From Sulfobacillus acidophilus DSM 10332 (GTDB lineage: Bacteria > Bacillota > Sulfobacillia > Sulfobacillales > Sulfobacillaceae), in assembly GCA_000237975.1 (NCBI GenBank), contig CP003180.1, positions 1-64,000 of the forward strand: a stretch of 64,000 bases of DNA. Direction: 5' to 3'. How positions within the stretch are numbered: position 1 is the stretch's first letter; each line of letters opens with the position of its first letter. Positions 1 through 64,000 of the stretch are shown here, in pieces. The notes beneath the pieces were generated by a model. That model saw only the letters and a program-made list of their open reading frames with translations, was not told the origin of the DNA and made no database searches. Made by a program: the position numbers and the translations under genes.

Positions 1-35
1 AGCGACTGGTGAGAGAAAAAAAGGAGGAATGAGCA

Positions 36-392
36 GTGTGTATGGACGGGAATAGCTACGAAGATTGGCAAATCGTTGCGGAACAATACGCAGCCCAAGT
101 CAAACTGTATGCGGACCACATCGAATCATGGAGTGAGCGCCTCAAGACCGCCGGTTTGCCGGACGCCACCAAGGCGTTCGAAAGGGCCGTGCTAGCTTTG
201 GGTATGGCGTACAATGAAATGCTGAAGGCTAGTGACATTCTTCATGCCGAACATGATCATGACCATTTCCATGTGGAAGCGTTTAACGTCGGATTACCGG
301 CGCAAGAAATTCATGACCATGATCACACTACGGATGAGAGAACCCATGGCCACCATGCCCATGTTCACGCTCATCCCCATTCTCATGCCTAA
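36..392 (+). CDS. small protein with histidine-rich C-terminal tail
   Basis: 118 residues. The first ~80 residues look like an alpha-helical region. The last ~40 are dense in His and Asp (several HDHDH and HxHxH runs), as in nickel- or zinc-buffering proteins. GTG at 36 is chosen because AAGGAGG lies 8 nt upstream; ATG at 42 is the alternative. The architecture (helical body, LPDA motif, AS-rich turn, His tail) resembles the small protein encoded next to hypB at 34040-34345, so the two may be distant paralogues. Metal binding is inferred from composition. The gene's upstream context lies outside the window. Confidence 0.75.
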   Translation: MCMDGNSYEDWQIVAEQYAAQVKLYADHIESWSERLKTAGLPDATKAFERAVLALGMAYNEMLKASDILHAEHDHDHFHVEAFNVGLPAQEIHDHDHTTDERTHGHHAHVHAHPHSHA

Positions 393-810
393 ATTGCAGA
401 AGCATAAGGTCTTGGACCATGTCATTAAAACAGATACGGCGGAACCGCAAACGGCACATTCCTTCGCAAAGGCGACTGGGGCGAGGTTCGCAGTAAGGCG
501 AGCACTTTCCGTGGCTGGGTCTGTGGATTACCAACAGCCAAGACCAAAGCCGTGGGCGTTGCCGATGCGGACGGAAAACGAGTCGGCCAGTTCCCGCCCG
601 GCAAAGTACGACTGTTAGCCCGATACGGAGGATTTTCGTGGAAGGAGACACCCATGCGCCGGATTCGGGGCACCCACGGGAATGAAAAATGGGGGTGATC
701 GCGCTATGCTGAAGACAACCTCCGGCCGAGATCGGCTTCCCTCTGATGCTGCGAGCTCGCGAAGGAGACGGATTCCGGCCTCGTCGAGCACCCCCGATTG
801 TTGCGCTCCG
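393..810. other. stretch without an intact gene
   Basis: No gene with a ribosome-binding site is visible. One open stretch on the plus strand (about 537-698) encodes a peptide with the motif FPPGKVRLLARYGG but has no start. It may be the tail of a decayed gene that I cannot identify. Confidence 0.4.
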
Positions 811-950
811 GGGGTGTCTCAAAAGGCTTGATCCCTAAAAATTTCTCCCACTTGACCCCCAAAAACGCGGAGAAAAATGACCGCATCCCTCCACTAGAGG
901 GGGTAAAATGGGCCCGTTTTAGGGACGGCGTCACTGCCGACCGACCTTTT
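811..950. repeat. MITE-like inverted-repeat element, copy 1 (right tip lost)
   Basis: The left end reads GTCTCAAAAGG followed by CCCTAAAAATTTC. The right end is an imperfect inverted repeat of a second type (GTCCCTAAAAC read on the minus strand). Both arms match the arms of the element at 32841-32992 in the opposite orientation. The outermost ~10 bases of the right arm are missing exactly where the IS21 element begins at 951. No gene inside. Confidence 0.6.
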
Positions 951-1116
951 TGTATATGGCCAAATAAAAATGGACAGTTTGGCCATCGTTTTTCCCCAGT
1001 TTGGCCATGAAGAATTCCCCAAAATGGCCATTACGATTTGCCACTGTCCTCGCCCGTCTCGGATGGTCAATAGAGGGTCTGTCGACCCACCACCGAGAGG
1101 AGGACTTTGCGGAAGG

Positions 1117-2571
1117 ATGCTAAAGATGTCGACCATCGACCAAATTAAGTGGCTACAAGCTCAAGGATATGGGGTGTCAGCCATCGCGGATTTTCTCGGA
1201 TGTGATCGCAAAACCGTGCGCAAATATCTGCAACAGACCAATTTTTCTCCGACGGTCCCCGTCAAACGACCACGAACCTCCAAACTTGATCCGTATAAAG
1301 CGACGATTGATACGTGGTTGGCGGAAGACACGCACCATTGGTATAAGCAACGTCACACGGCCCAACGCATTTTTGACCGGTTGCGGGAGGCGTTTCCGGA
1401 CTTCCCGGTATCGTATCGAACGGTCCGGCGCTATGTCCACGAGCGGCGCCGGACGGCGCCGACGACCGGAACGTTGGAATTGGAGTGGCATCCTGGGGAG
1501 GCCCAGGTCGATTTCGGCCAGGCCGAGGTCATCGAGCACGGCCAACCCGTGCGAATGCACGCCCTCTGTCTCACGTTTCCCTATAGTAATGCCGGCTTTC
1601 TGCAGTTGTTCCGCGGCGAGAATGCCGAATGTGTGGTCCATGGCTTGGTCGATATGTTCCACCATATCGGGGGGGCCCCACGGCGCCTGGTCTTCGACAA
1701 TGCCAGCGGCGTCGGTCGGCGGATCGGAGACCAGATTCGGTTGACCGATCTGTTTGCCCGCTTTCAAGCCCACTACGGGGTCGAGACGACCTTCTGCAAT
1801 CCGTATGCCGGCTATGAAAAGGGGAACGTGGAGAACAAGGTCGGCTATTTTCGGCGCAATGTGCTCGTCCCACCCCCGGTCATTACCGATTTGGTCGTCA
1901 CCAACCAGGCGCTGCTGATCCGCAGTGAACGAGACGGGGAGCGTCTCCATTATAAAAAAGGGCAGCCGATCCGGGTCCTCTTTGGGGCCGATCGCGAGGC
2001 GCTGCGGGCTCTCCCCCCACAGGCCTTCGCGCCGTACCGCTATACCCAAGTCCGGACCGATCAACAAGGCCGCTTTTGTCTCGAGGGCCAACACTGGTAT
2101 TCCTCGGCGCCCGAGTATGCCCACCGAGCGCTGATCGTGCGAGTCGGCGCCCATTCCGTCGAACCCCTCGCGACGGACGGGCGTCCGATGACCCACCATC
2201 CCCGCGTCTATGGCCCCGGTCGGTCCGACTCTACCGATTACCGTACCACGGTTCATCGGGTGGCACAACGCCCCGGGGCGTGGCGCAACAGTCCCTTGCG
2301 GTCCGGATTGCCGGAGTCTGTCCGCAGGGTCTTAGATAGCGCCTCGCGCGCGGACGTCCAGGCCGCGCTCGAAGGGTTGGCCCAATGTGCCGACCGCTGG
2401 GGCTTTGATCATGCGGTCCGGGCCTTGGAAGAAGCCGTCGCCGCCGGACGGATCCAAACGGCCGATGTCGTCGCGTTAGGGAGTCGCTTGGCGTTAGGGC
2501 CGCAGGAATCGGTGAATGGGGTGGACCTCCGTCTCTACGATACGTTGCTCGAAGGGAGGCGGGCCCGGTGA
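1117..2571 (+). CDS. istA: IS21 transposase IstA
   Basis: DDE transposase of the IS21 family, which cuts and joins element ends. An N-terminal helix-turn-helix (ADFLGCDRKTVRKYL) is followed by an rve-type catalytic core. Acidic residues occur in the contexts QVDFGQAE, FDNASG and YEKGNVENK, the last being the usual catalytic-Glu region. The frame is open further upstream, but ATG 1117 (or 1126) follows the GAGAGGAGG site at about 1095-1103 and lies inside the element. It overlaps istB by 4 nt, suggesting translational coupling. Confidence 0.9.
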   Translation: MLKMSTIDQIKWLQAQGYGVSAIADFLGCDRKTVRKYLQQTNFSPTVPVKRPRTSKLDPYKATIDTWLAEDTHHWYKQRHTAQRIFDRLREAFPDFPVSYRTVRRYVHERRRTAPTTGTLELEWHPGEAQVDFGQAEVIEHGQPVRMHALCLTFPYSNAGFLQLFRGENAECVVHGLVDMFHHIGGAPRRLVFDNASGVGRRIGDQIRLTDLFARFQAHYGVETTFCNPYAGYEKGNVENKVGYFRRNVLVPPPVITDLVVTNQALLIRSERDGERLHYKKGQPIRVLFGADREALRALPPQAFAPYRYTQVRTDQQGRFCLEGQHWYSSAPEYAHRALIVRVGAHSVEPLATDGRPMTHHPRVYGPGRSDSTDYRTTVHRVAQRPGAWRNSPLRSGLPESVRRVLDSASRADVQAALEGLAQCADRWGFDHAVRALEEAVAAGRIQTADVVALGSRLALGPQESVNGVDLRLYDTLLEGRRAR

Positions 2572-3317
2572 TTCTCCCGAAAGCGCGCCGCGAGCGGCGC
2601 GAACGCATTGCCAGCTACTGTAAGCGCCTCGCCTGGAGCCAAACGGCGGTGACTCTCTGTGAACAGGCGGCCCCGCTTCAAGAAGCCTTCCTCGAAGAGG
2701 TGATGGCGGCCGAATTGGCTAACCGTGAAGTGGGGCGCCGCGCCCGGCTGTTATCGCGCGCCGGATTCCCGGCGCATAAGACGTTGACGGATTTTGACCG
2801 CCGGGTGGTGCGGCTCCCCAGCACCATCACCTGGGACGACTTGGACCAAGGCACCTTTATTTCCGCCCATCGGAATTTGGTATTTTTTGGCGGTGTCGGT
2901 CTCGGGAAAACCCATTTGGCCATAGCGCTGGGGATGGCCGCGTGCGAACGCGGCCAAACCGTCCGTTTTGCGACCGTCACCGGCTTGGTGGTACGGCTAA
3001 CCGAAGCCCTCAAAGCCGGAACCTTGGAACGGGCCTTTATGGACCTGCAGCGAACCGATCTCCTCATCCTGGATGAGTGGGGATATCTGCCCATTGATCG
3101 CGCCGGCGCCCAATTGCTGTTTCGGGTCGTCGCGGACAGTTATGAAACCCGGAGCCTCATTCTTACCACGAATTTGGAGTTTTCGAAGTGGGGAACCGTC
3201 TTCACCGATGATCAAATGACGGCCGCCATGATTGATCGGTTGGCACACCATGGGCACCTGCTCTTGTTTGAAGGGGAAAGCTATCGGATGCAGCATGCCT
3301 TGATGAAGGAGCGCTGA
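2568..3317 (+). CDS. istB: IS21 helper ATPase IstB
   Basis: AAA+ ATPase that activates IstA and selects target DNA. It has Walker A (GVGLGKTH, about residues 108-115), Walker B (LLILDEWG) and the IS21 C-terminal signature TDDQMTAAMIDRLAHHG. About 249 residues, the normal family length. The GTG start overlaps the istA stop. A related fragment lies at 63007-63210. Confidence 0.92.
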   Translation: MILPKARRERRERIASYCKRLAWSQTAVTLCEQAAPLQEAFLEEVMAAELANREVGRRARLLSRAGFPAHKTLTDFDRRVVRLPSTITWDDLDQGTFISAHRNLVFFGGVGLGKTHLAIALGMAACERGQTVRFATVTGLVVRLTEALKAGTLERAFMDLQRTDLLILDEWGYLPIDRAGAQLLFRVVADSYETRSLILTTNLEFSKWGTVFTDDQMTAAMIDRLAHHGHLLLFEGESYRMQHALMKER

Positions 3318-3476
3318 CCAACCGCCCGGGGCGTCAATCCGGACGCCTGTCCTCCCGAAGCCCCCATGGCCGGGGGCAGGCATTGACCATAATATACCAA
3401 ATCTGGAACAAAAAATTCCCCATGATGTTGGGGAATTTTTTTGGCCAAATGGGGGATTTTCACTTGACCAAATACA

Positions 3477-4369
3477 CTGGGAACCCATTGGGGCCATTTG
3501 CGCAACGAGGCAACGCGGCTGAATACGCCGCCTCCGAGCAATGGGGCATCATCGGCGATCATCCATACCGTCTCGTCGTCTATCGCTCCCGAACCCCCGA
3601 CCCGCGGCATGCCCGGACCCTTGATCGCGACATCGAGCAGCAGCGCCGCGGCTTGGAACAAGCCGCGGATTCCGTGCGGGAGCAAGAGTTTGCCTGCGAA
3701 GCCGACGCCCAGCAAGCCTTGGAATACTGGCTGGAGACGACCCCGCGACCGTGGCATCACGTGTCCGGGGAAGTGGTCGCCGAAACCCGACAGGCGCGCC
3801 CCGGACGGCCGCGGAAAGATCCCGCGCCGGGAGAGATCCGCACGATCTGGCGGGTCAGGATCACCATCGGAGCGGTGGATGCGGCACGGCGGCAACAGGA
3901 ACTTGAACGGCGTAACACCTTTGTCCTCATCACGACGGTGTCGGCCGAGGTATTGCCCCCCGCCGCCTTGTTGGCCGAATACAAAGGCCAGGTGCATGTA
4001 GAACGACACTTTCACTTTCTTAAGGATCCGCTGTTTGTCGATGCGCTCTACGTCAAAAAGCCGGAACGCGTGGAAGCGTTGGGGTACGTCCTATTGCTGG
4101 CCTGTCTCCTTTATAGCCTCGTGGAGCGGCGCGTGCGCGCCGCGCAAGTGGCGATACCGTCGCCTTCTCGCCGTGTGTTAAAAAACCCCACGGGCCACGA
4201 AATTGCGCGTCATCTCGAAAGCCTCCTGGTCACCCGAGATGCGACGGGTAAACGCACCGTGGCATTGCCGTCCATCCTTCATGCGACCTTGGTGGCCATC
4301 CTCGATGCCCTCCAGATGCCCATCACCGTGTTCACAGAACCACCCTTGCGGGAGCCACCCAGGGGATAA
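3477..4369 (+). pseudogene. C-terminal part of an IS1634/IS4-like transposase
   Basis: The reading frame is open across the IS21 right end, but the family-like sequence starts only after 3477. Typical IS1634-like features are EYKGQVHVERHFHFLKDP (the catalytic Glu region) and a C-terminal YSLVERRVR. The N-terminal half with the first catalytic Asp is absent, lost at the IS21 junction, so the gene is dead. AAATTTTAGG just downstream (about 4386-4395) resembles the inner arm of the MITE-like elements and may be the remnant's outer end. Confidence 0.75.
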
Positions 4370-4405
4370 AAACCCTGCCACTGCCAAATTTTAGGTGCGA
4401 AAAGC

Positions 4406-4672
4406 GTGGTTGAGCATTGGTTGGCCATCGCCGCGACCGACCACCTGACGCGGGATGCGTTACGGGCACGCGTACTCCGGCGGCGCGATCAGGTTCAGTT
4501 GACGGAAGATGTGACCGGCCAGGCCCGCCAGCAGCAACTCATTCGCATGGCTGACCGGGCCATCGCGGCCGCCCAAGAGATTGAACAGCTGGCAGCCGCG
4601 TTTAACGCCAAGTACAAAGCCTATGCGCTGTTTACGCTGGAGGTCACGCGCACGCCCTACGTGCCGGCGTAA
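4406..4672 (+). CDS. hypothetical protein, probably truncated
   Basis: 88 residues, mostly helical by composition, with many Arg, Gln and Ala and no motif I recognise. The GTG start has no convincing ribosome-binding site and follows a transposase remnant, so this may be the C-terminal part of a longer gene cut by that insertion. It runs in the same direction as the small genes at 4735 and 5107. Confidence 0.4.
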   Translation: MVEHWLAIAATDHLTRDALRARVLRRRDQVQLTEDVTGQARQQQLIRMADRAIAAAQEIEQLAAAFNAKYKAYALFTLEVTRTPYVPA

Positions 4673-4734
4673 GGACGCGGGGGAGGCCCGGCGAATGCGG
4701 GGTCTCCCTATTTTTGAAGGAGGCGGTGATCCCC

Positions 4735-5076
4735 ATGGCTTGGACGGAGGACGCGGGGCGGCAGGTGTTCGGCGACGATCCGGCCGACGACCGGTATCGG
4801 GCTCTGTGGCTTTACTTAAGAGACAGCGGCTTCGACGATCCGGTCATGGCCGATGCCGACGCCTTTCGCGATTTCTATGAGCGCGGCGGCTACCCGCTGA
4901 CCCTCATCCGGCTGGATCCGCTGGCGAATCCCGATGCGGTGCCCTGGCTACGCCGTTTATACGGATTGCCCGCCGACGGGGATTGGGATGCCATCGAGGC
5001 CGCGGTGCAGGACGATGGGACGCGGGTGACCCTGTGGGATCCCGTGACGGATCATACGTTTTTGGCGGTGTTGTAG
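4735..5076 (+). CDS. small acidic hypothetical protein
   Basis: 113 residues, strongly acidic, rich in Asp, Trp and Tyr, with no membrane segment or known motif. ATG 4735 is chosen because GAAGGAGG lies 11 nt upstream. High GC and the style (short, acidic, own strong ribosome-binding site) match the orphan genes at 21585-22801. Both sets may derive from the same integrated element. Confidence 0.6.
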   Translation: MAWTEDAGRQVFGDDPADDRYRALWLYLRDSGFDDPVMADADAFRDFYERGGYPLTLIRLDPLANPDAVPWLRRLYGLPADGDWDAIEAAVQDDGTRVTLWDPVTDHTFLAVL

Positions 5077-5106
5077 GACGTCAAGCTCAGCGAAAGGAGA
5101 GAGCGC

Positions 5107-5217
5107 ATGATTTGGGAGTTGCCGTCCCGCGATTATGAGGCGGTGGCGACTGGCCGACGAGGGGCCTTGGTGTTGCCGAGTCGGATCATTTGTTGTATAG
5201 AGTGTATAGTTAAATAG
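5107..5217 (+). pseudogene. 5' fragment of a hypothetical gene
   Basis: ATG 5107 follows AAAGGAGAG with good spacing. The first ~27 codons are GC-rich like the preceding gene, then composition drops sharply near 5190 and the frame ends at a TAG. This looks like a gene start cut off by a junction with the AT-richer DNA carrying the STAS-like gene. Confidence 0.45.
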
Positions 5218-5254
5218 TAAGCGGGGAATCCTAACGTGAAGGGCTGGAGATTTT

Positions 5255-5539
5255 GTGGTAACTCTTCCAAGAAAGTTAACGGAAGATGATTTAATTAGTG
5301 CTTTGACTCAAGAGGGTTCTTGGATTTGGGCCGTTATGTCTGGTGGAAGTAGTGTCGAATTGGATTGCAGAAACCTAAGCTGGATCGAGCCTGGTGGATT
5401 AACACCTTTAGCATGCATTGCTGAAAACAGGCGTTGGAGAATGATTAACTTAAACGATGAACTACATCACTATTTCCAACGAATGGGGTTAACAGGAGTA
5501 GAGTCCTGTATCGTGTGTAAAAACGGCTTAAAGATTTAG
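5255..5539 (+). CDS. STAS-like domain protein
   Basis: 94 residues. The segment VELDCRNLSWIEPGGLTPLA has the beta-strand / conserved turn / helix pattern of STAS-type domains. GTG 5255 follows a GGAGA. Composition is AT-richer than the neighbours and resembles the genes at 12904-13722 (an ATPase fragment and a second STAS-like DUF4325 protein). I infer that these three were once adjacent, in the order STAS, HATPase, DUF4325, before mobile elements inserted between them. The function of the trio is unknown to me; STAS/ATPase pairs are commonly regulatory switches. Confidence 0.55.
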   Translation: MVTLPRKLTEDDLISALTQEGSWIWAVMSGGSSVELDCRNLSWIEPGGLTPLACIAENRRWRMINLNDELHHYFQRMGLTGVESCIVCKNGLKI

Positions 5540-5690
5540 GAGCCATTGAGTTCCCTTGGTAGATTTGAAAGCGACAAAACCCACAAATCTCCCGGAGGAT
5601 GACGCAATGGCTCACTATCAGATTACGCTGGATGCTCAAACAATCCAAGCCCTTGTGGGACAAAAAGATAATGCCCTGGCTCTATTGTTG

Positions 5691-7103
5691 ATAATGTCTG
5701 TGTGGTGCTGTAAAAGTGGCCCGAGCCCCTCCTCACACAACGTGTGATGATGTTTCGCCGGATTGCTCCGTCTTACACCCAGTGGGCGCCTCTAAACCGA
5801 GTTCTTGTCGTAATTGGTCCATGTGTTTGATTTCGGTCTCCGAGATTGTCAGGCGCTGCCAGCGCCGACTGGCCCGATCCAAGGTCCCGAAAATGAGCTT
5901 CAACGCACTGTGTTCGGTCCAAAACCGGGGAATGACCTTCGTCCGTCGCCGTTCTTCCTCGAAGGTGCGCTCCAAAAGATTCGTGGTGCGGACGTACTTG
6001 CGATGAGCGGCTGGCACCCGCAGATGATTCAGACTGGCCTCTAAATCGTCTTCGAGACTCTTAAGGGCGCTCGGATACAGGGCCCCGAAGGTGTCCCGGA
6101 ACCGCTGCACGGCCTGCTGGCCGTCGGCCAGCGTGGCCGCTTCCCGGATTTGGGCGAGGTGCGCTTTGACCTCCGCGCGCGCCGCATCCGGCACTTTGTC
6201 CAAGACATTGCGCGCCTTGTGAGCCCAGCACCGGATGCGAAGACTCTGGGGCCAGACCTGTTCGATCGCCCGGATGAGCCCCGGTGCGCCGTCGCTGGTT
6301 ACCGTTGTCGGCGTCCGCATCCCGCGCTTCACCAAGTCCCGCAAAAACTCCAGCCAATTCTCATAACTCTCGGTGTTACCCAACGCCAGATGCAGTAAGA
6401 CGCGCCGACCATCGCGACAAATGCCCCACGCCGCCAAGACGCCTTCGCGGGTCCGGCCCGTGCGGCGCATGGGCTCAAAGACCGCGTCCAGAAACAGGTA
6501 CTCGACGGGAAAGGGCCGGAGATCCCGCGTTTGAAAGGCTTCAAAATCCCGCCACAGCGTCTCGGTCAGCTCGCTCACTTGGGATTTCGTGAGCACGCGC
6601 GCCCCCGTCGCATCGGTAAAGGCCTCTTCGATGTCACGGGTCGAGAGGCCGCGCGCATACATTTCCGTGACCAAGCGTTGGAGCACATCCCGGTGGCCCG
6701 TGAGAAATGTCAGTAACCGCGATTCAAAAGGTTCCGCCGTGTCCCGAACTTGGGGGACGTGCACGGCAATCGCCCCTTCCGCCGTGGGAACGCGCTTCAC
6801 CCGGTATCCGTTGCGATAGCCCCGAATCCGGCGCGGGCCGCGCCGGTAGTGCTCCCGGCCCAAAAAGGCCGTGACTTCCTGCTCCAGGAGTTCTTGGACG
6901 ACTCGCTGAGCCCCGAGCGTCAATAATTCCGCCACCACCGAGCCCTCCCCGGTAAGACCGCGGGCCAAAAGTTGGTGAATGCGCTGCTGAATCTGCTGGG
7001 ATGGTGGTATTCTAGACATAGGTCTGAGCCTCCTCGATGGATTTAGCGGTATTTCTATCGTAGCTCAGGCCTTTTTGTTTTTACAGCAACCAGGAGACGT
7101 CAT
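5691..7103 (-). mobile_element. IS256-family element nested in another IS256 transposase
   Basis: Bounded by ~25-bp imperfect inverted repeats sharing GCTGTAAAA. The host sequence CTCTATTGTTG is present on both sides (5680-5690 and 7104-7114), consistent with a target duplication of 8-11 bp. Contains one intact transposase gene. Confidence 0.9.
5733..7019 (-). CDS. IS256-family (Mutator) transposase
   Basis: 428-residue DDE transposase of full family length. Catalytic acidic contexts: Asp in YLFLDAVFEP, Asp in TVTSDGAPGLI, and Glu in the signature TTNLLERTFEEERRR. The N-terminal region with RGYRNGYR and the G(L)STRDIEE motif is typical. Start ATG 7019 is preceded on the minus strand by a GAGG about 12 nt upstream. 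It appears intact and could be active. Confidence 0.93.
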   Translation of the reverse strand: MSRIPPSQQIQQRIHQLLARGLTGEGSVVAELLTLGAQRVVQELLEQEVTAFLGREHYRRGPRRIRGYRNGYRVKRVPTAEGAIAVHVPQVRDTAEPFESRLLTFLTGHRDVLQRLVTEMYARGLSTRDIEEAFTDATGARVLTKSQVSELTETLWRDFEAFQTRDLRPFPVEYLFLDAVFEPMRRTGRTREGVLAAWGICRDGRRVLLHLALGNTESYENWLEFLRDLVKRGMRTPTTVTSDGAPGLIRAIEQVWPQSLRIRCWAHKARNVLDKVPDAARAEVKAHLAQIREAATLADGQQAVQRFRDTFGALYPSALKSLEDDLEASLNHLRVPAAHRKYVRTTNLLERTFEEERRRTKVIPRFWTEHSALKLIFGTLDRASRRWQRLTISETEIKHMDQLRQELGLEAPTGCKTEQSGETSSHVV

Positions 7104-8262
7104 CTCTATTGTTGCAACAGGTCTTAAATCAGGTGTTAGAAGCCGAAGTGACCGAACATCTTCAAGCCGACCGGTATGAGCGGACCGAAGGGCGGCAAGG
7201 GTATCGGAATGGCTACCGCAGCCGGCAGTTGACGACGCGTGTCGGCACGTTGACGCTGGACGTCCCGCGCACGCGGGACGGCGAGTTCAGTCCCGCGCTC
7301 TTTGATCGCTATCAGCGGCACGAAAAAGCGCTCGTGTTAACGTTGATGGAAATGGTGGTGAATGGGGTGTCTACCCGCAAAATCCGACGGGTCACCGAAG
7401 AGCTCTGTGGCACGGAATTTTCCAAGTCCACCGTATCCGAGTTGGCGAAAGGTCTCGACGCGGCCGTGAAGCCATGGCGGACACGGTCCCTGGCCGAGAC
7501 CCCCTACCCGTTCCTGATCGTCGACGCCTTAGTGCTGAAAATCCGCGAACACGGGGCCGTGCGGCCCCGGAGCGGGTGTGTGGTGACCGGCATTAATGCG
7601 GCAGGGTATTCGGGAAATTCTGGGGTTCTGGATCGGCGACAGTGAATCCCAGCAGACGTGGTCCGCCGTGTTTACCGACCTGAAAGATCGGGGGTTAACC
7701 GGCGTCGATCTGGTGGTCTCCGATGACCATCGCGGGCTCCGCAAGGCGATCGAACAACACTTTCAAGGCGCCAGTTGGCAGCGGTGCCAAACCCATCTCA
7801 CGCGGAATGTTCTGGAGGCCGCCCCGAAATCGATGCAAAGGGAGCTACACGGGCGCCTCCGGTCCCTCTTCGAAGCCCCGGACCGGGCCACCGTCGACAC
7901 GTTATGGGAGAAGCTCGTGCAGGACTTTGGGGAGCGGGCGGGACGGGCGCTGACCATTTTGGAGGAGGGGCTGGAGGACGCGCTGGCGGTCTTGCAATTG
8001 CCGGAACCGCTACGCCCCCGATTGCGGACCACGAATGGCGTCGAACGGCTCAATGCCGAAATTCGGCGCCGGGAACGGGTGATTCGCATCTTTCCGAACC
8101 GGGAATCGGCGATCCGCCTCTTGGGGGCCCTGTTACTGGAGCAGCACGAGGCGTGGACCACGGGGCCCGCGGTATCTAAACCTCGAATCCTACTGGCAGG
8201 CGAAACGGTCGGCTGGGGCAGCCGAGGAACCCCCGCAATCGGAAGCCACAGCGGTCGCGTAA

Positions 8263-8525
8263 CGCATTCCGAACCAAGGGAACTTTTACACGTATGGTGG
8301 GAGTCAAGACCCGGGCTGAAAAAATTCTGCCGGGGCCGGGCTTAACGTGACCACCGCGGACGGGCGCCCGCAGGGCCAGGCCGGCCCCAGCCGCCCGTCA
8401 GGGGTGCCTGGCCCGAGGGCGGTCGTCCGCGATAATGTCCGGCCGCTCGGCCCGCGCGACTGATTAGGCGGGAATCGCGGGCCACCCGCCTGCTCCCGCC
8501 ACAGGATGGACCTATGTCAATAAAA
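8263..8525. other. non-coding stretch
   Basis: Contains the presumed right end of the broken IS256 element (AACTTTTACACG at about 8281) and a GC-rich segment with no supported gene. Confidence 0.4.
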
Positions 8526-8546
8526 TGGACACCCGAAATTGAGACA

Positions 8547-9454
8547 TTAGCCGTATCGCGCATGATACGCTGCATCGGCCTCGGCCGGAGTCTGATAATC
8601 CAGGGCACTATGGATCCGCTGCCGATTATAGAAAATCTCGATATAGGCAAAGATCGCGACTTCCGCTTCCGCCCGTGTTCGAAATTTCGTCAGGTAAATC
8701 AGCTCCTTCTTGAGGAGACTGTGCCAGGATTCAATCATGGCGTTATCGTAACAATTTCCTTTGCGACTCATGCTCGCGGTCATGCCGTACTGCTGAAGGC
8801 GTTCCTGGTACGCCGCGGCGGCATATTGGCTGCCGCGATCCGAGTGATGCAGCACGCCGGCCGGCGGCCGGCTGTGGATCACCGCACGGTCTAAGGCCCG
8901 GATGACCAAATCTTGCGTCATGCGCCGATCCACCGCCCATCCCACAATTTTTCGGGTGTACAAGTCCTGAAGGCTCGCTAAATAGAGCCATCCTTCCTCT
9001 GTGGGGATGTAGGTAATATCCGCCATCCACACAGCATGTGGGCGATCCGCGCTAAACGTTCGATTCAAGACGTTCTCGTGCACCGGCCACGTGTGCCGCG
9101 AATTCGTGGTGGCTTTATATTTCCGTGTCACGCGGGAGCGCAACCGATGGTCGTGCATCAACCGCGCCACCGTTTTTTGACTGATGCGCTCGCCTTCCCG
9201 CCGTAACACGGCGGTGATTTTGGGGCTACCATACCGTTCGCCCGATGTCGTAAACACCGCTCGAATCCGTTCGACCCGCCGGGCCCGGGCTTGCGCCCGG
9301 GTACTGGGTGGACGATGGCACCAGGCATAATATCCGCTTCGCGAGACGTCGAGGATCTGGCACATCTTCGTGATCGAGAAGGTGAAGCGGTGTTCATGAA
9401 TGAACCGAAAGATTACTTCCGATCGTTGGTGAAGATGCGCATCGCTTTTTTTAG
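8547..9454 (-). CDS. IS3 transposase OrfB (made by -1 frameshift with OrfA)
   Basis: rve-type integrase core with Asp in WMADITYIPT, Asp in HHSDRGSQY and Glu in NAMIESWHSLLKKE. A stand-alone reading from ATG 9365 (MCQILDVSRSGYY) is possible. The frame is open back to the A7 run at 9446-9452 (minus-strand A AAA AAG), the classic IS3 slippery site, where -1 shifting joins OrfA to this frame. Confidence 0.9.
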
Positions 9455-9700
9455 GATCGCATTCTCCTCTTCGAGATCTCGAATGCGTCTCTGCAAATCG
9501 CGCAGGGCTTGGTCTTCCGCTTTCAGATGCCCGCTGCCGACAAAGGGTTCTACCGGGTCGGCCTTATAGGCAGCCACCCACGCATATAACGTCTTACTCG
9601 GAATGCCCAGCTCACGGGCCACTTGGGCACCGGTTTTTTGTTGGGTCAAGACCAGCTGAACCGCCTGGGCTTTAAATTCCCGATCATAATGATTGGCCAT
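9413..9700 (-). CDS. IS3 OrfA (helix-turn-helix protein)
   Basis: 95 residues. An N-terminal helix-turn-helix (GAQVARELGIPSKTLYAWV) is followed by a leucine-zipper-like coiled coil (DLQRRIRDLEEENAILKKA). It binds IS ends and regulates transposition in this family. The A7 slippery site lies in its last codons. Confidence 0.92.
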   Translation of the reverse strand: MANHYDREFKAQAVQLVLTQQKTGAQVARELGIPSKTLYAWVAAYKADPVEPFVGSGHLKAEDQALRDLQRRIRDLEEENAILKKAMRIFTNDRK

Positions 9701-9767
9701 CGGATATTCACCTCAATTGAGCAACATTGTACCATCGTGTCTCAATTCGAGGTGTCCACAAATTAGA

Positions 9768-10877
9768 CTAACATCCAGGATGTCCCTGCGCGCCCGTCAG
9801 CGTCTGCAGCCGCTCGGCCAACGGATACGGCGGCAGGGTGCGCAGGGTAACCCGAATGGCGCTGAGTTTTTTCTGGTAGCGCCGCCGGTCCACTTCGTGC
9901 GCCAGCCGTTGCTCGCGCCAGACCCGCCAGGCCGCGAGAAGGAGCTTCCGGGCCACCGCCACAATCGTCCGCCGTTTGCCCAGCCGCGGTAAGACCCGGT
10001 CATAGAACGCGCGGAGGGGGTTGTCCCGTGCGCGAATCGCCCACCAAGCCGCTTCGACCAGGATCTGGCGCAGAATCGCCGGGCCGTGGTGGCTGATATG
10101 CCCGCGCCAATCGGCTTCCCCGGATTGATGGACACTCGGATCCAGCCCGGCATACCGCCCGACTTGGCGGGCGGACCGAAAGCGCAGCGGATCCCCCAGC
10201 CAGGCCCAGACCACCGCGGCCGTCCACGCCCCCAAGCCGGGCACGCTCCAGAGCCAGGCCATCTCGGGCCGGTCCTGCAAGCGCCGCAGAATCTCGCTCC
10301 GCAAGCGCTCGCCTTCCTGGTGGGCCTGCTCGGCCATCGTCAGTGCACTCGTGAAGATCATTTGCAGCGTCTCGTCGAGTTCCGTCGCATGGGCCGCCAG
10401 CCAGTCCCGCAAGGCCACCGTCCGCGGGACCGCATAGCCTGCGCGGATCAAGAGATTCCGCGCGCGATTGCGCCACGCCGTCTCCTGCTGGCGGCAAGCC
10501 CGGACTTGGGTGATCAACGCCCGAATGGCCCGAACCTCCGTGGGCGGCACCCACACCTGAACCCGAGTGTACGTGCCGAGCGCCAGCCGTTCGGCGTCAA
10601 TCCGGTCCGTGTGCCGCCCGGCGCCTAGTCCTTTCAGGCCGGCCGGATGAATGACGACCACTTGACCCGCGTGGTTGATCAGGCGATCATAGATCGTGAA
10701 CGCATTTCCGGTCGCTTCGATCGCCACGGCGGTCTCCGGGGTGAGCCGCGTGGCGAGAAACCGGGCCCACTCTTCGGGCGTGTTGGAAAACCGGAAATGC
10801 GTCCCTTTTTGGCCAGGTTGAAAGACATAGCCATGAATATAATTTTTATGCAAATCCAACCCCATAAACTGTGTCAT
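9768..10877 (-). CDS. IS110-family transposase
   Basis: RuvC-like DEDD N-terminal domain (MGLDLHKNYI, then EATGNA and DRIDAERLA) and a C-terminal transposase_20 domain (LWSVPGLGAWTAA, GRYAGLDPSVHQSG). ATG 10877 is chosen because AGGAGG lies just upstream on the minus strand; the frame is open further. About 369 residues, full length. The last codons end 10 bp from the IS3 right end. Confidence 0.92.
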   Translation of the reverse strand: MTQFMGLDLHKNYIHGYVFQPGQKGTHFRFSNTPEEWARFLATRLTPETAVAIEATGNAFTIYDRLINHAGQVVVIHPAGLKGLGAGRHTDRIDAERLALGTYTRVQVWVPPTEVRAIRALITQVRACRQQETAWRNRARNLLIRAGYAVPRTVALRDWLAAHATELDETLQMIFTSALTMAEQAHQEGERLRSEILRRLQDRPEMAWLWSVPGLGAWTAAVVWAWLGDPLRFRSARQVGRYAGLDPSVHQSGEADWRGHISHHGPAILRQILVEAAWWAIRARDNPLRAFYDRVLPRLGKRRTIVAVARKLLLAAWRVWREQRLAHEVDRRRYQKKLSAIRVTLRTLPPYPLAERLQTLTGAQGHPGC

Positions 10878-11180
10878 GGGGGACGTCCTCCTTTCTTCTG
10901 CTTGGTGTTCCCGATGTCTTGATGTTCCGTGCCTGTTGGCATTCACGTATCCGAGTCTCCGGTCGCTGCCGGCTCATGTGGGCGGTGCGCCGAGCGGAAC
11001 TCACTCACACACACCAAGCGAACCGCTGCGTCGAGTGCAGGTCCAGGTAAAAGCCGAGTCGTTCCGCTCCGCGACATCGCACGGCTCACCCACGAAGTAC
11101 CGAGCAGTTCGACGGATCGCTCGCCGATTCCTGCGCCGCACCCCGGGGCTTGATTCCCATCATACCCACACACAAATTAG
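10878..11180 (-). ncRNA. IS110 5' non-coding region, candidate bridge RNA
   Basis: About 300 nt without a gene precede the IS110 transposase. In the IS110 group (e.g. IS621) the bridge RNA that specifies target and donor is encoded upstream of the transposase. Location and length fit; no structure was computed, so the call is by position only. Confidence 0.4.
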
Positions 11181-11336
11181 GGCTTGATCGTTAACAGGTA
11201 TTTTCGGATTAAACGATAAATACAAATTCCAAAGCCGCGATTCGGCGGGACGATTTATTACTGCATCGTGGGTGAAAGAGGATAGGCAAATAGAACCGGT
11301 TATTAACGATGTTAAGCAATTGTTGTCACGATCGTC
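11181..11336. other. AT-rich intergenic stretch
   Basis: AT-rich sequence between the IS110 element and the IS21 left end. No gene seen. It may be native DNA of the disrupted signalling locus. Confidence 0.3.
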
Positions 11337-12903
11337 TGTATATCGTCAAATAGAAATGGACAGTTTCAGCACTGAAAGTCCTCAGTTTCAGCATCTGAAA
11401 TTCCCCACTTTCAGCATTTAAAAGTTGGAAGTGATTTTCTCGTCTCGTTAGGGTTAAAGGGGCCATGAGCTCAACACCTGCGAGAGGAGCCGGGATGTGA
11501 AAAATATGAAAGAAATTGAGCGCATGGTGACGATGTTTTCGGAAGGGTATGCGATTGCCGCCATTGCCGAAACGCTCCATGTCGACCGTAAGACCGTTCG
11601 TAAGTATGTCTACCAGGAAGACTTTTCGGAACCGTTTCCCCAGAGGACCGGCCGCAAGTCTCCGCTTGATCCCTTCAAACCGACGATTCAAGCCTGGCTG
11701 GCGGAGGATGCCCGCGTGCGCTATAAGCAACGGCATACCGCTGAACGCGTGTACCAACGCCTTCAAGACGAATATGGGGACCGCTTTACGTGTTCCTATT
11801 CCACGGTGCAACGCTATATCAAACAGCTGCGGGCCGAGCGGCCCGCGCAATCGACGGGCACCCTCGAACTCGAGTGGCATCCCGGGACCGCGCAAGTTGA
11901 TTTCGGGACGGCTGACATCTATTGGCAACCCGGGGATACTCTGGTCCACGCAGTCAAATATCTGGTCGTAAGCTTTCCCTTCAGTAATGCGGCCTTGTGG
12001 CAATATTTCCCGGGGGAAACCGCGGAATGTGTCGTGCACGGCCTTCAGGCTATTTGGCAACGGATTGGCGGCGTACCGTCTCGCGTCATATTCGATAATG
12101 CGACCGGGATTGGCCGTCGGATCGGGGAGGTGATCCGATACGCCGAGCTCTTTGAGCGATTTAAGGTCCACTATGGGTTCGATGCGACGTTTTGCAATCC
12201 GGATGCGGGGCACGAAAAGGGCAATGTGGAGGCGAATATCGGCTACTTGCGCCGCCATGTGATGGTGCCCCCGCCGATTTTACAGAGTTGGGACGGGGCG
12301 AATGACGCCGCCTTAGCGCAGGCCCCCACACTCTGGACACGGCCGCACTACAAAAAGGGATTGCCCATTGCCGAGCTTTTTGAAACGGATCGGAAAGCCT
12401 TACGGGCCTTACCGACGAACCCGTTTCACCCCGTGCGCTATCTACGGGTCCAGACAGACGGATACGGGAAGTTTCGCTTGGATGCCCATCACTGGTATTC
12501 TTCCGGACCGGAGTGGGCGCGACAAGAGTTGGTGGTGGCAATCGGCGCGTTCACCGTGGTGCCCTACACACCCGATGGCACGCCGATTACCCGTCATGAT
12601 CGACAATACGGCGAGACTCGGACCGACACCATCGACCCCCGTACCACCCTGCACCGATTATCACGGAGTCCCGGGGCTTTCCGCAATAGTCCTCTGCGCG
12701 GAAACTTACCGGAGCCCTTGGTGACCACATTGGATACCTATGCTCGCCAAGACCTCAAAGGCTGCCTTCAGGCACTGGCTGACGTGACGGAACGTTACGG
12801 ATTCGATTTGGCGATTCAAGCGCTGGAGAACGCCGTGCAACACCACCAAATTGCTTACCCCGATATTCTTGTGCGCGCCGCCCGAATGGCGGAGTGGCCC
12901 TAG
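11337..12903 (+). mobile_element. IS21-family element, truncated after istA
   Basis: The left end TGTATATCGTCAAATAG is followed by several TTTCAGCA/TTTCAGCAT repeats. Only istA is present; istB and the right end are missing, and the next base belongs to the ATPase-like gene. Confidence 0.8.
11497..12903 (+). CDS. istA: IS21 IstA, second type, C-terminus truncated
   Basis: Related to the IstA at 1117 (AETLHVDRKTVRKYVY helix-turn-helix; QVDFGTAD; FDNATG; HEKGNVEANI). It stops after about 468 residues without the C-terminal tail of the first copy, because the junction with native DNA supplies the TAG. GTG 11497 follows GAGAGGAG. Without IstB this element cannot move alone. Confidence 0.85.
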   Translation: MKNMKEIERMVTMFSEGYAIAAIAETLHVDRKTVRKYVYQEDFSEPFPQRTGRKSPLDPFKPTIQAWLAEDARVRYKQRHTAERVYQRLQDEYGDRFTCSYSTVQRYIKQLRAERPAQSTGTLELEWHPGTAQVDFGTADIYWQPGDTLVHAVKYLVVSFPFSNAALWQYFPGETAECVVHGLQAIWQRIGGVPSRVIFDNATGIGRRIGEVIRYAELFERFKVHYGFDATFCNPDAGHEKGNVEANIGYLRRHVMVPPPILQSWDGANDAALAQAPTLWTRPHYKKGLPIAELFETDRKALRALPTNPFHPVRYLRVQTDGYGKFRLDAHHWYSSGPEWARQELVVAIGAFTVVPYTPDGTPITRHDRQYGETRTDTIDPRTTLHRLSRSPGAFRNSPLRGNLPEPLVTTLDTYARQDLKGCLQALADVTERYGFDLAIQALENAVQHHQIAYPDILVRAARMAEWP

Positions 12904-13405
12904 TGGAATACAATGGGCAACATCTTGGTCTATTAACGAACTGTTAGGGAACGTGTTAATTCATGCTAAAGCTCGATCGGGAGGAGTTGTTTTTGCTCAA
13001 ACATGGTCGTCAAACTGCACCGGCTCAATCGCAGTTTGCGATGCAGGAATAGGCATTTATGGTTCGGTTCAAGATCGAAAAGAGTGTTCCGACATTGAAG
13101 CGCTACAGCTGGCTTTTGACCAGGGATGGACTTCAAAGCCAGGGGGAGATGGAAAGGGGAACGGTCTTTATCTCTTAAGCCAAATTGTTTCTAGCGGACA
13201 CGGTCACCGACTTACCGTCATCAGCGGAAAGGCTGTTATGATACTAAGAGAAGGTGGAAAGAGAGAGTATATTAATTTACCTTTTTCTTGGCCAGGAACG
13301 AGCATCTGTCTCACACTTGACTTTAACGTCCCAATCGAAATGGAAAGCATACTCGGCCATGAGGATTATCTTGACGACGATTTCTGGGGCGTATTCAGTG
13401 ATTAG
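12904..13405 (+). pseudogene. HATPase (GHKL) domain protein, N-terminus lost
   Basis: The frame carries the N box (SINELLGNVLIHA), G1 (CDAGIGIYG) and G2 (GDGKGNGLYLLSQIV) of a GHKL ATPase, then ~70 C-terminal residues ending in acidic DDDFWGVFSD. Everything upstream of the N box is replaced by the IS21 remnant, so no native start remains. AT-richer composition matches the STAS-like gene at 5255. It ends 11 nt before the DUF4325 gene, so the two form an operon. Confidence 0.75.
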
Positions 13406-13416
13406 GAGGGTGTATT

Positions 13417-13722
13417 ATGTCCACCGTTTCGGATTTTCCCATGACGCGCATCAGGGTTCATGATTGGATGAGTACGGACATCCTTGGCAGCCGAGAACAG
13501 GGGCGAAGACTTCGCGGTCTTTTGGTTGACCACATTCATCGTCAGGATCCCGTGACTCTCGACTTTCGGCAGATTGATGTGATGACCAGTGCCTTCGCAG
13601 ACGAATGTTTTGGGAAATTATGGGATAGTTTTGACCACCAGGTTATTCGACGCACGATTGTCCTCACCGGACTTAGCGGAAACAATCCCGCCATTTTTCG
13701 ATTCGTTCTCCGCCATCGGTGA
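13417..13722 (+). CDS. STAS-like DUF4325 family protein
   Basis: 101 residues. VTLDFRQIDVMTSAFADECFG matches the DUF4325 (STAS-like) pattern, a family usually found beside a HATPase protein. ATG 13417 has AGGAGG about 8 nt upstream. It is the intact third member of the disrupted STAS/ATPase/DUF4325 locus. The exact role is unknown. Confidence 0.7.
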   Translation: MSTVSDFPMTRIRVHDWMSTDILGSREQGRRLRGLLVDHIHRQDPVTLDFRQIDVMTSAFADECFGKLWDSFDHQVIRRTIVLTGLSGNNPAIFRFVLRHR

Positions 13723-14187
13723 ACGTTTTTCGCCCTATAGTTGCTAACTTCTAGATTCTCTGCTCCATAAGTGGCCGTCGTTACTCCTTTGCTCCCGAAT
13801 CGTTCCGTCACGGATGCTGGGGCGAAGCTCGCTACCGCGCTTTGTCCGTTTCCTGTTTTTGGGCATCGAAACCCGCGTGGTGATCGGCGAATCTGAAGTC
13901 GTGAGCCGCACAGTCGCGACAAGAATTCCAGAGGGGGACCGATGTCCGGAAGCGGCAACGAATGGCGAGAACTGTTATTCACCATGATCGTCGGGGGTGT
14001 TAGCGATGGTCTCCATGATCATCGGCTGTATCCCCATGTCTTGGTTTGCCCGAATCGGCAGTGCCCGATGCGGTCTGCGGACCCTAACGCCGCGCATGGC
14101 ACCTGGCGCTTTTTGCGACCCCGCTCGCCAAGATGGACAAGAGGGGTCCACTGCATGACGGGAGTCCTCGTTCACCGGCCCGCTCGA
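13723..14187. other. intergenic stretch, no supported gene
   Basis: About 460 bp. A plus-strand open frame starts at 13942 but runs deep into the antisense of the hydrolase gene, so I do not call it. The segment may be a junction between the signalling locus and the efflux operon. Confidence 0.35.
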
Positions 14188-15117
14188 TTATCGCCCCGGA
14201 TCAGTGGCGTGGATCCATCCCCAGGCGCGGGGCACCCCGCTTTCGGCGCGTCCCGTCCCACTCGCGCCAGATTTCCACGCCAGGGTCCCCGGGACGACGC
14301 GCGATGTAAAGGTGGCCACTGTCGCCGCCAGTATCTCGGCATAATCTCCGGTTAAGGCATGGTGCGCCTCGGGGTACTCATGGATCTCCACGGGTCCGGG
14401 CACCTGGGTTAAAACCTGTCGGGTCACACGATGATCAACAACCCGATCCGCGCCCCCAAGCATGACCAGAAGCGGCGGGGACACCGCCGAGGCCCCTTGA
14501 ATTGCGGCGTCCTGGGCCGCCAGCAATTCGCCCAAAAATCGCAGCGGATAGCGATGAATCGCGAGGGAATCCGTCCGCACGATGGCCGGGAGATCCGGGT
14601 GGCCGGAAACCCCGTTGATTCCCATGGGACGCAACGACCGTAACCCCGGGACCAGCATCGATCCCCACGCAATGGCCCGGCGCAGGGCTGGGCTGAGCGA
14701 GGCCTGCAGCGCAAAGGCGGGGGCGCTGAGGACAAGCCCTTCAAGGGGCAGGGGCTCTTGCGCGGCCAAAAACGCGAGAAGCCCGCCAAAACTTTCTCCC
14801 CCGAGATAGAGGGGCAACCTATCGGTTTCGGCTTGCATGGCGTCCACGAGACGGCGGATATCGGCCAGATAGTCCGTATAAGCTTGCACCGTGCCCCGGG
14901 GTCCTCCGGACCGTCCATGGCCTCGCAAATCCGGCAGCCACACCCCGAAGCCTTCGGACGCCAAAGCCAGGGCCCAGGGCAAATAATATTCCGAATGCAC
15001 CAGAGACCCATGGAGAAAAAGCACCCAGGCTCGGGGGGCCTCCGGCGTCACCTGCCGGACAAACAGGGGCGGATGCCCCGGTTCCCGAAGAAATTGCGCG
15101 TGTAACCGCAGGTTCAT
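14188..15117 (-). CDS. alpha/beta hydrolase (monoacylglycerol-lipase-like)
   Basis: About 309 residues. Oxyanion-hole motif FLHGSLVHSEYY, LPDLRGHGRSGG, nucleophile elbow GGESFGG (Ser), Asp in MLGGADRVVDH and His in YPEAHHALTGD make a complete catalytic triad of the serine-aminopeptidase/MGLL-like group. ATG 15117 overlaps the TGA of the upstream MFS gene (ATGA), so the two are translationally coupled. It is the last gene of the tetR-MFS-hydrolase operon and may process a substrate linked to the exporter; the substrate is unknown. Confidence 0.85.
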   Translation of the reverse strand: MNLRLHAQFLREPGHPPLFVRQVTPEAPRAWVLFLHGSLVHSEYYLPWALALASEGFGVWLPDLRGHGRSGGPRGTVQAYTDYLADIRRLVDAMQAETDRLPLYLGGESFGGLLAFLAAQEPLPLEGLVLSAPAFALQASLSPALRRAIAWGSMLVPGLRSLRPMGINGVSGHPDLPAIVRTDSLAIHRYPLRFLGELLAAQDAAIQGASAVSPPLLVMLGGADRVVDHRVTRQVLTQVPGPVEIHEYPEAHHALTGDYAEILAATVATFTSRVVPGTLAWKSGASGTGRAESGVPRAWGWIHATDPGR

Positions 15118-16667
15118 GTCACACCTCCCGGCTCCCCAAGGGCCGTATGACGCGCGTCGGGGGGACGCAAGACCTGCCGTGAGCCCCAGAGCCACAGCGC
15201 GGGCCCGATCCCGATCACAGCGGCCACGGCCGCGGCACCGAACGCATTATGAAACGCCCAGAGCGTGGCCGTTTGTTGCAGCTGGTGGGCCATCATCGTC
15301 AGCGCCCAGACGTGGGCCTGGGCCGGAGACAGTCCGTGGGCGATGCCTTGCTGTTGCCAAGCCGCCAAGCGGGCCTGGGCGCGAAAATTGGTCACGGTGA
15401 CCGTGCTCGCCAATTGGGTCCAATAGACGGGTTCACGCATTTGAATGATGGTGGTATAGAGCGCCACGCCTAACGCACTGCCCACTTGGCGCATGAGATT
15501 GAGCATCGCCGACCCCTGATTCATCCAGGCGGGCGGCAAACTTCCGTATGCCACGGTAATCGCCGGCATAATCCCGAGGCCTAACCCTGCTCCAATCACG
15601 CTGACCCAGAGCCGGAGCCACCCCGCGTCCCACGAGAGGCCCAAATGCATCAGCTGAGCGGTGCCGAGGCCCATCACGGTCAATCCGAGACTCGTCAACC
15701 CCACTGCCCCCAATCGGGGCAACAACAGGCCGCTCAGAGGAATGGTGATCGCAGCACTGAGTACCAGAGGGATCAAGGTCATCCCGGTATCCATGGGGCC
15801 GAGTCCCCCGACGGTTTCTAAAAAGACGGGAAGCAAATAGAGCACCCCAAAGAGTCCCATCATGGTGAAAAAGGTCACGACGTTGGCACTCGAATACCAT
15901 CGCAACCGCAGAATCCGGAGGTCAAAGAGGGGCGACGGATGGCGTGCCTCCCAGAGACCAAACAATGCCAGGGAAAAGATCGCGATCTGTAATAGTAGCA
16001 CAATTTCCAGGGAGCCCCATCCCGCCGTCGGTCCATTGCTCAGGGCCACCAGCAACGAGGCAAACCCGATAGCAGCGAGGACGAACCCGCCCAGATCTAG
16101 GGGTTTGCGCGTGGTGGGGAATTCCTGTAACGCCCGCAAGGCGGCAATGAACGCGACGATTCCGATCGGCACATTAATCCAAAACACGTCACGCCAGGTG
16201 TGGAATTGAACGAACCAGCCGCCGATGGTGGGGCCCAACGCGGGGGCGGCTAACAGCGGAAGGCCCATCAACCCCAAGGCCAACGCCCGTTCTTCGGGCG
16301 CAAATGTGACACTGACGATAGACAACGCCAGCGGCATGATCATGCCCCCGCCAATCCCTTGAAGAATCCGAAAGGCAATGAGGCTGGGAAGACTCCAAGC
16401 GAGGCCGTTGAGGGCCGACGCCACGGTAAAGATGGCCAGGGACGCTAAATACATCCGCTTCATCCCTTGCGTGTCCGCCCAATACGCCGTAATGGGTTCA
16501 AAGACCCCAATCGTGATGAGATAGCTGGTCACGACATATTGCACCCCCTGGAGCGACGTTCCCAAATCATTTTGAATGGCCGGAATGGCCACATTCACGA
16601 TGGTCATATCCATAAGGTCCATCCAGAGGCCGAGCACCACGACGCCCAACACCAGCCACTTGCGCAT
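15114..16667 (-). CDS. MFS drug:H+ antiporter, EmrB/QacA (DHA2) type
   Basis: 517 residues, consistent with 14 membrane helices. Family features: motif D1-like LDLMDMTIVNVAIPAI-type N-terminus (here MDLMDMTIVNVAIP), FRILQGIGGGMIMP (motif C/B region) and WRDVFWINVPIG. It likely exports hydrophobic compounds across the cytoplasmic membrane. The gene lies downstream of a TetR gene, with a palindromic CTACCGGTAGGTAGG in between. Confidence 0.92.
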   Translation of the reverse strand: MRKWLVLGVVVLGLWMDLMDMTIVNVAIPAIQNDLGTSLQGVQYVVTSYLITIGVFEPITAYWADTQGMKRMYLASLAIFTVASALNGLAWSLPSLIAFRILQGIGGGMIMPLALSIVSVTFAPEERALALGLMGLPLLAAPALGPTIGGWFVQFHTWRDVFWINVPIGIVAFIAALRALQEFPTTRKPLDLGGFVLAAIGFASLLVALSNGPTAGWGSLEIVLLLQIAIFSLALFGLWEARHPSPLFDLRILRLRWYSSANVVTFFTMMGLFGVLYLLPVFLETVGGLGPMDTGMTLIPLVLSAAITIPLSGLLLPRLGAVGLTSLGLTVMGLGTAQLMHLGLSWDAGWLRLWVSVIGAGLGLGIMPAITVAYGSLPPAWMNQGSAMLNLMRQVGSALGVALYTTIIQMREPVYWTQLASTVTVTNFRAQARLAAWQQQGIAHGLSPAQAHVWALTMMAHQLQQTATLWAFHNAFGAAAVAAVIGIGPALWLWGSRQVLRPPDARHTALGEPGGVT

Positions 16668-16749
16668 GCGTCATCCCCCTTTCGAAGCCATCGTGGACCG
16701 GGCACAGCATCAAACTCATCGGGACAAGGCCCGTGAACCCTTTTCTTTC

Positions 16750-16764
16750 TACCGGTAGGTAGGT
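16750..16764. promoter_or_regulatory. probable TetR operator before the MFS gene
   Basis: CTACCGGTAGGTAGG resembles the site upstream of the tetR gene (CTACCGGTCGGTATA at 17388-17402). The pair suggests the repressor controls both its own gene and the transporter. Confidence 0.65.
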
Positions 16765-16786
16765 TCCGGGCACACCACCTCCCTTT

Positions 16787-17377
16787 TTACCCGGTCGGGT
16801 GTATCTGCCATCCGCGAACCAACGCGTCGATTTGGGTGAGTACCCGCGAGAGGTCGTACGCGTCGCCCTGAAGGATCCATCGCATCAAGAAAATGTTTAG
16901 GATGCCGAGAATGGCCAACGCGGAATAATCCGGGTCTACCGAGGGCGGCACTTCGCCACGGGTGACGCCCCGGGCTATCAGCTGGGCGACGCGTTGGCGC
17001 AACCCGTCAAAATATCCTTGCGCCATGCGCTGAATCGCTTCTTCGCCAAGTCCGAACAGTTCCCGAAAGGTCAAGGCAATCGTACTAACATCCGATTGGA
17101 AGAAGGTTACGTAGTGCCGGCAAAAGCGTTCGAGCGCCGTGCCGAGGGGAAGATCCTCCGCCAGATCGAACGAATGCACCAGCCGGTCCAGTTCATCCCG
17201 CACGAGGGCGGTATAGAGCCCTTCTTTATCGCCAAAATAGTAGTACAACGAGGGCTTGGTGGTGCCCGCGGCCTCCACAATTTCTCGCGTGGAGGTCCCC
17301 GCATAGCCTTTTCGCGCAAAAAGGCGCGTGGCGGCTTCCACGATGCGTTGCCGGACGTTATCAGCCATCGTCGTCAT
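16787..17377 (-). CDS. TetR-family regulator of the efflux operon
   Basis: 196 residues. N-terminal TetR DNA-binding domain (ATRLFARKGYAGTSTREIVEAAGTT-type; recognition helix KPSLYYYFGDKEGLY) and a ligand-binding C-terminal helical domain. ATG 17377 gives MTTMADNV; a second ATG lies three codons in. Promoter and operator are immediately upstream. It is likely the repressor of itself, the MFS gene and the hydrolase. Confidence 0.92.
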   Translation of the reverse strand: MTTMADNVRQRIVEAATRLFARKGYAGTSTREIVEAAGTTKPSLYYYFGDKEGLYTALVRDELDRLVHSFDLAEDLPLGTALERFCRHYVTFFQSDVSTIALTFRELFGLGEEAIQRMAQGYFDGLRQRVAQLIARGVTRGEVPPSVDPDYSALAILGILNIFLMRWILQGDAYDLSRVLTQIDALVRGWQIHPTG

Positions 17378-17387
17378 CCCCTTTGAT

Positions 17388-17439
17388 CTACCGGTCGGTA
17401 TACTCCTCCAATATAGTTTTCAAGAATCAAGTTTGTCAA
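17388..17439 (-). promoter_or_regulatory. promoter and operator of the tetR-MFS operon
   Basis: On the minus strand, TTGACA (17434-17439) and TATATT (17410-17415) are 18 nt apart. The palindrome CTACCGGTCGGTATA (17388-17402) lies just downstream of the -10, a position where a bound TetR protein would block transcription. Confidence 0.7.
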
Positions 17440-17563
17440 ATTCGAGGAACACTGATGAGCGACACTGAGATTTCCGGACTGTGTGGTTCAGCGAAAAAAC
17501 CCAGCCTTATCTTATCACCGCTCGATTTTCGCAAATTCTCTTACCGACAAGGGGGCTCATTGT

Positions 17564-17895
17564 ATGAATGAACCTGCAATTTCCGAGGATGCGGTCGCGC
17601 AGTCGTTGCCGACGGATCCGGGCTTGCCGGCGGTTGACCTCTGGCTGGAATATCACGGCATGGTACCCCGCGAGCACCTGTACCTTGCGACGACACGCAT
17701 CTCGTGGCGGTCGATGCGCGGTACGCCCCATTTCTGACGGGGGTGTCCAATCTTCTGGCATCCCCGTATCGGGAGGGGTGGTTGCTGGCCGCGTTTGACG
17801 GGCCGCGGCTCGTCGCAGCGGTCCTGAGTTTGCGCCACGTCCTGGCGGCTGACGCCGTGGGTCGGGCTGCGGAGGTCCTCGCGACGCCTGTGTGA
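17564..17895 (+). pseudogene. frameshifted small hypothetical gene
   Basis: ATG 17564 starts a frame (MNEPAISEDAVAQSLP...) that ends at 17737. The natural continuation (DDTHLVAVDARYAPFLTG...) lies in another frame and ends at 17895. The shift is near 17690. GC-rich and in the style of the orphan genes at 19545-22801. Function unknown. Confidence 0.5.
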
Positions 17896-17937
17896 CCCGG
17901 CTGACCGCCGGGTGTCGTGCCGCGCATTCGTTCTGCG

Positions 17938-19405
17938 AAAGACGGTCTATGTCAAGGATGTGGATAACATCGATGAGTGATGACGGATTGTCAGGGCGCG
18001 TGGAGGCCGCGCGACACGGAGCGGTCACCCGTGGGCGATCGCCAACGTGCAAAACTAGGGCTCCCCGGGTTACGCGGCGTGCCGGGCCCGGTCGGCTAAG
18101 AACCGAGCTTCGTCGTAAGACTGGCGGGTTTTCCACATTCGGAACAGAATCCGCAACCAGACGTTGGCTAAGGCCCGGAGGGCCGCATGGTGACCATGTC
18201 CTCGCGCCCGGTATTGGTCGTAATATTGTCGGGCCCACCCACACCGGGACAAGGAGGTGAAGGCGACTTGATGGATTGTCGCCCGCAAACGCTTATCGCA
18301 GGCACGGCGCATGTGCACGCGTTTGAGCTTGCCGCTTTGGTACAGGACCGGACTCGTGCCCGCCAAGGCTTGAACGGCCTCTGCCCGTTCAAACCGGTCC
18401 CGGTCGGGACCGAACCCGGCCTGGAGACGAGCCCCCAACGTGACGGCCACGCCGGGCAGGCTCATCCAGAGGTCAGCATCCGGGCTCGCCAAAAAAAGCT
18501 CTTCGAGATGCTTCTGCAACGCCCGTTGCTCGGTCTGCAACGCTTGCAGCTGGGCGACCAGGGCGCGGACGGCCCAGACCTGGGCGCGGCGTTTGCCCGG
18601 CGACGCCTCCAAGACGCGTTGCTGCAGGATCCCCCAGATACGCGGGGCCTCTTGGGCCGCTCGGGGGTATCGGTGCTGCCGCAGCCACGTTATCAGATCG
18701 CTGACGGTCAGTTGACGCGCGTCCTGGGGGTCGGGCCATGCGGCCAAAAACGCCAAGGCCACGGGCCGGCCGATGTCGGCAAACGCGGCCAGCACTTGAG
18801 GATAATAGCTCTTCAGGGCGGCCGTCAATTGATTCGTCAAACGGGTGGTTTGGTGGGTCAACGTTTCGTCGATTCGGGTCAACTGGCGCAATTCGACCCA
18901 GTCCTCGTCCGCGGTCCGTCCAGCCCAATCGAGCCAAAATGGCGGCATCCAGGCGATCGGTTTTCGCCCCCGAGGGCTTGCGTCGCGCATCGGACACTTT
19001 GGGATTGACCGGGTAGACCCAAAAACCCGTCGTACTCAACCAATCGACCACCAAGCCTTGCGACGTCTCGATCACGACATGCACGTCCGTGCGGACGTGC
19101 TGCGCCCATTCGAGCAGCCGGCCTTCCAGTGTCTCCAGCGCGTCTCGGGTGTGGGCGACTTGCCCGACCCACAGGGTATGGCCGGGCTGGTCTTGCACGA
19201 CCACGTCGTGATGCCCGTCCGCCCAGTCCCAACCGACGACAATTTCCATCCTCGCATCCTCCTTCGTCAGGGGTTCCCAGGACACACGAGTCTTATTTCT
19301 CACCAGCCTTGGTCGCATCGGACAGGTCGACCGGTCTATGAGTGGTTCCTGGGGTCACAAGGTATCCCGGAAAAGCCAATCTTTCCGAAGCGATCGGGTC
19401 GCGAG
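17938..19405 (-). mobile_element. IS110-family element, copy 1 of a pair (defective)
   Basis: Left boundary set by the sequence GAAAGACGGTCTATGTCAAG shared with 49899, right by a segment shared with 51285-51333 (TCCCGGAAA...TCGCGAG). The transposase is frameshifted; see the separate entry. Confidence 0.75.
18070..19249 (-). pseudogene. IS110-family transposase, 26-bp deletion
   Basis: N-terminal DEDD domain from ATG 19249 (MEIVVGWDWADGHHDVVV) and the C-terminal domain (MSLPGVAVTLGARL) are in different frames. Compared with the copy at 50019-51176, a net 26 bp are missing near 18905-18918, removing the segment after LARLGWTDR. The second copy has different lesions, so neither makes a full transposase. 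Confidence 0.85.
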
Positions 19406-19412
19406 GAGTGCA

Positions 19413-19543
19413 AGCTTTTTCCGGGAACGATGACGTCCATCGATTTCTATGATGGACAAAAGCGTAGGACGAGATCCAGTGGCTCGTCACAATTTTTGGA
19501 CCAAGTTATCCACCACTGAGATTAACAAATAAGGAGTGCTGTA
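19413..19543 (+). repeat. 131-bp repeat, copy A, ends at a ribosome-binding site
   Basis: Closely matches 54444-54575. It contains a hairpin GTCCATC...GATGGAC, a single DnaA-box-like TTATCCACC and an AAGGAGTG that serves as the ribosome-binding site of the next gene. Both copies lie at the outer side of an IS110 element and directly before a gene. Confidence 0.75.
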
Positions 19544-19544
19544 G

Positions 19545-19817
19545 ATGCGCTGTACGGTTGCCCAGGATCAGGCCGCCCACGCCTTACGCCACCTGATCCG
19601 CGTCCTCGCCGCCCAAAACCCCGTGCCGCTGTTAGCGGGTGTCCAACTCGATGCCACCGGCGACGGTTTGCGGCTCACCGCAACCGATCTCACCCACCAT
19701 GTCGTCGTCGAAATTCCTGGGACCGTCGACGAGCCGGGCACGATCGTCGTTCCCGGCACGCTGTTGCATGATCTGGTCCACCGGCTGGCCACCGCCACGT
19801 TCTCGGTGGCCTTGTGA
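19545..19817 (+). CDS. stand-alone DnaN domain-1-like protein
   Basis: 90 residues that match only the first domain of a bacterial beta sliding clamp (PVPLLAGVQLDATGDGLRLT, TATDLTHHVVVEIPG, PGTIVVPGTLLHDLVHRL). A normal DnaN is ~370 residues with three domains. It starts at ATG 19545 after AAGGAGTG. The TGA overlaps the GTG of the next gene (GTGA), so the short form looks designed rather than broken. Role unknown; it could be a clamp mimic or inhibitor of the element carrying this gene block. Confidence 0.55.
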   Translation: MRCTVAQDQAAHALRHLIRVLAAQNPVPLLAGVQLDATGDGLRLTATDLTHHVVVEIPGTVDEPGTIVVPGTLLHDLVHRLATATFSVAL

Positions 19818-19920
19818 CCCTCGTGGCCACTCCGGCAGACATTCGACGGCAAATGGTACGCCTCGGCTTTATTGCGTCCGATGAGCAACTGTGCATCACG
19901 CCGACCCAGCTCGCCGGCAA

Positions 19921-21334
19921 GAGAATGCCCCATTTTTCGTGGAAATTGAAACTAGCGATCCCGATGGCTCTCTGGTTTACTAGAGAGGTCTAATCCATCA
20001 TGAAGGAGGAATCGCTAGTGGCTTCCAGTATAACGAAAAAGTCCCGCTCGGAACAGACGCTGACCGTGCCGTGGGTAGACATTCTCCAGGATGCGGAAGA
20101 CGGCTTATTGGCGCTGTCGATCCGGGTCGGATTGCAGGTCTTGCAACAGATGATGGCGGCCGAGGTGGAGCAGTTAGCGGGGCCTAAAGGACGTCATGAT
20201 CCGCAACGCCAAGCGGTCCGACACGGGACCGAAGTCGGGAGCGTCTTTTTGGGGGATCGCAAAATCTCCGTTTCGCACCCACGGGTGCGGGCAGCCGATG
20301 GCTCGGAGGAAATTCCGTTAGACACCTACCATCAGTTTCAGGACCCGACGCTGGCGACCCAAGCCGTACTGGAACGGATGCTGTATGGCTTAGCGAGCCG
20401 CCAGCAGCGCCATGCCGATGCCGCCTTTGAATCCGCGATGGAGCAGCCGGGCCCCAGCAAAAGCACGGTGAGCCGGCGCTTTATCCAAGCCACCCAACAG
20501 GCCCTCGACCGCTTCCTCCAACGCCGGTTGGATGACCGGACGTGGGTTGTGGTGATGATCGATGGTTTGCGCGTGGCCGACCACATGGTGGTCGGGGCCT
20601 TAGGGATTGATGCGGAAGGCCACAAACGCGTACTGGGATTGGTGGAAGGGGCCACCGAAAATCATACCGTGGTCACGGCCTTATTACAGGATCTGATCAC
20701 CCGCGGCCTGACGGCCGCGCACGGATTACTCGTGGTCATCGATGGCGCCAAGGCCTTAGCCAAAGCGGTGCGCGAGGTCTGGGGGGATCGCGTCCTCATC
20801 CAACGCTGCCAAATTCACAAGCAACGGAATGTGCTGGACCACCTGCCGAAATCGGCCGAAAATCGTGTCCGCCAGCGCTTACGGAAAGCGTATCAAGAAC
20901 CGGATGCGGACAAGGCCGCCCAGGCATTAGAAGCGCTCGCGAAAGAGCTTGAACGGGACCATCCCGGCGCCGCCGGGAGCCTCCGAGAAGGGTTGGAAGA
21001 GACCCTCACCGTGCAGCGTTTGGGTCTTCCGGGCCTCTTGCGCCAAACGTTGGCCAACACCAATGCCATGGAATCTCTTAACAGTCAATTTCGGACCCAT
21101 GCGCAGAACGTCAAACATTGGACCAATGGGCAACAAGTCTTACGCTGGTTGGCGTCGGCGAGCTTTTTCATCGAAGACACGTTGACGCGGATCCCGGGCT
21201 ATCGCGAGATTCCCGTGTTGCAAACGGCCTTAAAATCAGCAGTGGCGCATAAACCCGAACAAAAAACCGAGCAAATCGGTTAAATCATGAGAAAGGATAC
21301 GCTAGCGAAATTCCACGAAACCTGGGACAACCTC
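19921..21334 (+). mobile_element. IS256-family element, copy 1 of an identical pair
   Basis: 1414 bp. Inverted ends GAGAATGCCCCATTTTTCGT and GAGGTTGTCCCAGGTTTCGT. Perfect 9-bp target duplication CGCCGGCAA at 19912-19920 and 21335-21343. The encoded protein is identical to that of the element at 60309-61722. Confidence 0.97.
20018..21283 (+). CDS. IS256-family transposase
   Basis: About 421 residues. Catalytic contexts: Asp in VVVMIDGLRVAD, Asp in LLVVIDGAKAL, Glu in ANTNAMESLNSQFR. The C(x)2H-like helix region has RCQIHKQRNVLDHLP. GTG 20018 follows AAGGAGGA with 7-nt spacing and is preferred over ATG 20000. Intact and identical to the second copy, so probably recently active. Confidence 0.93.
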   Translation: MASSITKKSRSEQTLTVPWVDILQDAEDGLLALSIRVGLQVLQQMMAAEVEQLAGPKGRHDPQRQAVRHGTEVGSVFLGDRKISVSHPRVRAADGSEEIPLDTYHQFQDPTLATQAVLERMLYGLASRQQRHADAAFESAMEQPGPSKSTVSRRFIQATQQALDRFLQRRLDDRTWVVVMIDGLRVADHMVVGALGIDAEGHKRVLGLVEGATENHTVVTALLQDLITRGLTAAHGLLVVIDGAKALAKAVREVWGDRVLIQRCQIHKQRNVLDHLPKSAENRVRQRLRKAYQEPDADKAAQALEALAKELERDHPGAAGSLREGLEETLTVQRLGLPGLLRQTLANTNAMESLNSQFRTHAQNVKHWTNGQQVLRWLASASFFIEDTLTRIPGYREIPVLQTALKSAVAHKPEQKTEQIG

Positions 21335-21584
21335 CGCCGGCAATGCGCCCCCTGGTGCGTTGCAAGTCTTGATGTCGACGGACATTGTAGGAACACGGCG
21401 TTACCGCACTCCCGACGGTCAAATGATCAAAGAAGCGGACCATGCCGCTCTCATTGCAGAAGTTGGTTGGAATTCGCACACCCACCAGCTGACGTTGGTG
21501 TTAGCCTCCGACCTTCCGGTGTTGTTCGGATCTGAATTCATCGAGGACGTCGACTAGAGATTCCCGAAAAGGAGATGGGATCCC

Positions 21585-21899
21585 ATGGGTGCTCGACCCT
21601 TCTTTGCTTATGCCGAGGCGTCCGATGTGCAGGAAGCCTTTCGGGCCGCCGTCGCGGAGGCTCAGTGGCTTTACGGCCATTCCGGGGATACCGGTACGAT
21701 TGCGGAAAAGGACGCCGTGCGCGTCGTGACGCCGCCCCGCCCCATGACCGATGACGAAACATGCGTCTGGGCGGAGACGCTGTTAAACGAAGGCCCCGAC
21801 GATCCGCAACTCGACTGGATCGAAGATAAATGGGCTCCCGCCGCCGCTGTGCGCCTGAACGCCGGCGGTTGGCTTTTCTTTGGGTGGGCGGCATCTTAA
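21585..21899 (+). CDS. hypothetical protein of the orphan block
   Basis: 104 residues, acidic, Trp- and Ala-rich, no recognised motif (VWAETLLNEGPDDPQLDW). ATG 21585 has AAAGGAGA upstream. Third gene in the run after the clamp-like gene; same strand and compact spacing. Confidence 0.65.
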   Translation: MGARPFFAYAEASDVQEAFRAAVAEAQWLYGHSGDTGTIAEKDAVRVVTPPRPMTDDETCVWAETLLNEGPDDPQLDWIEDKWAPAAAVRLNAGGWLFFGWAAS

Positions 21900-21948
21900 C
21901 CGGACTCGGCTTCTCGCCGGGCCCGTTCCAGAACAGGAGGGGTCAGGA

Positions 21949-22608
21949 ATGCTCGACGTCTATGTCACGGGCCATCGAGAAGGCGTCTGGGTTGTGCGGG
22001 CCGGGCAGCGTTCTGGCCCCTTGACCGAGTTCGGCGCCGTTTTGGAGGCTTTAGGGCCGCCAACCGCGAACACCGAGGATTTGGCCGACATGGCCTATAC
22101 GTTGTTACAGCCCGATGCCGACGGTGACCGGCTACCGGCCGCCGACGAGACCCCCCGGACACGGGCGCGGCATCGGCTGGCGCGGTGGAGCGCCGCGTTG
22201 GGTTTCATCGACGAAACTTTTCCGACGCCGCCCCAGTTGCCCCCCGTCCCGGGGAGTTGTGCGGCGGATGCCAGCTTCTCTGAAAGGAGTCCGGATTATG
22301 CGCGATTCGCTATGGCTGACGTTTACCGAAGCGCTAGTGGCCGGTCAGGTCGCCACCGCTCGGACCGCCGGGGTATCCTTGGCGGCGGCCTTGGCGCGCG
22401 CGGGCCATCCCGGTTTAGCCCATCGGGTCATGACGGTGCTGGACACCGTCGATCCGCCGCAGCCGACCGGCGGCCCGGTCGTGCGGGGATCGCCGCCCCC
22501 GTCTTGGCGGTGGGCTCCGGTGCTACGGCTCTTCCTCGCAGGTCCTCAGGATACCGACGCGGTGCGGGCGCTGACTGCGGTCGGTTACGAGATCGTGCCT
22601 GCGGTTGA
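21949..22608 (+). CDS. hypothetical protein of the orphan block; 3' end uncertain
   Basis: ATG 21949 follows CAGGAGGGG. The first ~105 codons (MLDVYVTGHREGVWVVRAG...) look genuine. The frame then runs on for over 300 nt across the next gene (22298-22801) in another frame, with an Arg/Ser/Gly-rich translation typical of a shadow. A lost stop or a small frameshift near 22250-22290 is likely. Function unknown. Confidence 0.5.
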   Translation: MLDVYVTGHREGVWVVRAGQRSGPLTEFGAVLEALGPPTANTEDLADMAYTLLQPDADGDRLPAADETPRTRARHRLARWSAALGFIDETFPTPPQLPPVPGSCAADASFSERSPDYARFAMADVYRSASGRSGRHRSDRRGILGGGLGARGPSRFSPSGHDGAGHRRSAAADRRPGRAGIAAPVLAVGSGATALPRRSSGYRRGAGADCGRLRDRACG

Positions 22609-22801
22609 CGCCGTGGACGCGGATGCCGCAGATGCCCTGCGCGTCAACCTGTGTCGCCTGGTTCAACAGGCAACCGGGGTCGCGTTGCTACCCGGTTGGC
22701 AACACGAATCTGAGGCTCGCCTCGAAGCCGTGGTTGCCCGCCGGCTGGGCCTTGCGGTTCATCCCGTTGCCACATGGCTGGCCTGTTCGCCGGGGCGATA
22801 A
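22298..22801 (+). CDS. hypothetical protein of the orphan block
   Basis: 167 residues. N-terminal helical half, then a Rossmann-like second half (LRLFLAGPQDTDAV...LPGWQHESEARLEAVVARRLGL). LPGWQ-S-A-E-Axxxxx-G resembles DUF4406 / nucleoside 2-deoxyribosyltransferase-like folds. ATG 22298 follows GAAAGGAG. An enzymatic role on nucleotides is a possibility only. Confidence 0.6.
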   Translation: MRDSLWLTFTEALVAGQVATARTAGVSLAAALARAGHPGLAHRVMTVLDTVDPPQPTGGPVVRGSPPPSWRWAPVLRLFLAGPQDTDAVRALTAVGYEIVPAVDAVDADAADALRVNLCRLVQQATGVALLPGWQHESEARLEAVVARRLGLAVHPVATWLACSPGR

Positions 22802-22854
22802 GAGACGCGGCGGCTTACCCCGTCCATCGCTGAATTATGTGGAGGTGATACGGC

Positions 22855-22956
22855 ATGGCCTTAACGGTCACGATGACGAAGGAGAAAGAAACCAAAAACA
22901 CGGTGCGGTTCCTTTTTAGCCCCTTAAGAAAGCATGACAAAAGCGATCTCTCTTGA
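22855..22956 (+). pseudogene. 5' fragment of a small KETKNTVR-family gene
   Basis: ATG 22855 after GGAGGTGAT. MALTVTMTKEKETKNTVRF is the start of a small conserved protein I have seen described only as hypothetical. Coding sense is lost around the IS3 insertion at 22935, where the frame runs into the element and stops. Confidence 0.55.
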
Positions 22957-22984
22957 TACCGTAAAAACAGGTAAAGGAGAGGCT

Positions 22985-23263
22985 ATGATTCCGATGAGTC
23001 AAACCTATGCACCCGAATTTAAACAGCAAGTGGTACGCGAAGTACGAGAAACCGGTAATGCGGCCCTGGTAGCCCGGCAACATCAGCTGAACCCCTCCAT
23101 GGTGCGCCGCTGGGTCCGGGAAGCCTTAACCGCAGAATATCCGGATCCGCAAGCCTTGTCGTTAGCCGAAGAAAACGTGCGCCTAAAGCGGCTGTTAGCG
23201 GAGCGCGACCTTCAAATTGCGATGCTCCAGGATTTTCTCCGCAAAAAGGGGATGCGGTGGTGA
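22985..23263 (+). CDS. IS3 OrfA
   Basis: About 92 residues. The helix-turn-helix region (AALVARQHQLNPSMVRRWV) is followed by a leucine-rich coiled coil (ENVRLKRLLAERDLQIAMLQ). ATG 22985 has AAAGGAGAGG upstream. Its stop overlaps the OrfB start region by 7 nt. Confidence 0.88.
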   Translation: MIPMSQTYAPEFKQQVVREVRETGNAALVARQHQLNPSMVRRWVREALTAEYPDPQALSLAEENVRLKRLLAERDLQIAMLQDFLRKKGMRW

Positions 23264-24213
23264 CAGAATTATGTGAACAGGTGCATGCATGGGCTGAGGC
23301 GTACCCCCAGGTGCCCCTGCAAGTCTGGTGTGCGACCGTGCATCTCCCGCGCGGGAGTTATTATGCCTGGCGCCGGCGGCAGCTCAACCCGTCCGAAGAC
23401 CGACGGCGCGCGGCCGTCGGCCGCGCCCCTGTGGGCTATAGCACCACCCAAACCGGGCATGCGGTGTCCGACGACCAAATCATGGCGTGGATTCTGGCCA
23501 TTTTGGAGCAGGAAAATCCCTGGTATGGCTATCGGAAAGTCACGGCGGTCTTACGCCAACAGTATGGGTTGATCATCAATCCGAAAAAGGTCTATCGGCT
23601 GATGAAGGCTTGGCACTTGCTCTGGCCCGATCGCCCCCCGAAATCGCGCTATCCGCGCAAATTGGCCCGGAATTGGGTCATCACGCGACCGAACCAGCTG
23701 TGGCAAACGGACATCACCTACGGATATATTGCGGGCGAAGACCGTTTTTTCTACGTCCAAGCGATTTTAGATGTCTGTGACCGGAGTATCGTGGCCTATC
23801 ACATTGGGCTGACCTGCCGGGCGGCGGACGCCGCCCAGACGCTTCAACGAGCCGTCCAGGCCCGCCAGACCGAATGGGGTCCGGAACCGCCCGTGATTCG
23901 CACCGATAATGGCCCTCAATTTACGGCTCACGTGTTCGAAGCCCAGTGTCAAGCCTTCGGCTTGACCCACGAACGGATTCCCGTGGCGACGCCGAACGCC
24001 AACGCCTATATTGAGGCCTGGCATGCCCTGTTAGACCGCGAATGTCTGAGTCAGGAATTTGCGACCTATGCCGAAGCCTACGCGGCGGTCACCCGGTGGA
24101 TTGCGTTTTATAACCAGCGCCGCCTGCACGGAGCCTTAGGGTATCGGTCTCCTGCCCAAATGCGGCACGCCGTGGCGAACGGCCAAGCACAGTGGACCCC
24201 GTTGTGTGCGTAA
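23257..24213 (+). CDS. IS3 OrfB transposase
   Basis: 318 residues. HTH_21 region (NPWYGYRKVTAVL) and rve core with Asp in LWQTDITYGY, Asp in VIRTDNGPQF and Glu in NANAYIEAWHALLDRE. It starts at GTG 23257 within the end of OrfA. Intact. A decayed relative lies at 62263-62519. Confidence 0.92.
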   Translation: MVTELCEQVHAWAEAYPQVPLQVWCATVHLPRGSYYAWRRRQLNPSEDRRRAAVGRAPVGYSTTQTGHAVSDDQIMAWILAILEQENPWYGYRKVTAVLRQQYGLIINPKKVYRLMKAWHLLWPDRPPKSRYPRKLARNWVITRPNQLWQTDITYGYIAGEDRFFYVQAILDVCDRSIVAYHIGLTCRAADAAQTLQRAVQARQTEWGPEPPVIRTDNGPQFTAHVFEAQCQAFGLTHERIPVATPNANAYIEAWHALLDRECLSQEFATYAEAYAAVTRWIAFYNQRRLHGALGYRSPAQMRHAVANGQAQWTPLCA

Positions 24214-24259
24214 TCGCCCCAAAATGGGAGCGAATGCCCTAGAGAGAACGCTCGTGTCA

Positions 24260-24472
24260 AAAAAACGGGGGCCAAACCGGGCCTATGTCTGGTTGGTCCT
24301 GTTGGGACTGTGGGCCGAGGCGTTGGGAGTCGCTCGGCGGTTTCGCGCGAATACCGTACGACAGCGCACGCACGCCTGTTGGAAAGTCGGGCAGTATGTG
24401 TGGGCCGATGAACTGCCATCCCCGGACGCCGTCCAACGCTATCACCCTCAGATCCTGTTATGGGATCCCTAA
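24260..24472 (+). pseudogene. C-terminal fragment of an unknown gene
   Basis: The frame is open from the IS3 end to TAA at 24470-24472, with plausible coding content (GPNRAYVWLVLLGLWAEAL...RYHPQILLWDP). No native start. It is probably the end of a gene cut by the IS3 element. Not recognised. Confidence 0.35.
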
Positions 24473-24781
24473 AATCCTTTCAGGACAAGGGATTGCAAAA
24501 CTGGGGATCACTCAGAGTTCCATTAACGGTAACACGGACGGGTTTTCAGTAACTTGGGATTCATCGACATAGCAACCTGAAACGGAAGCGCTAAGCAGAC
24601 TGTGATGAATGCAGCACCTACTCGGGTGCCCTCCGGCTTGGGCTAGACCTCTTGTTGAGCATGACGGTCTGACCCCATAGGCTATCAATGGGGCGCTCGA
24701 CTCCCTAGCAGTTTGTGTGCGTAGTCCCGTTATTAGACCATGGGAGCCCTGGGGGAGGGTCCGTGCTTCGGGAGGGAAGAC
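24473..24781. other. non-coding stretch
   Basis: No gene seen. The sequence from about 24590 has several short GC-rich inverted repeats and could be an insertion-sequence end. Confidence 0.3.
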
Positions 24782-25000
24782 GTGGGGGCCTTAGACACAC
24801 CGCGCTTCCCAACCGCCGGTGGGTCGTTGCCACCAGCCGGTCCGGAGGATCTTGGCCAAATTGGCCACCGCACAATGCAATCGCCAGTCAGCCCGGACGG
24901 TTGCCAGGCCCCGCGCGAGGAACTGGCGACCCCGCTTTGCCGCTATCCGACCACAGGTTCTACGGAGACTCGGGACCGTCTCCCTTTTAGGGCATTCCAT
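24782..25000 (-). pseudogene. IS1182-family transposase, C-terminal remnant
   Basis: The minus-strand frame contains RGRQFLARGLATVRADWRL followed by HCAVANLAKILR, which matches the C-terminal end of IS1182-type transposases (..RG..QF..RGLEKVRAEW.L.C...NL.K). The rest of the element is gone. Confidence 0.65.
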
Positions 25001-25068
25001 GCTTATTTACGCTGTTCTTCTTAACCCCGCATGACACTCCTTAAATCGGCCAACAGGCCAACCCATTC

Positions 25069-25097
25069 TTGACCTTAGATAGACCGGTCTGTATACT
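25069..25097 (+). promoter_or_regulatory. promoter with embedded TetR operator
   Basis: TTGACC (25069-25074) and TATACT (25092-25097) with 17-nt spacing. The palindrome-like AGATAGACCGGTCTGTATACT lies between and over the -10, so the downstream TetR protein probably autoregulates. Confidence 0.75.
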
Positions 25098-25123
25098 AAA
25101 ATTGTTTAGGAGGAAGGACTCTC

Positions 25124-25714
25124 ATGTCAAGTGAAGTTCGCGAGCGCATCCTTGATACCGCATCTCGGCTTTTCTATGCCGAAGGAATCCGCGCCGTAGG
25201 GATCGATCGCATTGTTGCGGAATCGGGCGTCGCCAAAATGAGCCTGTACAACCACTTTCGGTCCAAAGACGATTTGGTGGTAGCGCACCTGGAACGACGC
25301 CATGAATGCTGGAAAGAGTGGTTTCAAGCCGCGCTCAGTAAACGGACGATACAGCCTGGGGAGCACGTGCAAGCCTTGTTTGATGCGTTGGGGGAGTGGA
25401 TTTGGCAGAACAATGCACGGGGATGTCCGTTTATCAATGCGACTCTGGAACTCGCCGATCCCAATCATCCGGCACAGTCCGTGGCGGACCGTCACCGCGC
25501 TTTTGTGCGCGACTTTATTGCCGAACAATTACGCGCTGACGGGATCCCGCCGGCTCAGCAGCTTGTCGATCAGTTAAGCCTGTTGATGGATGGCGCGATC
25601 ATTGGTTCGGTGATGGGGAGCGTTGACGCGACACGGCGGGCAGCCCAGATGGCTGATGAAGTGATTCGGGCGTACAGGCATGACCCTCAGCGAAACAATC
25701 CAGAACCCAAATAG
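25124..25714 (+). CDS. TetR-family regulator
   Basis: 196 residues. N-terminal TetR domain (ASRLFYAEGIRAVGIDRI; recognition helix KMSLYNHFRSKDDLV) and a C-terminal domain with GCPFINATLELAD, typical of the TetR_C subgroup that responds to electrophiles or reactive metabolites. ATG 25124 after AGGAGGAA. Followed 12 nt later by the CMD-like gene, so they form an operon. Confidence 0.92.
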   Translation: MSSEVRERILDTASRLFYAEGIRAVGIDRIVAESGVAKMSLYNHFRSKDDLVVAHLERRHECWKEWFQAALSKRTIQPGEHVQALFDALGEWIWQNNARGCPFINATLELADPNHPAQSVADRHRAFVRDFIAEQLRADGIPPAQQLVDQLSLLMDGAIIGSVMGSVDATRRAAQMADEVIRAYRHDPQRNNPEPK

Positions 25715-25726
25715 GGAGAACGAACC

Positions 25727-26056
25727 ATGCCAAATATTAAGCGTAGCCATTTTCAGTCTAATCCAAATTTCAAGGCTTGCTTTGCCGAAACGCACCAGAC
25801 CGGTGTTCTTGATGCCAAGACCAAAGAGTTGATGCACTTAGCGTTAGTCCTTGCGCTCCATTGTGAACCCTGAGCGGTGAATCACTTCGCAGGTGCGAAG
25901 AAATTAGGGGCCACGGATGCAGAAATTAGCGAGACGATTCAACTGGCCGCATCGGTCGGGGTGGGCGTCATACTAGCCATGGCGGATCGGGCCGAAATCG
26001 CCTCAGACAGGAAATTTTTCTGGTGGCGTCCTCCTCGTGAAGCCAAACCTGAGTAA
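25727..26056 (+). CDS. CMD/AhpD-like protein with in-frame TGA at the CxxC motif (candidate selenoprotein)
   Basis: Read through TGA at 25871-25873, the frame gives 109 residues and ends at TAA 26054-26056. The carboxymuconolactone-decarboxylase/AhpD fold pattern is intact on both sides: KTKELMHLALVLALHCEP, then U, then AVNHFAGAKKLGATDAEI. The TGA is codon 49, exactly the second position of the CxxC redox motif (C-E-P-U-x3-H). CMD-domain and AhpD-like selenoproteins have been reported. Just after the TGA is a hairpin resembling a bacterial SECIS (see separate entry). ATG 25727 follows AGGGAG. The alternative is a nonsense mutation; the two genes downstream are clearly decayed, so this must be tested. 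Confidence 0.6.
25871..25900 (+). promoter_or_regulatory. candidate bacterial SECIS element
   Basis: After the TGA come 17 nt, then the loop AGGT closed by a perfect 6-bp stem (CTTCGC / GCGAAG). Numbering the U of UGA as 1, U17, G23 and U24 are present, the positions I recall as critical in E. coli fdhF, which also has 17 nt between UGA and AGGU. U17 would pair here rather than bulge. Confidence 0.55.
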
Positions 26057-26184
26057 GTGCGGTGTTGGGCGAGTTACGACAGCAACAGGTGGTTCAAACC
26101 GAACGAGGGGTGATCCGGGTACGCCTGGACGCCGTCAAATCCTGGATGTCTTCCGGCATGCCGTGAATGGGAGAGGAGAAGCGC

Positions 26185-26630
26185 ATGCTAATCGTGTTCG
26201 ATGCGTATGGCACACTGTGGGATGTGACTGCCCTCGAGGTTCGCTGTCGAGAGGTAGTAGGTCCTGATGACGCGGGGCCTACCCGGGTGCTTTTACGAAC
26301 GGCGATCCCGCCATGCTGGCCCAAGGCGTAAGGCATTTGCACTGGGAGCAGGTGGTGGATGATGTGGTGAGTGTAGATCAGGTGCGGCGATATAAGCCGC
26401 ATCCAAAAGCGTATCAATTGATTTGCGACAAATACGGGGTCACGCCCGACGCGGTGTATTTTGTCTCGTCCAACGGCTGGGATGTTTCCGGCGCCGCCCA
26501 TTTCGGGTTTCGTACCGTGTGGGTGAATCGGCGCGACCAGCCGTTCGAGCAGTTGGACGTACGGCCTTTTTCGGTGGTGCGTCAGTTGAAGGAGCTTTTG
26601 TCTGTCTTTTCGGAAGGGGCTCAACCGTAA
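26185..26630 (+). pseudogene. haloacid-dehalogenase-type hydrolase with internal deletion
   Basis: ATG 26185 (after GAGAGGAG) begins the HAD motif I (MLIVFDAYGTLWDV) but the frame breaks after ~35 codons. From 26313 another frame gives the second half: RYKPHPKAYQLICDKYGV (motif III Lys) and FVSSNGWDVSGAAHFGF (motif IV). The cap domain between is missing, about 70-80 residues, out of frame. Dead gene. Confidence 0.8.
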
Positions 26631-26784
26631 TGAGAAAAGCCTCCAGAAGATCTCAGACAGGTTTGAAATCTCCTGGAGCGTGAATTGCTCGGCGGACCCG
26701 TCGGTTTGACCGTACCGGCTGTGCACACGAATATAACACGATTGCCAATGCGAGGAGACGTTTCATCAGGTTGATTCCGTCACA

Positions 26785-27110
26785 ATGGGCAAACGTGTAA
26801 TGTGGCTACAAAACAAACAAGAGGCCTTGAATCTCCGGGATTGGGCCAGCGCATTTAAGGAATATCCCTGGTTAAATTGTTCTGATGCGTCCTTGACGTC
26901 TCTACGGCATCCGTTGGCCCAATCCCGTATTGCATTGATTAGTGCCGGGGGCTCTCGATAGACGGCCAAGAGCCGTTTGACACCGAGACCCCGTTGGGCG
27001 ACTATTCCGCTCGCGTGGTGGCCGGTTCTGGGCCTCTTAGGCGGTGGCGCGCCAATCTTCGACAATATGACGTGACAGCCCCGCAGGAGGATTACAACAG
27101 TAGCGTTGGC
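26785..27110 (+). pseudogene. GrdB/PrdB-like reductase B-subunit remnant
   Basis: From ATG 26785, ~58 codons end with HPLAQSRIALISAGGSR and a TAG. With a one-base shift the next frame continues DGQEPFDTETPLGDYSARVV...LRQYDVTAPQEDYN. This order matches the N-terminal part of glycine/betaine/D-proline reductase B-type proteins (..ALVTAAGVH..GDFSFREIPG..YDNADV..DIN). The remainder is lost. I judge this by motif memory only. Confidence 0.4.
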
Positions 27111-27350
27111 TGCCCAAGGTTTCGGCTTATGCCCCGATTGTGGCGCAATCGCTGAAAAATCTCTAACTTTCCGGGTTAACCTGTTTGACCCCCTCTTGGC
27201 TTGCACCGAAGAAAAAGAGGCAAACCGCCTCTTTGGACTCACGCCTGAACCCAAATATCTTTATAATCCTAAAAAGCCTATTGAACAGATAGGAAATGTA
27301 GTATATTATCGATCCGTAGTCCCAGAAGGGATTGGGAGGAGGGAGCCGAT

Positions 27351-29003
27351 ATCCATCGGATTGAAGAGATTAAACGGTCCAGTCGTCACTTGCGGGGAAC
27401 CGTATTTGACGAACTCTATCACAATCCGGACCCAGGTCTGTCTGAGGCCAATCGACAATTGGTGAAGTTTTTCGGAATGTACCAGCAACGGGATCGGGAC
27501 CGGAAAACCTCGCTGGATGAGGCTGTCTATACCTTTATGGTTCGTATCGCCACCGCTGCCGGTAGTCTAACGGCGGCCCAGTATACGGTATTGGATGCGC
27601 TGGCCCAGGATCTGGGGCACGGGTCGTTACGGCTGACGACCCGTCAAGCGGTACAGATCCATGGGGTGGCCAAAAATGACCTGCCGGCTCTGGTTCAGCG
27701 TTTGACGGCGCACGACCTGACGAGTTTAGCGGGGTGCGGCGACGTTGTGCGGAATGTGGTGGCCTGTCCCTGGCCGGATTTTGGTGGACCCCGAGATCGG
27801 GTCCGGGCCATGGCCCACTTGTTGTCGGACCATTTCAAACCTCAGACTCGGGCGTATGTGGAATTGTTCGTGGCAGGACAAAAGGTTTGGGAAGCCGCCG
27901 AGGATGAGCCGTTATATGGCGAACAGTATTTACCGCGCAAGTTCAAAATTGGGCTGACTGTGGCGGGTGATAACTGTATCGATGTGTATAGTCATGACGT
28001 CGGTTTGGTATTTCATCCGGCGACCGATCGGTGGACGGTGCTGGTGGGTGGGGGGCTAGGACAGTCGCAAGGCGTGGCCAATACGCATGCTGCCCTGGCT
28101 CACTCTCTTGGGACAATAACGACAGAAGCGGTTCTGCCGGTGGTCGAAGCGATTGTGACGGTGCAACGGGACTTTGGTCGCCGGGATGATCGGAAATTTG
28201 CCCGTTTGAAATATCTCATCGAGGACTGGGGCCTTAATCGGTTGCGCGCGGCCGTGATTGAACGCACCAAACGGGCGCTCGACCCCCCCGTGCCGCTGGA
28301 TTGGGATCCGGAGACAGATCACCTCGGACTTCACGACCCCAAGGTGGTGGGGGTATGGCTCCCCCAAGGGCGCATTCGCGATACCGCCACGATTCCCTGG
28401 GCACGGACCCTCCGGCATGTCATAGCCCAGTACCAACCCTGCCTACAAATTACGCCGCAACATCATTTACTACTGGTTTGCACTGAGGCTGAGGAGGCGG
28501 GAGCAATCCGCGCAGCATTAGTGGACGGGGGGATACCGCTTCCCGAGACATTGTCCCCTATCCGTCGCTATGTCATGGCATGCCCGGCCTTGCCGACCTG
28601 CGGACTCGCCTTGGCGGAGGCCGAACGGGTGATTGACGCCGTGGTGGCTCAAATCGAGACCAAATGGCAAGAAGTCGGATTATCGCCAACCGATTTGCGC
28701 GTGCGTGTGACCGGCTGTTCCAATAACTGTGCGCGATCGTTTTTGGCCGAAGTGGGGTTGGTCGGGGCCGCGCCGGGCCGGTATCACGTATATGTGGGAG
28801 GCACGGTGCGCGGTACGCGGTTGGCGCGCTTGTTAGAGGAGCGGATTCCATTGGATGCGGTTCCCGACGTGTTGGAACCGATCTTTCGTCAGTATCGCGA
28901 AACGCAGGCGCCACAAGAACGGTTTGGGGACTGGTGTCAACGCATGGCTGTTGGACGCCCGCCGCGGCAGGATCTTCTGGAAGGAGCACACCATCATGGA
29001 TAA
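27351..29003 (+). CDS. cysI: assimilatory sulfite reductase (haemoprotein/ferredoxin type)
   Basis: Reduces sulfite to sulfide with six electrons at a sirohaem-[4Fe-4S] centre. Two ferrite-like half-domains precede the cluster ligands ACPALPTCGLALAEAE (Cys-x5-Cys) and VTGCSNNCARSFLAEVG (Cys-x3-Cys). ~550 residues, normal length. The family N-terminus IEEIKRSSRHLRG is encoded upstream of the first in-frame TTG (27390), but no ATG, GTG or TTG precedes it before a stop at 27282. GGAGGAGG at 27336-27343 is ideally spaced (7 nt) from an ATC at 27351, so a non-canonical start is proposed. First gene of the cys operon. Confidence 0.88.
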   Translation: MHRIEEIKRSSRHLRGTVFDELYHNPDPGLSEANRQLVKFFGMYQQRDRDRKTSLDEAVYTFMVRIATAAGSLTAAQYTVLDALAQDLGHGSLRLTTRQAVQIHGVAKNDLPALVQRLTAHDLTSLAGCGDVVRNVVACPWPDFGGPRDRVRAMAHLLSDHFKPQTRAYVELFVAGQKVWEAAEDEPLYGEQYLPRKFKIGLTVAGDNCIDVYSHDVGLVFHPATDRWTVLVGGGLGQSQGVANTHAALAHSLGTITTEAVLPVVEAIVTVQRDFGRRDDRKFARLKYLIEDWGLNRLRAAVIERTKRALDPPVPLDWDPETDHLGLHDPKVVGVWLPQGRIRDTATIPWARTLRHVIAQYQPCLQITPQHHLLLVCTEAEEAGAIRAALVDGGIPLPETLSPIRRYVMACPALPTCGLALAEAERVIDAVVAQIETKWQEVGLSPTDLRVRVTGCSNNCARSFLAEVGLVGAAPGRYHVYVGGTVRGTRLARLLEERIPLDAVPDVLEPIFRQYRETQAPQERFGDWCQRMAVGRPPRQDLLEGAHHHG

Positions 29004-29679
29004 AGCATTGGACGTTGACGCTTATGCGGCCCGCTGGGAAACCGCCCATCCGCGAGACATCTTGGCTGAGGTAGCCGGTTGGGGTGGGCACTGGACGTTA
29101 GCGATGAGCTTTCAGCGGGAAGACACGGTCATTTTGCACTGGGCCACGATGGTCGGCCTCTCGTTCGACGTGTTTTGGTTGGATACGGACCTTTTGTTTT
29201 CCGAAACCTACGCGTTTTATGAAACGGTTCAATCCCGGTATCCCGTCCTGTGGCGGCGCATTCGCCCCGCCTTGTCCCTGACGGATCAGGCAGCTCAATA
29301 CGGGGAGGCGTTATGGCAGCGGGATCCTCATTCATGTTGTTTCCGGCGCAAGGTCGAACCGTTGTTCGAGGCGTTGGCTGGCTATGACGGGTGGATTACC
29401 GGCATTCGCCGAGAGCAAAGCCCGACACGAGCGCAGGCACCGATAATTTCTTGGGACGACCGCCACGGTTTATATAAGCTCAATCCTTTGGCGACATGGA
29501 CTACAGGGCAAGTCCAGGCTGTGACGGAAGACGAAGGAATCCCGGTCCATCCATTGCATTCCCAGGGATACCCCAGTCTTGGGTGTGCTCCATGCACCCG
29601 GCCAACACGGCCGGGGGAATCTCTCCGTGCCGGACGATGGGAAGGATGGGATAAGTTCGAATGCGGAATTCATCAATAA
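28996..29679 (+). CDS. cysH: APS/PAPS reductase
   Basis: 227 residues. Reduces adenylyl- (or phosphoadenylyl-) sulfate to sulfite. PP-loop-like SFQREDTVILHW at the nucleotide site; cysteine pairs at 114-115 (HSCCFRRK) and 197/200 (LGCAPC) that bind a [4Fe-4S] cluster, and the catalytic C-terminal ECGIH (Cys 223). The two cysteine pairs point to the plant-type APS reductase rather than the cluster-free PAPS enzyme. ATG 28996 follows AAGGAG inside the end of cysI. Confidence 0.92.
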   Translation: MDKALDVDAYAARWETAHPRDILAEVAGWGGHWTLAMSFQREDTVILHWATMVGLSFDVFWLDTDLLFSETYAFYETVQSRYPVLWRRIRPALSLTDQAAQYGEALWQRDPHSCCFRRKVEPLFEALAGYDGWITGIRREQSPTRAQAPIISWDDRHGLYKLNPLATWTTGQVQAVTEDEGIPVHPLHSQGYPSLGCAPCTRPTRPGESLRAGRWEGWDKFECGIHQ

Positions 29680-30761
29680 TCGTTCACCAAGGGCCTCCGA
29701 CGGTGATTCGGCTTGACCGGGATCGCACCTGGGATGCGGTGTGTTTGGCCCGGGGGGTCTATGTGCCCTTAGCCGGGTTTATGGGGAAAGCCGATTATGA
29801 GGCCGTATTACGTACCATGCGCCTGACCGACGGCCGCCTTTGGCCATTACCCATCACGTTGCCGGTGCCTGATCCATCATGGGCCGCCTTGAAAGTCGGT
29901 GATGTGGTGGAATTGGCCGGTGCAGCGGGATTTTCCGGTCTCTTGGAAGTAGCCGAGACGTTCCGGCGTAACCTGGCTGCTGAAGCCGACTTCGTTTACG
30001 GGACGCGGGAACCTGCCCATCCCGGCGTTAATCGGTTGCTGGCCGAGCCTGAAGGGGCCGTCGCGGGTACGGTAACCGTCGTTCGGTGGCCGGCGCGTGC
30101 TTTTCCGGAGCTTTATTGGCCCGATGAAGTTCAATCGATGCTTCAGAAGCATCGATTTCGGTCGGTAGCGTTTTTTCAAACGCGCAATCCTTTACACCGT
30201 GCGCACGAAATGTTGTTAAAAATCGCCCTGGAGCAGGTTGACGCACTTGTCATTCATCCTCTTGTTGGTCCTACTAAATCCGACGATGTGTCGGCTTCGG
30301 TTCGTATGGATACTTATCGGGCGTTGATCGCGAACTATTTCCCCTCTCATCGGGTTTTCCTGGCTGTCTTTCCGGCCGGAATGCGATATGCCGGACCTCG
30401 GGAAGCGTTATTTCATGCGATTGTCCGTAAAAATTACGGGGCGACCCACGTGATTGTCGGCCGCGATGCGGCGGGCGTGGGCGCGTTTTACCCACCGGAT
30501 GCGGCCCGGAAGTTGGTCGCTGACTATGCGACGGAGATCGGCGTGACACCCCTGACCTTTGATGCGTTCGGATATTGCCCACGGTGCGACGGCATTGCGT
30601 CGGCCCGCAGTTGTCCTCATCAATCAGCCTGGGTCACCTTGTCAGGAACCGAATTGCGTCGTCGTTTAATCGGAGGTGAGCCGATTCCGGCCACCCTAAT
30701 ACGGCCCGAAATCGCCAGCATTTTGCAAGAAGCGTATCGTATCCCTCCGGAGGAGGTCTGA
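29661..30761 (+). CDS. sat: sulfate adenylyltransferase (ATP sulfurylase)
   Basis: 366 residues, the dissimilatory-like single-chain Sat. Makes APS from ATP and sulfate, feeding cysH. PUA-like N-terminal domain (LARGVYVPLAGFMG), catalytic QTRNPLHRAHE (about residues 173-183) and VGRDAAGVG. A Cys-rich zinc-knuckle-like segment (GYCPRCDGIASARSCPH) is present as in related enzymes. Overlaps the cysH end by 19 nt. Confidence 0.93.
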   Translation: MRNSSIIVHQGPPTVIRLDRDRTWDAVCLARGVYVPLAGFMGKADYEAVLRTMRLTDGRLWPLPITLPVPDPSWAALKVGDVVELAGAAGFSGLLEVAETFRRNLAAEADFVYGTREPAHPGVNRLLAEPEGAVAGTVTVVRWPARAFPELYWPDEVQSMLQKHRFRSVAFFQTRNPLHRAHEMLLKIALEQVDALVIHPLVGPTKSDDVSASVRMDTYRALIANYFPSHRVFLAVFPAGMRYAGPREALFHAIVRKNYGATHVIVGRDAAGVGAFYPPDAARKLVADYATEIGVTPLTFDAFGYCPRCDGIASARSCPHQSAWVTLSGTELRRRLIGGEPIPATLIRPEIASILQEAYRIPPEEV

Positions 30762-30762
30762 C

Positions 30763-31275
30763 ATGTCCTCGGGCTTTTATCCCGTATTATTGCGCATAAA
30801 GGGGGCGTCGGTGGTTGTGGCGGGCAGCGGGCCGCAGGCAGCTGCCAAGGTGGAGCGGTTGGTGGCGTCAGGAGTATCCGTGACGTTATTGGCACCGAAG
30901 CCCGGACCGGCTTTAGAGGCGTGGAGCGGGCAGACGATGGTTGAGGTGGCGCGCCGATCCCTTTCGGAGTCTGACGTGGCGGGCACACGCATTCTGTTTT
31001 TGGCGGATGAAGCGCGTGCCCTCGCTCCGGATATTTGTCCTCTGGCCGCCCAATATCGGACCTGGGTTAACGTCGTGGATAGTCCGGTCTGGTGCGATTT
31101 TTACTCGATGGCTCAGATGCGGCGCGGCAATTTGCTTATCGCGGTTGCCACAGCGGGACGTGCGCCGGGTATGGCGCGTGCTATTCGCGACCATATAGCC
31201 CGGGAGTTGGGTCCCGAATGGGAAGCGCGAATTGAGGACGCGGCGCGCCGTCGCAAGGAGGAAGGGCATGCCTAA
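30763..31275 (+). CDS. precorrin-2 dehydrogenase / sirohaem synthase N-domain
   Basis: 170 residues. NAD-binding Rossmann start (GASVVVAGSGPQAAAKVERL) and WVNVVDSPVWCDFY are typical of the CysG N-terminal / SirC group, which oxidises precorrin-2 to sirohydrochlorin. It supplies sirohaem to the sulfite reductase of the same operon. Starts 1 nt after sat. No separate ferrochelatase is visible here; some family members also insert iron. Confidence 0.88.
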   Translation: MSSGFYPVLLRIKGASVVVAGSGPQAAAKVERLVASGVSVTLLAPKPGPALEAWSGQTMVEVARRSLSESDVAGTRILFLADEARALAPDICPLAAQYRTWVNVVDSPVWCDFYSMAQMRRGNLLIAVATAGRAPGMARAIRDHIARELGPEWEARIEDAARRRKEEGHA

Positions 31276-32023
31276 GGGTCACGTATCGCTTGTGGGAGCG
31301 GGTCCCGGTGCGGCCGACCTCGTGACCGTACGAGCTGCGGAACGACTTGCTGAAGCGGATGTGGTGCTGTATGACCAGTTGGTCCCTGGCGCCGTCGTCG
31401 ATGCGTGGGCGCCGCAAGCCTATCGCGAATGTGTCGGCCGTCGGGCTCAGGGACCGCCTTGCCCCGTGGAAACGGTGGTAAGCCAACTCGTAGGGTACGC
31501 GCGGAAGGGCTTGGCGGTGGTTCGTCTCCATCAAGGGGATCCCGGCTTATACGGACGGGTCGCTGACGAAATCCTGGCCTTGATTCATGCAGGAGTTCCC
31601 TGGGAATGGATTCCGGGGGTCAGTGCCATGCTGGCGGCTCCGGCGGCGGCGGGCATCCCGTTAACCCGGCGATCCGCAGCTCGTCACGTTTGGGTGACGA
31701 CCGCGCACACCACTGACGGTGTCGGGTTACCCCGCGTACCAAAGGATCCCGCCTGGACCGGGGTCATTTTGATGGGACGCGATCAACAGACAACCATTCG
31801 GGACGTGTTACTCGCCCAAGGGTGGGATCCGAACACGCCAGTGGTTGTTGTTGGAGCAGCATCGCAGCCGGCGGAAGTCGTCTACAAAACGACCGTGAGG
31901 GGATTGCCGGTGTCGATACCAGACTTTCTTCCGACGACCGTCATCGTCGGGGCGGCCGCGGAATTTCCCGTTAAGGAGGTGAGGCCGCCAAATTCTGTTA
32001 AGGGGTCGATGGACAAGGATTAG
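31268..32023 (+). CDS. cobA: uroporphyrinogen-III C-methyltransferase
   Basis: 251 residues. SAM-dependent tetrapyrrole methylase that makes precorrin-2. Signature VSLVGAGPGAADLVTVRA at the N-terminus, RLHQGDPGLYGR and IPGVSAMLAAPAAAGIPLT. ATG 31268 overlaps the preceding stop by 8 nt. Together with the preceding gene it forms the sirohaem branch. Confidence 0.93.
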   Translation: MPKGHVSLVGAGPGAADLVTVRAAERLAEADVVLYDQLVPGAVVDAWAPQAYRECVGRRAQGPPCPVETVVSQLVGYARKGLAVVRLHQGDPGLYGRVADEILALIHAGVPWEWIPGVSAMLAAPAAAGIPLTRRSAARHVWVTTAHTTDGVGLPRVPKDPAWTGVILMGRDQQTTIRDVLLAQGWDPNTPVVVVGAASQPAEVVYKTTVRGLPVSIPDFLPTTVIVGAAAEFPVKEVRPPNSVKGSMDKD

Positions 32024-32066
32024 AGCGCTTATCTCAAAACAATGTCATTGTTAGGAGGTATCGTCA

Positions 32067-32720
32067 TTGGACATCCAAACTGTGAGTTTGCCGCGTATTG
32101 GGGACCCGGCACCTGATTTTGAGGCCAATTCGACCTTCGGGCCCATTCGTTTTTCGCAGTATCGGGGCCGGTGGGTGTTGCTGTTTTCCCATCCGGCCGA
32201 CTTTACCCCGGTGTGTTCCACAGAAATCATGGCCTTGGCCCGGCGCGCCCCGGAATTTGAGCAACGGGGTGTTCAGCTGATAGGGCTGTCGGTCGACAGT
32301 GTACCCGCTCACCTGGCCTGGACCAGGAATTTAGCGGCACATCTCGGGCATCCGGTTCCTTTTCCCATTATCGCCGATTTAGATATGACGGTATCGCGTC
32401 GTTACGGGATGCTGCACCCGGGCGAATCCACGACAGCCACAGTGCGTTCCGTGTTTTTCATAGATCCGGAGGGAGTCATTCGCGCCCTTGTTTATTATCC
32501 TTTGAGTACCGGGCGGAACATCGACGAGCTTTTGCGGGTTGTTGACAGTCTTCAAGTGACAGCGAGCCACAGTGTGTCGACGCCGGTAGACTGGAGGCCC
32601 GGGCAACCCGTGGTTGTGCCGGCGCCAGCCACGCAACAAGCCATTGAGACGCCAGACGACGCCCGACAAATGGGCCTAGAGTATCAAGAATGGTACCTCC
32701 GTTTTAAAACTATAGAGTAG
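32067..32720 (+). CDS. 1-Cys peroxiredoxin (Prx6 type)
   Basis: 217 residues. Catalytic motif HPADFTPVCSTE with Cys 50 as the only cysteine, so a 1-Cys enzyme. Long C-terminal domain (LRVVDSLQVT...) as in the Prx6 group. TTG 32067 is chosen because AGGAGG lies 8 nt upstream. It ends the cys operon and may protect the oxygen-sensitive sulfite reductase. Confidence 0.9.
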   Translation: MDIQTVSLPRIGDPAPDFEANSTFGPIRFSQYRGRWVLLFSHPADFTPVCSTEIMALARRAPEFEQRGVQLIGLSVDSVPAHLAWTRNLAAHLGHPVPFPIIADLDMTVSRRYGMLHPGESTTATVRSVFFIDPEGVIRALVYYPLSTGRNIDELLRVVDSLQVTASHSVSTPVDWRPGQPVVVPAPATQQAIETPDDARQMGLEYQEWYLRFKTIE

Positions 32721-32744
32721 GATTCTTGATAGGAGCCCAAGAAT

Positions 32745-32783
32745 GAGGGCGGGTAGTACGTCACGGCGTATCTTCCCGCCCTC
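32745..32783 (+). terminator. hairpin, possible terminator of the cys operon
   Basis: A perfect 9-bp inverted repeat GAGGGCGGG / CCCGCCCTC with a 21-nt loop, 25 bp after the peroxiredoxin stop. No T-run follows, so it is a weak intrinsic terminator or only an RNA 3'-end stabiliser. Confidence 0.45.
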
Positions 32784-32840
32784 GGCTATCTACCCGAGAC
32801 CACCGTTGTGGGCGAGCTATAACGAGGCCGAGGGTCACTG

Positions 32841-32992
32841 GGGCCGTCTCAAAAGGTATGTCGGCGGTGATCCCGTCCCTAAAATTTGCCCATTGTACCC
32901 CTCGTATTGAAGGAAGTAGGTTACGTTCCACCTCGTTTAGAGGGGTTCAAGTGGGAGAAAATTTTAGGGTCAAAGCCTTTTGACACAGCCCC
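32841..32992. repeat. MITE-like inverted-repeat element, copy 2 (complete)
   Basis: 152 bp with imperfect inverted arms: left GGGCCGTCTCAAAAGG ... CCCTAAAATTT, right (minus strand) GGGGCTGTGTCAAAAGG ... CCTAAAATTTTC. Same unit as 811-950 in the opposite orientation. No gene. Similar arm sequence near 4386 suggests a link to the IS1634-like transposase. Confidence 0.65.
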
Positions 32993-33510
32993 GAGCCAAA
33001 TGGTCAGAAGGGATTCTTCGCAAATTCTTTCACCCCTGGGAGTGGCATTACCGCGGCCATTTCCCGGCAGGCGATTTTCGTTGGGGGATATCCGGTGATT
33101 TTATGGAACAAATCTTCGGACGTTAGGCAATCTCGTTGATACAGGCAAATCCTTACATTAGCATGTGAACAGATCGGTGGTTATGTAAGCCGTGCGGAAA
33201 CATGTATAGGGCAACTGAGAATCCCTGTTCAGCAGAAAGCGGGTCACCGCTTGGAGACCCCGCTATTAGCCGTGGTGGGAAAAGTGATTGACGATTGTCA
33301 CTTACATGGCCGTTCCCACTATGCATCGCTGCAGGTGTTTTTGCGAAGTCAGGCGCCTTACGTCCCGTTTACGGGACGACACGGCATTAGTCACATCGTG
33401 CGGGCAGCGCGGAATCGTGAGAATTCGCCAAGAGCCGGGAAAACATAAGGAGTCCCACATTTTGCGGAACTCCCTGGCGTCCCGGCTTCTCGCCGCCGAC
33501 CTCCCCTAAC
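32993..33510. other. stretch without an intact gene
   Basis: The plus strand has an open segment (about 33160-33448; CEQIGGYVSRAETCIGQLR, HLHGRSHYASLQVFLRSQA) without a start or recognised family, so it is probably a decayed gene. Confidence 0.3.
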
Positions 33511-33642
33511 CTGTCATCTCCGGCGTTTTGGGGTAGGCCACAACAAAGACACCACTAAAATCTATCTCCCCACCGATACGGAACATCTGCGACTTTGCAC
33601 ACTGGGCCTCGAGGGTATTAAGATAACTCGGGAGGTGACCAG
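33511..33642 (+). pseudogene. possible tyrosine-recombinase C-terminal remnant
   Basis: The frame reads TCHLRRFGVGHNKDTTKIYLP then TDTEHLRLC and stops at TGA 33643. HLRR and GHNKDTTKIYL resemble the H-x-x-R and GH....T..Y motifs of tyrosine recombinases, with the segment between them deleted. Weak call. Confidence 0.3.
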
Positions 33643-33684
33643 ATGAGCGAACCCTATACGAGTCACTTTAGGCCGGGTAGAGGG

Positions 33685-33702
33685 GCGTTTGTGCACAAAC
33701 GC
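33685..33702. promoter_or_regulatory. perfect 18-bp palindrome
   Basis: GCGTTTGTGCACAAACGC. It lies between the recombinase-like remnant and an IS21 end; it could be a protein-binding or recombination site. Function unknown. Confidence 0.4.
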
Positions 33703-33710
33703 GTGCCGTG

Positions 33711-33870
33711 TGTATTTGGTTAGGTGAAAATCCTCCATTTGGCCAAAAAATTCCTCATGATGCTGGGGAATTTTCTGTTCCAGATTTGGTATATCATGGG
33801 TAAATGCCTGCCCCCGGCAATGGGGCCTTCGGGAGGGCAGGCGTTCTCGGACTAACGCCCCTGGCAGCAA
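33711..33870 (-). mobile_element. right-end remnant of the IS21 element type at 951-3476
   Basis: Begins TGTATTTGGTTAGGTG and matches, inverted, the last ~135 bp of the first IS21 copy (TTTGGCCAAAAA; GGGGAATTTT; TGCCTGCCCCCGGC). Several point differences show it is an old, transposase-free end. Confidence 0.8.
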
Positions 33871-34039
33871 AATTCGTTTTCGGGGCCTTCAATAGCGTTT
33901 GCGCAAGACATCGAACGTATCGTGGCTGATTCCGTAAGGTGGCCTGTTACACCACCCGGCTTTCCTTGAAAAAGCAATTTCTTGCCGTGTTCACGGGGAG
34001 CCGCTTGACGACTACAAGTCAGCCCGTTGTCCGTAACTT
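33871..34039. other. intergenic stretch left of the hydrogenase island
   Basis: No gene seen. It marks the left border of the hydrogenase island. Confidence 0.3.
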
Positions 34040-34345
34040 TTATCTATGGATGTGAGAATCTGTCGGGTGGCTATGATTGTGCGGCATCGCGTAGTGGGTA
34101 TCCGACGGGGAGGTTATTGTAATGGTTGATGAAGACAAACTTGCAGAAGCTCTGGTGACCTCAAGAGATGCGTCCAGAACCAATTTGAGTGCGTTACTTA
34201 AATGGTTGGCGGCATCAGGCAGTTCAGAATGATCGTCTATTATGGCCACCCAATCTTTCATCTGGTCACCGAGGAGATTCAATAAATCGGCAATATGTGA
34301 CAGCGCATGTTCAACATTCTTTGTGGACTCGTGGATATCGCACAT
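34040..34345 (-). CDS. small His-tail protein beside hypB
   Basis: 101 residues. Helical body, then a Ser/Thr-rich linker and a tail HYAMPHNHSHPTDSHIHR. ATG 34345 has GGAGG 8 nt upstream. It follows hypB by 45 nt on the same strand. HypB here lacks its usual His-rich N-terminus, so this separate protein may store or deliver nickel for hydrogenase maturation. That is inference; no family is recognised. It resembles the 36-392 protein in layout. Confidence 0.75.
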   Translation of the reverse strand: MCDIHESTKNVEHALSHIADLLNLLGDQMKDWVAIIDDHSELPDAANHLSNALKLVLDASLEVTRASASLSSSTITITSPSDTHYAMPHNHSHPTDSHIHR

Positions 34346-34390
34346 GTGATGCGCCTCCAATAATCAAGAATTTTAACGGACAGAGAAACG

Positions 34391-35083
34391 CTATTGGTAA
34401 AATGGTTCTGTCCGGCTGGAGATTCGTGCATTTCGGGCGTCGACTAAAGCCGTCAGCCATGTGTCCATGCCTAAAGACGTGCGAGCCGATACCCATATAA
34501 GGGGAATTTCGGGTCGAACCTCTTCAATGGCTTGGGAAAATACCTCGCGATTGAATCCGACTACATCGGCCAGGTCGATTTTCGTTACTAATGCTAGATC
34601 TGATGTACTTACCAATGTGGGATATTTTACAGGCTTATCTTCGCCTTCGGTTACCGAAAACAAGACGACTCGGTAGTCTTCTCCCAAATCATAACTGGCA
34701 GGACAGACTAAGTTGCCTACGTTTTCGATGAACAGAAAATCCAACTCCTTTAAATCCCATCCCATAATGGCGCGTTCGATCATGCTCGCATCCAGATGAC
34801 ATGTCGTGCCGGTAGTGATTTGGCGAATCGGAGCTCCGCTTTCGGCGAGCCGCTTAGCATCATTTTCCGTAGCCAAGTCTCCCACCACGGCGGCTACATT
34901 AAAATCGGGTCGAAGACGGATAAGAGTTTCGCGAAGCAGAGTTGTTTTACCGGAACCCGGACTGGACACCAGATTAATCACGAAAACACCGGCGGACCGA
35001 AATTGGTCGCGTAGATGGTGGGCGAGGCGGTCATTTTTTCTAAGCACGTTTTCTCGCACTTCGACAATACGGGGCTCCATCAT
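34391..35083 (-). CDS. hypB: hydrogenase/urease nickel-insertion GTPase HypB
   Basis: 230 residues. SIMIBI GTPase with Walker A SSPGSGKTTLL (residues 40-50), a metal-binding Cys-His pair in TTGTTCHLDA, ENVGNLVCPASYD, and guanine-specificity TKID. No N-terminal His stretch. With HypA it delivers Ni to the large subunit. ATG 35083 overlaps the hypA stop (ATGA). Confidence 0.95.
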   Translation of the reverse strand: MMEPRIVEVRENVLRKNDRLAHHLRDQFRSAGVFVINLVSSPGSGKTTLLRETLIRLRPDFNVAAVVGDLATENDAKRLAESGAPIRQITTGTTCHLDASMIERAIMGWDLKELDFLFIENVGNLVCPASYDLGEDYRVVLFSVTEGEDKPVKYPTLVSTSDLALVTKIDLADVVGFNREVFSQAIEEVRPEIPLIWVSARTSLGMDTWLTALVDARNARISSRTEPFYQ

Positions 35084-35430
35084 GAACTAACCTCCAATGC
35101 CACGAGTTCCAATTCACGCCCGTGTCGAATATCTCCGCTTTTGGTATTGCATATGGGACATCGAAAAATGTGACTATCGGTCAAGGTTCGTTCTTCTTGA
35201 CAGACAGGACAAAAAATTGCAATAGGCACATCTTCGATTTTTAATTGGGCGCCTTGCAGTACCGTGCCCTCGGTCGCAATATCCCAAGCAAATATCAGGG
35301 CATCCTTGACGACACCAGACAATGCTCCGATTCGAACACGAAGGGCCATGACCTGCATGTTGTGCTGATTTTCACCTATAGCCTCTTGTGCGACGTCAAT
35401 TAAACTGTGGGCGATGGACAATTCATGCAC
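35080..35430 (-). CDS. hypA: hydrogenase nickel chaperone HypA
   Basis: 116 residues. Starts VHELSIAHSL (GTG 35430), giving the essential Met-His-Glu N-terminus whose His2 binds Ni, and has a zinc site CPVC ... CPIC. The start overlaps the end of the DUF1641 gene by 8 nt, and the stop overlaps hypB. Confidence 0.95.
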   Translation of the reverse strand: MHELSIAHSLIDVAQEAIGENQHNMQVMALRVRIGALSGVVKDALIFAWDIATEGTVLQGAQLKIEDVPIAIFCPVCQEERTLTDSHIFRCPICNTKSGDIRHGRELELVALEVSS

Positions 35431-35893
35431 GTTGACCAAATTCCTCTGCGAAGCGTTTTGCATAGGCCAAAAGATATCCGAAAGCCGGCTGTATAGTAGG
35501 ATCGCCAATGGCCCGCATGAATCCCATTACCCCCACGCGTTGAGGCGGTGCTGTTTTAACGTCGTCCCACGCTTGTGACATGGCTCGAATCACTTTGCTG
35601 CCGACAATTAACGTATCCATGGCGACCTTCGTGTTAACTATCGACGTGACGGTTTCCGAGGTTTCGTTAAATGCTCCGGCGTTTTCAGGAACGCTTGTGC
35701 GAAGGGTTTCAATTACTTCATTGACGGCATCGGCGATTTCCGGGCCGCGGCGTAACACACCGATGAAAGCGTCCAGAAGATAATTGATTTCATCTAACCG
35801 ATCGATGAGGCGAACTATCGAGGCAACTGTCGCCGGATTTGTCAGTTTTTCCTCAAGGCGCATTTCTTCCTCACGAACCATTGAAACGGCCAT
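35423..35893 (-). CDS. DUF1641 family protein
   Basis: 156 residues, helical, with RLIDRLDEINYLLDAFIGVLRRGPEIADAVN matching DUF1641, a family found with group 1h-type hydrogenases and formate dehydrogenases. First gene of the minus-strand operon, directly after a strong promoter. Probably an assembly or electron-transfer accessory. Confidence 0.85.
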   Translation of the reverse strand: MAVSMVREEEMRLEEKLTNPATVASIVRLIDRLDEINYLLDAFIGVLRRGPEIADAVNEVIETLRTSVPENAGAFNETSETVTSIVNTKVAMDTLIVGSKVIRAMSQAWDDVKTAPPQRVGVMGFMRAIGDPTIQPAFGYLLAYAKRFAEEFGQRA

Positions 35894-35946
35894 ATTTCAA
35901 CCCCCTAAAATGCACCGAATTTTGTGTAACTTGTTGTTGTTCCTAA

Positions 35947-35976
35947 ATAATAGGGTACAACGAAAACGATAGTCAA
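35947..35976 (-). promoter_or_regulatory. promoter of the DUF1641-hypAB operon
   Basis: On the minus strand, TTGACT (35971-35976), 18 nt, TATTAT (35947-35952). About 50 nt before the DUF1641 start. Confidence 0.7.
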
Positions 35977-36314
35977 TCGCTCATGAACCACGATAACCCA
36001 AAATGAGGGCCATACCGACCGGGGTGTACCGCAGTGAAAAAAACACCGCAAATACAAGGGGTTTGGTTTGGATCGTGCATTTTAACATCAGCCTTTCTAA
36101 CCCAAGAAACCTTAATATCCACAAAAACTGCGGAAATACCAATTACGAAATTTTATATACCCGCAAGGGTATTACCTGAAAGTAACGACTTGACAGACAA
36201 TTCGACGGATATACATACTAAACGCATGTAATTCTTCTTAAACAAGCCCACGGAAATATCAAAACGGCTGAGTGAATGGCAGGGTTGGGCAAAAAGCTAA
36301 AGGGAGGAAAGTAG
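35977..36314. other. AT-rich divergent regulatory region
   Basis: About 340 bp between the divergent operons, AT-richer than anything around it. A plus-strand open frame (GTG 36034, 65 codons) lacks coding character. Best regarded as promoters and regulator sites. Confidence 0.5.
36190..36219 (+). promoter_or_regulatory. promoter candidate of the hydrogenase structural operon
   Basis: Consensus TTGACA at 36190-36195, then 18 nt, CATACT at 36214-36219. About 95 bp before the small-subunit start. Confidence 0.5.
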
Positions 36315-37286
36315 ATGGCCACGGTAATATGGCTTCATGGCGGTGCATGTAACGGCAACACCCAGTCGTTTTTGAACGCGGAAGAGCCGACCGTTTGCGA
36401 CCTGGTCACTGATTTTGGTGTAGAAATACTGTACCATCATTCAATTTCCATGGAATTTGGCGAACGTGCTCGAAAAGTGTTGGAAGGTGCATTAAATGGC
36501 AATCCTCCATTGGATATTTTTGTTCTTGAAGGAACGGTCATTTTAGGACCGGACGGTACCGGACGTTATGATATGTTTATGGGTCGGCCCATGAAAGACT
36601 GGGTCTGGGACATGGCGCATGCGGCACAGTATGTCGTCGCGTTGGGTGATTGCGCCTGCTGGGGCGGGATTCCTGCGACGGCCCCGAATCCCAGCGACTC
36701 GCGCGGGCTACAGTTTTTAAAGGACAAACGGAACGGCTTTTTGGGCCCTGATTTTCGTTCCAAGGCCGGCCTACCGGTCATTAATATTCCGGGATGTCCC
36801 GCGCACCCTGATTGGATTACGCAAGTCCTGGTAGCCGTGGCCTCGGGACGAGCTGACGATATCGCCTTGGATGAGTTGCAGCGGCCGCAAACGTTCTTTT
36901 CTACCTTTACCCAGACTGGATGCACGCGGGCGCAATATCATGAATGGAAAGAACCGGTTGAAGAGTTCGGTCAGGGCACCCGCAAAGGATGTCTCTTTTA
37001 CGAACAAGGCTGTCGGGGTCCCATGACGCATTCCCCGTGTAACCGCATTTTGTGGAACCATCAATCGTCCAAAACCCGTGCGGGCATGCCTTGTCTGGGA
37101 TGCACCGAGCCCCAGTTCCCCTTCTTTGACTTGATGCCCGGCACGGTTTTCAAAACCCAGAAGGTTTTGGGCGCTTTACCCAAAGATTTACCGCTAGGTA
37201 CGGATCCGGTCACTTATGCGATGCATGCAACGGTTGCACGAATGGCCGCACCGAAGTGGGCCAAAGAAGATATGTTTGTGGTTTAA
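36315..37286 (+). CDS. [NiFe] hydrogenase small subunit, cytosolic group 1h-like
   Basis: 323 residues. Electron-transfer subunit with three Fe-S clusters: cysteines at 12, 28, 113, 115, 161, 203, 226, 233, 242, 260 and 263. The N-terminus is HGGACNGNTQSF, with Asn (15) where most hydrogenases have the second Cys of CxxC. An altered proximal-cluster ligand set is known in actinobacterial group 1h enzymes (3 Cys, 1 Asp). No Tat signal or membrane anchor, so cytosolic. ATG 36315 after GGGAGGAAAG. First gene of the long operon. Confidence 0.93.
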   Translation: MATVIWLHGGACNGNTQSFLNAEEPTVCDLVTDFGVEILYHHSISMEFGERARKVLEGALNGNPPLDIFVLEGTVILGPDGTGRYDMFMGRPMKDWVWDMAHAAQYVVALGDCACWGGIPATAPNPSDSRGLQFLKDKRNGFLGPDFRSKAGLPVINIPGCPAHPDWITQVLVAVASGRADDIALDELQRPQTFFSTFTQTGCTRAQYHEWKEPVEEFGQGTRKGCLFYEQGCRGPMTHSPCNRILWNHQSSKTRAGMPCLGCTEPQFPFFDLMPGTVFKTQKVLGALPKDLPLGTDPVTYAMHATVARMAAPKWAKEDMFVV

Positions 37287-37301
37287 GAAGGGGGCGACAC
37301 G

Positions 37302-38936
37302 ATGAATTCCGAAACCAGGCAGATTGGTAAGAAAATGGAGATCGAGGTTCACGCGCTTGGGCGTGTTGAGGGGGATCTGGATGTCAAAGTTCATGTGGAA
37401 GATGGCGTAGTCGTCGATGCATGGACGGAAGCCAGTATGTTCCGCGGGTTTGAAATGATCCTCAAGGGAAAGGATCCTCAAGCGGGGTTGATCGTGACGC
37501 CGCGTATCTGCGGGATTTGTGGGGGGAGTCACCTCTATAAGTCGGTCTACGCCCTCGATACGGCATGGCAGACGGAAGTGCCTCCCAATGCGACATTGGT
37601 GCGAAATATTGCTCAAGCTTGCGAGACGATTCAAAGCGTTCCGCGATGGTTTTATGCGTTGTTTGCCATTGGATTGACACACCGCAATTATGCCAAGAGT
37701 CCGTTATATGACGAAGTGGTACGGCGTTGGGCCCCGTTTGTGGGCGAAAGCTACGAAATCGGCGTCACGTTGTCGAATAAACCGGTTGAAGTCTATGCTA
37801 TTTTCGGAGGCCAATGGCCGCATTCCAGTTTTATGATCCCCGGTGGTGTCATGTGTGCGCCCACCTTAACCGATATTACACGGTCGATCTCGATTCTGGA
37901 ATATTTTCAACAAAATTGGTTAGAAAAAGTCTGGCTTGGTTGCTCCATCGACCGTTGGCTTCAAAACCAAAGTTGGGATGATGTGCTCGGGTGGCTCGAG
38001 GAAAGCTCGTCGCATCAGAACTCCGACCTCGGTCTATTTTTGCGGTTTTGCATGGATGTCGGGCTCGACAAATATGGAGCAGGACCTGGGCGGTTTTTGG
38101 CCATGGGGACGTTTTTCAATCCCGATCGCTATCGGAGACCAACCATCGAAACGCGTAACGCTGCCTTGATTAGCCGTTCGGGGATTTATGACGGAAAGAC
38201 CTTCCATGATTTTGATCAAGCGCGAGTGCGAGAAGATCACACCCATGCTTTCTATCGCGGAACAGGCTCTTTGCATCCATTCGATGGTGTTACGGAACCC
38301 ATCGATCCTAACGAAGGCCGCCTCCTCGGAAAATATACCTGGGCCAAAGCGCCCCGCTACGACATTCCAGGCGTAGGCGAGCTGGCAATGGAAACTGGGC
38401 CGTTGGCACGACAAGTCATGGCCGGTCGACCGGGGGCCGAGAGTTGGCAGGACTATGATCCGTTGATGTTAAATGTGATCAACCAGGTCGGGCCGAGCGT
38501 GATGGTCCGCGTATTGGGACGAATGCACGAAGGCGTCAAGTATCTTAAGCGGGTCCGGGAGTGGTTATCTCAGATTAATCTGCATGAACCGTTCTACATT
38601 AAACCCCCGGAGCTTCCCGAAGGACGCGGGTTTGGGGCGACCGAGGCGGCTCGCGGTGCCTTAGCCGACTGGATTGTGCTTAAAGACGGAAAAATCGAAA
38701 ATTATCAGGTTGTGACCCCGACCGCCTGGAATATTGGGCCTCGAGACCGGAACAACAATGTGGGTCCCATCGAGAAAGCCATGATTGGCAGTCCGGTGAC
38801 GAATCCGGAAGATCCGGTGGAATTGGCTCATGTGGCTCAGAGCTACGATTCATGTTTGGTGTGCACTGTGCACGTCTATGATGCCAAGACCCAAAGAGAA
38901 TTGTCCCGATTTGAGGTAGGGAGTGGTTCGTGTTGA
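37302..38936 (+). CDS. [NiFe] hydrogenase large subunit
   Basis: 544 residues. Binds the NiFe(CN)2CO centre through RICGICGGSH (Cys 70, 73) and the C-terminal DSCLVCTVH (Cys 518, 521). A 20-residue extension follows the His (VYDAKTQRELSRFEVGSGSC), the part normally removed by the maturation protease encoded next. ATG 37302 after AAGGGGGC. The DSC (rather than DPC) is a minor variant. Confidence 0.95.
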   Translation: MNSETRQIGKKMEIEVHALGRVEGDLDVKVHVEDGVVVDAWTEASMFRGFEMILKGKDPQAGLIVTPRICGICGGSHLYKSVYALDTAWQTEVPPNATLVRNIAQACETIQSVPRWFYALFAIGLTHRNYAKSPLYDEVVRRWAPFVGESYEIGVTLSNKPVEVYAIFGGQWPHSSFMIPGGVMCAPTLTDITRSISILEYFQQNWLEKVWLGCSIDRWLQNQSWDDVLGWLEESSSHQNSDLGLFLRFCMDVGLDKYGAGPGRFLAMGTFFNPDRYRRPTIETRNAALISRSGIYDGKTFHDFDQARVREDHTHAFYRGTGSLHPFDGVTEPIDPNEGRLLGKYTWAKAPRYDIPGVGELAMETGPLARQVMAGRPGAESWQDYDPLMLNVINQVGPSVMVRVLGRMHEGVKYLKRVREWLSQINLHEPFYIKPPELPEGRGFGATEAARGALADWIVLKDGKIENYQVVTPTAWNIGPRDRNNNVGPIEKAMIGSPVTNPEDPVELAHVAQSYDSCLVCTVHVYDAKTQRELSRFEVGSGSC

Positions 38937-39421
38937 GCACGGCGATGACCTGCATCATTGGATGTGGGAATCTCCTGCGAGGTGACGATGCGGTTGGGCC
39001 TCTGTTAGTCCGGCGGTTGTGGGAAACCGATTTGGCCTCTCGCGTCCGCTTGGTGGATGGAGGCACTGCCGGCATGGACGTCGCGTTTCAGATGGAAGGA
39101 GCTTCCGAGGTTGTTCTTGTCGATGCGTGCCGAACAGGCGCGGCTCCCGGAACGCTCTACGAAGTACCCGGTGAAGAGGTGGAAATTCCACCTCTCACCG
39201 GTACCAATCTTCACGCTTTTCGGTGGGATCAGGCTCTGGCGTTTGGGCGATGGCTGCTCAAGGATCGGTTTCCGCCCAAAGTGACGGTCTTTTTAATTGA
39301 GGCGGAACAAGTCGAACCCGGTGCTGCATTGTCTTCGTCGGTCTCTCAAACCTTAGAACGGCTTATTGGCATTTTGGTCACGCGTTATAAAGGGGTGCCG
39401 CCTCTAACCCATGAGAGTTGA
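38930..39421 (+). CDS. hydrogenase maturation protease
   Basis: About 163 residues (158 if ATG 38945 is used). Ni-dependent C-terminal endopeptidase of the HybD/HycI family: IGCGNLLRGDDAVGP (Asp/Glu metal ligand), VDGGTAGMD, and LVDACRTGAAPGT. It overlaps the large-subunit stop by 7 nt. Expected to clip the large-subunit tail after nickel insertion. Confidence 0.93.
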   Translation: MLSTAMTCIIGCGNLLRGDDAVGPLLVRRLWETDLASRVRLVDGGTAGMDVAFQMEGASEVVLVDACRTGAAPGTLYEVPGEEVEIPPLTGTNLHAFRWDQALAFGRWLLKDRFPPKVTVFLIEAEQVEPGAALSSSVSQTLERLIGILVTRYKGVPPLTHES

Positions 39422-39908
39422 GCTCACACGAACAGGTTGGTTGATATTTTACGAAGACGTGCAACGGTATATTCCCACGGAAGCGGTTCGGGCAGAGGTC
39501 AAACAAGGAGAGCTTCGGCTGTCGGCTGCTCGGGAGTCTCAGGTGGGGGTTCTGTTACTACAGCGGGATACCGGGCAAGACCGCTGTAGACTGCTGGTGT
39601 CCCAGGTCATCCCGGGGGATACCAAACCGGGGATTGGACGCGCCGAGTGGGATGAGTCGGTTTCGGCATTGCGAATCCCGCTCGGGACGTTTGGCCGATG
39701 GGGGTATCCGGACGAAGCGTTATTTGCGGAGGTGACCGTGGAAGCGGAGGACGGCCAGTGGGTGATATATGCCACTGTGTATTTTTCGGACGGCGCTCGC
39801 GTCCATCGTGTCGGACGCTATTTCACGGAAAAGAAAGCGCAAATGGCTGCTCGTATCATTTATGGCTCGATTAACAGAGACCGCGAAAATTTGCTTGAGG
39901 GGTGGTAA
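39411..39908 (+). CDS. hydrogenase-cluster hypothetical protein
   Basis: 165 residues, mostly beta-strand-like, no recognised motif; ATG 39411 overlaps the protease stop. Ends 3 nt before the TPR gene. Tight packing implies a role in assembly or regulation of this hydrogenase. Confidence 0.7.
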   Translation: MRVELTRTGWLIFYEDVQRYIPTEAVRAEVKQGELRLSAARESQVGVLLLQRDTGQDRCRLLVSQVIPGDTKPGIGRAEWDESVSALRIPLGTFGRWGYPDEALFAEVTVEAEDGQWVIYATVYFSDGARVHRVGRYFTEKKAQMAARIIYGSINRDRENLLEGW

Positions 39909-39911
39909 CAC

Positions 39912-41141
39912 ATGTTAATACGACCGCAACCTTTGGGGGTATTTCCCGGCATCGTGGGCTCTTTGGTGTTGCCAACCCCTGAGATACCACCCGGACCGGA
40001 TGTTCTGGCGGATGTTTTGCGCGGAAGGTTTCGTGAAATTCCGTTGGAATGGACGTTTTATCGGCAAGCAGTTACGAATGTCAGCGGTATTTCGGAGACC
40101 TTGGCAGACGACGCCGAAAGCGTCTATAACCGGTTTGTTTTGAATCCTACGGAAGAATCCTACCGGGCATGTGTTGAGTTGGAGGGTGACCTCAAAAAAC
40201 TTTTCGAGGCGGTGGCCTGGAGATTAGGTTGGCCGTCTTCGGCACCCCCTAAACCGGGTGACACGGAAGGTGAAGTGCGCGCCTATCTATTGGCCACGCA
40301 AGCCCATTTCCTGTTGGACACCGGAGAGTGGTGGGAGGGCGTGAAATATTTGGACGAAGCTGTCGACGCCGCACGCTCTGTTTCACCGGTTTTTGCCGCG
40401 CGGCTGCTGGCGGAGCGAACGGGAATCGTCCGGACCCAAACGGGCGTTAGCGAAGAAATTGTTCAGGCATATCGAACGGCGTTGACACTACTGGAAGATT
40501 CTGCGTTTGATAGCGTTCGTGCGTACCTTCGGGTGGAACTGGCTTCGGCGTTGCAGGAAATGGCTAACGGACGAAAGAGCCTTTTGTTGGAAGCCGTGCA
40601 TGAGTACCAGGAAGCCTTGAAATGGCTTACGCGAGAAAATGATCCTGAATCTTATGCGCTGGCGCAAATGAACCTGGCGTTGGCATATGTGACATTACCG
40701 TTGGATGGGGAGAAAGCCCGGCTGAGATCAGCGATCGCCGTTCAGGGATTTCGTGAAGCCCTGACAGTATTTACCCACGAGGCTTATCCTGAATTGTGGG
40801 CCAGCGCTACGTTAAATCTTGCCAATACCTTGCAGTACTTACCCTCTACACATCCTGAAGAAAATTTGTGGCAAGCCGTGAGTCTTTATGAACAAATTTT
40901 GGCGTATCGAAATGCGCAAACCAATCCGGTCGGTTACGCTCGTGTGTTGGCAAGCCTCGGGAACGCCTTGGCACATCTCGGTGCCTTCACCCGTGCGACT
41001 CAATTGCTTCAAGAAGCCCGCGGGTTTTTTGACTCCATGGGAGACCAGGATGGGGTCCAGGGAGTGGACGAAGTCCTGACGGAAATCATGGAACGAAGAG
41101 GGCAGTCCGGAAACGATTCGTTGTCTAAGGCAACACGATAA
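39912..41141 (+). CDS. TPR-repeat hydrogenase accessory protein
   Basis: 409 residues. Helical repeats with TPR-like spacing from about residue 130 to 385 (YLDEAVDAARS, YQEALKWLTRENDPESYALAQMNLA, FREALTVFTHEAYPELWASATLNLA, LGNALAHLGAFTRATQLLQEA). TPR genes occur in other group 1h-type hydrogenase loci. Probably a scaffold for maturation. Confidence 0.82.
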   Translation: MLIRPQPLGVFPGIVGSLVLPTPEIPPGPDVLADVLRGRFREIPLEWTFYRQAVTNVSGISETLADDAESVYNRFVLNPTEESYRACVELEGDLKKLFEAVAWRLGWPSSAPPKPGDTEGEVRAYLLATQAHFLLDTGEWWEGVKYLDEAVDAARSVSPVFAARLLAERTGIVRTQTGVSEEIVQAYRTALTLLEDSAFDSVRAYLRVELASALQEMANGRKSLLLEAVHEYQEALKWLTRENDPESYALAQMNLALAYVTLPLDGEKARLRSAIAVQGFREALTVFTHEAYPELWASATLNLANTLQYLPSTHPEENLWQAVSLYEQILAYRNAQTNPVGYARVLASLGNALAHLGAFTRATQLLQEARGFFDSMGDQDGVQGVDEVLTEIMERRGQSGNDSLSKATR

Positions 41142-41175
41142 GTCTGCATCAGTTGCTTCTGAAGGGGAGAGAGCT

Positions 41176-42027
41176 ATGCAAATTGAAGACCGGTTGGATG
41201 AATTTGAATCCTTGGCGCGACAAGTCGATGACGCGTTGTCGGCTGTTCAAAAATTAGATCAAACAGCGCAAGAGGCAGCCATGAAGCTTAAAGAAAGCCT
41301 CGAAGCATTTGAACGGTATGCATTAATTCGTTTGGTGCGTCGCATGCGGGACGATCCGGCCGGTAAGAACATTCTCTTGGACGCAGTGGGCGATCCGGCC
41401 ATCTATGCCCTCTTTTTGGTTCATGGGATAGTCAAATCGGATATCCGCACCCGGGTATTTCAGGCGTTGGAACAGGTGCGCCCTTATATCAATTCGCACG
41501 GTGGTGACGTGGAACTTATCCGTGTGGAAAATCACACCGTGTTCGTCAAATTGCATGGCTCGTGTTCGGGGTGTGGGATGTCTAGTCAAACGCTTCACAA
41601 CCTGGTGGAAAAAACGATTCAGGAACATGTTCCCGAAATCGAGGCAATTGAAGTAGAGGATGAGGAATCGTCTGGCGGGCAAGGCGCCTTCATTCCGTTA
41701 TCAGCGATTAATTTAGGGGGGGATTGGATCCAAGCGCTCGAATATGCGGAAATGGTTAATGGCGTACCCTATCGGATTCATCGAGACGATATCGATGCCA
41801 TAATCGTACGTTTCAACGAACAGGTCTCGGCCTATGTCAATCGATGCGCCCATATGCAGATGCCGGTCGACAAGGGTTTGGTAGAGGGGCATATCCTCAC
41901 CTGCCCGTGGCATGGATATCAATACGATCTTAAAACGGGAGAATGCCGAACGGTACCAGGGCTACGATTGGACCCGGTTCCGGTAAGACTTGAGGGAGGC
42001 AGCGTATGGGTGCGTCCGCGCTTATGA
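41176..42027 (+). CDS. NFU-Rieske fusion protein
   Basis: 283 residues. An N-terminal helical part (1-90), an NFU (NifU C-terminal) domain with GSCSGCGMSS (Cys 130, 133), and a C-terminal Rieske ferredoxin domain with RCAHMQMP (Cys 224, His 226) and TCPWHGYQYDL (Cys 243, His 246). It can carry a [4Fe-4S] and a [2Fe-2S] cluster: probably an electron acceptor for the hydrogenase or an Fe-S donor to it. ATG 41176 after GGGGAGAG. Confidence 0.92.
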   Translation: MQIEDRLDEFESLARQVDDALSAVQKLDQTAQEAAMKLKESLEAFERYALIRLVRRMRDDPAGKNILLDAVGDPAIYALFLVHGIVKSDIRTRVFQALEQVRPYINSHGGDVELIRVENHTVFVKLHGSCSGCGMSSQTLHNLVEKTIQEHVPEIEAIEVEDEESSGGQGAFIPLSAINLGGDWIQALEYAEMVNGVPYRIHRDDIDAIIVRFNEQVSAYVNRCAHMQMPVDKGLVEGHILTCPWHGYQYDLKTGECRTVPGLRLDPVPVRLEGGSVWVRPRL

Positions 42028-43124
42028 ATGTAAAACCTGTCCGGTGGTTAGGGGCTTCTGCTCCGGGTGGATTAATATTACCCGATGCGAAGCCGAAGCG
42101 AAATCAGTTATACGCGCCTCGCCATGTGTTTTTGGATGATCAATATCTGGTGGTGTCGGATTCGGGAAATCATCGGGTACTAATTTGGCGTGGGCTGCCC
42201 GCGGATGATCATCAGGATGCCGATGTCGTCTTGGGGCAACCGAATTTTGAAACGGAAGGTCCGGGGCTTCTTCACCTTCCCACCGGCACCGGGATTTGGG
42301 AGGGGCGATTATATGTAGCCGACGCCTGGCATCATCGGGTGTTAGTTTGGGAGCGTGTTCCGGAGACCATCAACGAACCGCCCAGCTATGCGTTGGGTCA
42401 GCCGGACCTCCAAGAAATTCGCCCTAATTGCGGGGGGGCGATTGGCCCTTTAGGCTTCTACTGGCCTTACGGCATTGCCTTTGTGGCGGGATGGTTTTTT
42501 GTTGCGGACACCGGAAACCGTCGGGTATTGGGGTGGAAGGGACTGCCGGAGGTTGGCCAGCCTCCGAATCTCGTCTTGGGGCAACCTGATTTTTATTCCG
42601 GACTCGAGAATCGCGGGCAAAGCGCGGGACCGAATTCGTTTCGTTGGCCCCACGCCATAACCGGAGACGAGCATACGCTTTACATCGCTGACGCCGGAAA
42701 TCATCGGATATTGGGCTACTCGCCCTTACCCGATGTCGACGGTCCCGCCAATCTTGTACTAGGACAGAACACATATTACGAAACGCGCGAGATGCCGCAT
42801 GTTCCCCAAGGGGCGCATCGGCTACGGTTCCCTTATGGGGTCAGTTTGGCTCACGGCATATTGGCGGTCGCGGACACCGCGAATAATCGCATTCTGTTGT
42901 TTACGGGTCCTCCGCGTACCGGAGTGGGTGTACCGGCGGTTGAGGTCATTGGCCAGACAAACTTTGAGGACAGCGGCGAAAATCGATGGAAAGCCGTAGG
43001 ACCGGACACGTTATGTTGGCCTTACGGACTATGGCTGCATAACCATTTGTTGGCTATCGCGGATTCGGGCAACAATCGCGTGATGATTTGGCGTGTCGAA
43101 GAAAGTTCGCACGACACAAGTTGA
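42006..43124 (+). CDS. NHL-repeat beta-propeller protein
   Basis: 372 residues. About six NHL-type blades, each with an ADxxNHRVL-like strand: VSDSGNHRVLIW, VADAWHHRVLVW, VADTGNRRVLGW, IADAGNHRILGY, VADTANNRILLF, IADSGNNRVMIW, separated by VLGQPNF-like turns. No signal peptide, so cytosolic. ATG 42006 (GAGGGAGG upstream) overlaps the previous gene by 22 nt; ATG 42024 is a possible alternative. Likely a protein-interaction scaffold. Confidence 0.88.
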   Translation: MGASALMNVKPVRWLGASAPGGLILPDAKPKRNQLYAPRHVFLDDQYLVVSDSGNHRVLIWRGLPADDHQDADVVLGQPNFETEGPGLLHLPTGTGIWEGRLYVADAWHHRVLVWERVPETINEPPSYALGQPDLQEIRPNCGGAIGPLGFYWPYGIAFVAGWFFVADTGNRRVLGWKGLPEVGQPPNLVLGQPDFYSGLENRGQSAGPNSFRWPHAITGDEHTLYIADAGNHRILGYSPLPDVDGPANLVLGQNTYYETREMPHVPQGAHRLRFPYGVSLAHGILAVADTANNRILLFTGPPRTGVGVPAVEVIGQTNFEDSGENRWKAVGPDTLCWPYGLWLHNHLLAIADSGNNRVMIWRVEESSHDTS

Positions 43125-43190
43125 TGCACGGAATATTCGGGGAAGTCTAGTCCTAAATTCTAAAAATTGACCTTTGGGGGAGGAATTCTG

Positions 43191-43466
43191 ATGTGCCTTG
43201 CGATCCCCGGCCGATTAATCGATGTGCCGGATAAAGACCAACCGTACGCGACAGTGGATGTATCAGGCGTTCGTCGGAAAATTAATGTGGAACTTTTAAA
43301 GCAAGAAGGCGTTCAACCAGGCGATTGGGTTTTGATTCACGTAGGGTTTGCGATGAGCAAGATTAGTGAAGATCAAGCGGAAGAACAGCTACGCCTGCTT
43401 GCAATGCTAGGCGAAGCCATGCAGGCGCAAGAAGAAGTCGAAGGGTATAAATTTGGTGAAACCTGA
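43191..43466 (+). CDS. hypC: hydrogenase chaperone HypC
   Basis: 91 residues. MCLAIPGRLIDV with the essential N-terminal Cys2 that holds the Fe(CN)2CO unit with HypD. Longer, charged C-terminal helix than E. coli HypC. ATG 43191 after GGGGGAGG. Confidence 0.95.
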   Translation: MCLAIPGRLIDVPDKDQPYATVDVSGVRRKINVELLKQEGVQPGDWVLIHVGFAMSKISEDQAEEQLRLLAMLGEAMQAQEEVEGYKFGET

Positions 43467-43526
43467 GCGCGATGTTTTTGGGCATGACTTTGGAGATGAT
43501 TCAGCCACGGAAGGAGCGTGCTGGCG

Positions 43527-43760
43527 ATGGAACTGGAAAGTTATGGACGTTGTACGTTAGACAGGGACGGGTGTTCGACGTGCGGTGATGTTGCGGTGCC
43601 GGTGCGGGTTGTCGAAGTTCGTGATTCCGAGGCGTTGGTCGAAGATCGGTTGGCTCAGCGCAGCTGGGTGATAGTCGATTTTGTACCCGATACCCAGGTT
43701 GGAGAAATATTGTTGGTGCATGCCGGTATTGCCATTGGTCGGGCGCAGGAGGAGTTATGA
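43527..43760 (+). CDS. HupF/HypC-like chaperone with CxxC
   Basis: 77 residues. GRCTLDRDGCSTCGDVAVPVRVVEV matches the HupF/HypC-like variant that has a cysteine cluster before AVPVRVV. ATG 43527 is favoured by AAGGAG 10 nt upstream. The stop overlaps hypD by 4 nt. A second HypC-like protein next to hypC suggests separate roles at HypD and at the large subunit. Confidence 0.8.
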   Translation: MELESYGRCTLDRDGCSTCGDVAVPVRVVEVRDSEALVEDRLAQRSWVIVDFVPDTQVGEILLVHAGIAIGRAQEEL

Positions 43761-44869
43761 AATACGTTGATGAATTTCGCGATCCCGCGTTAATTGAATC
43801 GACGGCTGCCGAGATTCGTCGCATAGCGGATTCGAACCGGGTTTATCGCATCATGGAAGTGTGCGGTGGACACACGTTTTCGATCTATCGTTTTGGCCTA
43901 AATGATCTTTTGCCGCCGAATATTGAGTTGGTTCATGGCCCGGGGTGTCCCGTATGTGTCCTGCCCATGGGTCGTATTGATGACGGAATGGCAATTGCGG
44001 ATGACCCGCGGGTTATTATGACGGCGTTTGGCGATATGATGCGGGTTCCGGGGCGTCGAGGAAGTGCGTTGGAAATGAAGGCGCGTGGCATGGATGTCCG
44101 AATGGTGTACTCACCGTTAGACGCCTTAAAGTTAGCAATGCAAAACCCTGATCGCGAGATTGTGTTTTTTGCGATTGGATTTGAGACCACCGCGCCCTCA
44201 ACCGCATTCACGTTGATGCGCGCTCGTGCTTTAGGCCTTAAGAATTTTACCGTTTTTAGCAATCATGTTCTAATTATTCCGGCCATACGCGCCATTTTGG
44301 ATTCTCCGGATATGCGGATCGACGGATTTATTGGGCCGGGACATGTGTCGGCGGTGATCGGGTGTCGACCTTACGAATTTGTGGCGCAAGATTACGGCAA
44401 GCCGGTGGTTGTGTCGGGATTTGAGCCACTCGACTTGCTGCAATCGATTCTTATGATCTTAAGGCAGCTGAAAGAGGGTCGCGCGGAGGTCGAGAACCAA
44501 TACAAGCGAGTGGTGCCCTGGGATGGAAACGTGGCAGCACTAAAAGCCTTAGGGGAAGTCTTTGAGGTCAGGCCGTATTTTGAATGGCGTGGCCTCGGAT
44601 TCATTTCCCAATCGGCCTTGAAATTACGGTCCGCTTTTGCGCCTTGGGATTCCGAAGAACGCTTCGTTGTGAGGGGTGTCCGTGTGACCGATCCGAAGGC
44701 GGCCCAATGTGGAGAGGTTTTAAAAGGCGTTTTGAAGCCGCATCAGTGCAAAGTATTTGGCCGTGAATGTACCCCGGAACACCCCATTGGAGCGCTGATG
44801 GTTTCGTCGGAGGGAGCGTGTGCCGCATATTACGAGCATGTGTACTTGCGGCAAGTGACCGGCGGGTAG
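43757..44869 (+). CDS. hypD: hydrogenase formation protein HypD
   Basis: 370 residues. Assembles the Fe(CN)2CO group. Conserved MEVCGGHTFSIYRFGL, HGPGCPVCVLP and FGIGFETTAPS (here AIGFETTAPS), plus a C-terminal 4Fe-4S set. ATG 43757 overlaps the preceding stop. Confidence 0.95.
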   Translation: MKYVDEFRDPALIESTAAEIRRIADSNRVYRIMEVCGGHTFSIYRFGLNDLLPPNIELVHGPGCPVCVLPMGRIDDGMAIADDPRVIMTAFGDMMRVPGRRGSALEMKARGMDVRMVYSPLDALKLAMQNPDREIVFFAIGFETTAPSTAFTLMRARALGLKNFTVFSNHVLIIPAIRAILDSPDMRIDGFIGPGHVSAVIGCRPYEFVAQDYGKPVVVSGFEPLDLLQSILMILRQLKEGRAEVENQYKRVVPWDGNVAALKALGEVFEVRPYFEWRGLGFISQSALKLRSAFAPWDSEERFVVRGVRVTDPKAAQCGEVLKGVLKPHQCKVFGRECTPEHPIGALMVSSEGACAAYYEHVYLRQVTGG

Positions 44870-44924
44870 AATGGTATGGCGCGCGGGAGAGGTATAGCGA
44901 GACGAAAATCAGTGAGGTGCACTC

Positions 44925-45959
44925 ATGAAGACTCGAACGATCGGATTTCGGGATGCTCAAATTGAACTGGCGCACGGGGCGGGTGGGAAAGCCACCCGAC
45001 GCCTCATTGAAGGGCTATTTGTGCCGTATCTCGATAATGAGCGGCTTGCTCAGCTGGCCGACGCCGCCTATGTTGAGGCGAATGGCCAACGGTTGGCCGT
45101 CACGGCGGACAGCTTTGTCGTAAAACCGTTAACGTTCCCGGGAGGAACCATCGGGGAGTTGGCCGTAAACGGGACGGTCAACGATTTAGCGGTCTCGGGG
45201 GCCCGGCCTATCGCCTTGCTTACCACATTCATTCTCGAAGCGGGTCTGCCGACCAATGTGTTGGAACCTCAGGTGGAAACTATGGCCCGGGCTGCCCAAA
45301 ATGCCGGGGTACCAATTGTTGGCGGGGATACCAAAGTGGTGGAACACGGCCAATGTGACGGAATGTATATCACCAGTTCAGGATTAGGAGTGGTTGACCC
45401 GCGCGCTTCGTTATCGGCAAAATCGGTGCGGCCGGGGGACCAGGTCCTGGTATCGGGACCGATTGGAGATCACGGGATTACTATTCTCCTGGCCCGCGGA
45501 GATTTGGATCTGGAAGCTGATTTATCCTCGGACACACGTTCCGTGTGGCCATTCGTTGACGCCCTGCTTTCGGCATGCGGACCGCATCTGCGGTGGATGC
45601 GCGACCCGACACGAGGAGGGGTCGCTACGGCGCTCAATGAATTGGCACGGGACGCGGATGTGGCGGTGACGATTTTTGAGGAGGCCATTCCGGTCCGCGA
45701 TCCGGTACGAGGGGCATGTGAAATTTTGGGGCTCGATCCGCTTCACATTGCGTGCGAGGGACAATTTTTGGCGGTAGTTGGTCCCGAGGCGGTTGACATT
45801 GCGCTGGCGGCCTTGCGTTCAGTTCCCGGTGGAGAAGGCGCGGTGCGCATAGGGGAGATCGGAACCGAACCGTCACGAACAGTCATTGGTCATTCGAGCT
45901 ATGGCGGACACCGTGTCATTGATGTGTTGGTCGGAGATCCGTTGCCGCGAATCTGTTAG
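44925..45959 (+). CDS. hypE: carbamoyl-dehydratase HypE
   Basis: 344 residues. AIRS-type fold; LAHGAGGKATRRLIEG at the N-terminus, FVVKPLTFPGGTIGELAVNGTVNDLAVSGA-type ATP-binding centre (split here: TFPGGTIGELAVNGTVND), and the C-terminal Cys (PRIC) that receives the carbamoyl group and becomes thiocyanate. ATG 44925. Confidence 0.95.
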   Translation: MKTRTIGFRDAQIELAHGAGGKATRRLIEGLFVPYLDNERLAQLADAAYVEANGQRLAVTADSFVVKPLTFPGGTIGELAVNGTVNDLAVSGARPIALLTTFILEAGLPTNVLEPQVETMARAAQNAGVPIVGGDTKVVEHGQCDGMYITSSGLGVVDPRASLSAKSVRPGDQVLVSGPIGDHGITILLARGDLDLEADLSSDTRSVWPFVDALLSACGPHLRWMRDPTRGGVATALNELARDADVAVTIFEEAIPVRDPVRGACEILGLDPLHIACEGQFLAVVGPEAVDIALAALRSVPGGEGAVRIGEIGTEPSRTVIGHSSYGGHRVIDVLVGDPLPRIC

Positions 45960-45988
45960 CGATCTTACGCGAGGGGGAGTCGACGACA

Positions 45989-47160
45989 TTGGCGCAGGAC
46001 AGGGCAGAATGGGTTTACGATCGCATGGTCAACCGCAATCCGTCAATTCGGAATTATTTTCGTGAGGCCGCTCCCTTGTTGGCCGACAGTTGTCGGCAGA
46101 TGGCTGAGCGGTTTCAACAGGGGGGGCGCTTAATAGCTTTTGGTCAAGGTCCTTACGCTACCGATGCGCAACATGTGGCCGTCGAATTTGTTCACCCCGC
46201 TATCGTGGGGAAACGGGCGTTGCCGGCACTCGACGTATCGCTGGGGTTTAACCAATGGGTTCGTGCGCTCATACAACCGACTGATATACTCATGGGTTTT
46301 GGCCCCCCTAAAGGGGATCCCGTTATTGATACCACAATCAAGTGGGCCCGTGGGCATGGCGCTTTGACATTGGCGGTACCAGGAGGGGTCGGTGAGTATG
46401 CCCTGCCTACTGCCCCGGAGGACGAGTTTCTTCATCAGGAGATCATGAAGCTCTTGTACCATACCTTGTGGGAGACGGTTCATGTATTCTTCGAGCACCG
46501 AGAATTGGGTCATGCCATGGGTGCCGCGAGTTTTCTTTATCCGGGGCTGGGCGCGGTTCGACAAGATACGACGTCTATCTTGCGGGACGTAGCCGAATCG
46601 ATTGGGGAGAAAGTCACGGAGAATCTTCAGTTGCGTGAACGCTTTGCGAGCGAGCAGGCGGTCGTGGTGGACGAGGTGATACGAGCGATGGCCGCGCGGG
46701 TTCATCAGGGGGGGCGAGTCATTCTTTTTGGCAATGGCGGATCTGCAACCGATGCAAACGATTGGGCGATGCATCTAATCGAGTCGGCTCCGTCTCATCC
46801 GGCTATTCCCGCCATATCGCTGTCCTTGGACCCTGCCGTTTTGTCGGCAGTCGCCAATGACGTCGGAGCCGAGGTGATGTTTTTACGCCAATTGGTGGCT
46901 CATGCACGGCCCCATGATGTTGCGATAGCGATTTCCACGAGCGGCGGTTCGCGCAATATTTTAATGGCTTTAGAAGAAGCTCGGCGTCTGGGCTTTTAAC
47001 GGTTGCGCTTTTGGGCTATGACGGCGGCGAAGTTCTTCGACGAGGAGCGGCCGATTTGGCATTAGTGGTGTCGTCGGATTCCGTTCATCGAATTCAAGAG
47101 GTGCAGTCGTCAGCTTATCATGTGATTTGTGAGGCATTAAGGGAGGGTGTTTATGGTTGA
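45989..47160 (+). CDS. tandem SIS-domain protein (GmhA-like), frameshift near the 3' end
   Basis: Two sugar-isomerase (SIS) domains: GQGPYATDAQHVAVEF (first) and GNGGSATDANDWAMHL (second). The second has TSGGSRNILMALEEARRLG, a phosphosugar-binding pattern like GmhA. As written, the frame stops at TAA 46997-46999. A one-base shift at the TTTT run just before it continues with TVALLGYDGGEVLRRGAADLALV to TGA 47158-47160, which completes the SIS fold. A sequencing error, a real frameshift or a programmed slip is possible. TTG 45989 after GAGGGGGAG. Lies between hypE and hypF. Confidence 0.8.
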
Positions 47161-47380
47161 ATTATATGGTACCAGGTCCTGTCCCTACACTGCAGAATTG
47201 CGTGAGCACTTATGGTGGATTGGGAAGCCGTTTACCGAGTATGACGTGGAACAGGATTCTGAGGCGCGAGCGCGATTGGTTGCGTTGACGGGAGGGATTA
47301 CAGTTCCGGTACTGGTCGAAAACGGAAACGTGGTTCAGATTGGATGGCGGGGTCAAGGATGTGTTGCCGGCGAAGCGTAA
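47153..47380 (+). CDS. glutaredoxin-like (UXX-star family, Cys form)
   Basis: 75 residues. ELYGTRSCPYTAELREHL with a single CPYT, YDVEQDSEARARLVALTGGITVPVLVE, and a C-terminal IGWRGQGC. This fits the UXX-star family, whose other members carry selenocysteine at this Cys. ATG 47153 after AGGGAGGG. Overlaps the end of the (frame-restored) SIS gene by 8 nt. Probably a redox protein for Fe-S or cyanide chemistry in maturation; role unproven. Confidence 0.75.
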   Translation: MVELYGTRSCPYTAELREHLWWIGKPFTEYDVEQDSEARARLVALTGGITVPVLVENGNVVQIGWRGQGCVAGEA

Positions 47381-47423
47381 GCCGCAGAAATCCGGAGGCG
47401 TCGGTGACGAGGAGGATAAGAAA

Positions 47424-49706
47424 ATGTCCGAGAGTCTCGTGGCTCGCCGCATTCTAATCCGGGGGGTAGTCCAAGGGGTGGGATTTCGTCCCTTTGTATA
47501 TCGTCTGGCTCAGCGACTGCATCTTACCGGATGGGTACTGAACGGGACTGACGGCGTGGAAATTCATATTGAAGGGTCGGACGGGCGGGTGCAGTCTTTC
47601 ATTGAAGCGCTTTGGCAGGAACATCCTCCGGCAGCGCAGATTGCGGCACTTGAAATTCACGAGGCGCCCTTTGACCATGGCACATCTTTTGACATCAAAC
47701 CGAGTCGGGGGCAAGGGACCCCGGTCACTCGCATCTCGGCGGATTTGCGGCTATGTGCGGTCTGTCGCCGAGAAATGTCGGATCCTGATAATCGACGGTA
47801 TCGTTATCCCTATATTAATTGTACGGATTGCGGTCCACGGTATTCCATCATTTTACGCTTACCGTATGATCGTCCCAATACGACGATGCATGCGTGGACT
47901 TTTTGCGCCGCCTGTGCCGCAGAATATCATGATCCCGAGAATCGACGGTTTCATGCACAACCGGTCGCGTGTCCGGAGTGTGGACCGCATTATGTGTTCC
48001 GGGACGCCGAGGGCGTTATCACGGGCGACGTGGAATCCATAGCGGCTGCGGCTCGAGCCCTATCTGAGGGGAAAATCGTGGCGATCAAGGGACTAGGCGG
48101 TTATCATCTCGCGTGCGATGCGTTAAATGTCAAAGCGGTGGAGGCTCTTCGGCAAAGGAAATACCGGAAAGACAAGGCATTTGCGATAATGGTACGCGAT
48201 CTGGAAGTCGCCCAAACCTTGGTCACAGTTGACAAGGATGTCGAGGCGCTACTGACGTCCACGGCGGCGCCGATTGTTCTGGCTCCCGCGCGTTGTCACC
48301 TTCCGGGAATTGCGCCGGGTAATCGTCAATTCGGCGTCATGTTGCCATATACGCCCTTGCATTACCTGTTATACGATTATGGGGCGCCGCCCATCTTGGT
48401 CATGACGAGTGCCAATCGTTCCAGCGAGCCCATCGCCTATCAAGATGACGATGCCGCTGCGCGCTTATCGGGGATTGCAGACGGGTTTTTAATCGGTGAG
48501 CGCCCCATTGCTCGCCGGGTGGATGATTCCGTCGTTCAGATTGGTCCGTTCGGTCCGATGATGATTCGCCGCGCCCGAGGTTATGCGCCTTCGGTCGTCG
48601 CACAGCTTCCCGTGGTGTCTACGCCCATATTAGCGGTGGGGGCCGACCTCAAGAATTCCGTGACCTTAGTGGTCGAAGGTCAAGCGATGATGAGTCAACA
48701 CCTGGGGGACCTGGAGCATTGGGCCGCTTTTGAATCGTTTCAACAAGCGATTGAGGATTTACGGGCGGTGTACGGAATCCGGGAGGACGATCTTGTTGTT
48801 GTACACGACATGCATCCCGAATATCGTTCGTCGGCGTATGCATCCGGTTTGCCGGCACGTTACGTCGTGGGTATTCAACATCATAGGGCGCACATCGCTG
48901 CCGTCTTGGCCGAACGGGGAGCTTGGGACGTTCCGGTCGTTGGAGTGGCTTTTGACGGCACAGGATATGGTGATGACGGGACGATCTGGGGAGGAGAGTT
49001 TTTTGTCGGGTCGCTCACTCAAGGGTTTGACCGTGTAGGGCACTTGCGCCCGGCCACGTTAGTGGGTGGGGACGCAGCCGGACGATCGCCTGTTCAGGCA
49101 GCAGTGGGTTATCTCGCCCAATTGGCATCGGTACAGGACTGGACACAGCCTCCGTTTGAATTCCCGTCCCGTTTTAAGATAGCGTCGGCGCTGTTTCGGA
49201 AAGGCGTACGCTGTTTTTCGACCACGTCGGTGGGCCGCCTGTTTGACACGGTTGCCGCTCTTCTAGGTTTTACACAAGACATGACGTTTGAAGCCCAAGC
49301 GGCGATTTGGCTAGAACAGCTGGCATGGAACGGAAAAGGTATAGCCACGAATGAACCGTCGTTATGGGATGGCCGTGAATTAGACTTTCGACCGTTGCTT
49401 GATACGGTAGTACGCGATCGACTGAGGGGACATGATCCGGCGGCCATTGCCTATGGGTTTCATCATCATTTAGCCTATGGTATCGCACAAGCCGTAAGCC
49501 ATTTAGCGCGACAATATTCCAGACATGTCGCGGTGGTATCCGGAGGCGTGTTTCAAAATGTTTTGCTGTTGTCTTTATTAAAAGAGTATTTGGAGTCCAA
49601 GGGGATCGAGGTGTGGACGGGGTCTCAAATTCCTGTGAACGATGGAGGTATCAGTTTGGGGCAGGCTGCTTTGGCATGGGCGACAATCGATCGGGTCGTA
49701 CCGTAG
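47424..49706 (+). CDS. hypF: carbamoyltransferase HypF
   Basis: About 760 residues, full length. Domains in order: acylphosphatase (VVQGVGFRPFVYRLA), two zinc fingers (CAVC ... CTDCGP; CAACAAEYHDPENRRFHAQPVACPECGP-type), YrdC (KGLGGYHLACDA), and the Kae1-like carbamoyl domain (HHRAHIAAVLAERG). Makes the carbamoyl-AMP that HypE dehydrates to cyanide. ATG 47424 after GAGGAGG. Last gene of the operon. Confidence 0.95.
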   Translation: MSESLVARRILIRGVVQGVGFRPFVYRLAQRLHLTGWVLNGTDGVEIHIEGSDGRVQSFIEALWQEHPPAAQIAALEIHEAPFDHGTSFDIKPSRGQGTPVTRISADLRLCAVCRREMSDPDNRRYRYPYINCTDCGPRYSIILRLPYDRPNTTMHAWTFCAACAAEYHDPENRRFHAQPVACPECGPHYVFRDAEGVITGDVESIAAAARALSEGKIVAIKGLGGYHLACDALNVKAVEALRQRKYRKDKAFAIMVRDLEVAQTLVTVDKDVEALLTSTAAPIVLAPARCHLPGIAPGNRQFGVMLPYTPLHYLLYDYGAPPILVMTSANRSSEPIAYQDDDAAARLSGIADGFLIGERPIARRVDDSVVQIGPFGPMMIRRARGYAPSVVAQLPVVSTPILAVGADLKNSVTLVVEGQAMMSQHLGDLEHWAAFESFQQAIEDLRAVYGIREDDLVVVHDMHPEYRSSAYASGLPARYVVGIQHHRAHIAAVLAERGAWDVPVVGVAFDGTGYGDDGTIWGGEFFVGSLTQGFDRVGHLRPATLVGGDAAGRSPVQAAVGYLAQLASVQDWTQPPFEFPSRFKIASALFRKGVRCFSTTSVGRLFDTVAALLGFTQDMTFEAQAAIWLEQLAWNGKGIATNEPSLWDGRELDFRPLLDTVVRDRLRGHDPAAIAYGFHHHLAYGIAQAVSHLARQYSRHVAVVSGGVFQNVLLLSLLKEYLESKGIEVWTGSQIPVNDGGISLGQAALAWATIDRVVP

Positions 49707-49898
49707 GTGGTCCGACGTGAGAATGTGCGTTTCGTTCCGTTATAGGAGAGCTCTGCGAAACTGACCTGTGCTGGGTTGGCGATGCGTTCGGGAGCTCACT
49801 CACCAGCAGGTAAAACGTTCGCATATCGGAGTGACTCGGTCTAGACCGTGCACGAATGAATTGGACGAGTCCCCTGACACATTGGAGTGTCGGCGATT
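49707..49898. other. right border of the hydrogenase island
   Basis: No gene. A few imperfect inverted repeats but no clear terminator. Confidence 0.3.
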
Positions 49899-51333
49899 GA
49901 AAGACGGTCTATGTCAAGGATGTGGATAATGTGAATCAGTTTTCGCCGACATCGTCGGCGGCGCACCGAGCTAAGCGGTCACCCTCCGATGATCGCGAGA
50001 TCGCCAGCCTGCCCAACGCTAGGCCGCGTGTCGGGCCCGATCGGCCAAAAATCGGGGTTCGTCGTAGACCGTTTTGGACTTCCACGTCCGGAACAGGATG
50101 CGTAGCCACACGTTTGCTAAGGCGCGCAGAGCGGCATGGTGACCATGTCCCCGCGCTCGGTATTGATCGTAATACTGTCGGGCCCACCCACACCGGGACA
50201 GGGAGGTGAAGGCGACTTGATGGATTGTCGCCCGCAAATGCTTATCGCAAGCACGGCGCATGTGCACGCGTTTGAGCTTGCCGCTTTGGCACAGGACCGG
50301 ACTTGTGCCCGCCAAAGCTTGAACGGCCTCTGCCCGTTCAAACCGGTCCCGGTCGGGACCGAACCCGGCCTGGAGACGAGCCCCCAACGTAACGGCCACG
50401 CCGGGCAGGCTCATCCAGAGGTCAGCATCCGGGCTCGCCAAAAAAAGGGTTTCCAGGTGCTTGCGCAACGCCCGCTGCTCCGTCTGCAAGGTTTGCAGCT
50501 AGGCGACCAGGGCGCGTTGTTGCAGGATCCCCCAGATGCGCGGGGCCTCTTGGGCCGCTCGGGGGTAGCGATGCTGCCGAAGCCAGGTCATCAGGTCGCT
50601 CACGGTCAGTTGACGCGCGGCCTGGGGGTCAGGCCAGGTGGCCAAAAAGGCCAACGCCACGGGCCGACCGATGTCGGCAAAGGCGGCGAGCACTTGCGGA
50701 TAATAGCTCTTCAGGGCGGCCGTCAATTGATTCGTCAAGCGGGTGGTCTGTTGGGTCAACGTTTCGTCGATCCGGGTCAACTGGCGCCATTCGACCCAGG
50801 CCTCGTCTGCGAGCCGCAAGGGCCGCAGCTGGTCGCGGTCCGTCCAGCCCAATCGGGCCAAAATGGCGGCATCCAGGCGATCGGTTTTCGCCCCCGAAGG
50901 CTTGCGGCGCGCATCGGACACTTTGGGATTGACCGGGTAGACCCAAAAACCCGTCGTACTCAACCAATCGACCACCAAACCTTGCGACGTCTCGATCACG
51001 ACATGCACGTCCGTGCGGACGTGCTGCGCCCATTCGAGCAGCCGGCCTTCCAGCGCCTCCAGCGCGTCTCGGGTGTGGGCGACTTGCCCGACCCACAGGG
51101 TATGCCCGGGCTGGTCTTGCACGACCACGTCGTGATGTCCGTTGGCCCAATCCCAACCGACCACAATTTCCATCATCGCATCCTCCTTCGTCAGGGGTTC
51201 CCAGGACACACGAGCCTTATTTCTCACCAGCCTTGGTCGCATCGGACAGGTCGACCGGTCTATGAGTGGTTCCTGGGGATCCAAGTAGTGGTCCCGGAAA
51301 GGCGAATCTTTCGCCAGCGATCGCGTCGCGAGC
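49899..51333 (-). mobile_element. IS110-family element, copy 2 of a pair (defective)
   Basis: Same type as 17938-19405; the shared ends define the limits. The left end starts GAAAGACGGTCTATGTCAAG. Transposase broken by a stop and a deletion. Confidence 0.75.
50019..51176 (-). pseudogene. IS110-family transposase with in-frame TAG and 48-bp deletion
   Basis: The N-terminal half from ATG 51176 is intact through RIWGILQQRALVA, then TAG replaces the CAG seen in copy 1, and about 16 codons present in copy 1 are missing just before it. The C-terminal half resumes in the same frame (LQTLQTEQRALRKHLE...). This copy still has the segment lost from copy 1. Confidence 0.85.
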
Positions 51334-51436
51334 GTCCTGTAGAGATGTGATTTCGACGGAGTTTGACCGTTGAGGAAAAAAATCCCCCTTGGTACCGTTG
51401 TGGTGCAGACAACACAAGACCCAGGAGGACTCCTAG
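51334..51436 (+). ncRNA. 5' non-coding region of the next IS110, candidate bridge RNA
   Basis: About 100 nt between two IS110 genes that point apart. By position it would contain at least part of the bridge RNA of the downstream element. Not folded. Confidence 0.25.
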
Positions 51437-52684
51437 ATGCATTCTACCTCGACGATTGATCAACGCAAAGCCGCGGTCCAAGGCGCCGTGATGGGAGGGG
51501 TGGACGTGTCCCAAGGCTGGCATTACATCCAGTGGTTGTTACCGAACGGCTTGTCGGCGGGTACGCCGATCCGGTTCGTGAATACCCGCAGCGGGTTCGA
51601 GTCGATGTGGGCCCGGCGTCCCGCCGGGACCCGCCTCGTGATTGGGCTCGAGTCCACCGGCGCCTATTGGCGGCCGTTGGCGCACTGGCTCCGTCAACAA
51701 CCCGGCGTGACCGTGGTCTTGGTCAATCCGTTGCATACGCGCAAGCTTAAAGAAGTCGACGACCACACGCCCTCGAAAAATGACGCCAAGGATGCCGGGA
51801 TTATTGCGCGGGCGGTCGCCGAGGGGCGGTACCTGCCCTGGACGCCCCGGGAAGGGGTCTGGAGCGAACTGGCGACCTTGGCGGTGACGCGACGCCAGCA
51901 AAAGGCGGACGTCATTCGTTGGCACAATCGCATTCAGGGGTGGCTGGATGTCTATGCCCCCGAATTTCGGCGGGTCTTCAAAGCGTGGGATGGCCTGGCG
52001 GCCTTGTGGGTGCTCGACACCGTGCCCTTTCCGGCGGACGTGTTGGCGTATCCCTTTGAGGACCTCGTGGCGGGGTTGCTCGAGGCGTCCCATCATCGCG
52101 TCGGCCGGAAACGGGCTCAGGCGCTCGTGACCGCCTATCGCGACTCCATTGGGGTGCCCGGGCACGCCAGTGCCCGCGCCCAGTTGGCCGCCTACTTGGC
52201 GCATTGGCGCGCGGCGCGCGCCGCGCTCGCGGCCACCGAAGCGGCTCAACAGAAATTGGTCGCGTCGGTACCGGGGGCCGACGCTTTACGTAAGATTCCG
52301 GGCTTTGGCCCCGTGATCATTGCGACCCTCTTGGGCGAATTGGGGAACTTGGCGGACTATGCCCATCCGCAGCAGGTGGTCCGCATGGCGGGGTTGAACG
52401 TGGTGTCCGACAACTCGGGGAAACATCAGGGTAAGACCCATCTCGCCAAGCGCGGGCGAGGGCAAGCCCGCCAGGTCGCGTATCAGGCGGCGCTCGTGGC
52501 CATTGCCCACGAGGGTCCGGCCCGTGTCCACTATCAGGAACTTCGCCAGCGCCTGGCCCCGAAAGCGGCGTTGATCGCGCTAGCCTGCAAACTCTTGCGG
52601 ATTGCATGGGCGTGTTGGCGGCATCAAACCCCGTACGATGCCGAACGAGCCTTTGCGCGGGCCCTGACAGCGGCCGCGGCGTAA
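51437..52684 (+). CDS. IS110-family transposase, intact
   Basis: 415 residues. DEDD domain: MGGVDVSQGWHYI, GLESTGAYW and SKNDAKDAGIIARA. C-terminal domain: LRKIPGFGPVIIATLLGELG and RMAGLNVVSDNSGKHQGK with the catalytic-Ser region. ATG 51437 has CAGGAGG upstream. A different subfamily from its neighbours on either side. Confidence 0.93.
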   Translation: MHSTSTIDQRKAAVQGAVMGGVDVSQGWHYIQWLLPNGLSAGTPIRFVNTRSGFESMWARRPAGTRLVIGLESTGAYWRPLAHWLRQQPGVTVVLVNPLHTRKLKEVDDHTPSKNDAKDAGIIARAVAEGRYLPWTPREGVWSELATLAVTRRQQKADVIRWHNRIQGWLDVYAPEFRRVFKAWDGLAALWVLDTVPFPADVLAYPFEDLVAGLLEASHHRVGRKRAQALVTAYRDSIGVPGHASARAQLAAYLAHWRAARAALAATEAAQQKLVASVPGADALRKIPGFGPVIIATLLGELGNLADYAHPQQVVRMAGLNVVSDNSGKHQGKTHLAKRGRGQARQVAYQAALVAIAHEGPARVHYQELRQRLAPKAALIALACKLLRIAWACWRHQTPYDAERAFARALTAAAA

Positions 52685-52985
52685 GACGGTGGGGATCCCG
52701 GGACGTCTGGGGCGAGGGAGAGGAACTCCTCCCTTCGGGCAAGTGTTGGCTCTCGGGTATGGAGCGACACGAGACCCTGCATACGAGAATCCGCTCCCCT
52801 CGTCTGCACACGGAACGACCGCATCCTGAACACAGGACGATGCGGGCCAAGACCCTGTAACCCATGGTAGGCTTCGGGAGGTCGCTCATCAGGCGAAGAC
52901 GGTCGCAGAGGTCCCGGGATTTCACAAAAATCTAAGTGAATAACAGGATTCACACAAAAAACTAAGGTAGACCTACTAAGTGAAG
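52685..52985. other. non-coding, between two IS110 elements
   Basis: Contains a short hairpin GTGAAT...ATTCAC near 52936. No gene; probably the 3' flanks of both elements. Confidence 0.35.
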
Positions 52986-54185
52986 TCAAGAGGATTCGAC
53001 GGAAAGCGAGGGAAGTGCGTGAGCGGGATCATAGGGGACGTTCCGCGTCAATATCGCCCACAACACCATACACAACTTGCCGGCCACGGCCCCCAACGCC
53101 TGATTCGGGTGCTTGCCTTGCGCGCGTTTGGCCTCATAGTAGGCGCGGAATCCCGGGTCGTGGATGCGGGCCGCGAAAGCGGCCAGCCACAGGGCCCGAC
53201 GCAAATACGGCGAACCGCGCTTGGAGATGCGGGTCCGCGTCCGCTGGAACTCGCCGCTTTGGTGCACGCGGGCATCCAAGCCGGCGTAAGCCTTCAGTTT
53301 CTTGCCGCTGGCAAAGCGCGTAATATCGCCGATTTCGCCCAAAATGGCGGCCGCCAGGGTCGGGCCAATGCCCGGGACCGTCAAGATGGGGGTGTCTTGG
53401 GGGATCAAGGCGGCAAGCCGTTCGTCCAGTGTCTGGATTTGCTGTTCGAGGAACGCCATTTGCTCCATCAAGAGGCGCACACTCAAGACGGCGGCATCGA
53501 GGCCATAGGTCACGCCAAAGGACTGTTGAGCGGTGATTTGCACCTGCGTCGCGGTCTCGGCCCCCAACCGTCCGCGACTCGCCTCGCGAATCAGGTCGGT
53601 CAGGGCCCCCGGATCAGCGGCCGCGAGCGCGGCTGGCGTCGGGTACGCGGACAAAACCGCCCGGGCCGTGGGGCCCCAGGGGTTGCTCCACAGCCGATTC
53701 CACTCCGGGAAAATCCGGTCCATGACGGCGTGGGCTTGGTGCTTCAACGACCCCAAGGTCACGGTGAATTCGACGCGCAGACGCGACAAATCGCGCAAGG
53801 CCAAGACGGTTTCGTCCGGCACGACCGTTTCGGTGTAGCGCCCGATCCGCAGCAGGTCCGCAATCACAAACGAATCTTTCGGGTCCGTCTTGGTAACCCG
53901 AATATACAGATTGCGCAGGCTGTCCGATTGGATCGGGTTAATCACTTTGACGCGGGCCCCGCGGCCCGTGAGGGCCGCATACAGCGCCAACCAGTAGTGA
54001 CCCGTGGCCTCCAGGCCATAGAGCACCTCACTGGCGCCCACATCGGTTACGGCACCCCACAGTCGATCGACACTCTCTTGGGTGTTTTCCATGCGGAAAT
54101 GGCGCAAGACCTTCCCTTCGGCGGACACCAGCGACACCTCATGATGGTATTTGCCAATATCGATGCCAACAAACAATCGGGACAT
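52986..54185 (-). CDS. IS110-family transposase, third type, intact
   Basis: About 399 residues. FVGIDIGKYHHEVSLV, YGLEATGHYW and TKTDPKDSFVIADLL (DEDD), then LTVPGIGPTLAAAILGEIG and AYAGLDARVHQSGEF (C-terminal domain). ATG 54185 follows GGGGAGTGA. The 465-codon plus-strand frame across it is only its antisense. Confidence 0.93.
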   Translation of the reverse strand: MSRLFVGIDIGKYHHEVSLVSAEGKVLRHFRMENTQESVDRLWGAVTDVGASEVLYGLEATGHYWLALYAALTGRGARVKVINPIQSDSLRNLYIRVTKTDPKDSFVIADLLRIGRYTETVVPDETVLALRDLSRLRVEFTVTLGSLKHQAHAVMDRIFPEWNRLWSNPWGPTARAVLSAYPTPAALAAADPGALTDLIREASRGRLGAETATQVQITAQQSFGVTYGLDAAVLSVRLLMEQMAFLEQQIQTLDERLAALIPQDTPILTVPGIGPTLAAAILGEIGDITRFASGKKLKAYAGLDARVHQSGEFQRTRTRISKRGSPYLRRALWLAAFAARIHDPGFRAYYEAKRAQGKHPNQALGAVAGKLCMVLWAILTRNVPYDPAHALPSLSVESS

Positions 54186-54443
54186 CGGGGTCACTCCCCA
54201 GAGAAAATTCTGGCAGGGGTCTCCACTCTTCGTGGGCTCACAGCCTTGTCGGTGAGAGGGGCTACCGGGGATCCCGGGCCCAACGGACTTAAACGTGATC
54301 CGCCAACGAAGCGGGGACCTCACTCTACCTTACGGGCTCGCAGCCCAGGGAGGCTGACGATATGTCCCCGCCAGTAAGCGATCGATTCCCGCAAATGGAC
54401 TCAAAATCCTGCAGGAATCTGGAACTTATTCTACAAGGAGGAG
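54186..54443 (-). ncRNA. 5' non-coding region of IS110, candidate bridge RNA
   Basis: About 260 nt without a gene directly upstream of an intact IS110 transposase, the position of the bridge RNA in this group. Candidate by position only. Confidence 0.4.
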
Positions 54444-54575
54444 AAGCCTTTTCCGGGAACGATAGCGTCCATCCATTTCCATAATGGACAAAAGCGTGGG
54501 ACGAGGTCCAGTGGCTCGTCACAATTCTTTGATGAAGTTATCCACCACTGAAACTAACTAATAAGGAGTGTTGTC
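54444..54575 (+). repeat. 131-bp repeat, copy B, ends at a ribosome-binding site
   Basis: Counterpart of 19413-19543, roughly 88 % identical by eye. Same hairpin (GTCCAT...ATGGAC), same TTATCCACC and AAGGAGTG, the latter serving the permease gene. Confidence 0.75.
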
Positions 54576-54580
54576 GATTG

Positions 54581-56035
54581 ATGGACGAAGATCCTGTCCG
54601 CTCACATGAACGGCTTCATCAAGTCTTTCACCTGGTTGATCTGTCGAGTCTATCCATTTCGAGTGTGGCGCCGATATTTAGCGTGGCGGCTGCGGGATCG
54701 GTCATGGTTCGGGCAGCCGGACCCGCGGTACCGTTGGCGATCGTCCTGATCGCGCTGCCATTTATAGCGAGTTCAGGGATATTTCTTTCTCTTAATCAGC
54801 ATTTTCCCAATGCCGGTGCATCGTACCATTGGTCTCGGCGAATTCTTGGATTTGATTATTCCAATTTTCAGGCGTGGATTATTATCATGGCATATTTTTG
54901 GTCGATTCCGCCCATTTTGATTCCCGCCGCTCAATTTACACTAAGCATCTTGGGCGACAACACTCCGACTAACCTGTTGCAAATCGTTGTGGCGATGGGC
55001 TGGGCCCTTTTTGCGACGAGCGTGTTGCTGTGGGGAGCAAAAATGACGGCCCGTGTTACGCAAATGTTTTTGGTTATCGAAGTTGTGTCCGTGCTCGTAA
55101 TGGGAATTTGGGGATATTCCGTATGGGGCCATGTGATTCACGGTGGAACCATTTTCGCGATTGGCCATATCCGGTGGCCGGGTGTAATCGTCTGCATGGT
55201 CATTGCCGCTACGATTGTAGATGGGTGGGAAATAGATTCATATGCGGCCGAGGAATCCCAAAAGCCCCTGATAGCCCCCGGATGGGGTGGCATCATCGGG
55301 GCACTAGGGGTTGCAGTCTACTATCTTACAATTTGGCCCATCCTGCTCCATGAGGTTCCCTTGCATACGTTGGAAACGAGTCCCGATGTGTTAACGATCT
55401 GGAGCAAAACTGTGGCGCCAGGATTTTTGCCATGGATTCGAATCGCTATCTTGGCGTCTACGGCGGGCTCGTTGTGGTTAACGAGCTATATTCTATCACG
55501 AGCGTTATTTGCCATGTCGCGTGATGGTGTCCTGCCGTTTTGGTTGGGACGACTGAATCGACACAAGGCACCTATGTGGGCCATAGTGATCCCGGTCGGA
55601 TCATCGGCGGCAGTGATTGTCTTACAGTTGATGTTTCCGTCCATGAATGCGCTGTTTACCTTGGTGCTAAGTGCCGCAGGATTTTTTTTGGTCGCGGAGT
55701 TTTTGTTGGACGGGATAAATATGGCGGTCTTTCTGTTACGTCATCACGCGACTCTGCGACATGATTTAAAAACCCATCATCATGCAGTGCTCTTTTTGGG
55801 ATCGTTATTTGTTGTTTTGACGTTGGGATTGCTGGAGGGTTTGTTCTTGGTTTATGGACCCAGGTACATCGGTCCGGACATTGATTGGGTTACCGTCGTT
55901 ATGATAGGGGTTGGTCTCCTGCATGTTTTATGGATCAAAGCGGTGCGACGACAACAAACTATTGTATTTAACCCGGACGCGGGGGATTTGTTTGCCGCTG
56001 GACCCGTTGCATGGCGTCTAAGCCAAGATAAATAA
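54581..56035 (+). CDS. amino-acid permease (APC superfamily)
   Basis: About 484 residues, about 12 hydrophobic helices. N-terminal helix with SISSVAPIFSVAAAGSVMV and the conserved NAGASYHWSRR, typical of the amino-acid/polyamine/choline permease group. ATG 54581 follows AAGGAGTG (end of the 131-bp repeat). Stand-alone; the substrate cannot be told from sequence. Confidence 0.88.
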   Translation: MDEDPVRSHERLHQVFHLVDLSSLSISSVAPIFSVAAAGSVMVRAAGPAVPLAIVLIALPFIASSGIFLSLNQHFPNAGASYHWSRRILGFDYSNFQAWIIIMAYFWSIPPILIPAAQFTLSILGDNTPTNLLQIVVAMGWALFATSVLLWGAKMTARVTQMFLVIEVVSVLVMGIWGYSVWGHVIHGGTIFAIGHIRWPGVIVCMVIAATIVDGWEIDSYAAEESQKPLIAPGWGGIIGALGVAVYYLTIWPILLHEVPLHTLETSPDVLTIWSKTVAPGFLPWIRIAILASTAGSLWLTSYILSRALFAMSRDGVLPFWLGRLNRHKAPMWAIVIPVGSSAAVIVLQLMFPSMNALFTLVLSAAGFFLVAEFLLDGINMAVFLLRHHATLRHDLKTHHHAVLFLGSLFVVLTLGLLEGLFLVYGPRYIGPDIDWVTVVMIGVGLLHVLWIKAVRRQQTIVFNPDAGDLFAAGPVAWRLSQDK

Positions 56036-56163
56036 CCCATCGAACAATCGTGGGTCCGTAATTGAAATCCGGAACATAACAACCATACGGTCGGTTTTGT
56101 CTGGCCGACGCTCCGAGGAGAACTTTTTCGGTTGTGTCGGAGACTGGGGGAGGAACCTCGTTG

Positions 56164-56287
56164 GTTACGGTGTCCAGTGCATCCGGCAGGCAAAGTGTGC
56201 CAACACCTCTCCGGTTTTGGGATATCGGTGTTCTAGCCATAAAGAGGCCTGCCTGACATGGCGTGCCTCCCGGATTAATCCCCTGTG
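56164..56287 (-). pseudogene. 3' fragment related to the 59085-59681 gene
   Basis: The minus strand reads REARHVRQASLWLEHRYPKTGEVLAHF then CRMHWTP and a stop, matching the end of the protein at 59085 (DARHVGQAFLWLERRYPKTEVVLARL...RMNWVP). Only the tail remains, so a former duplicate. Confidence 0.75.
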
Positions 56288-56352
56288 CTGAGCTCCGCGA
56301 TGAGGGATTTTGGATGGGGGACGTCGTCGCGACGCTGACGGCGCCATTTTTA

Positions 56353-58235
56353 GTGCGCCCGGCATGGGCGTGTGCTTTAAGGTGAAAGTCCTGAACGGGG
56401 GATGACCGTTCCAACCGTTAGCCCAAGGCAAGGGTGTCCACCGCGAGGTGGAATCTGAAGGAAGCCGGCGGCAAACCTTCGGCCGGACGAACAGGAAGTG
56501 CATCCGAGGCGGGGCGCGTGGGGCGAGTTCGCTAAACAGAACGAAGCCCGATACGGTCAAGCGCGCGTCACGTAAATGCACCCGGTAGGTGGAGGGACAG
56601 TACACGCTCTTACCCGGGGAGATCTCCTGCAGTACCGTCGAACGGGAAGGCGCACCGTCAGGTGCGCGTGATGCGGGAGAAGTCAGCCGAGGCTGTAGTA
56701 GGCCAGCGCGGCCGCGCTGGCTGAAGGGCCGAACATCACCAGATAGAGGTGCAGTTCATGGATTCGTGGGAAACACGACGACAGCCGAATACCTCGCCAT
56801 GCGAGGGCCTCGTGCCGGAAGAACGGGTGAAGCCCGGGGGGCCGTCACAGGCGCCGAGTGTTTCTTCGGCATCCCGACCCCCGCCACCCGACGTGTCGAA
56901 CAATAGCCTCATGGAGGCGATTTTGGATGGGAACAATCTGAAGCTGGCGCTCAAACGCGTCCGGGCCAATCAAGGCGCCCCGGGCGTGGATGGGGTCACC
57001 ACGGACGAATTCGTGGACTACCTCTGGGAGCACTGGCCGACGATTCAAGGGCAATTACGGGCGGGCACCTATCATCCACAGCCTATCCGGGGGGTCGAAA
57101 TCCCGAAACCGACCGGGGGCGTGAGAATGCTCGGTATCCCGACCGCGATTGACCGCTTCATCCAGCAAGCCGTATTGCAAGTGCTCACGCCGATCTTTGA
57201 CCCCCAGTTCTCCGACCACAGCTACGGGTTTCGCCCCGGACGCAGTGCCCACCAAGCGGTACGACAAGTGCGTCGGCAGGCGGAAGCGGGGGCCGAGTGG
57301 GTGATCGACCTCGACTTGGAGAAATTCTTCGACCGGATAAATCATGACATCCTGATGGCGCGCGTCGCGCGCCGAGTCCAAGACCCTCAGGTACTTCGAC
57401 TCATCCGCCGATACCTCCAAGCGGGGCTCATGCTCCACGGGGTGAGTACACCCCGCACGCAAGGGGCCGCCCAAGGTGGTCCCCTGAGTCCCTTGCTCGC
57501 CAATATTCTATTGGATGACCTGGACAAGGAGCTCGCGCGTCGTGGGTTGGCGTACGTCCGCTATGCGGACGACGCGATGATACTGGTGCATTCCCGCCGG
57601 GCTGGGGAGCGCGTCTTGGCATCGGTGAGCCGATACCTCGACCGCACGCTCCATCTCCCGGTGAACCTCACCAAAAGTGCGGTGGACCGGCTGGTGCGCC
57701 GCACGTACCTGGGGTTCAAATTCCTCAAATCCCGGGCCCAATACCGACTCGGGATCGCTCCGGAGTCCCTGCGGCGGGTCAAGGGCCGACTGCGGGAACT
57801 CACCGACCGGCATGCCCCCGGACGCCTCACAGCGCGAATTCAAGCCGTCAATCGGTTCTTGGCGGGATGGGTGGGATATTTTGCCTTAGCCGAGACGCCG
57901 ACACCTCTGCGGGAGCTCGACAGCGGGATTCGCCATCGCTTCCGGGCCATCGTTTGGCGTCGGTGGAAACGCGTCCGCACGCGGTATCGGGAACTACGGG
58001 CGCTCGGGGTGCCCGCGTGGAAAGTCGGGGAACTCGCCAATGCACGCAAAGGCCCTTGGCGCATGGCCGCAGGGCCCTTAAACAGCGTGCTGACGGTGAG
58101 CTACTGGGATGCACACGGCTTGCACCGCCTCCTCAACCTGTACGAGGCGACACGTCTACGCTGGTCATGAACCGCCGTATACCGAACGGTACGTACGGTG
58201 GTGTGAGAGGGCGCGGGCTAGTCACCCGCCCCTAC
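56353..58235 (+). mobile_element. group II intron
   Basis: The 5' end GTGCGCCCGGCATGGGCG fits the bacterial group II 5' consensus. ~400 nt of ribozyme sequence precede the RT gene. After its stop comes a domain V-like hairpin (CCGCC...GGTGG) and a domain VI-like stem (GGGCGCGGG...CCCGCCCC) ending CCTAC. It lies between the gene fragment at 56164 and the gene at 58390. Confidence 0.8.
56758..58170 (+). CDS. ltrA: group II intron reverse transcriptase/maturase
   Basis: 470 residues. RT domain with [38 protein letters not shown] and catalytic [10 protein letters not shown], then a maturase X domain ([20 protein letters not shown]). No C-terminal HNH endonuclease is visible. ATG 56758 follows AGAGGT. 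Confidence 0.93.
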
Positions 58236-58389
58236 TCGATTATCGTAGAACTGGTGCAGTTGAACATACGGACCCATGCACCTCTCCTTACCGGGTCGGC
58301 CGGCACCCTCGAACCAATTAGCACACGATACGGGCAAGTCCGATGGCGGGGTTGTTCTCGTGATCTTCCGGACGGAATAGGCCTTCGAG

Positions 58390-59004
58390 TTAAAAGACGA
58401 TGGTTTTTGGGGTAAATTCGTATATCTGCTCCGATGAACAAAGATCGCCACGATGGGGCGGCCTGGGGTGGGGCTTGACTAGGAGCCGGATGGAGATACC
58501 GTCCACGTTGTCCGGTAGCGGGGGCGCCACGACGAAATCCTGCTGAATCCACGATTGGCTTCCTCCTCCATGAGTTGACCAAGCCCGGAACGGTGCATCG
58601 AGATCGAGCATCAAACCGGGCATGGTGGCCGGCGCATTATTTTCCACTTCAACCGTTACCCGCACGACGGAGGCATTGTCATATTGGCGAAGACTGAGTA
58701 TGGTATATGTCGCGCCGTCTTGTGAACGTGACCGGGCCAACGGGATAAATGCCCGAAAGCCCTCGGGGCGAACCCGGTGGCGGGATTCGCTCAGATGATA
58801 GAGTGTGACAAAGACCCTCTCCAAATCGTGGGCGCTGACCTGACACTGTTCGGCCCATTGGGCGACTAAGGCCTTCGGGGGCAAACCGGGGAGATCATGG
58901 GATATTTTTTGCCGGCGTTTTAAGAGCCGGGCGGTCGCCATATCAATCGATTGGAGTCCTTCGTGATATTGCGCAAGGGAAAACACCAAGTCGTATTCAT
59001 CCAT
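58390..59004 (-). CDS. hypothetical protein
   Basis: 204 residues. N-terminal half helical (LLKRRQKISHDLPGLPPKALVAQW), C-terminal half beta-rich (VVRVTVEVENNAPATMPGLMLDLDAPF). No family recognised. ATG 59004 after GGAGAGG. Follows the 59085 gene by 80 nt on the same strand, so probably an operon. Confidence 0.65.
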   Translation of the reverse strand: MDEYDLVFSLAQYHEGLQSIDMATARLLKRRQKISHDLPGLPPKALVAQWAEQCQVSAHDLERVFVTLYHLSESRHRVRPEGFRAFIPLARSRSQDGATYTILSLRQYDNASVVRVTVEVENNAPATMPGLMLDLDAPFRAWSTHGGGSQSWIQQDFVVAPPLPDNVDGISIRLLVKPHPRPPHRGDLCSSEQIYEFTPKTIVF

Positions 59005-59084
59005 TCTTTTGGCCTCTCCGGATATTTTTTCCAACTATACCCGAAATCCCTCCTGAAGTCCTGCAAGAGCATGCGGGACGCGGG

Positions 59085-59681
59085 CTAAGGAACCCAATTC
59101 ATCCGACGGGGAGGGCGGGCCGGAAGGCCTTTCAGAAGACGTGCGAGGACCACTTCCGTCTTCGGGTACCGGCGTTCAAGCCATAGAAACGCTTGCCCGA
59201 CGTGGCGGGCGTCTTGAGTCAGGCCCCAGCGTAACACCATGATGTCTTTGGGATCGGTGACGCCTAACTCCCGGGCCGCTTTACTGGGCGGATACCGAAA
59301 CAGTTCATTGGGTTCCACTGTAATGGGAGGCAGAGAGGCGTCAAGAATGCAATGGTCCAGGGAAATCGGACCCGAGATGGTCGACCCGGTAAAATCGGTG
59401 TTTTCCAGGTTGCACGATACAAAATGGATTAATGACAAATCAGCCGTCAGGGCTGCCGGGGCGACATGTTGAACCGTCAGCCGGTAATGGACCCGAAATT
59501 TGGAATTCCGAATCGCGTCGTTTAGGCGCTCGATGTAGGTTTCGAGCTCTCGGCCGCGCTCCATGGCGAAACGGCTGACATCGATGATACTGGAAATATG
59601 ATGTCCCTGGACGGTCAGCATATCGTCGGGGAGTCGCACCGGATAGTCGTCAAAGCCGTTGCGTATTCCAGTGCAATCCAC
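59085..59681 (-). CDS. hypothetical protein, N-terminus uncertain
   Basis: 198 residues. Middle part LIHFVSCNLENTDFTGSTIS resembles a short pentapeptide-repeat stretch. The C-terminus RHVGQAFLWLERRYPKTEVV is duplicated as a remnant at 56164. The GTG start lies close to the IS21 right end, so the true N-terminus may have been cut off by that element. Confidence 0.55.
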   Translation of the reverse strand: MDCTGIRNGFDDYPVRLPDDMLTVQGHHISSIIDVSRFAMERGRELETYIERLNDAIRNSKFRVHYRLTVQHVAPAALTADLSLIHFVSCNLENTDFTGSTISGPISLDHCILDASLPPITVEPNELFRYPPSKAARELGVTDPKDIMVLRWGLTQDARHVGQAFLWLERRYPKTEVVLARLLKGLPARPPRRMNWVP

Positions 59682-60308
59682 CAGGTATTCCGGTAATTCG
59701 CCACCAGGGTGTCCGGTAATTCGTCACCGGGTAGTCCGGTAAATGGCCACCACCCCGTGGGCGAGGTTACGATTCTGTTGTACCTGACGCCGCCATCGAC
59801 GGCAAGCTTTTTCGCAGGGACTCGCCCCGCAGTTCGATCCGATAGGCTTGGTGGACGATGCGGTCGAGCACGGCATCGGCGATGGTGGCATCGGCAAACA
59901 CGCTATGCCACTGGTTGACCGGAACTTGGCTGGTGATGATCGTGGCCGTCCGCTGATTGCGGTCGTCAAGAATTTCCCACAGATCGCGGGCCTGATCCGC
60001 GTTCAGCGGCTTCCCCCAATCATCCACAATCAACAGGTCGACCTGGGCCCAAGCCTTCAAGGCTTGGGGATAGGTGTGCTCCAGCCGGGCGACCAGGAGT
60101 TCCCCCAATAGTCGGCTCAGTCGAATGTAGCGGACACGATGATCTTGGCGGCAGGCAGCATGCCCCAAGGCACAGGCCAGAAAGGTCTTCCCACAGCCCG
60201 CCGGTCCCGTCAGCAGGACGGTGTGATGGGCCAGGATCCACTGGCCGGTCAGTAACTGCTGAAACTGCCCGCGGTCGAGTCCGCGGGGCACCTGATAGTC
60301 CACGGCTT

Positions 60309-61722
60309 GAGAATGCCCCATTTTTCGTGGAAATTGAAACTAGCGATCCCGATGGCTCTCTGGTTTACTAGAGAGGTCTAACCCATCATGAAGGAGGAAT
60401 CGCTAGTGGCTTCCAGTATAACGAAAAAGTCCCGCTCGGAACAGACGCTGACCGTGCCGTGGGTAGACATTCTCCAGGATGCGGAAGACGGCTTATTGGC
60501 GCTGTCGATCCGGGTCGGATTGCAGGTCTTGCAACAGATGATGGCGGCCGAGGTGGAGCAGTTAGCGGGGCCTAAAGGACGTCATGATCCGCAACGCCAA
60601 GCGGTCCGACACGGGACCGAAGTCGGGAGCGTCTTTTTGGGGGATCGCAAAATCTCCGTTTCGCACCCACGGGTGCGGGCAGCCGATGGCTCGGAGGAAA
60701 TTCCGTTAGACACCTACCATCAGTTTCAGGACCCGACGCTGGCGACCCAAGCCGTACTGGAACGGATGCTGTATGGCTTAGCGAGCCGCCAGCAGCGCCA
60801 TGCCGATGCCGCCTTTGAATCCGCGATGGAGCAGCCGGGCCCCAGCAAAAGCACGGTGAGCCGGCGCTTTATCCAAGCCACCCAACAGGCCCTCGACCGC
60901 TTCCTCCAACGCCGGTTGGATGACCGGACGTGGGTTGTGGTGATGATCGATGGTTTGCGCGTGGCCGACCACATGGTGGTCGGGGCCTTAGGGATTGATG
61001 CGGAAGGCCACAAACGCGTACTGGGATTGGTGGAAGGGGCCACCGAAAATCATACCGTGGTCACGGCCTTATTACAGGATCTGATCACCCGCGGCCTGAC
61101 GGCCGCGCACGGATTACTCGTGGTCATCGATGGCGCCAAGGCCTTAGCCAAAGCGGTGCGCGAGGTCTGGGGGGATCGCGTCCTCATCCAACGCTGCCAA
61201 ATTCACAAGCAACGGAATGTGCTGGACCACCTGCCGAAATCGGCCGAAAATCGTGTCCGCCAGCGCTTACGGAAAGCGTATCAAGAACCGGATGCGGACA
61301 AGGCCGCCCAGGCATTAGAAGCGCTCGCGAAAGAGCTTGAACGGGACCATCCCGGCGCCGCCGGGAGCCTCCGAGAAGGGTTGGAAGAGACCCTCACCGT
61401 GCAGCGTTTGGGTCTTCCGGGCCTCTTGCGCCAAACGTTGGCCAACACCAATGCCATGGAATCTCTTAACAGTCAATTTCGGACCCATGCGCAGAACGTC
61501 AAACATTGGACCAATGGGCAACAAGTCTTACGCTGGTTGGCGTCGGCGAGCTTTTTCATCGAAGACACGTTGACGCGGATCCCGGGCTATCGCGAGATTC
61601 CCGTGTTGCAAACGGCCTTAAAATCAGCAGTGGCGCATAAACCCGAACAAAAAACCGAGCAAATCGGTTAAATCATGAGAAAGGATACGCTAGCGAAATT
61701 CCACGAAACCTGGGACAACCTC
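60309..61722 (+). mobile_element. IS256-family element, copy 2 of an identical pair
   Basis: Same 1414 bp and ends as 19921-21334. Target duplication CCACGGCTT at 60300-60308 and 61723-61731. Confidence 0.97.
60406..61671 (+). CDS. IS256-family transposase, identical copy
   Basis: Same protein as at 20018-21283 (421 residues from GTG 60406). Identical residue for residue, showing a recent transposition between two places in this window. Confidence 0.93.
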   Translation: MASSITKKSRSEQTLTVPWVDILQDAEDGLLALSIRVGLQVLQQMMAAEVEQLAGPKGRHDPQRQAVRHGTEVGSVFLGDRKISVSHPRVRAADGSEEIPLDTYHQFQDPTLATQAVLERMLYGLASRQQRHADAAFESAMEQPGPSKSTVSRRFIQATQQALDRFLQRRLDDRTWVVVMIDGLRVADHMVVGALGIDAEGHKRVLGLVEGATENHTVVTALLQDLITRGLTAAHGLLVVIDGAKALAKAVREVWGDRVLIQRCQIHKQRNVLDHLPKSAENRVRQRLRKAYQEPDADKAAQALEALAKELERDHPGAAGSLREGLEETLTVQRLGLPGLLRQTLANTNAMESLNSQFRTHAQNVKHWTNGQQVLRWLASASFFIEDTLTRIPGYREIPVLQTALKSAVAHKPEQKTEQIG

Positions 61723-61945
61723 CCACGGCTTCGGGGGATGCGGCCAACCGCAATTGCGCCTCGCGGAGCCGGCGGGCCCACCGCCGGTTTTGGCGGTGCA
61801 CCCATTCCGCATCCACGAGCAAACCGAACCGCTCATCGAAGCTCAACTCGGCCATGGTGGGATCGGCCTGTTGCCGCGCCCAGGCCTCCGCCATCGCGGA
61901 GAGCCGGAGCGCTTGCAAATGATCACGGGTTGCATTCGGTAACAT

Positions 61946-62262
61946 CAGGGATTCCTCCTCCGATTTTTGGTAATACGCCGGACCGCGGACATTGGGATGC
62001 GGTGGAACCGCGGTGGGCTCCGACGACGCATCCGCCAGGTGCTTGGCCAATGCCGTCACCGCCCGGGCGGTGTACAGTTCCCGCGCCACGGCTTGGGCTG
62101 CGGCCGCTTCCAAGGTCTCCGCGCTGTGCGATTGGCCAATCTTCAGGATTCCCACACAGGTGCGATAGGCCTGGTCCGGGTGTTTCATGCGCGGGAGCAC
62201 CACCGTAATGAGCTGCGCAGTGTGCGGACCGACCTGGGCGGCCGGGGTCGACGCCTTGGGGT
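61946..62262 (-). pseudogene. istA: IstA C-terminal fragment
   Basis: Ends ...HPNVRGPAYYQKSEEESL, the usual IstA tail (NxRGxxYY), and is in the same frame as istB with no stop between, so as written the two would be fused. The upstream part is missing. About 105 codons remain. Confidence 0.75.
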
Positions 62263-62519
62263 TAGTGCATGAACGCATTCCCAATGCGACCCCCAACCGG
62301 AACGCCCATATTGAGTCCTGGCACAGTGTCTTGGAAGCGGAATGTCTGGGCAATCAGGTGTTTCACACGCTGGCGGAGGCCTATGAGGCGATGGCCCGGT
62401 GGATTACGTTTTACAACGAACGACGGATGCATGGCAGTTTACAGGATTGGCCGCCGGCCCAGTTCTATGCTTGGGCCCTGAAGGGGATGGCTCCGCCCAT
62501 TCCGCCCGTCCGGTGCTAA
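62263..62519 (+). pseudogene. IS3 OrfB C-terminal remnant
   Basis: HERIPNATPNRNAHIESWHSVLEAEC (catalytic Glu) and FYNERRMHGSLQDWPPAQF are the last third of an OrfB related to the one at 23257. Start and first two catalytic residues lost. Confidence 0.85.
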
Positions 62520-62569
62520 TCCAGGACCTGCCAAGCGAATAGGAATGATTCCCATCGTCATGAAAGTCC

Positions 62570-62878
62570 TTGACAAAGGACGGGTTGTTCAGGATCGTCC
62601 AGTTATTGGGAGCTGGCCCGTTCCCAGAGACCGTCAGCCCACATCTTCTCCGTCACTCGAAGGCCATGCACCTGTTGCAAGCGGGAGTGAATCTGATCTA
62701 TATCCGCGACTTTCTCGGGCACAGCGATGTCACAACGACCGAGATTTATGCGCGGGCCGATGCCGAAATGAAGCGTCAGGCACTGGAATCAGCCACTATT
62801 CCGGGAGTCGACCGTGCTCCGATGTCATGGACCGAGGATGCCGATCTCATGCAGTGGTTGGCACAACTGGGAAGGTAA
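62570..62878 (+). pseudogene. tyrosine recombinase, C-terminal part
   Basis: SPHLLRHSKAMHLLQAG (H-x-x-R) and IRDFLGHSDVTTTEIYARAD (GH...Y nucleophile) are the catalytic box of a tyrosine recombinase. The C-terminal region (MKRQALESATIPG...WLAQLGR) resembles the third recombinase of trio (RIT-type) elements. The first half is missing. Confidence 0.8.
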
Positions 62879-62967
62879 CCGCAATTCGATCTCTTGTTAT
62901 GGAGAGTGTTCGCGACGGTCATCCGTACGGATCATGATGCGGGTGGCCGTTTCTTACCATAACCTAC

Positions 62968-63011
62968 AGCTCTACATAATTGCCGTTATGTAGAGCTCCA
63001 CATAACGGCAA
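62968..63011. promoter_or_regulatory. two overlapping perfect palindromes, possible recombinase site
   Basis: AGCTCTACATAA / TTATGTAGAGCT (12-bp arms, 6-bp loop) overlaps TTGCCGTTATGT / ACATAACGGCAA (12-bp arms, 8-bp spacer). The second has the arm/spacer size of a tyrosine-recombinase core site and lies 90 bp after the recombinase remnant. Its right arm runs into an istB Walker A codon. Confidence 0.6.
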
Positions 63012-63210
63012 AACCCACTGCTCCTTAGCGCTGGGATATGCCGCCTGCGAGCGGGGGCTCACAGTCCGGTTCTTTCCCGTAACCGATCTGGTCATGCGCC
63101 TCAGTGAAGCTAAGCGGAGCGGCACCGTTGAGCGGTTGCTGCGGGATCTCCAGCGGGCGGATCTGATTATTTTGGATGAGTGGGGTGTGCGCTTGGAAGT
63201 GGCCGCCTAA
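63007..63210 (+). pseudogene. istB: IstB fragment
   Basis: GKTHCSLALGYAACERGLTVRF to LLRDLQRADLIILDEWG: Walker A to Walker B of an IS21 IstB close to that at 2568. Both ends lost. Confidence 0.85.
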
Positions 63211-63779
63211 CGCGGCTACGCGGACGAGTTTGAAATCTGCCTTAGCCAGACAGTGGGCTCGATATGAGAATGGCCCATCATCGCCCGGCTTATCCGAACG
63301 GGAAACCCGACGGGGAGTAGAGCATGCCGGGAAAAGGCCCACGTCCGTCAACCATCAGACGGCGACTGCGGGTCAGATGACCAGGACGGTATGAGGATAA
63401 AGGCTGATCTGCCTGAACGACAGCGAGAGGGGTTTTATCGTCAACTGCGGCGGAACGATGGTTACCAACGCCGTATGGACGCGCGGTGGCGTCGAGTAGA
63501 CCCCACGGCGACCACCACCATATCGCGCGTCCGCCCAGCCGCCCTCCGCGGAAAATCGCCAACGTCGTATCCGACAGCCGTCCATGCTGGTTCAAGCTCG
63601 TCTAACCAAGGATGACCTAAACCGGAATGCGGACCGTCGGTCAGCTATGCGCAACGGCGCTGAATATCCGGCAGGGTCACGGAGTCCCCGTAGTAGTCAG
63701 CGGTCGGGAAAGCCGACCACAGGGCGAAGGGGGACAGTTTACTCTCTAAGACACGTCAGGGAAGGATGCGTGAGGCATC
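63211..63779 (+). other. probable ribozyme part of a second group II intron
   Basis: No gene seen. The segment just before the RT gene (CACGGAGTCCCCGTAGTAGTC ... GGGCGAAGGGGGACAG region, about 63679-63738) has the usual sequence upstream of group II intron ORFs. The 5' boundary was not found. Confidence 0.5.
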
Positions 63780-64000
63780 GTGAGACATCCCCTAGTCGTC
63801 TTGGAACAGCTACAGAAACAGGCATCACAGCCGGACTACCTGTTCCATCGGCTCTATCGGAATCTGTATAACCCGGACTTCTTTCTGTTGGCCTACCAGA
63901 ACCTCTATGCCAACAAGGGGGCCATGACCCCGGGGGTAGATGGCACGAGCTTGGACGATGTGGGACTGAAGCGGATCGAATCGTTGATTCAGACGCTGAA
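63780..64000 (+). CDS. ltrA: group II intron reverse transcriptase, 5' part
   Basis: GTG 63780 opens a frame with LEQLQKQASQPDYLFHRLYRN and NLYANKGAMTPGVDGTSLDD, the RT0/RT1 start of a mitochondrial-like group II maturase, different from the one at 56758. Runs off the window. Confidence 0.8.
   Translation, partial: MRHPLVVLEQLQKQASQPDYLFHRLYRNLYNPDFFLLAYQNLYANKGAMTPGVDGTSLDDVGLKRIESLIQTL

Follow-up and report, generated by a model that had tools for sequence, protein, structure and literature searches.

Locus organization

The window analysed here is a stretch of 64,000 nucleotides that comprises bases 1-64000 of contig 2 of Sulfobacillus acidophilus DSM 10332, one of the Sulfobacillales, which are acidophilic sulfur and iron oxidisers. 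The genome assembly consists of two contigs with 3,557,831 bases, corresponding to a chromosome of 3,472,898 and a plasmid of 84,933 bases (PMC3558970). The gene described below is presumably carried on the 85-kb plasmid, with the genes for its decoding on the chromosome. The locus has the following features:

25124..25714, + strand: TetR-family regulator (PF00440), ending 12 nt upstream of the selenoprotein gene
25714..25719, + strand: likely ribosome-binding site GGGAGA, 7 nt before the ATG, as suggested by direct reading of the sequence
25727..26056, + strand: predicted CMD/AhpD-like selenoprotein gene, 109 aa (ATG ... UGA=Sec49 ... TAA), from ORF reading, PF02627 and homologues
25871..25873, + strand: in-frame TGA, predicted Sec49, second redox residue of C46-E-P-U49 (CEPU); kept as TGA in 13 of the 14 other carriers
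25885..25900, + strand: hairpin of the bacterial SECIS type, CUUCGC-AGGU-GCGAAG, with a 6-bp stem and a 4-nt loop, separated from the UGA by 11 nt
26186..26630, + strand: HAD-family hydrolase remnant, reduced to its N-terminal start and C-terminal half, which are out of frame

The open frame is interrupted by a single TGA, which is codon 49 and directly follows Cys46-Glu47-Pro48. Its place at the second redox position of a Cys-Glu-Pro-X motif had been recognised in a first-pass annotation of this DNA, which proposed a candidate selenoprotein, and we confirmed it. The same annotation described the genes downstream as decayed; this was right for the HAD hydrolase, of which only the start and a C-terminal part are left. 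The TetR gene and the selenoprotein gene are probably co-transcribed, and the adjacent regulator may control the selenoprotein gene. In the relatives' loci, no TetR gene was found beside the selenoprotein gene. Mutator-family and IS3-type transposase genes lie upstream of the pair, at positions 20000-21283 and 22934-24213 of the window.

The encoded protein

For profile searches, the Sec codon of the 109-aa protein was read as Sec/Cys. The protein passed the thresholds of both PF02627 (CMD; 48.9 bits, cut-off 23) and TIGR00778 (AhpD core domain; 33.5 bits, cut-off 27.8), in agreement with the CMD/AhpD-like assignment of the first-pass annotation. An AlphaFold2 model was all-helical with a mean pLDDT of 84. 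The best matches of this model among solved structures were RclX (7y4r) and other AhpD-like proteins, while the sequence-profile match ranked the Legionella AhpD protein lpg0406 (5dik) first. In alignments with Cys homologues, U49 coincides with the second Cys of their CxxC motif.

The active site of M. tuberculosis AhpD comprises Glu118, Cys130, His132, Cys133, and His137 (PMC3141380). Based on an equal-length profile match to residues 118-168 of 1me5, the counterparts are Glu34, Cys46, Pro48 (in place of His132), Sec49, and His53, so that four of the five positions match; His132 is reported not to be absolutely conserved (PMC3141380). From sequence and model, we predict a small protein of the all-helical AhpD fold, in which Cys46-X-X-Sec49 forms the redox pair and Glu34 and His53 are the proton-relay residues. 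We infer its oligomeric state as well. A gamma-carboxymuconolactone decarboxylase was considered as an alternative family assignment. Members of the gamma-CMD group lack the CxxC motif (PMC3141380). Because a CxxU pair is present and invariant, we did not file the gene as a decarboxylase.

Relatives carrying the gene

Homologues were searched in 61 relatives, a genome collection, and 398 genomes of the phylum. They were found in 14 other genomes, giving 15 carriers including the window genome. Ten of the 14 belong to the same family or order, one (L023) is labelled Dormiibacterota, one (L099) represents another family of the class, and two (L100 and L101) are distant, with 47% identity over 76 residues. 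A search of a plasmid collection returned only matches below 60% identity.

The TGA occupies the same codon in 13 of the 14 other carrier genomes, which span several genera and families, and none of the 14 has TAA or TAG at this position. Inspection of the homologues, which the first-pass annotation had suggested, thus revealed no random stops but a single frameshift. The exception is L019 (1353-1677; same sequence as L030 5001-5325), in which TGAGCGGTG is replaced by ACGGGTG, with a net loss of 2 nt over the TGA. Its hairpin is intact and the downstream frame is still recognisable, and no such damage is seen in its sister genomes, L014 and L015. As L019 is a metagenome assembly of about 7x, decay and assembly error are indistinguishable in this case. 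Two further copies retain the TGA at the site and carry other lesions: L017 has two extra TGAs near its start, and L018 is without a recognisable N-terminal half.

No Cys at the Sec position was detected among the close homologues found in these searches. The next relatives beyond the Sec carriers (53% identity or less in the best segment) have CxxC. L100 (1531-1758) and L101 encode a distant AhpD-like selenoprotein with a CEHU motif, in which Sec and a compensated SECIS stem are kept. Where AhpD has Glu and His as relay residues, L100 has Lys and Gln. The chemistry may differ in this protein, because equivalents of Glu and His are absent.

Possible function

By analogy with characterised AhpD-like proteins, the likeliest function is that of a CxxU selenol/thiol peroxidase or adaptor. 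We lean towards peroxidase-type chemistry, in which peroxides or related oxidants would most likely be reduced via a selenol/selenenylsulfide cycle. Less probable, although deserving serious weight, is a selenoprotein that acts as a thiol/selenol adaptor or on another oxidant, perhaps coupled to a HAD hydrolase. AhpD itself is an adaptor protein working with AhpC (PMC3141380), and the window contains an AhpC/Prx gene at 32067-32720, 6 kb from the selenoprotein gene. In P. aeruginosa, RclX, the closest solved structure, confers protection from HOCl and HOSCN (PMC7950407). HAD hydrolase genes adjoin the selenoprotein gene in relatives of several genera (L011, L013, L016, L017, and, on the other strand, L018). 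However, the window no longer shows this link, the HAD neighbour is absent from the other loci, and we treat the association as a lead only. The neighbours in L023 include a thioredoxin/glutaredoxin-type protein, a PIG-L deacetylase, and an AhpC/DsbD-N protein.

The AhpC/Prx gene on the plasmid is preceded by an apparent assimilatory sulfur cluster, the two together occupying positions 27390-32720. A sulfite-reductase-type gene was called by Pfam (NIR_SIR), and PAPS-reductase-like, sulfurylase-like, and siroheme-type genes were assigned by eye.

The hairpin downstream of the UGA

Bacterial SECIS elements are hairpins located immediately 3' of the UGA, and their small loop contains a conserved G. 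The predicted hairpin at 25885-25900 has both this position and the loop G. The first-pass annotation had described 17 nt followed by a 6-bp stem with an AGGT loop. Stem and loop were as described, but the spacer between UGA and stem is 11 nt (25874-25884), and 17 nt is the distance to the loop. The nucleotides U17, G23, and U24 were also correctly listed as present; however, U17 forms a pair with A28, and the relatives have U, C, G, or A in place of U24, a freely varying third position in the glycine codon of the loop. The nearly conserved loop nucleotides are instead G22, which is invariant, and G23, which is kept in all except the most distant lineage.

A stem of at least six Watson-Crick pairs near that spacing occurred in 0.7% of random-codon controls. 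Among synonymous recodings of the peptide, the same stem arose by chance in 8.8%, and in 31% if G-U pairs were allowed. The fold energy of the 45-nt element was unremarkable (z = -0.98) and not significant alone. With a hairpin of a sort that is not uncommon by chance and an ordinary fold energy, comparative evidence was therefore needed: the hairpin alone is weak evidence, and its conservation across relatives raises it above chance. An Rfam scan of the region matched no family. A 120-nt covariance model of the region was built and left unused because it was dominated by protein-coding sequence.

Close family members have nearly identical stems, and covariation is therefore uninformative among them; L018 shows one U-G wobble. 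In the distant L100, the stem reads CUUGC-AGUU-GCAAG and keeps the register, and two of its pairs differ by compensatory changes (U16-A29 to C-G and C18-G27 to U-A). In a slid control, one register equalled this count of double changes, but only 55% of its cells were paired. Since it rests on one distant lineage and is equalled in double changes by the slid control, we regard the covariation as supporting and not decisive.

Selection around the UGA

The constraint on synonymous sites, calculated from ten sequences, gave the stronger result. Before the UGA, pS was 0.81; it fell to 0.26 across codons +1 to +9 and was 0.72 downstream of them, so that the drop is confined to the nine codons that hold the hairpin. 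Codons for invariant residues are frozen to one codon only at +1, 4, 5, 8, and 9, all between the UGA and the end of the hairpin, whereas 18 of 18 such codons outside +1 to +9 vary. For the same ten sequences, pN/pS was 0.08 before and 0.28 after the UGA. The latter value indicates that the region 3' of the UGA is translated and constrained. The comparison shows that UGA and hairpin are conserved and that translation through the UGA is under selection.

Decoding of the UGA

The genes selA, selB, selC, and selD, which the first-pass annotation had named for a search of the genome, were all found. Contig 1 encodes a tRNA-Sec with a UCA anticodon (73 bits) as well as SelA (472 bits), SelB (339 bits), and SelD (357 bits). 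On the plasmid contig, we obtained no match to SelA or SelB, and the matches to SelD were below the cut-off. A full-length SelA is present in all 15 carriers; within the set of 61 relatives, SelA occurs in 11 of 11 carriers compared to about 47 of 61 genomes overall. The SelD of the genome (L087, TGA at base 1531) is itself a selenoprotein as judged by an in-frame TGA within SGUGCK, with a hairpin downstream.

We consider it very probable that the locus is a working selenoprotein gene, in which UGA codon 49 is read as selenocysteine. The chromosomal SelB and Sec-tRNA-Sec would decode the codon, and the hairpin starting 11 nt downstream would direct the insertion of Sec. The actual incorporation of Sec at codon 49 is what we infer from the conserved site, the machinery, and the family membership.

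The first-pass annotation had raised the possibility of a plain nonsense mutation, which here would have struck a plasmid gene undergoing decay. The decayed HAD gene downstream, the transposases nearby, and the lesions in a few relatives fit such an event, and the state of the neighbouring HAD gene means that the window copy could be in early decay. A mutation of this kind is nevertheless at odds with a TGA that 13 further genomes, drawn from several genera and families, have at the same codon, with purifying selection on the downstream codons, and with synonymous sites that are frozen only around the hairpin. As the Sec machinery is present and the TGA is conserved in the relatives, we regard a plain nonsense mutation as excluded for practical purposes. 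An equally improbable reading is that the UGA specifies another amino acid (Trp via a suppressor or Cys via a special tRNA) in a protein that is not a selenoprotein: the genome does have a selC*-type tRNA-Cys (L002), a class known from PMC7609411, but its anticodon is GCA and not UCA, so that it cannot read UGA by normal pairing. In addition, the genome encodes the full Sec system, including a UCA tRNA-Sec, and the hairpin is found where bacterial SECIS elements sit.

The L002 tRNA (1497-1591, - strand; chromosome C1:1007566-1007656) is the second tRNA-Sec-like tRNA of this genome. With its long variable arm, U73, and Cys identity, it resembles the selC* tRNA-Cys class (PMC7609411). A likely normal tRNA-Cys is located at C1:1348604.

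Relation to known selenoproteins

That CMD/AhpD-like selenoproteins exist, as stated in the first-pass annotation, is documented. A CMD-like selenoprotein (PF02627, CxxU) was reported from the Sargasso Sea set (PMC1088965), and CxxU kinds are tabulated in PMC9312934 and PMC13188914. Compared by description, this protein and the one predicted here share the CMD domain, the CxxU motif with Sec at the second redox position, and a SECIS element just downstream; theirs is derived from a marine metagenome, whereas ours is from a Sulfobacillales plasmid. The GSU3128 family NF041047 ('distant AhpD homolog', CxxU) has the AhpD-type core and CxxU in common with the 109-aa protein, which scored 44.9 bits against a cut-off of 110 and is thus a relative and not a member. 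The best NCBIfam match was to the AhpD domain of NF041537 (arsenite methyltransferase/AhpD selenoprotein; UxxG, CxxU). Domain and CxxU are shared, but the 109-aa protein is stand-alone, without the methyltransferase part, and reached 49.4 bits (cut-off 510). RclX and lpg0406 have the AhpD fold and a CxxC motif at the position of CxxU, with Cys instead of Sec and about 32-34% identity in structural alignments.

Since CxxU CMD/AhpD selenoproteins are already catalogued, the present clade is not a new kind; it does not reach the thresholds of the curated seleno-AhpD models. Unusual features are the location of the gene on a plasmid, apart from its chromosomal decoding genes, and the lack of any close Cys homologue in our searches. 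Our literature search, with most subscription journals outside its coverage, returned no papers on Sulfobacillus selenoproteins. Tentatively, the clade may represent a Sec-only AhpD-like subfamily that, at least in S. acidophilus, is plasmid-borne without decoding genes. Such a gene would be useful only in Sec-making hosts, the ability of hosts to decode Sec would constrain how far it spreads, and its pairing with HAD in several relatives could reflect a possibly undescribed detoxification step.

With the selenoprotein reading, a gene that standard gene callers would cut off after residue 48 is put right, and the Sulfobacillales gain a clear selenoprotein family. As a plasmid gene that would depend on the genetic-code expansion of the host chromosome, it also provides a case open to testing.
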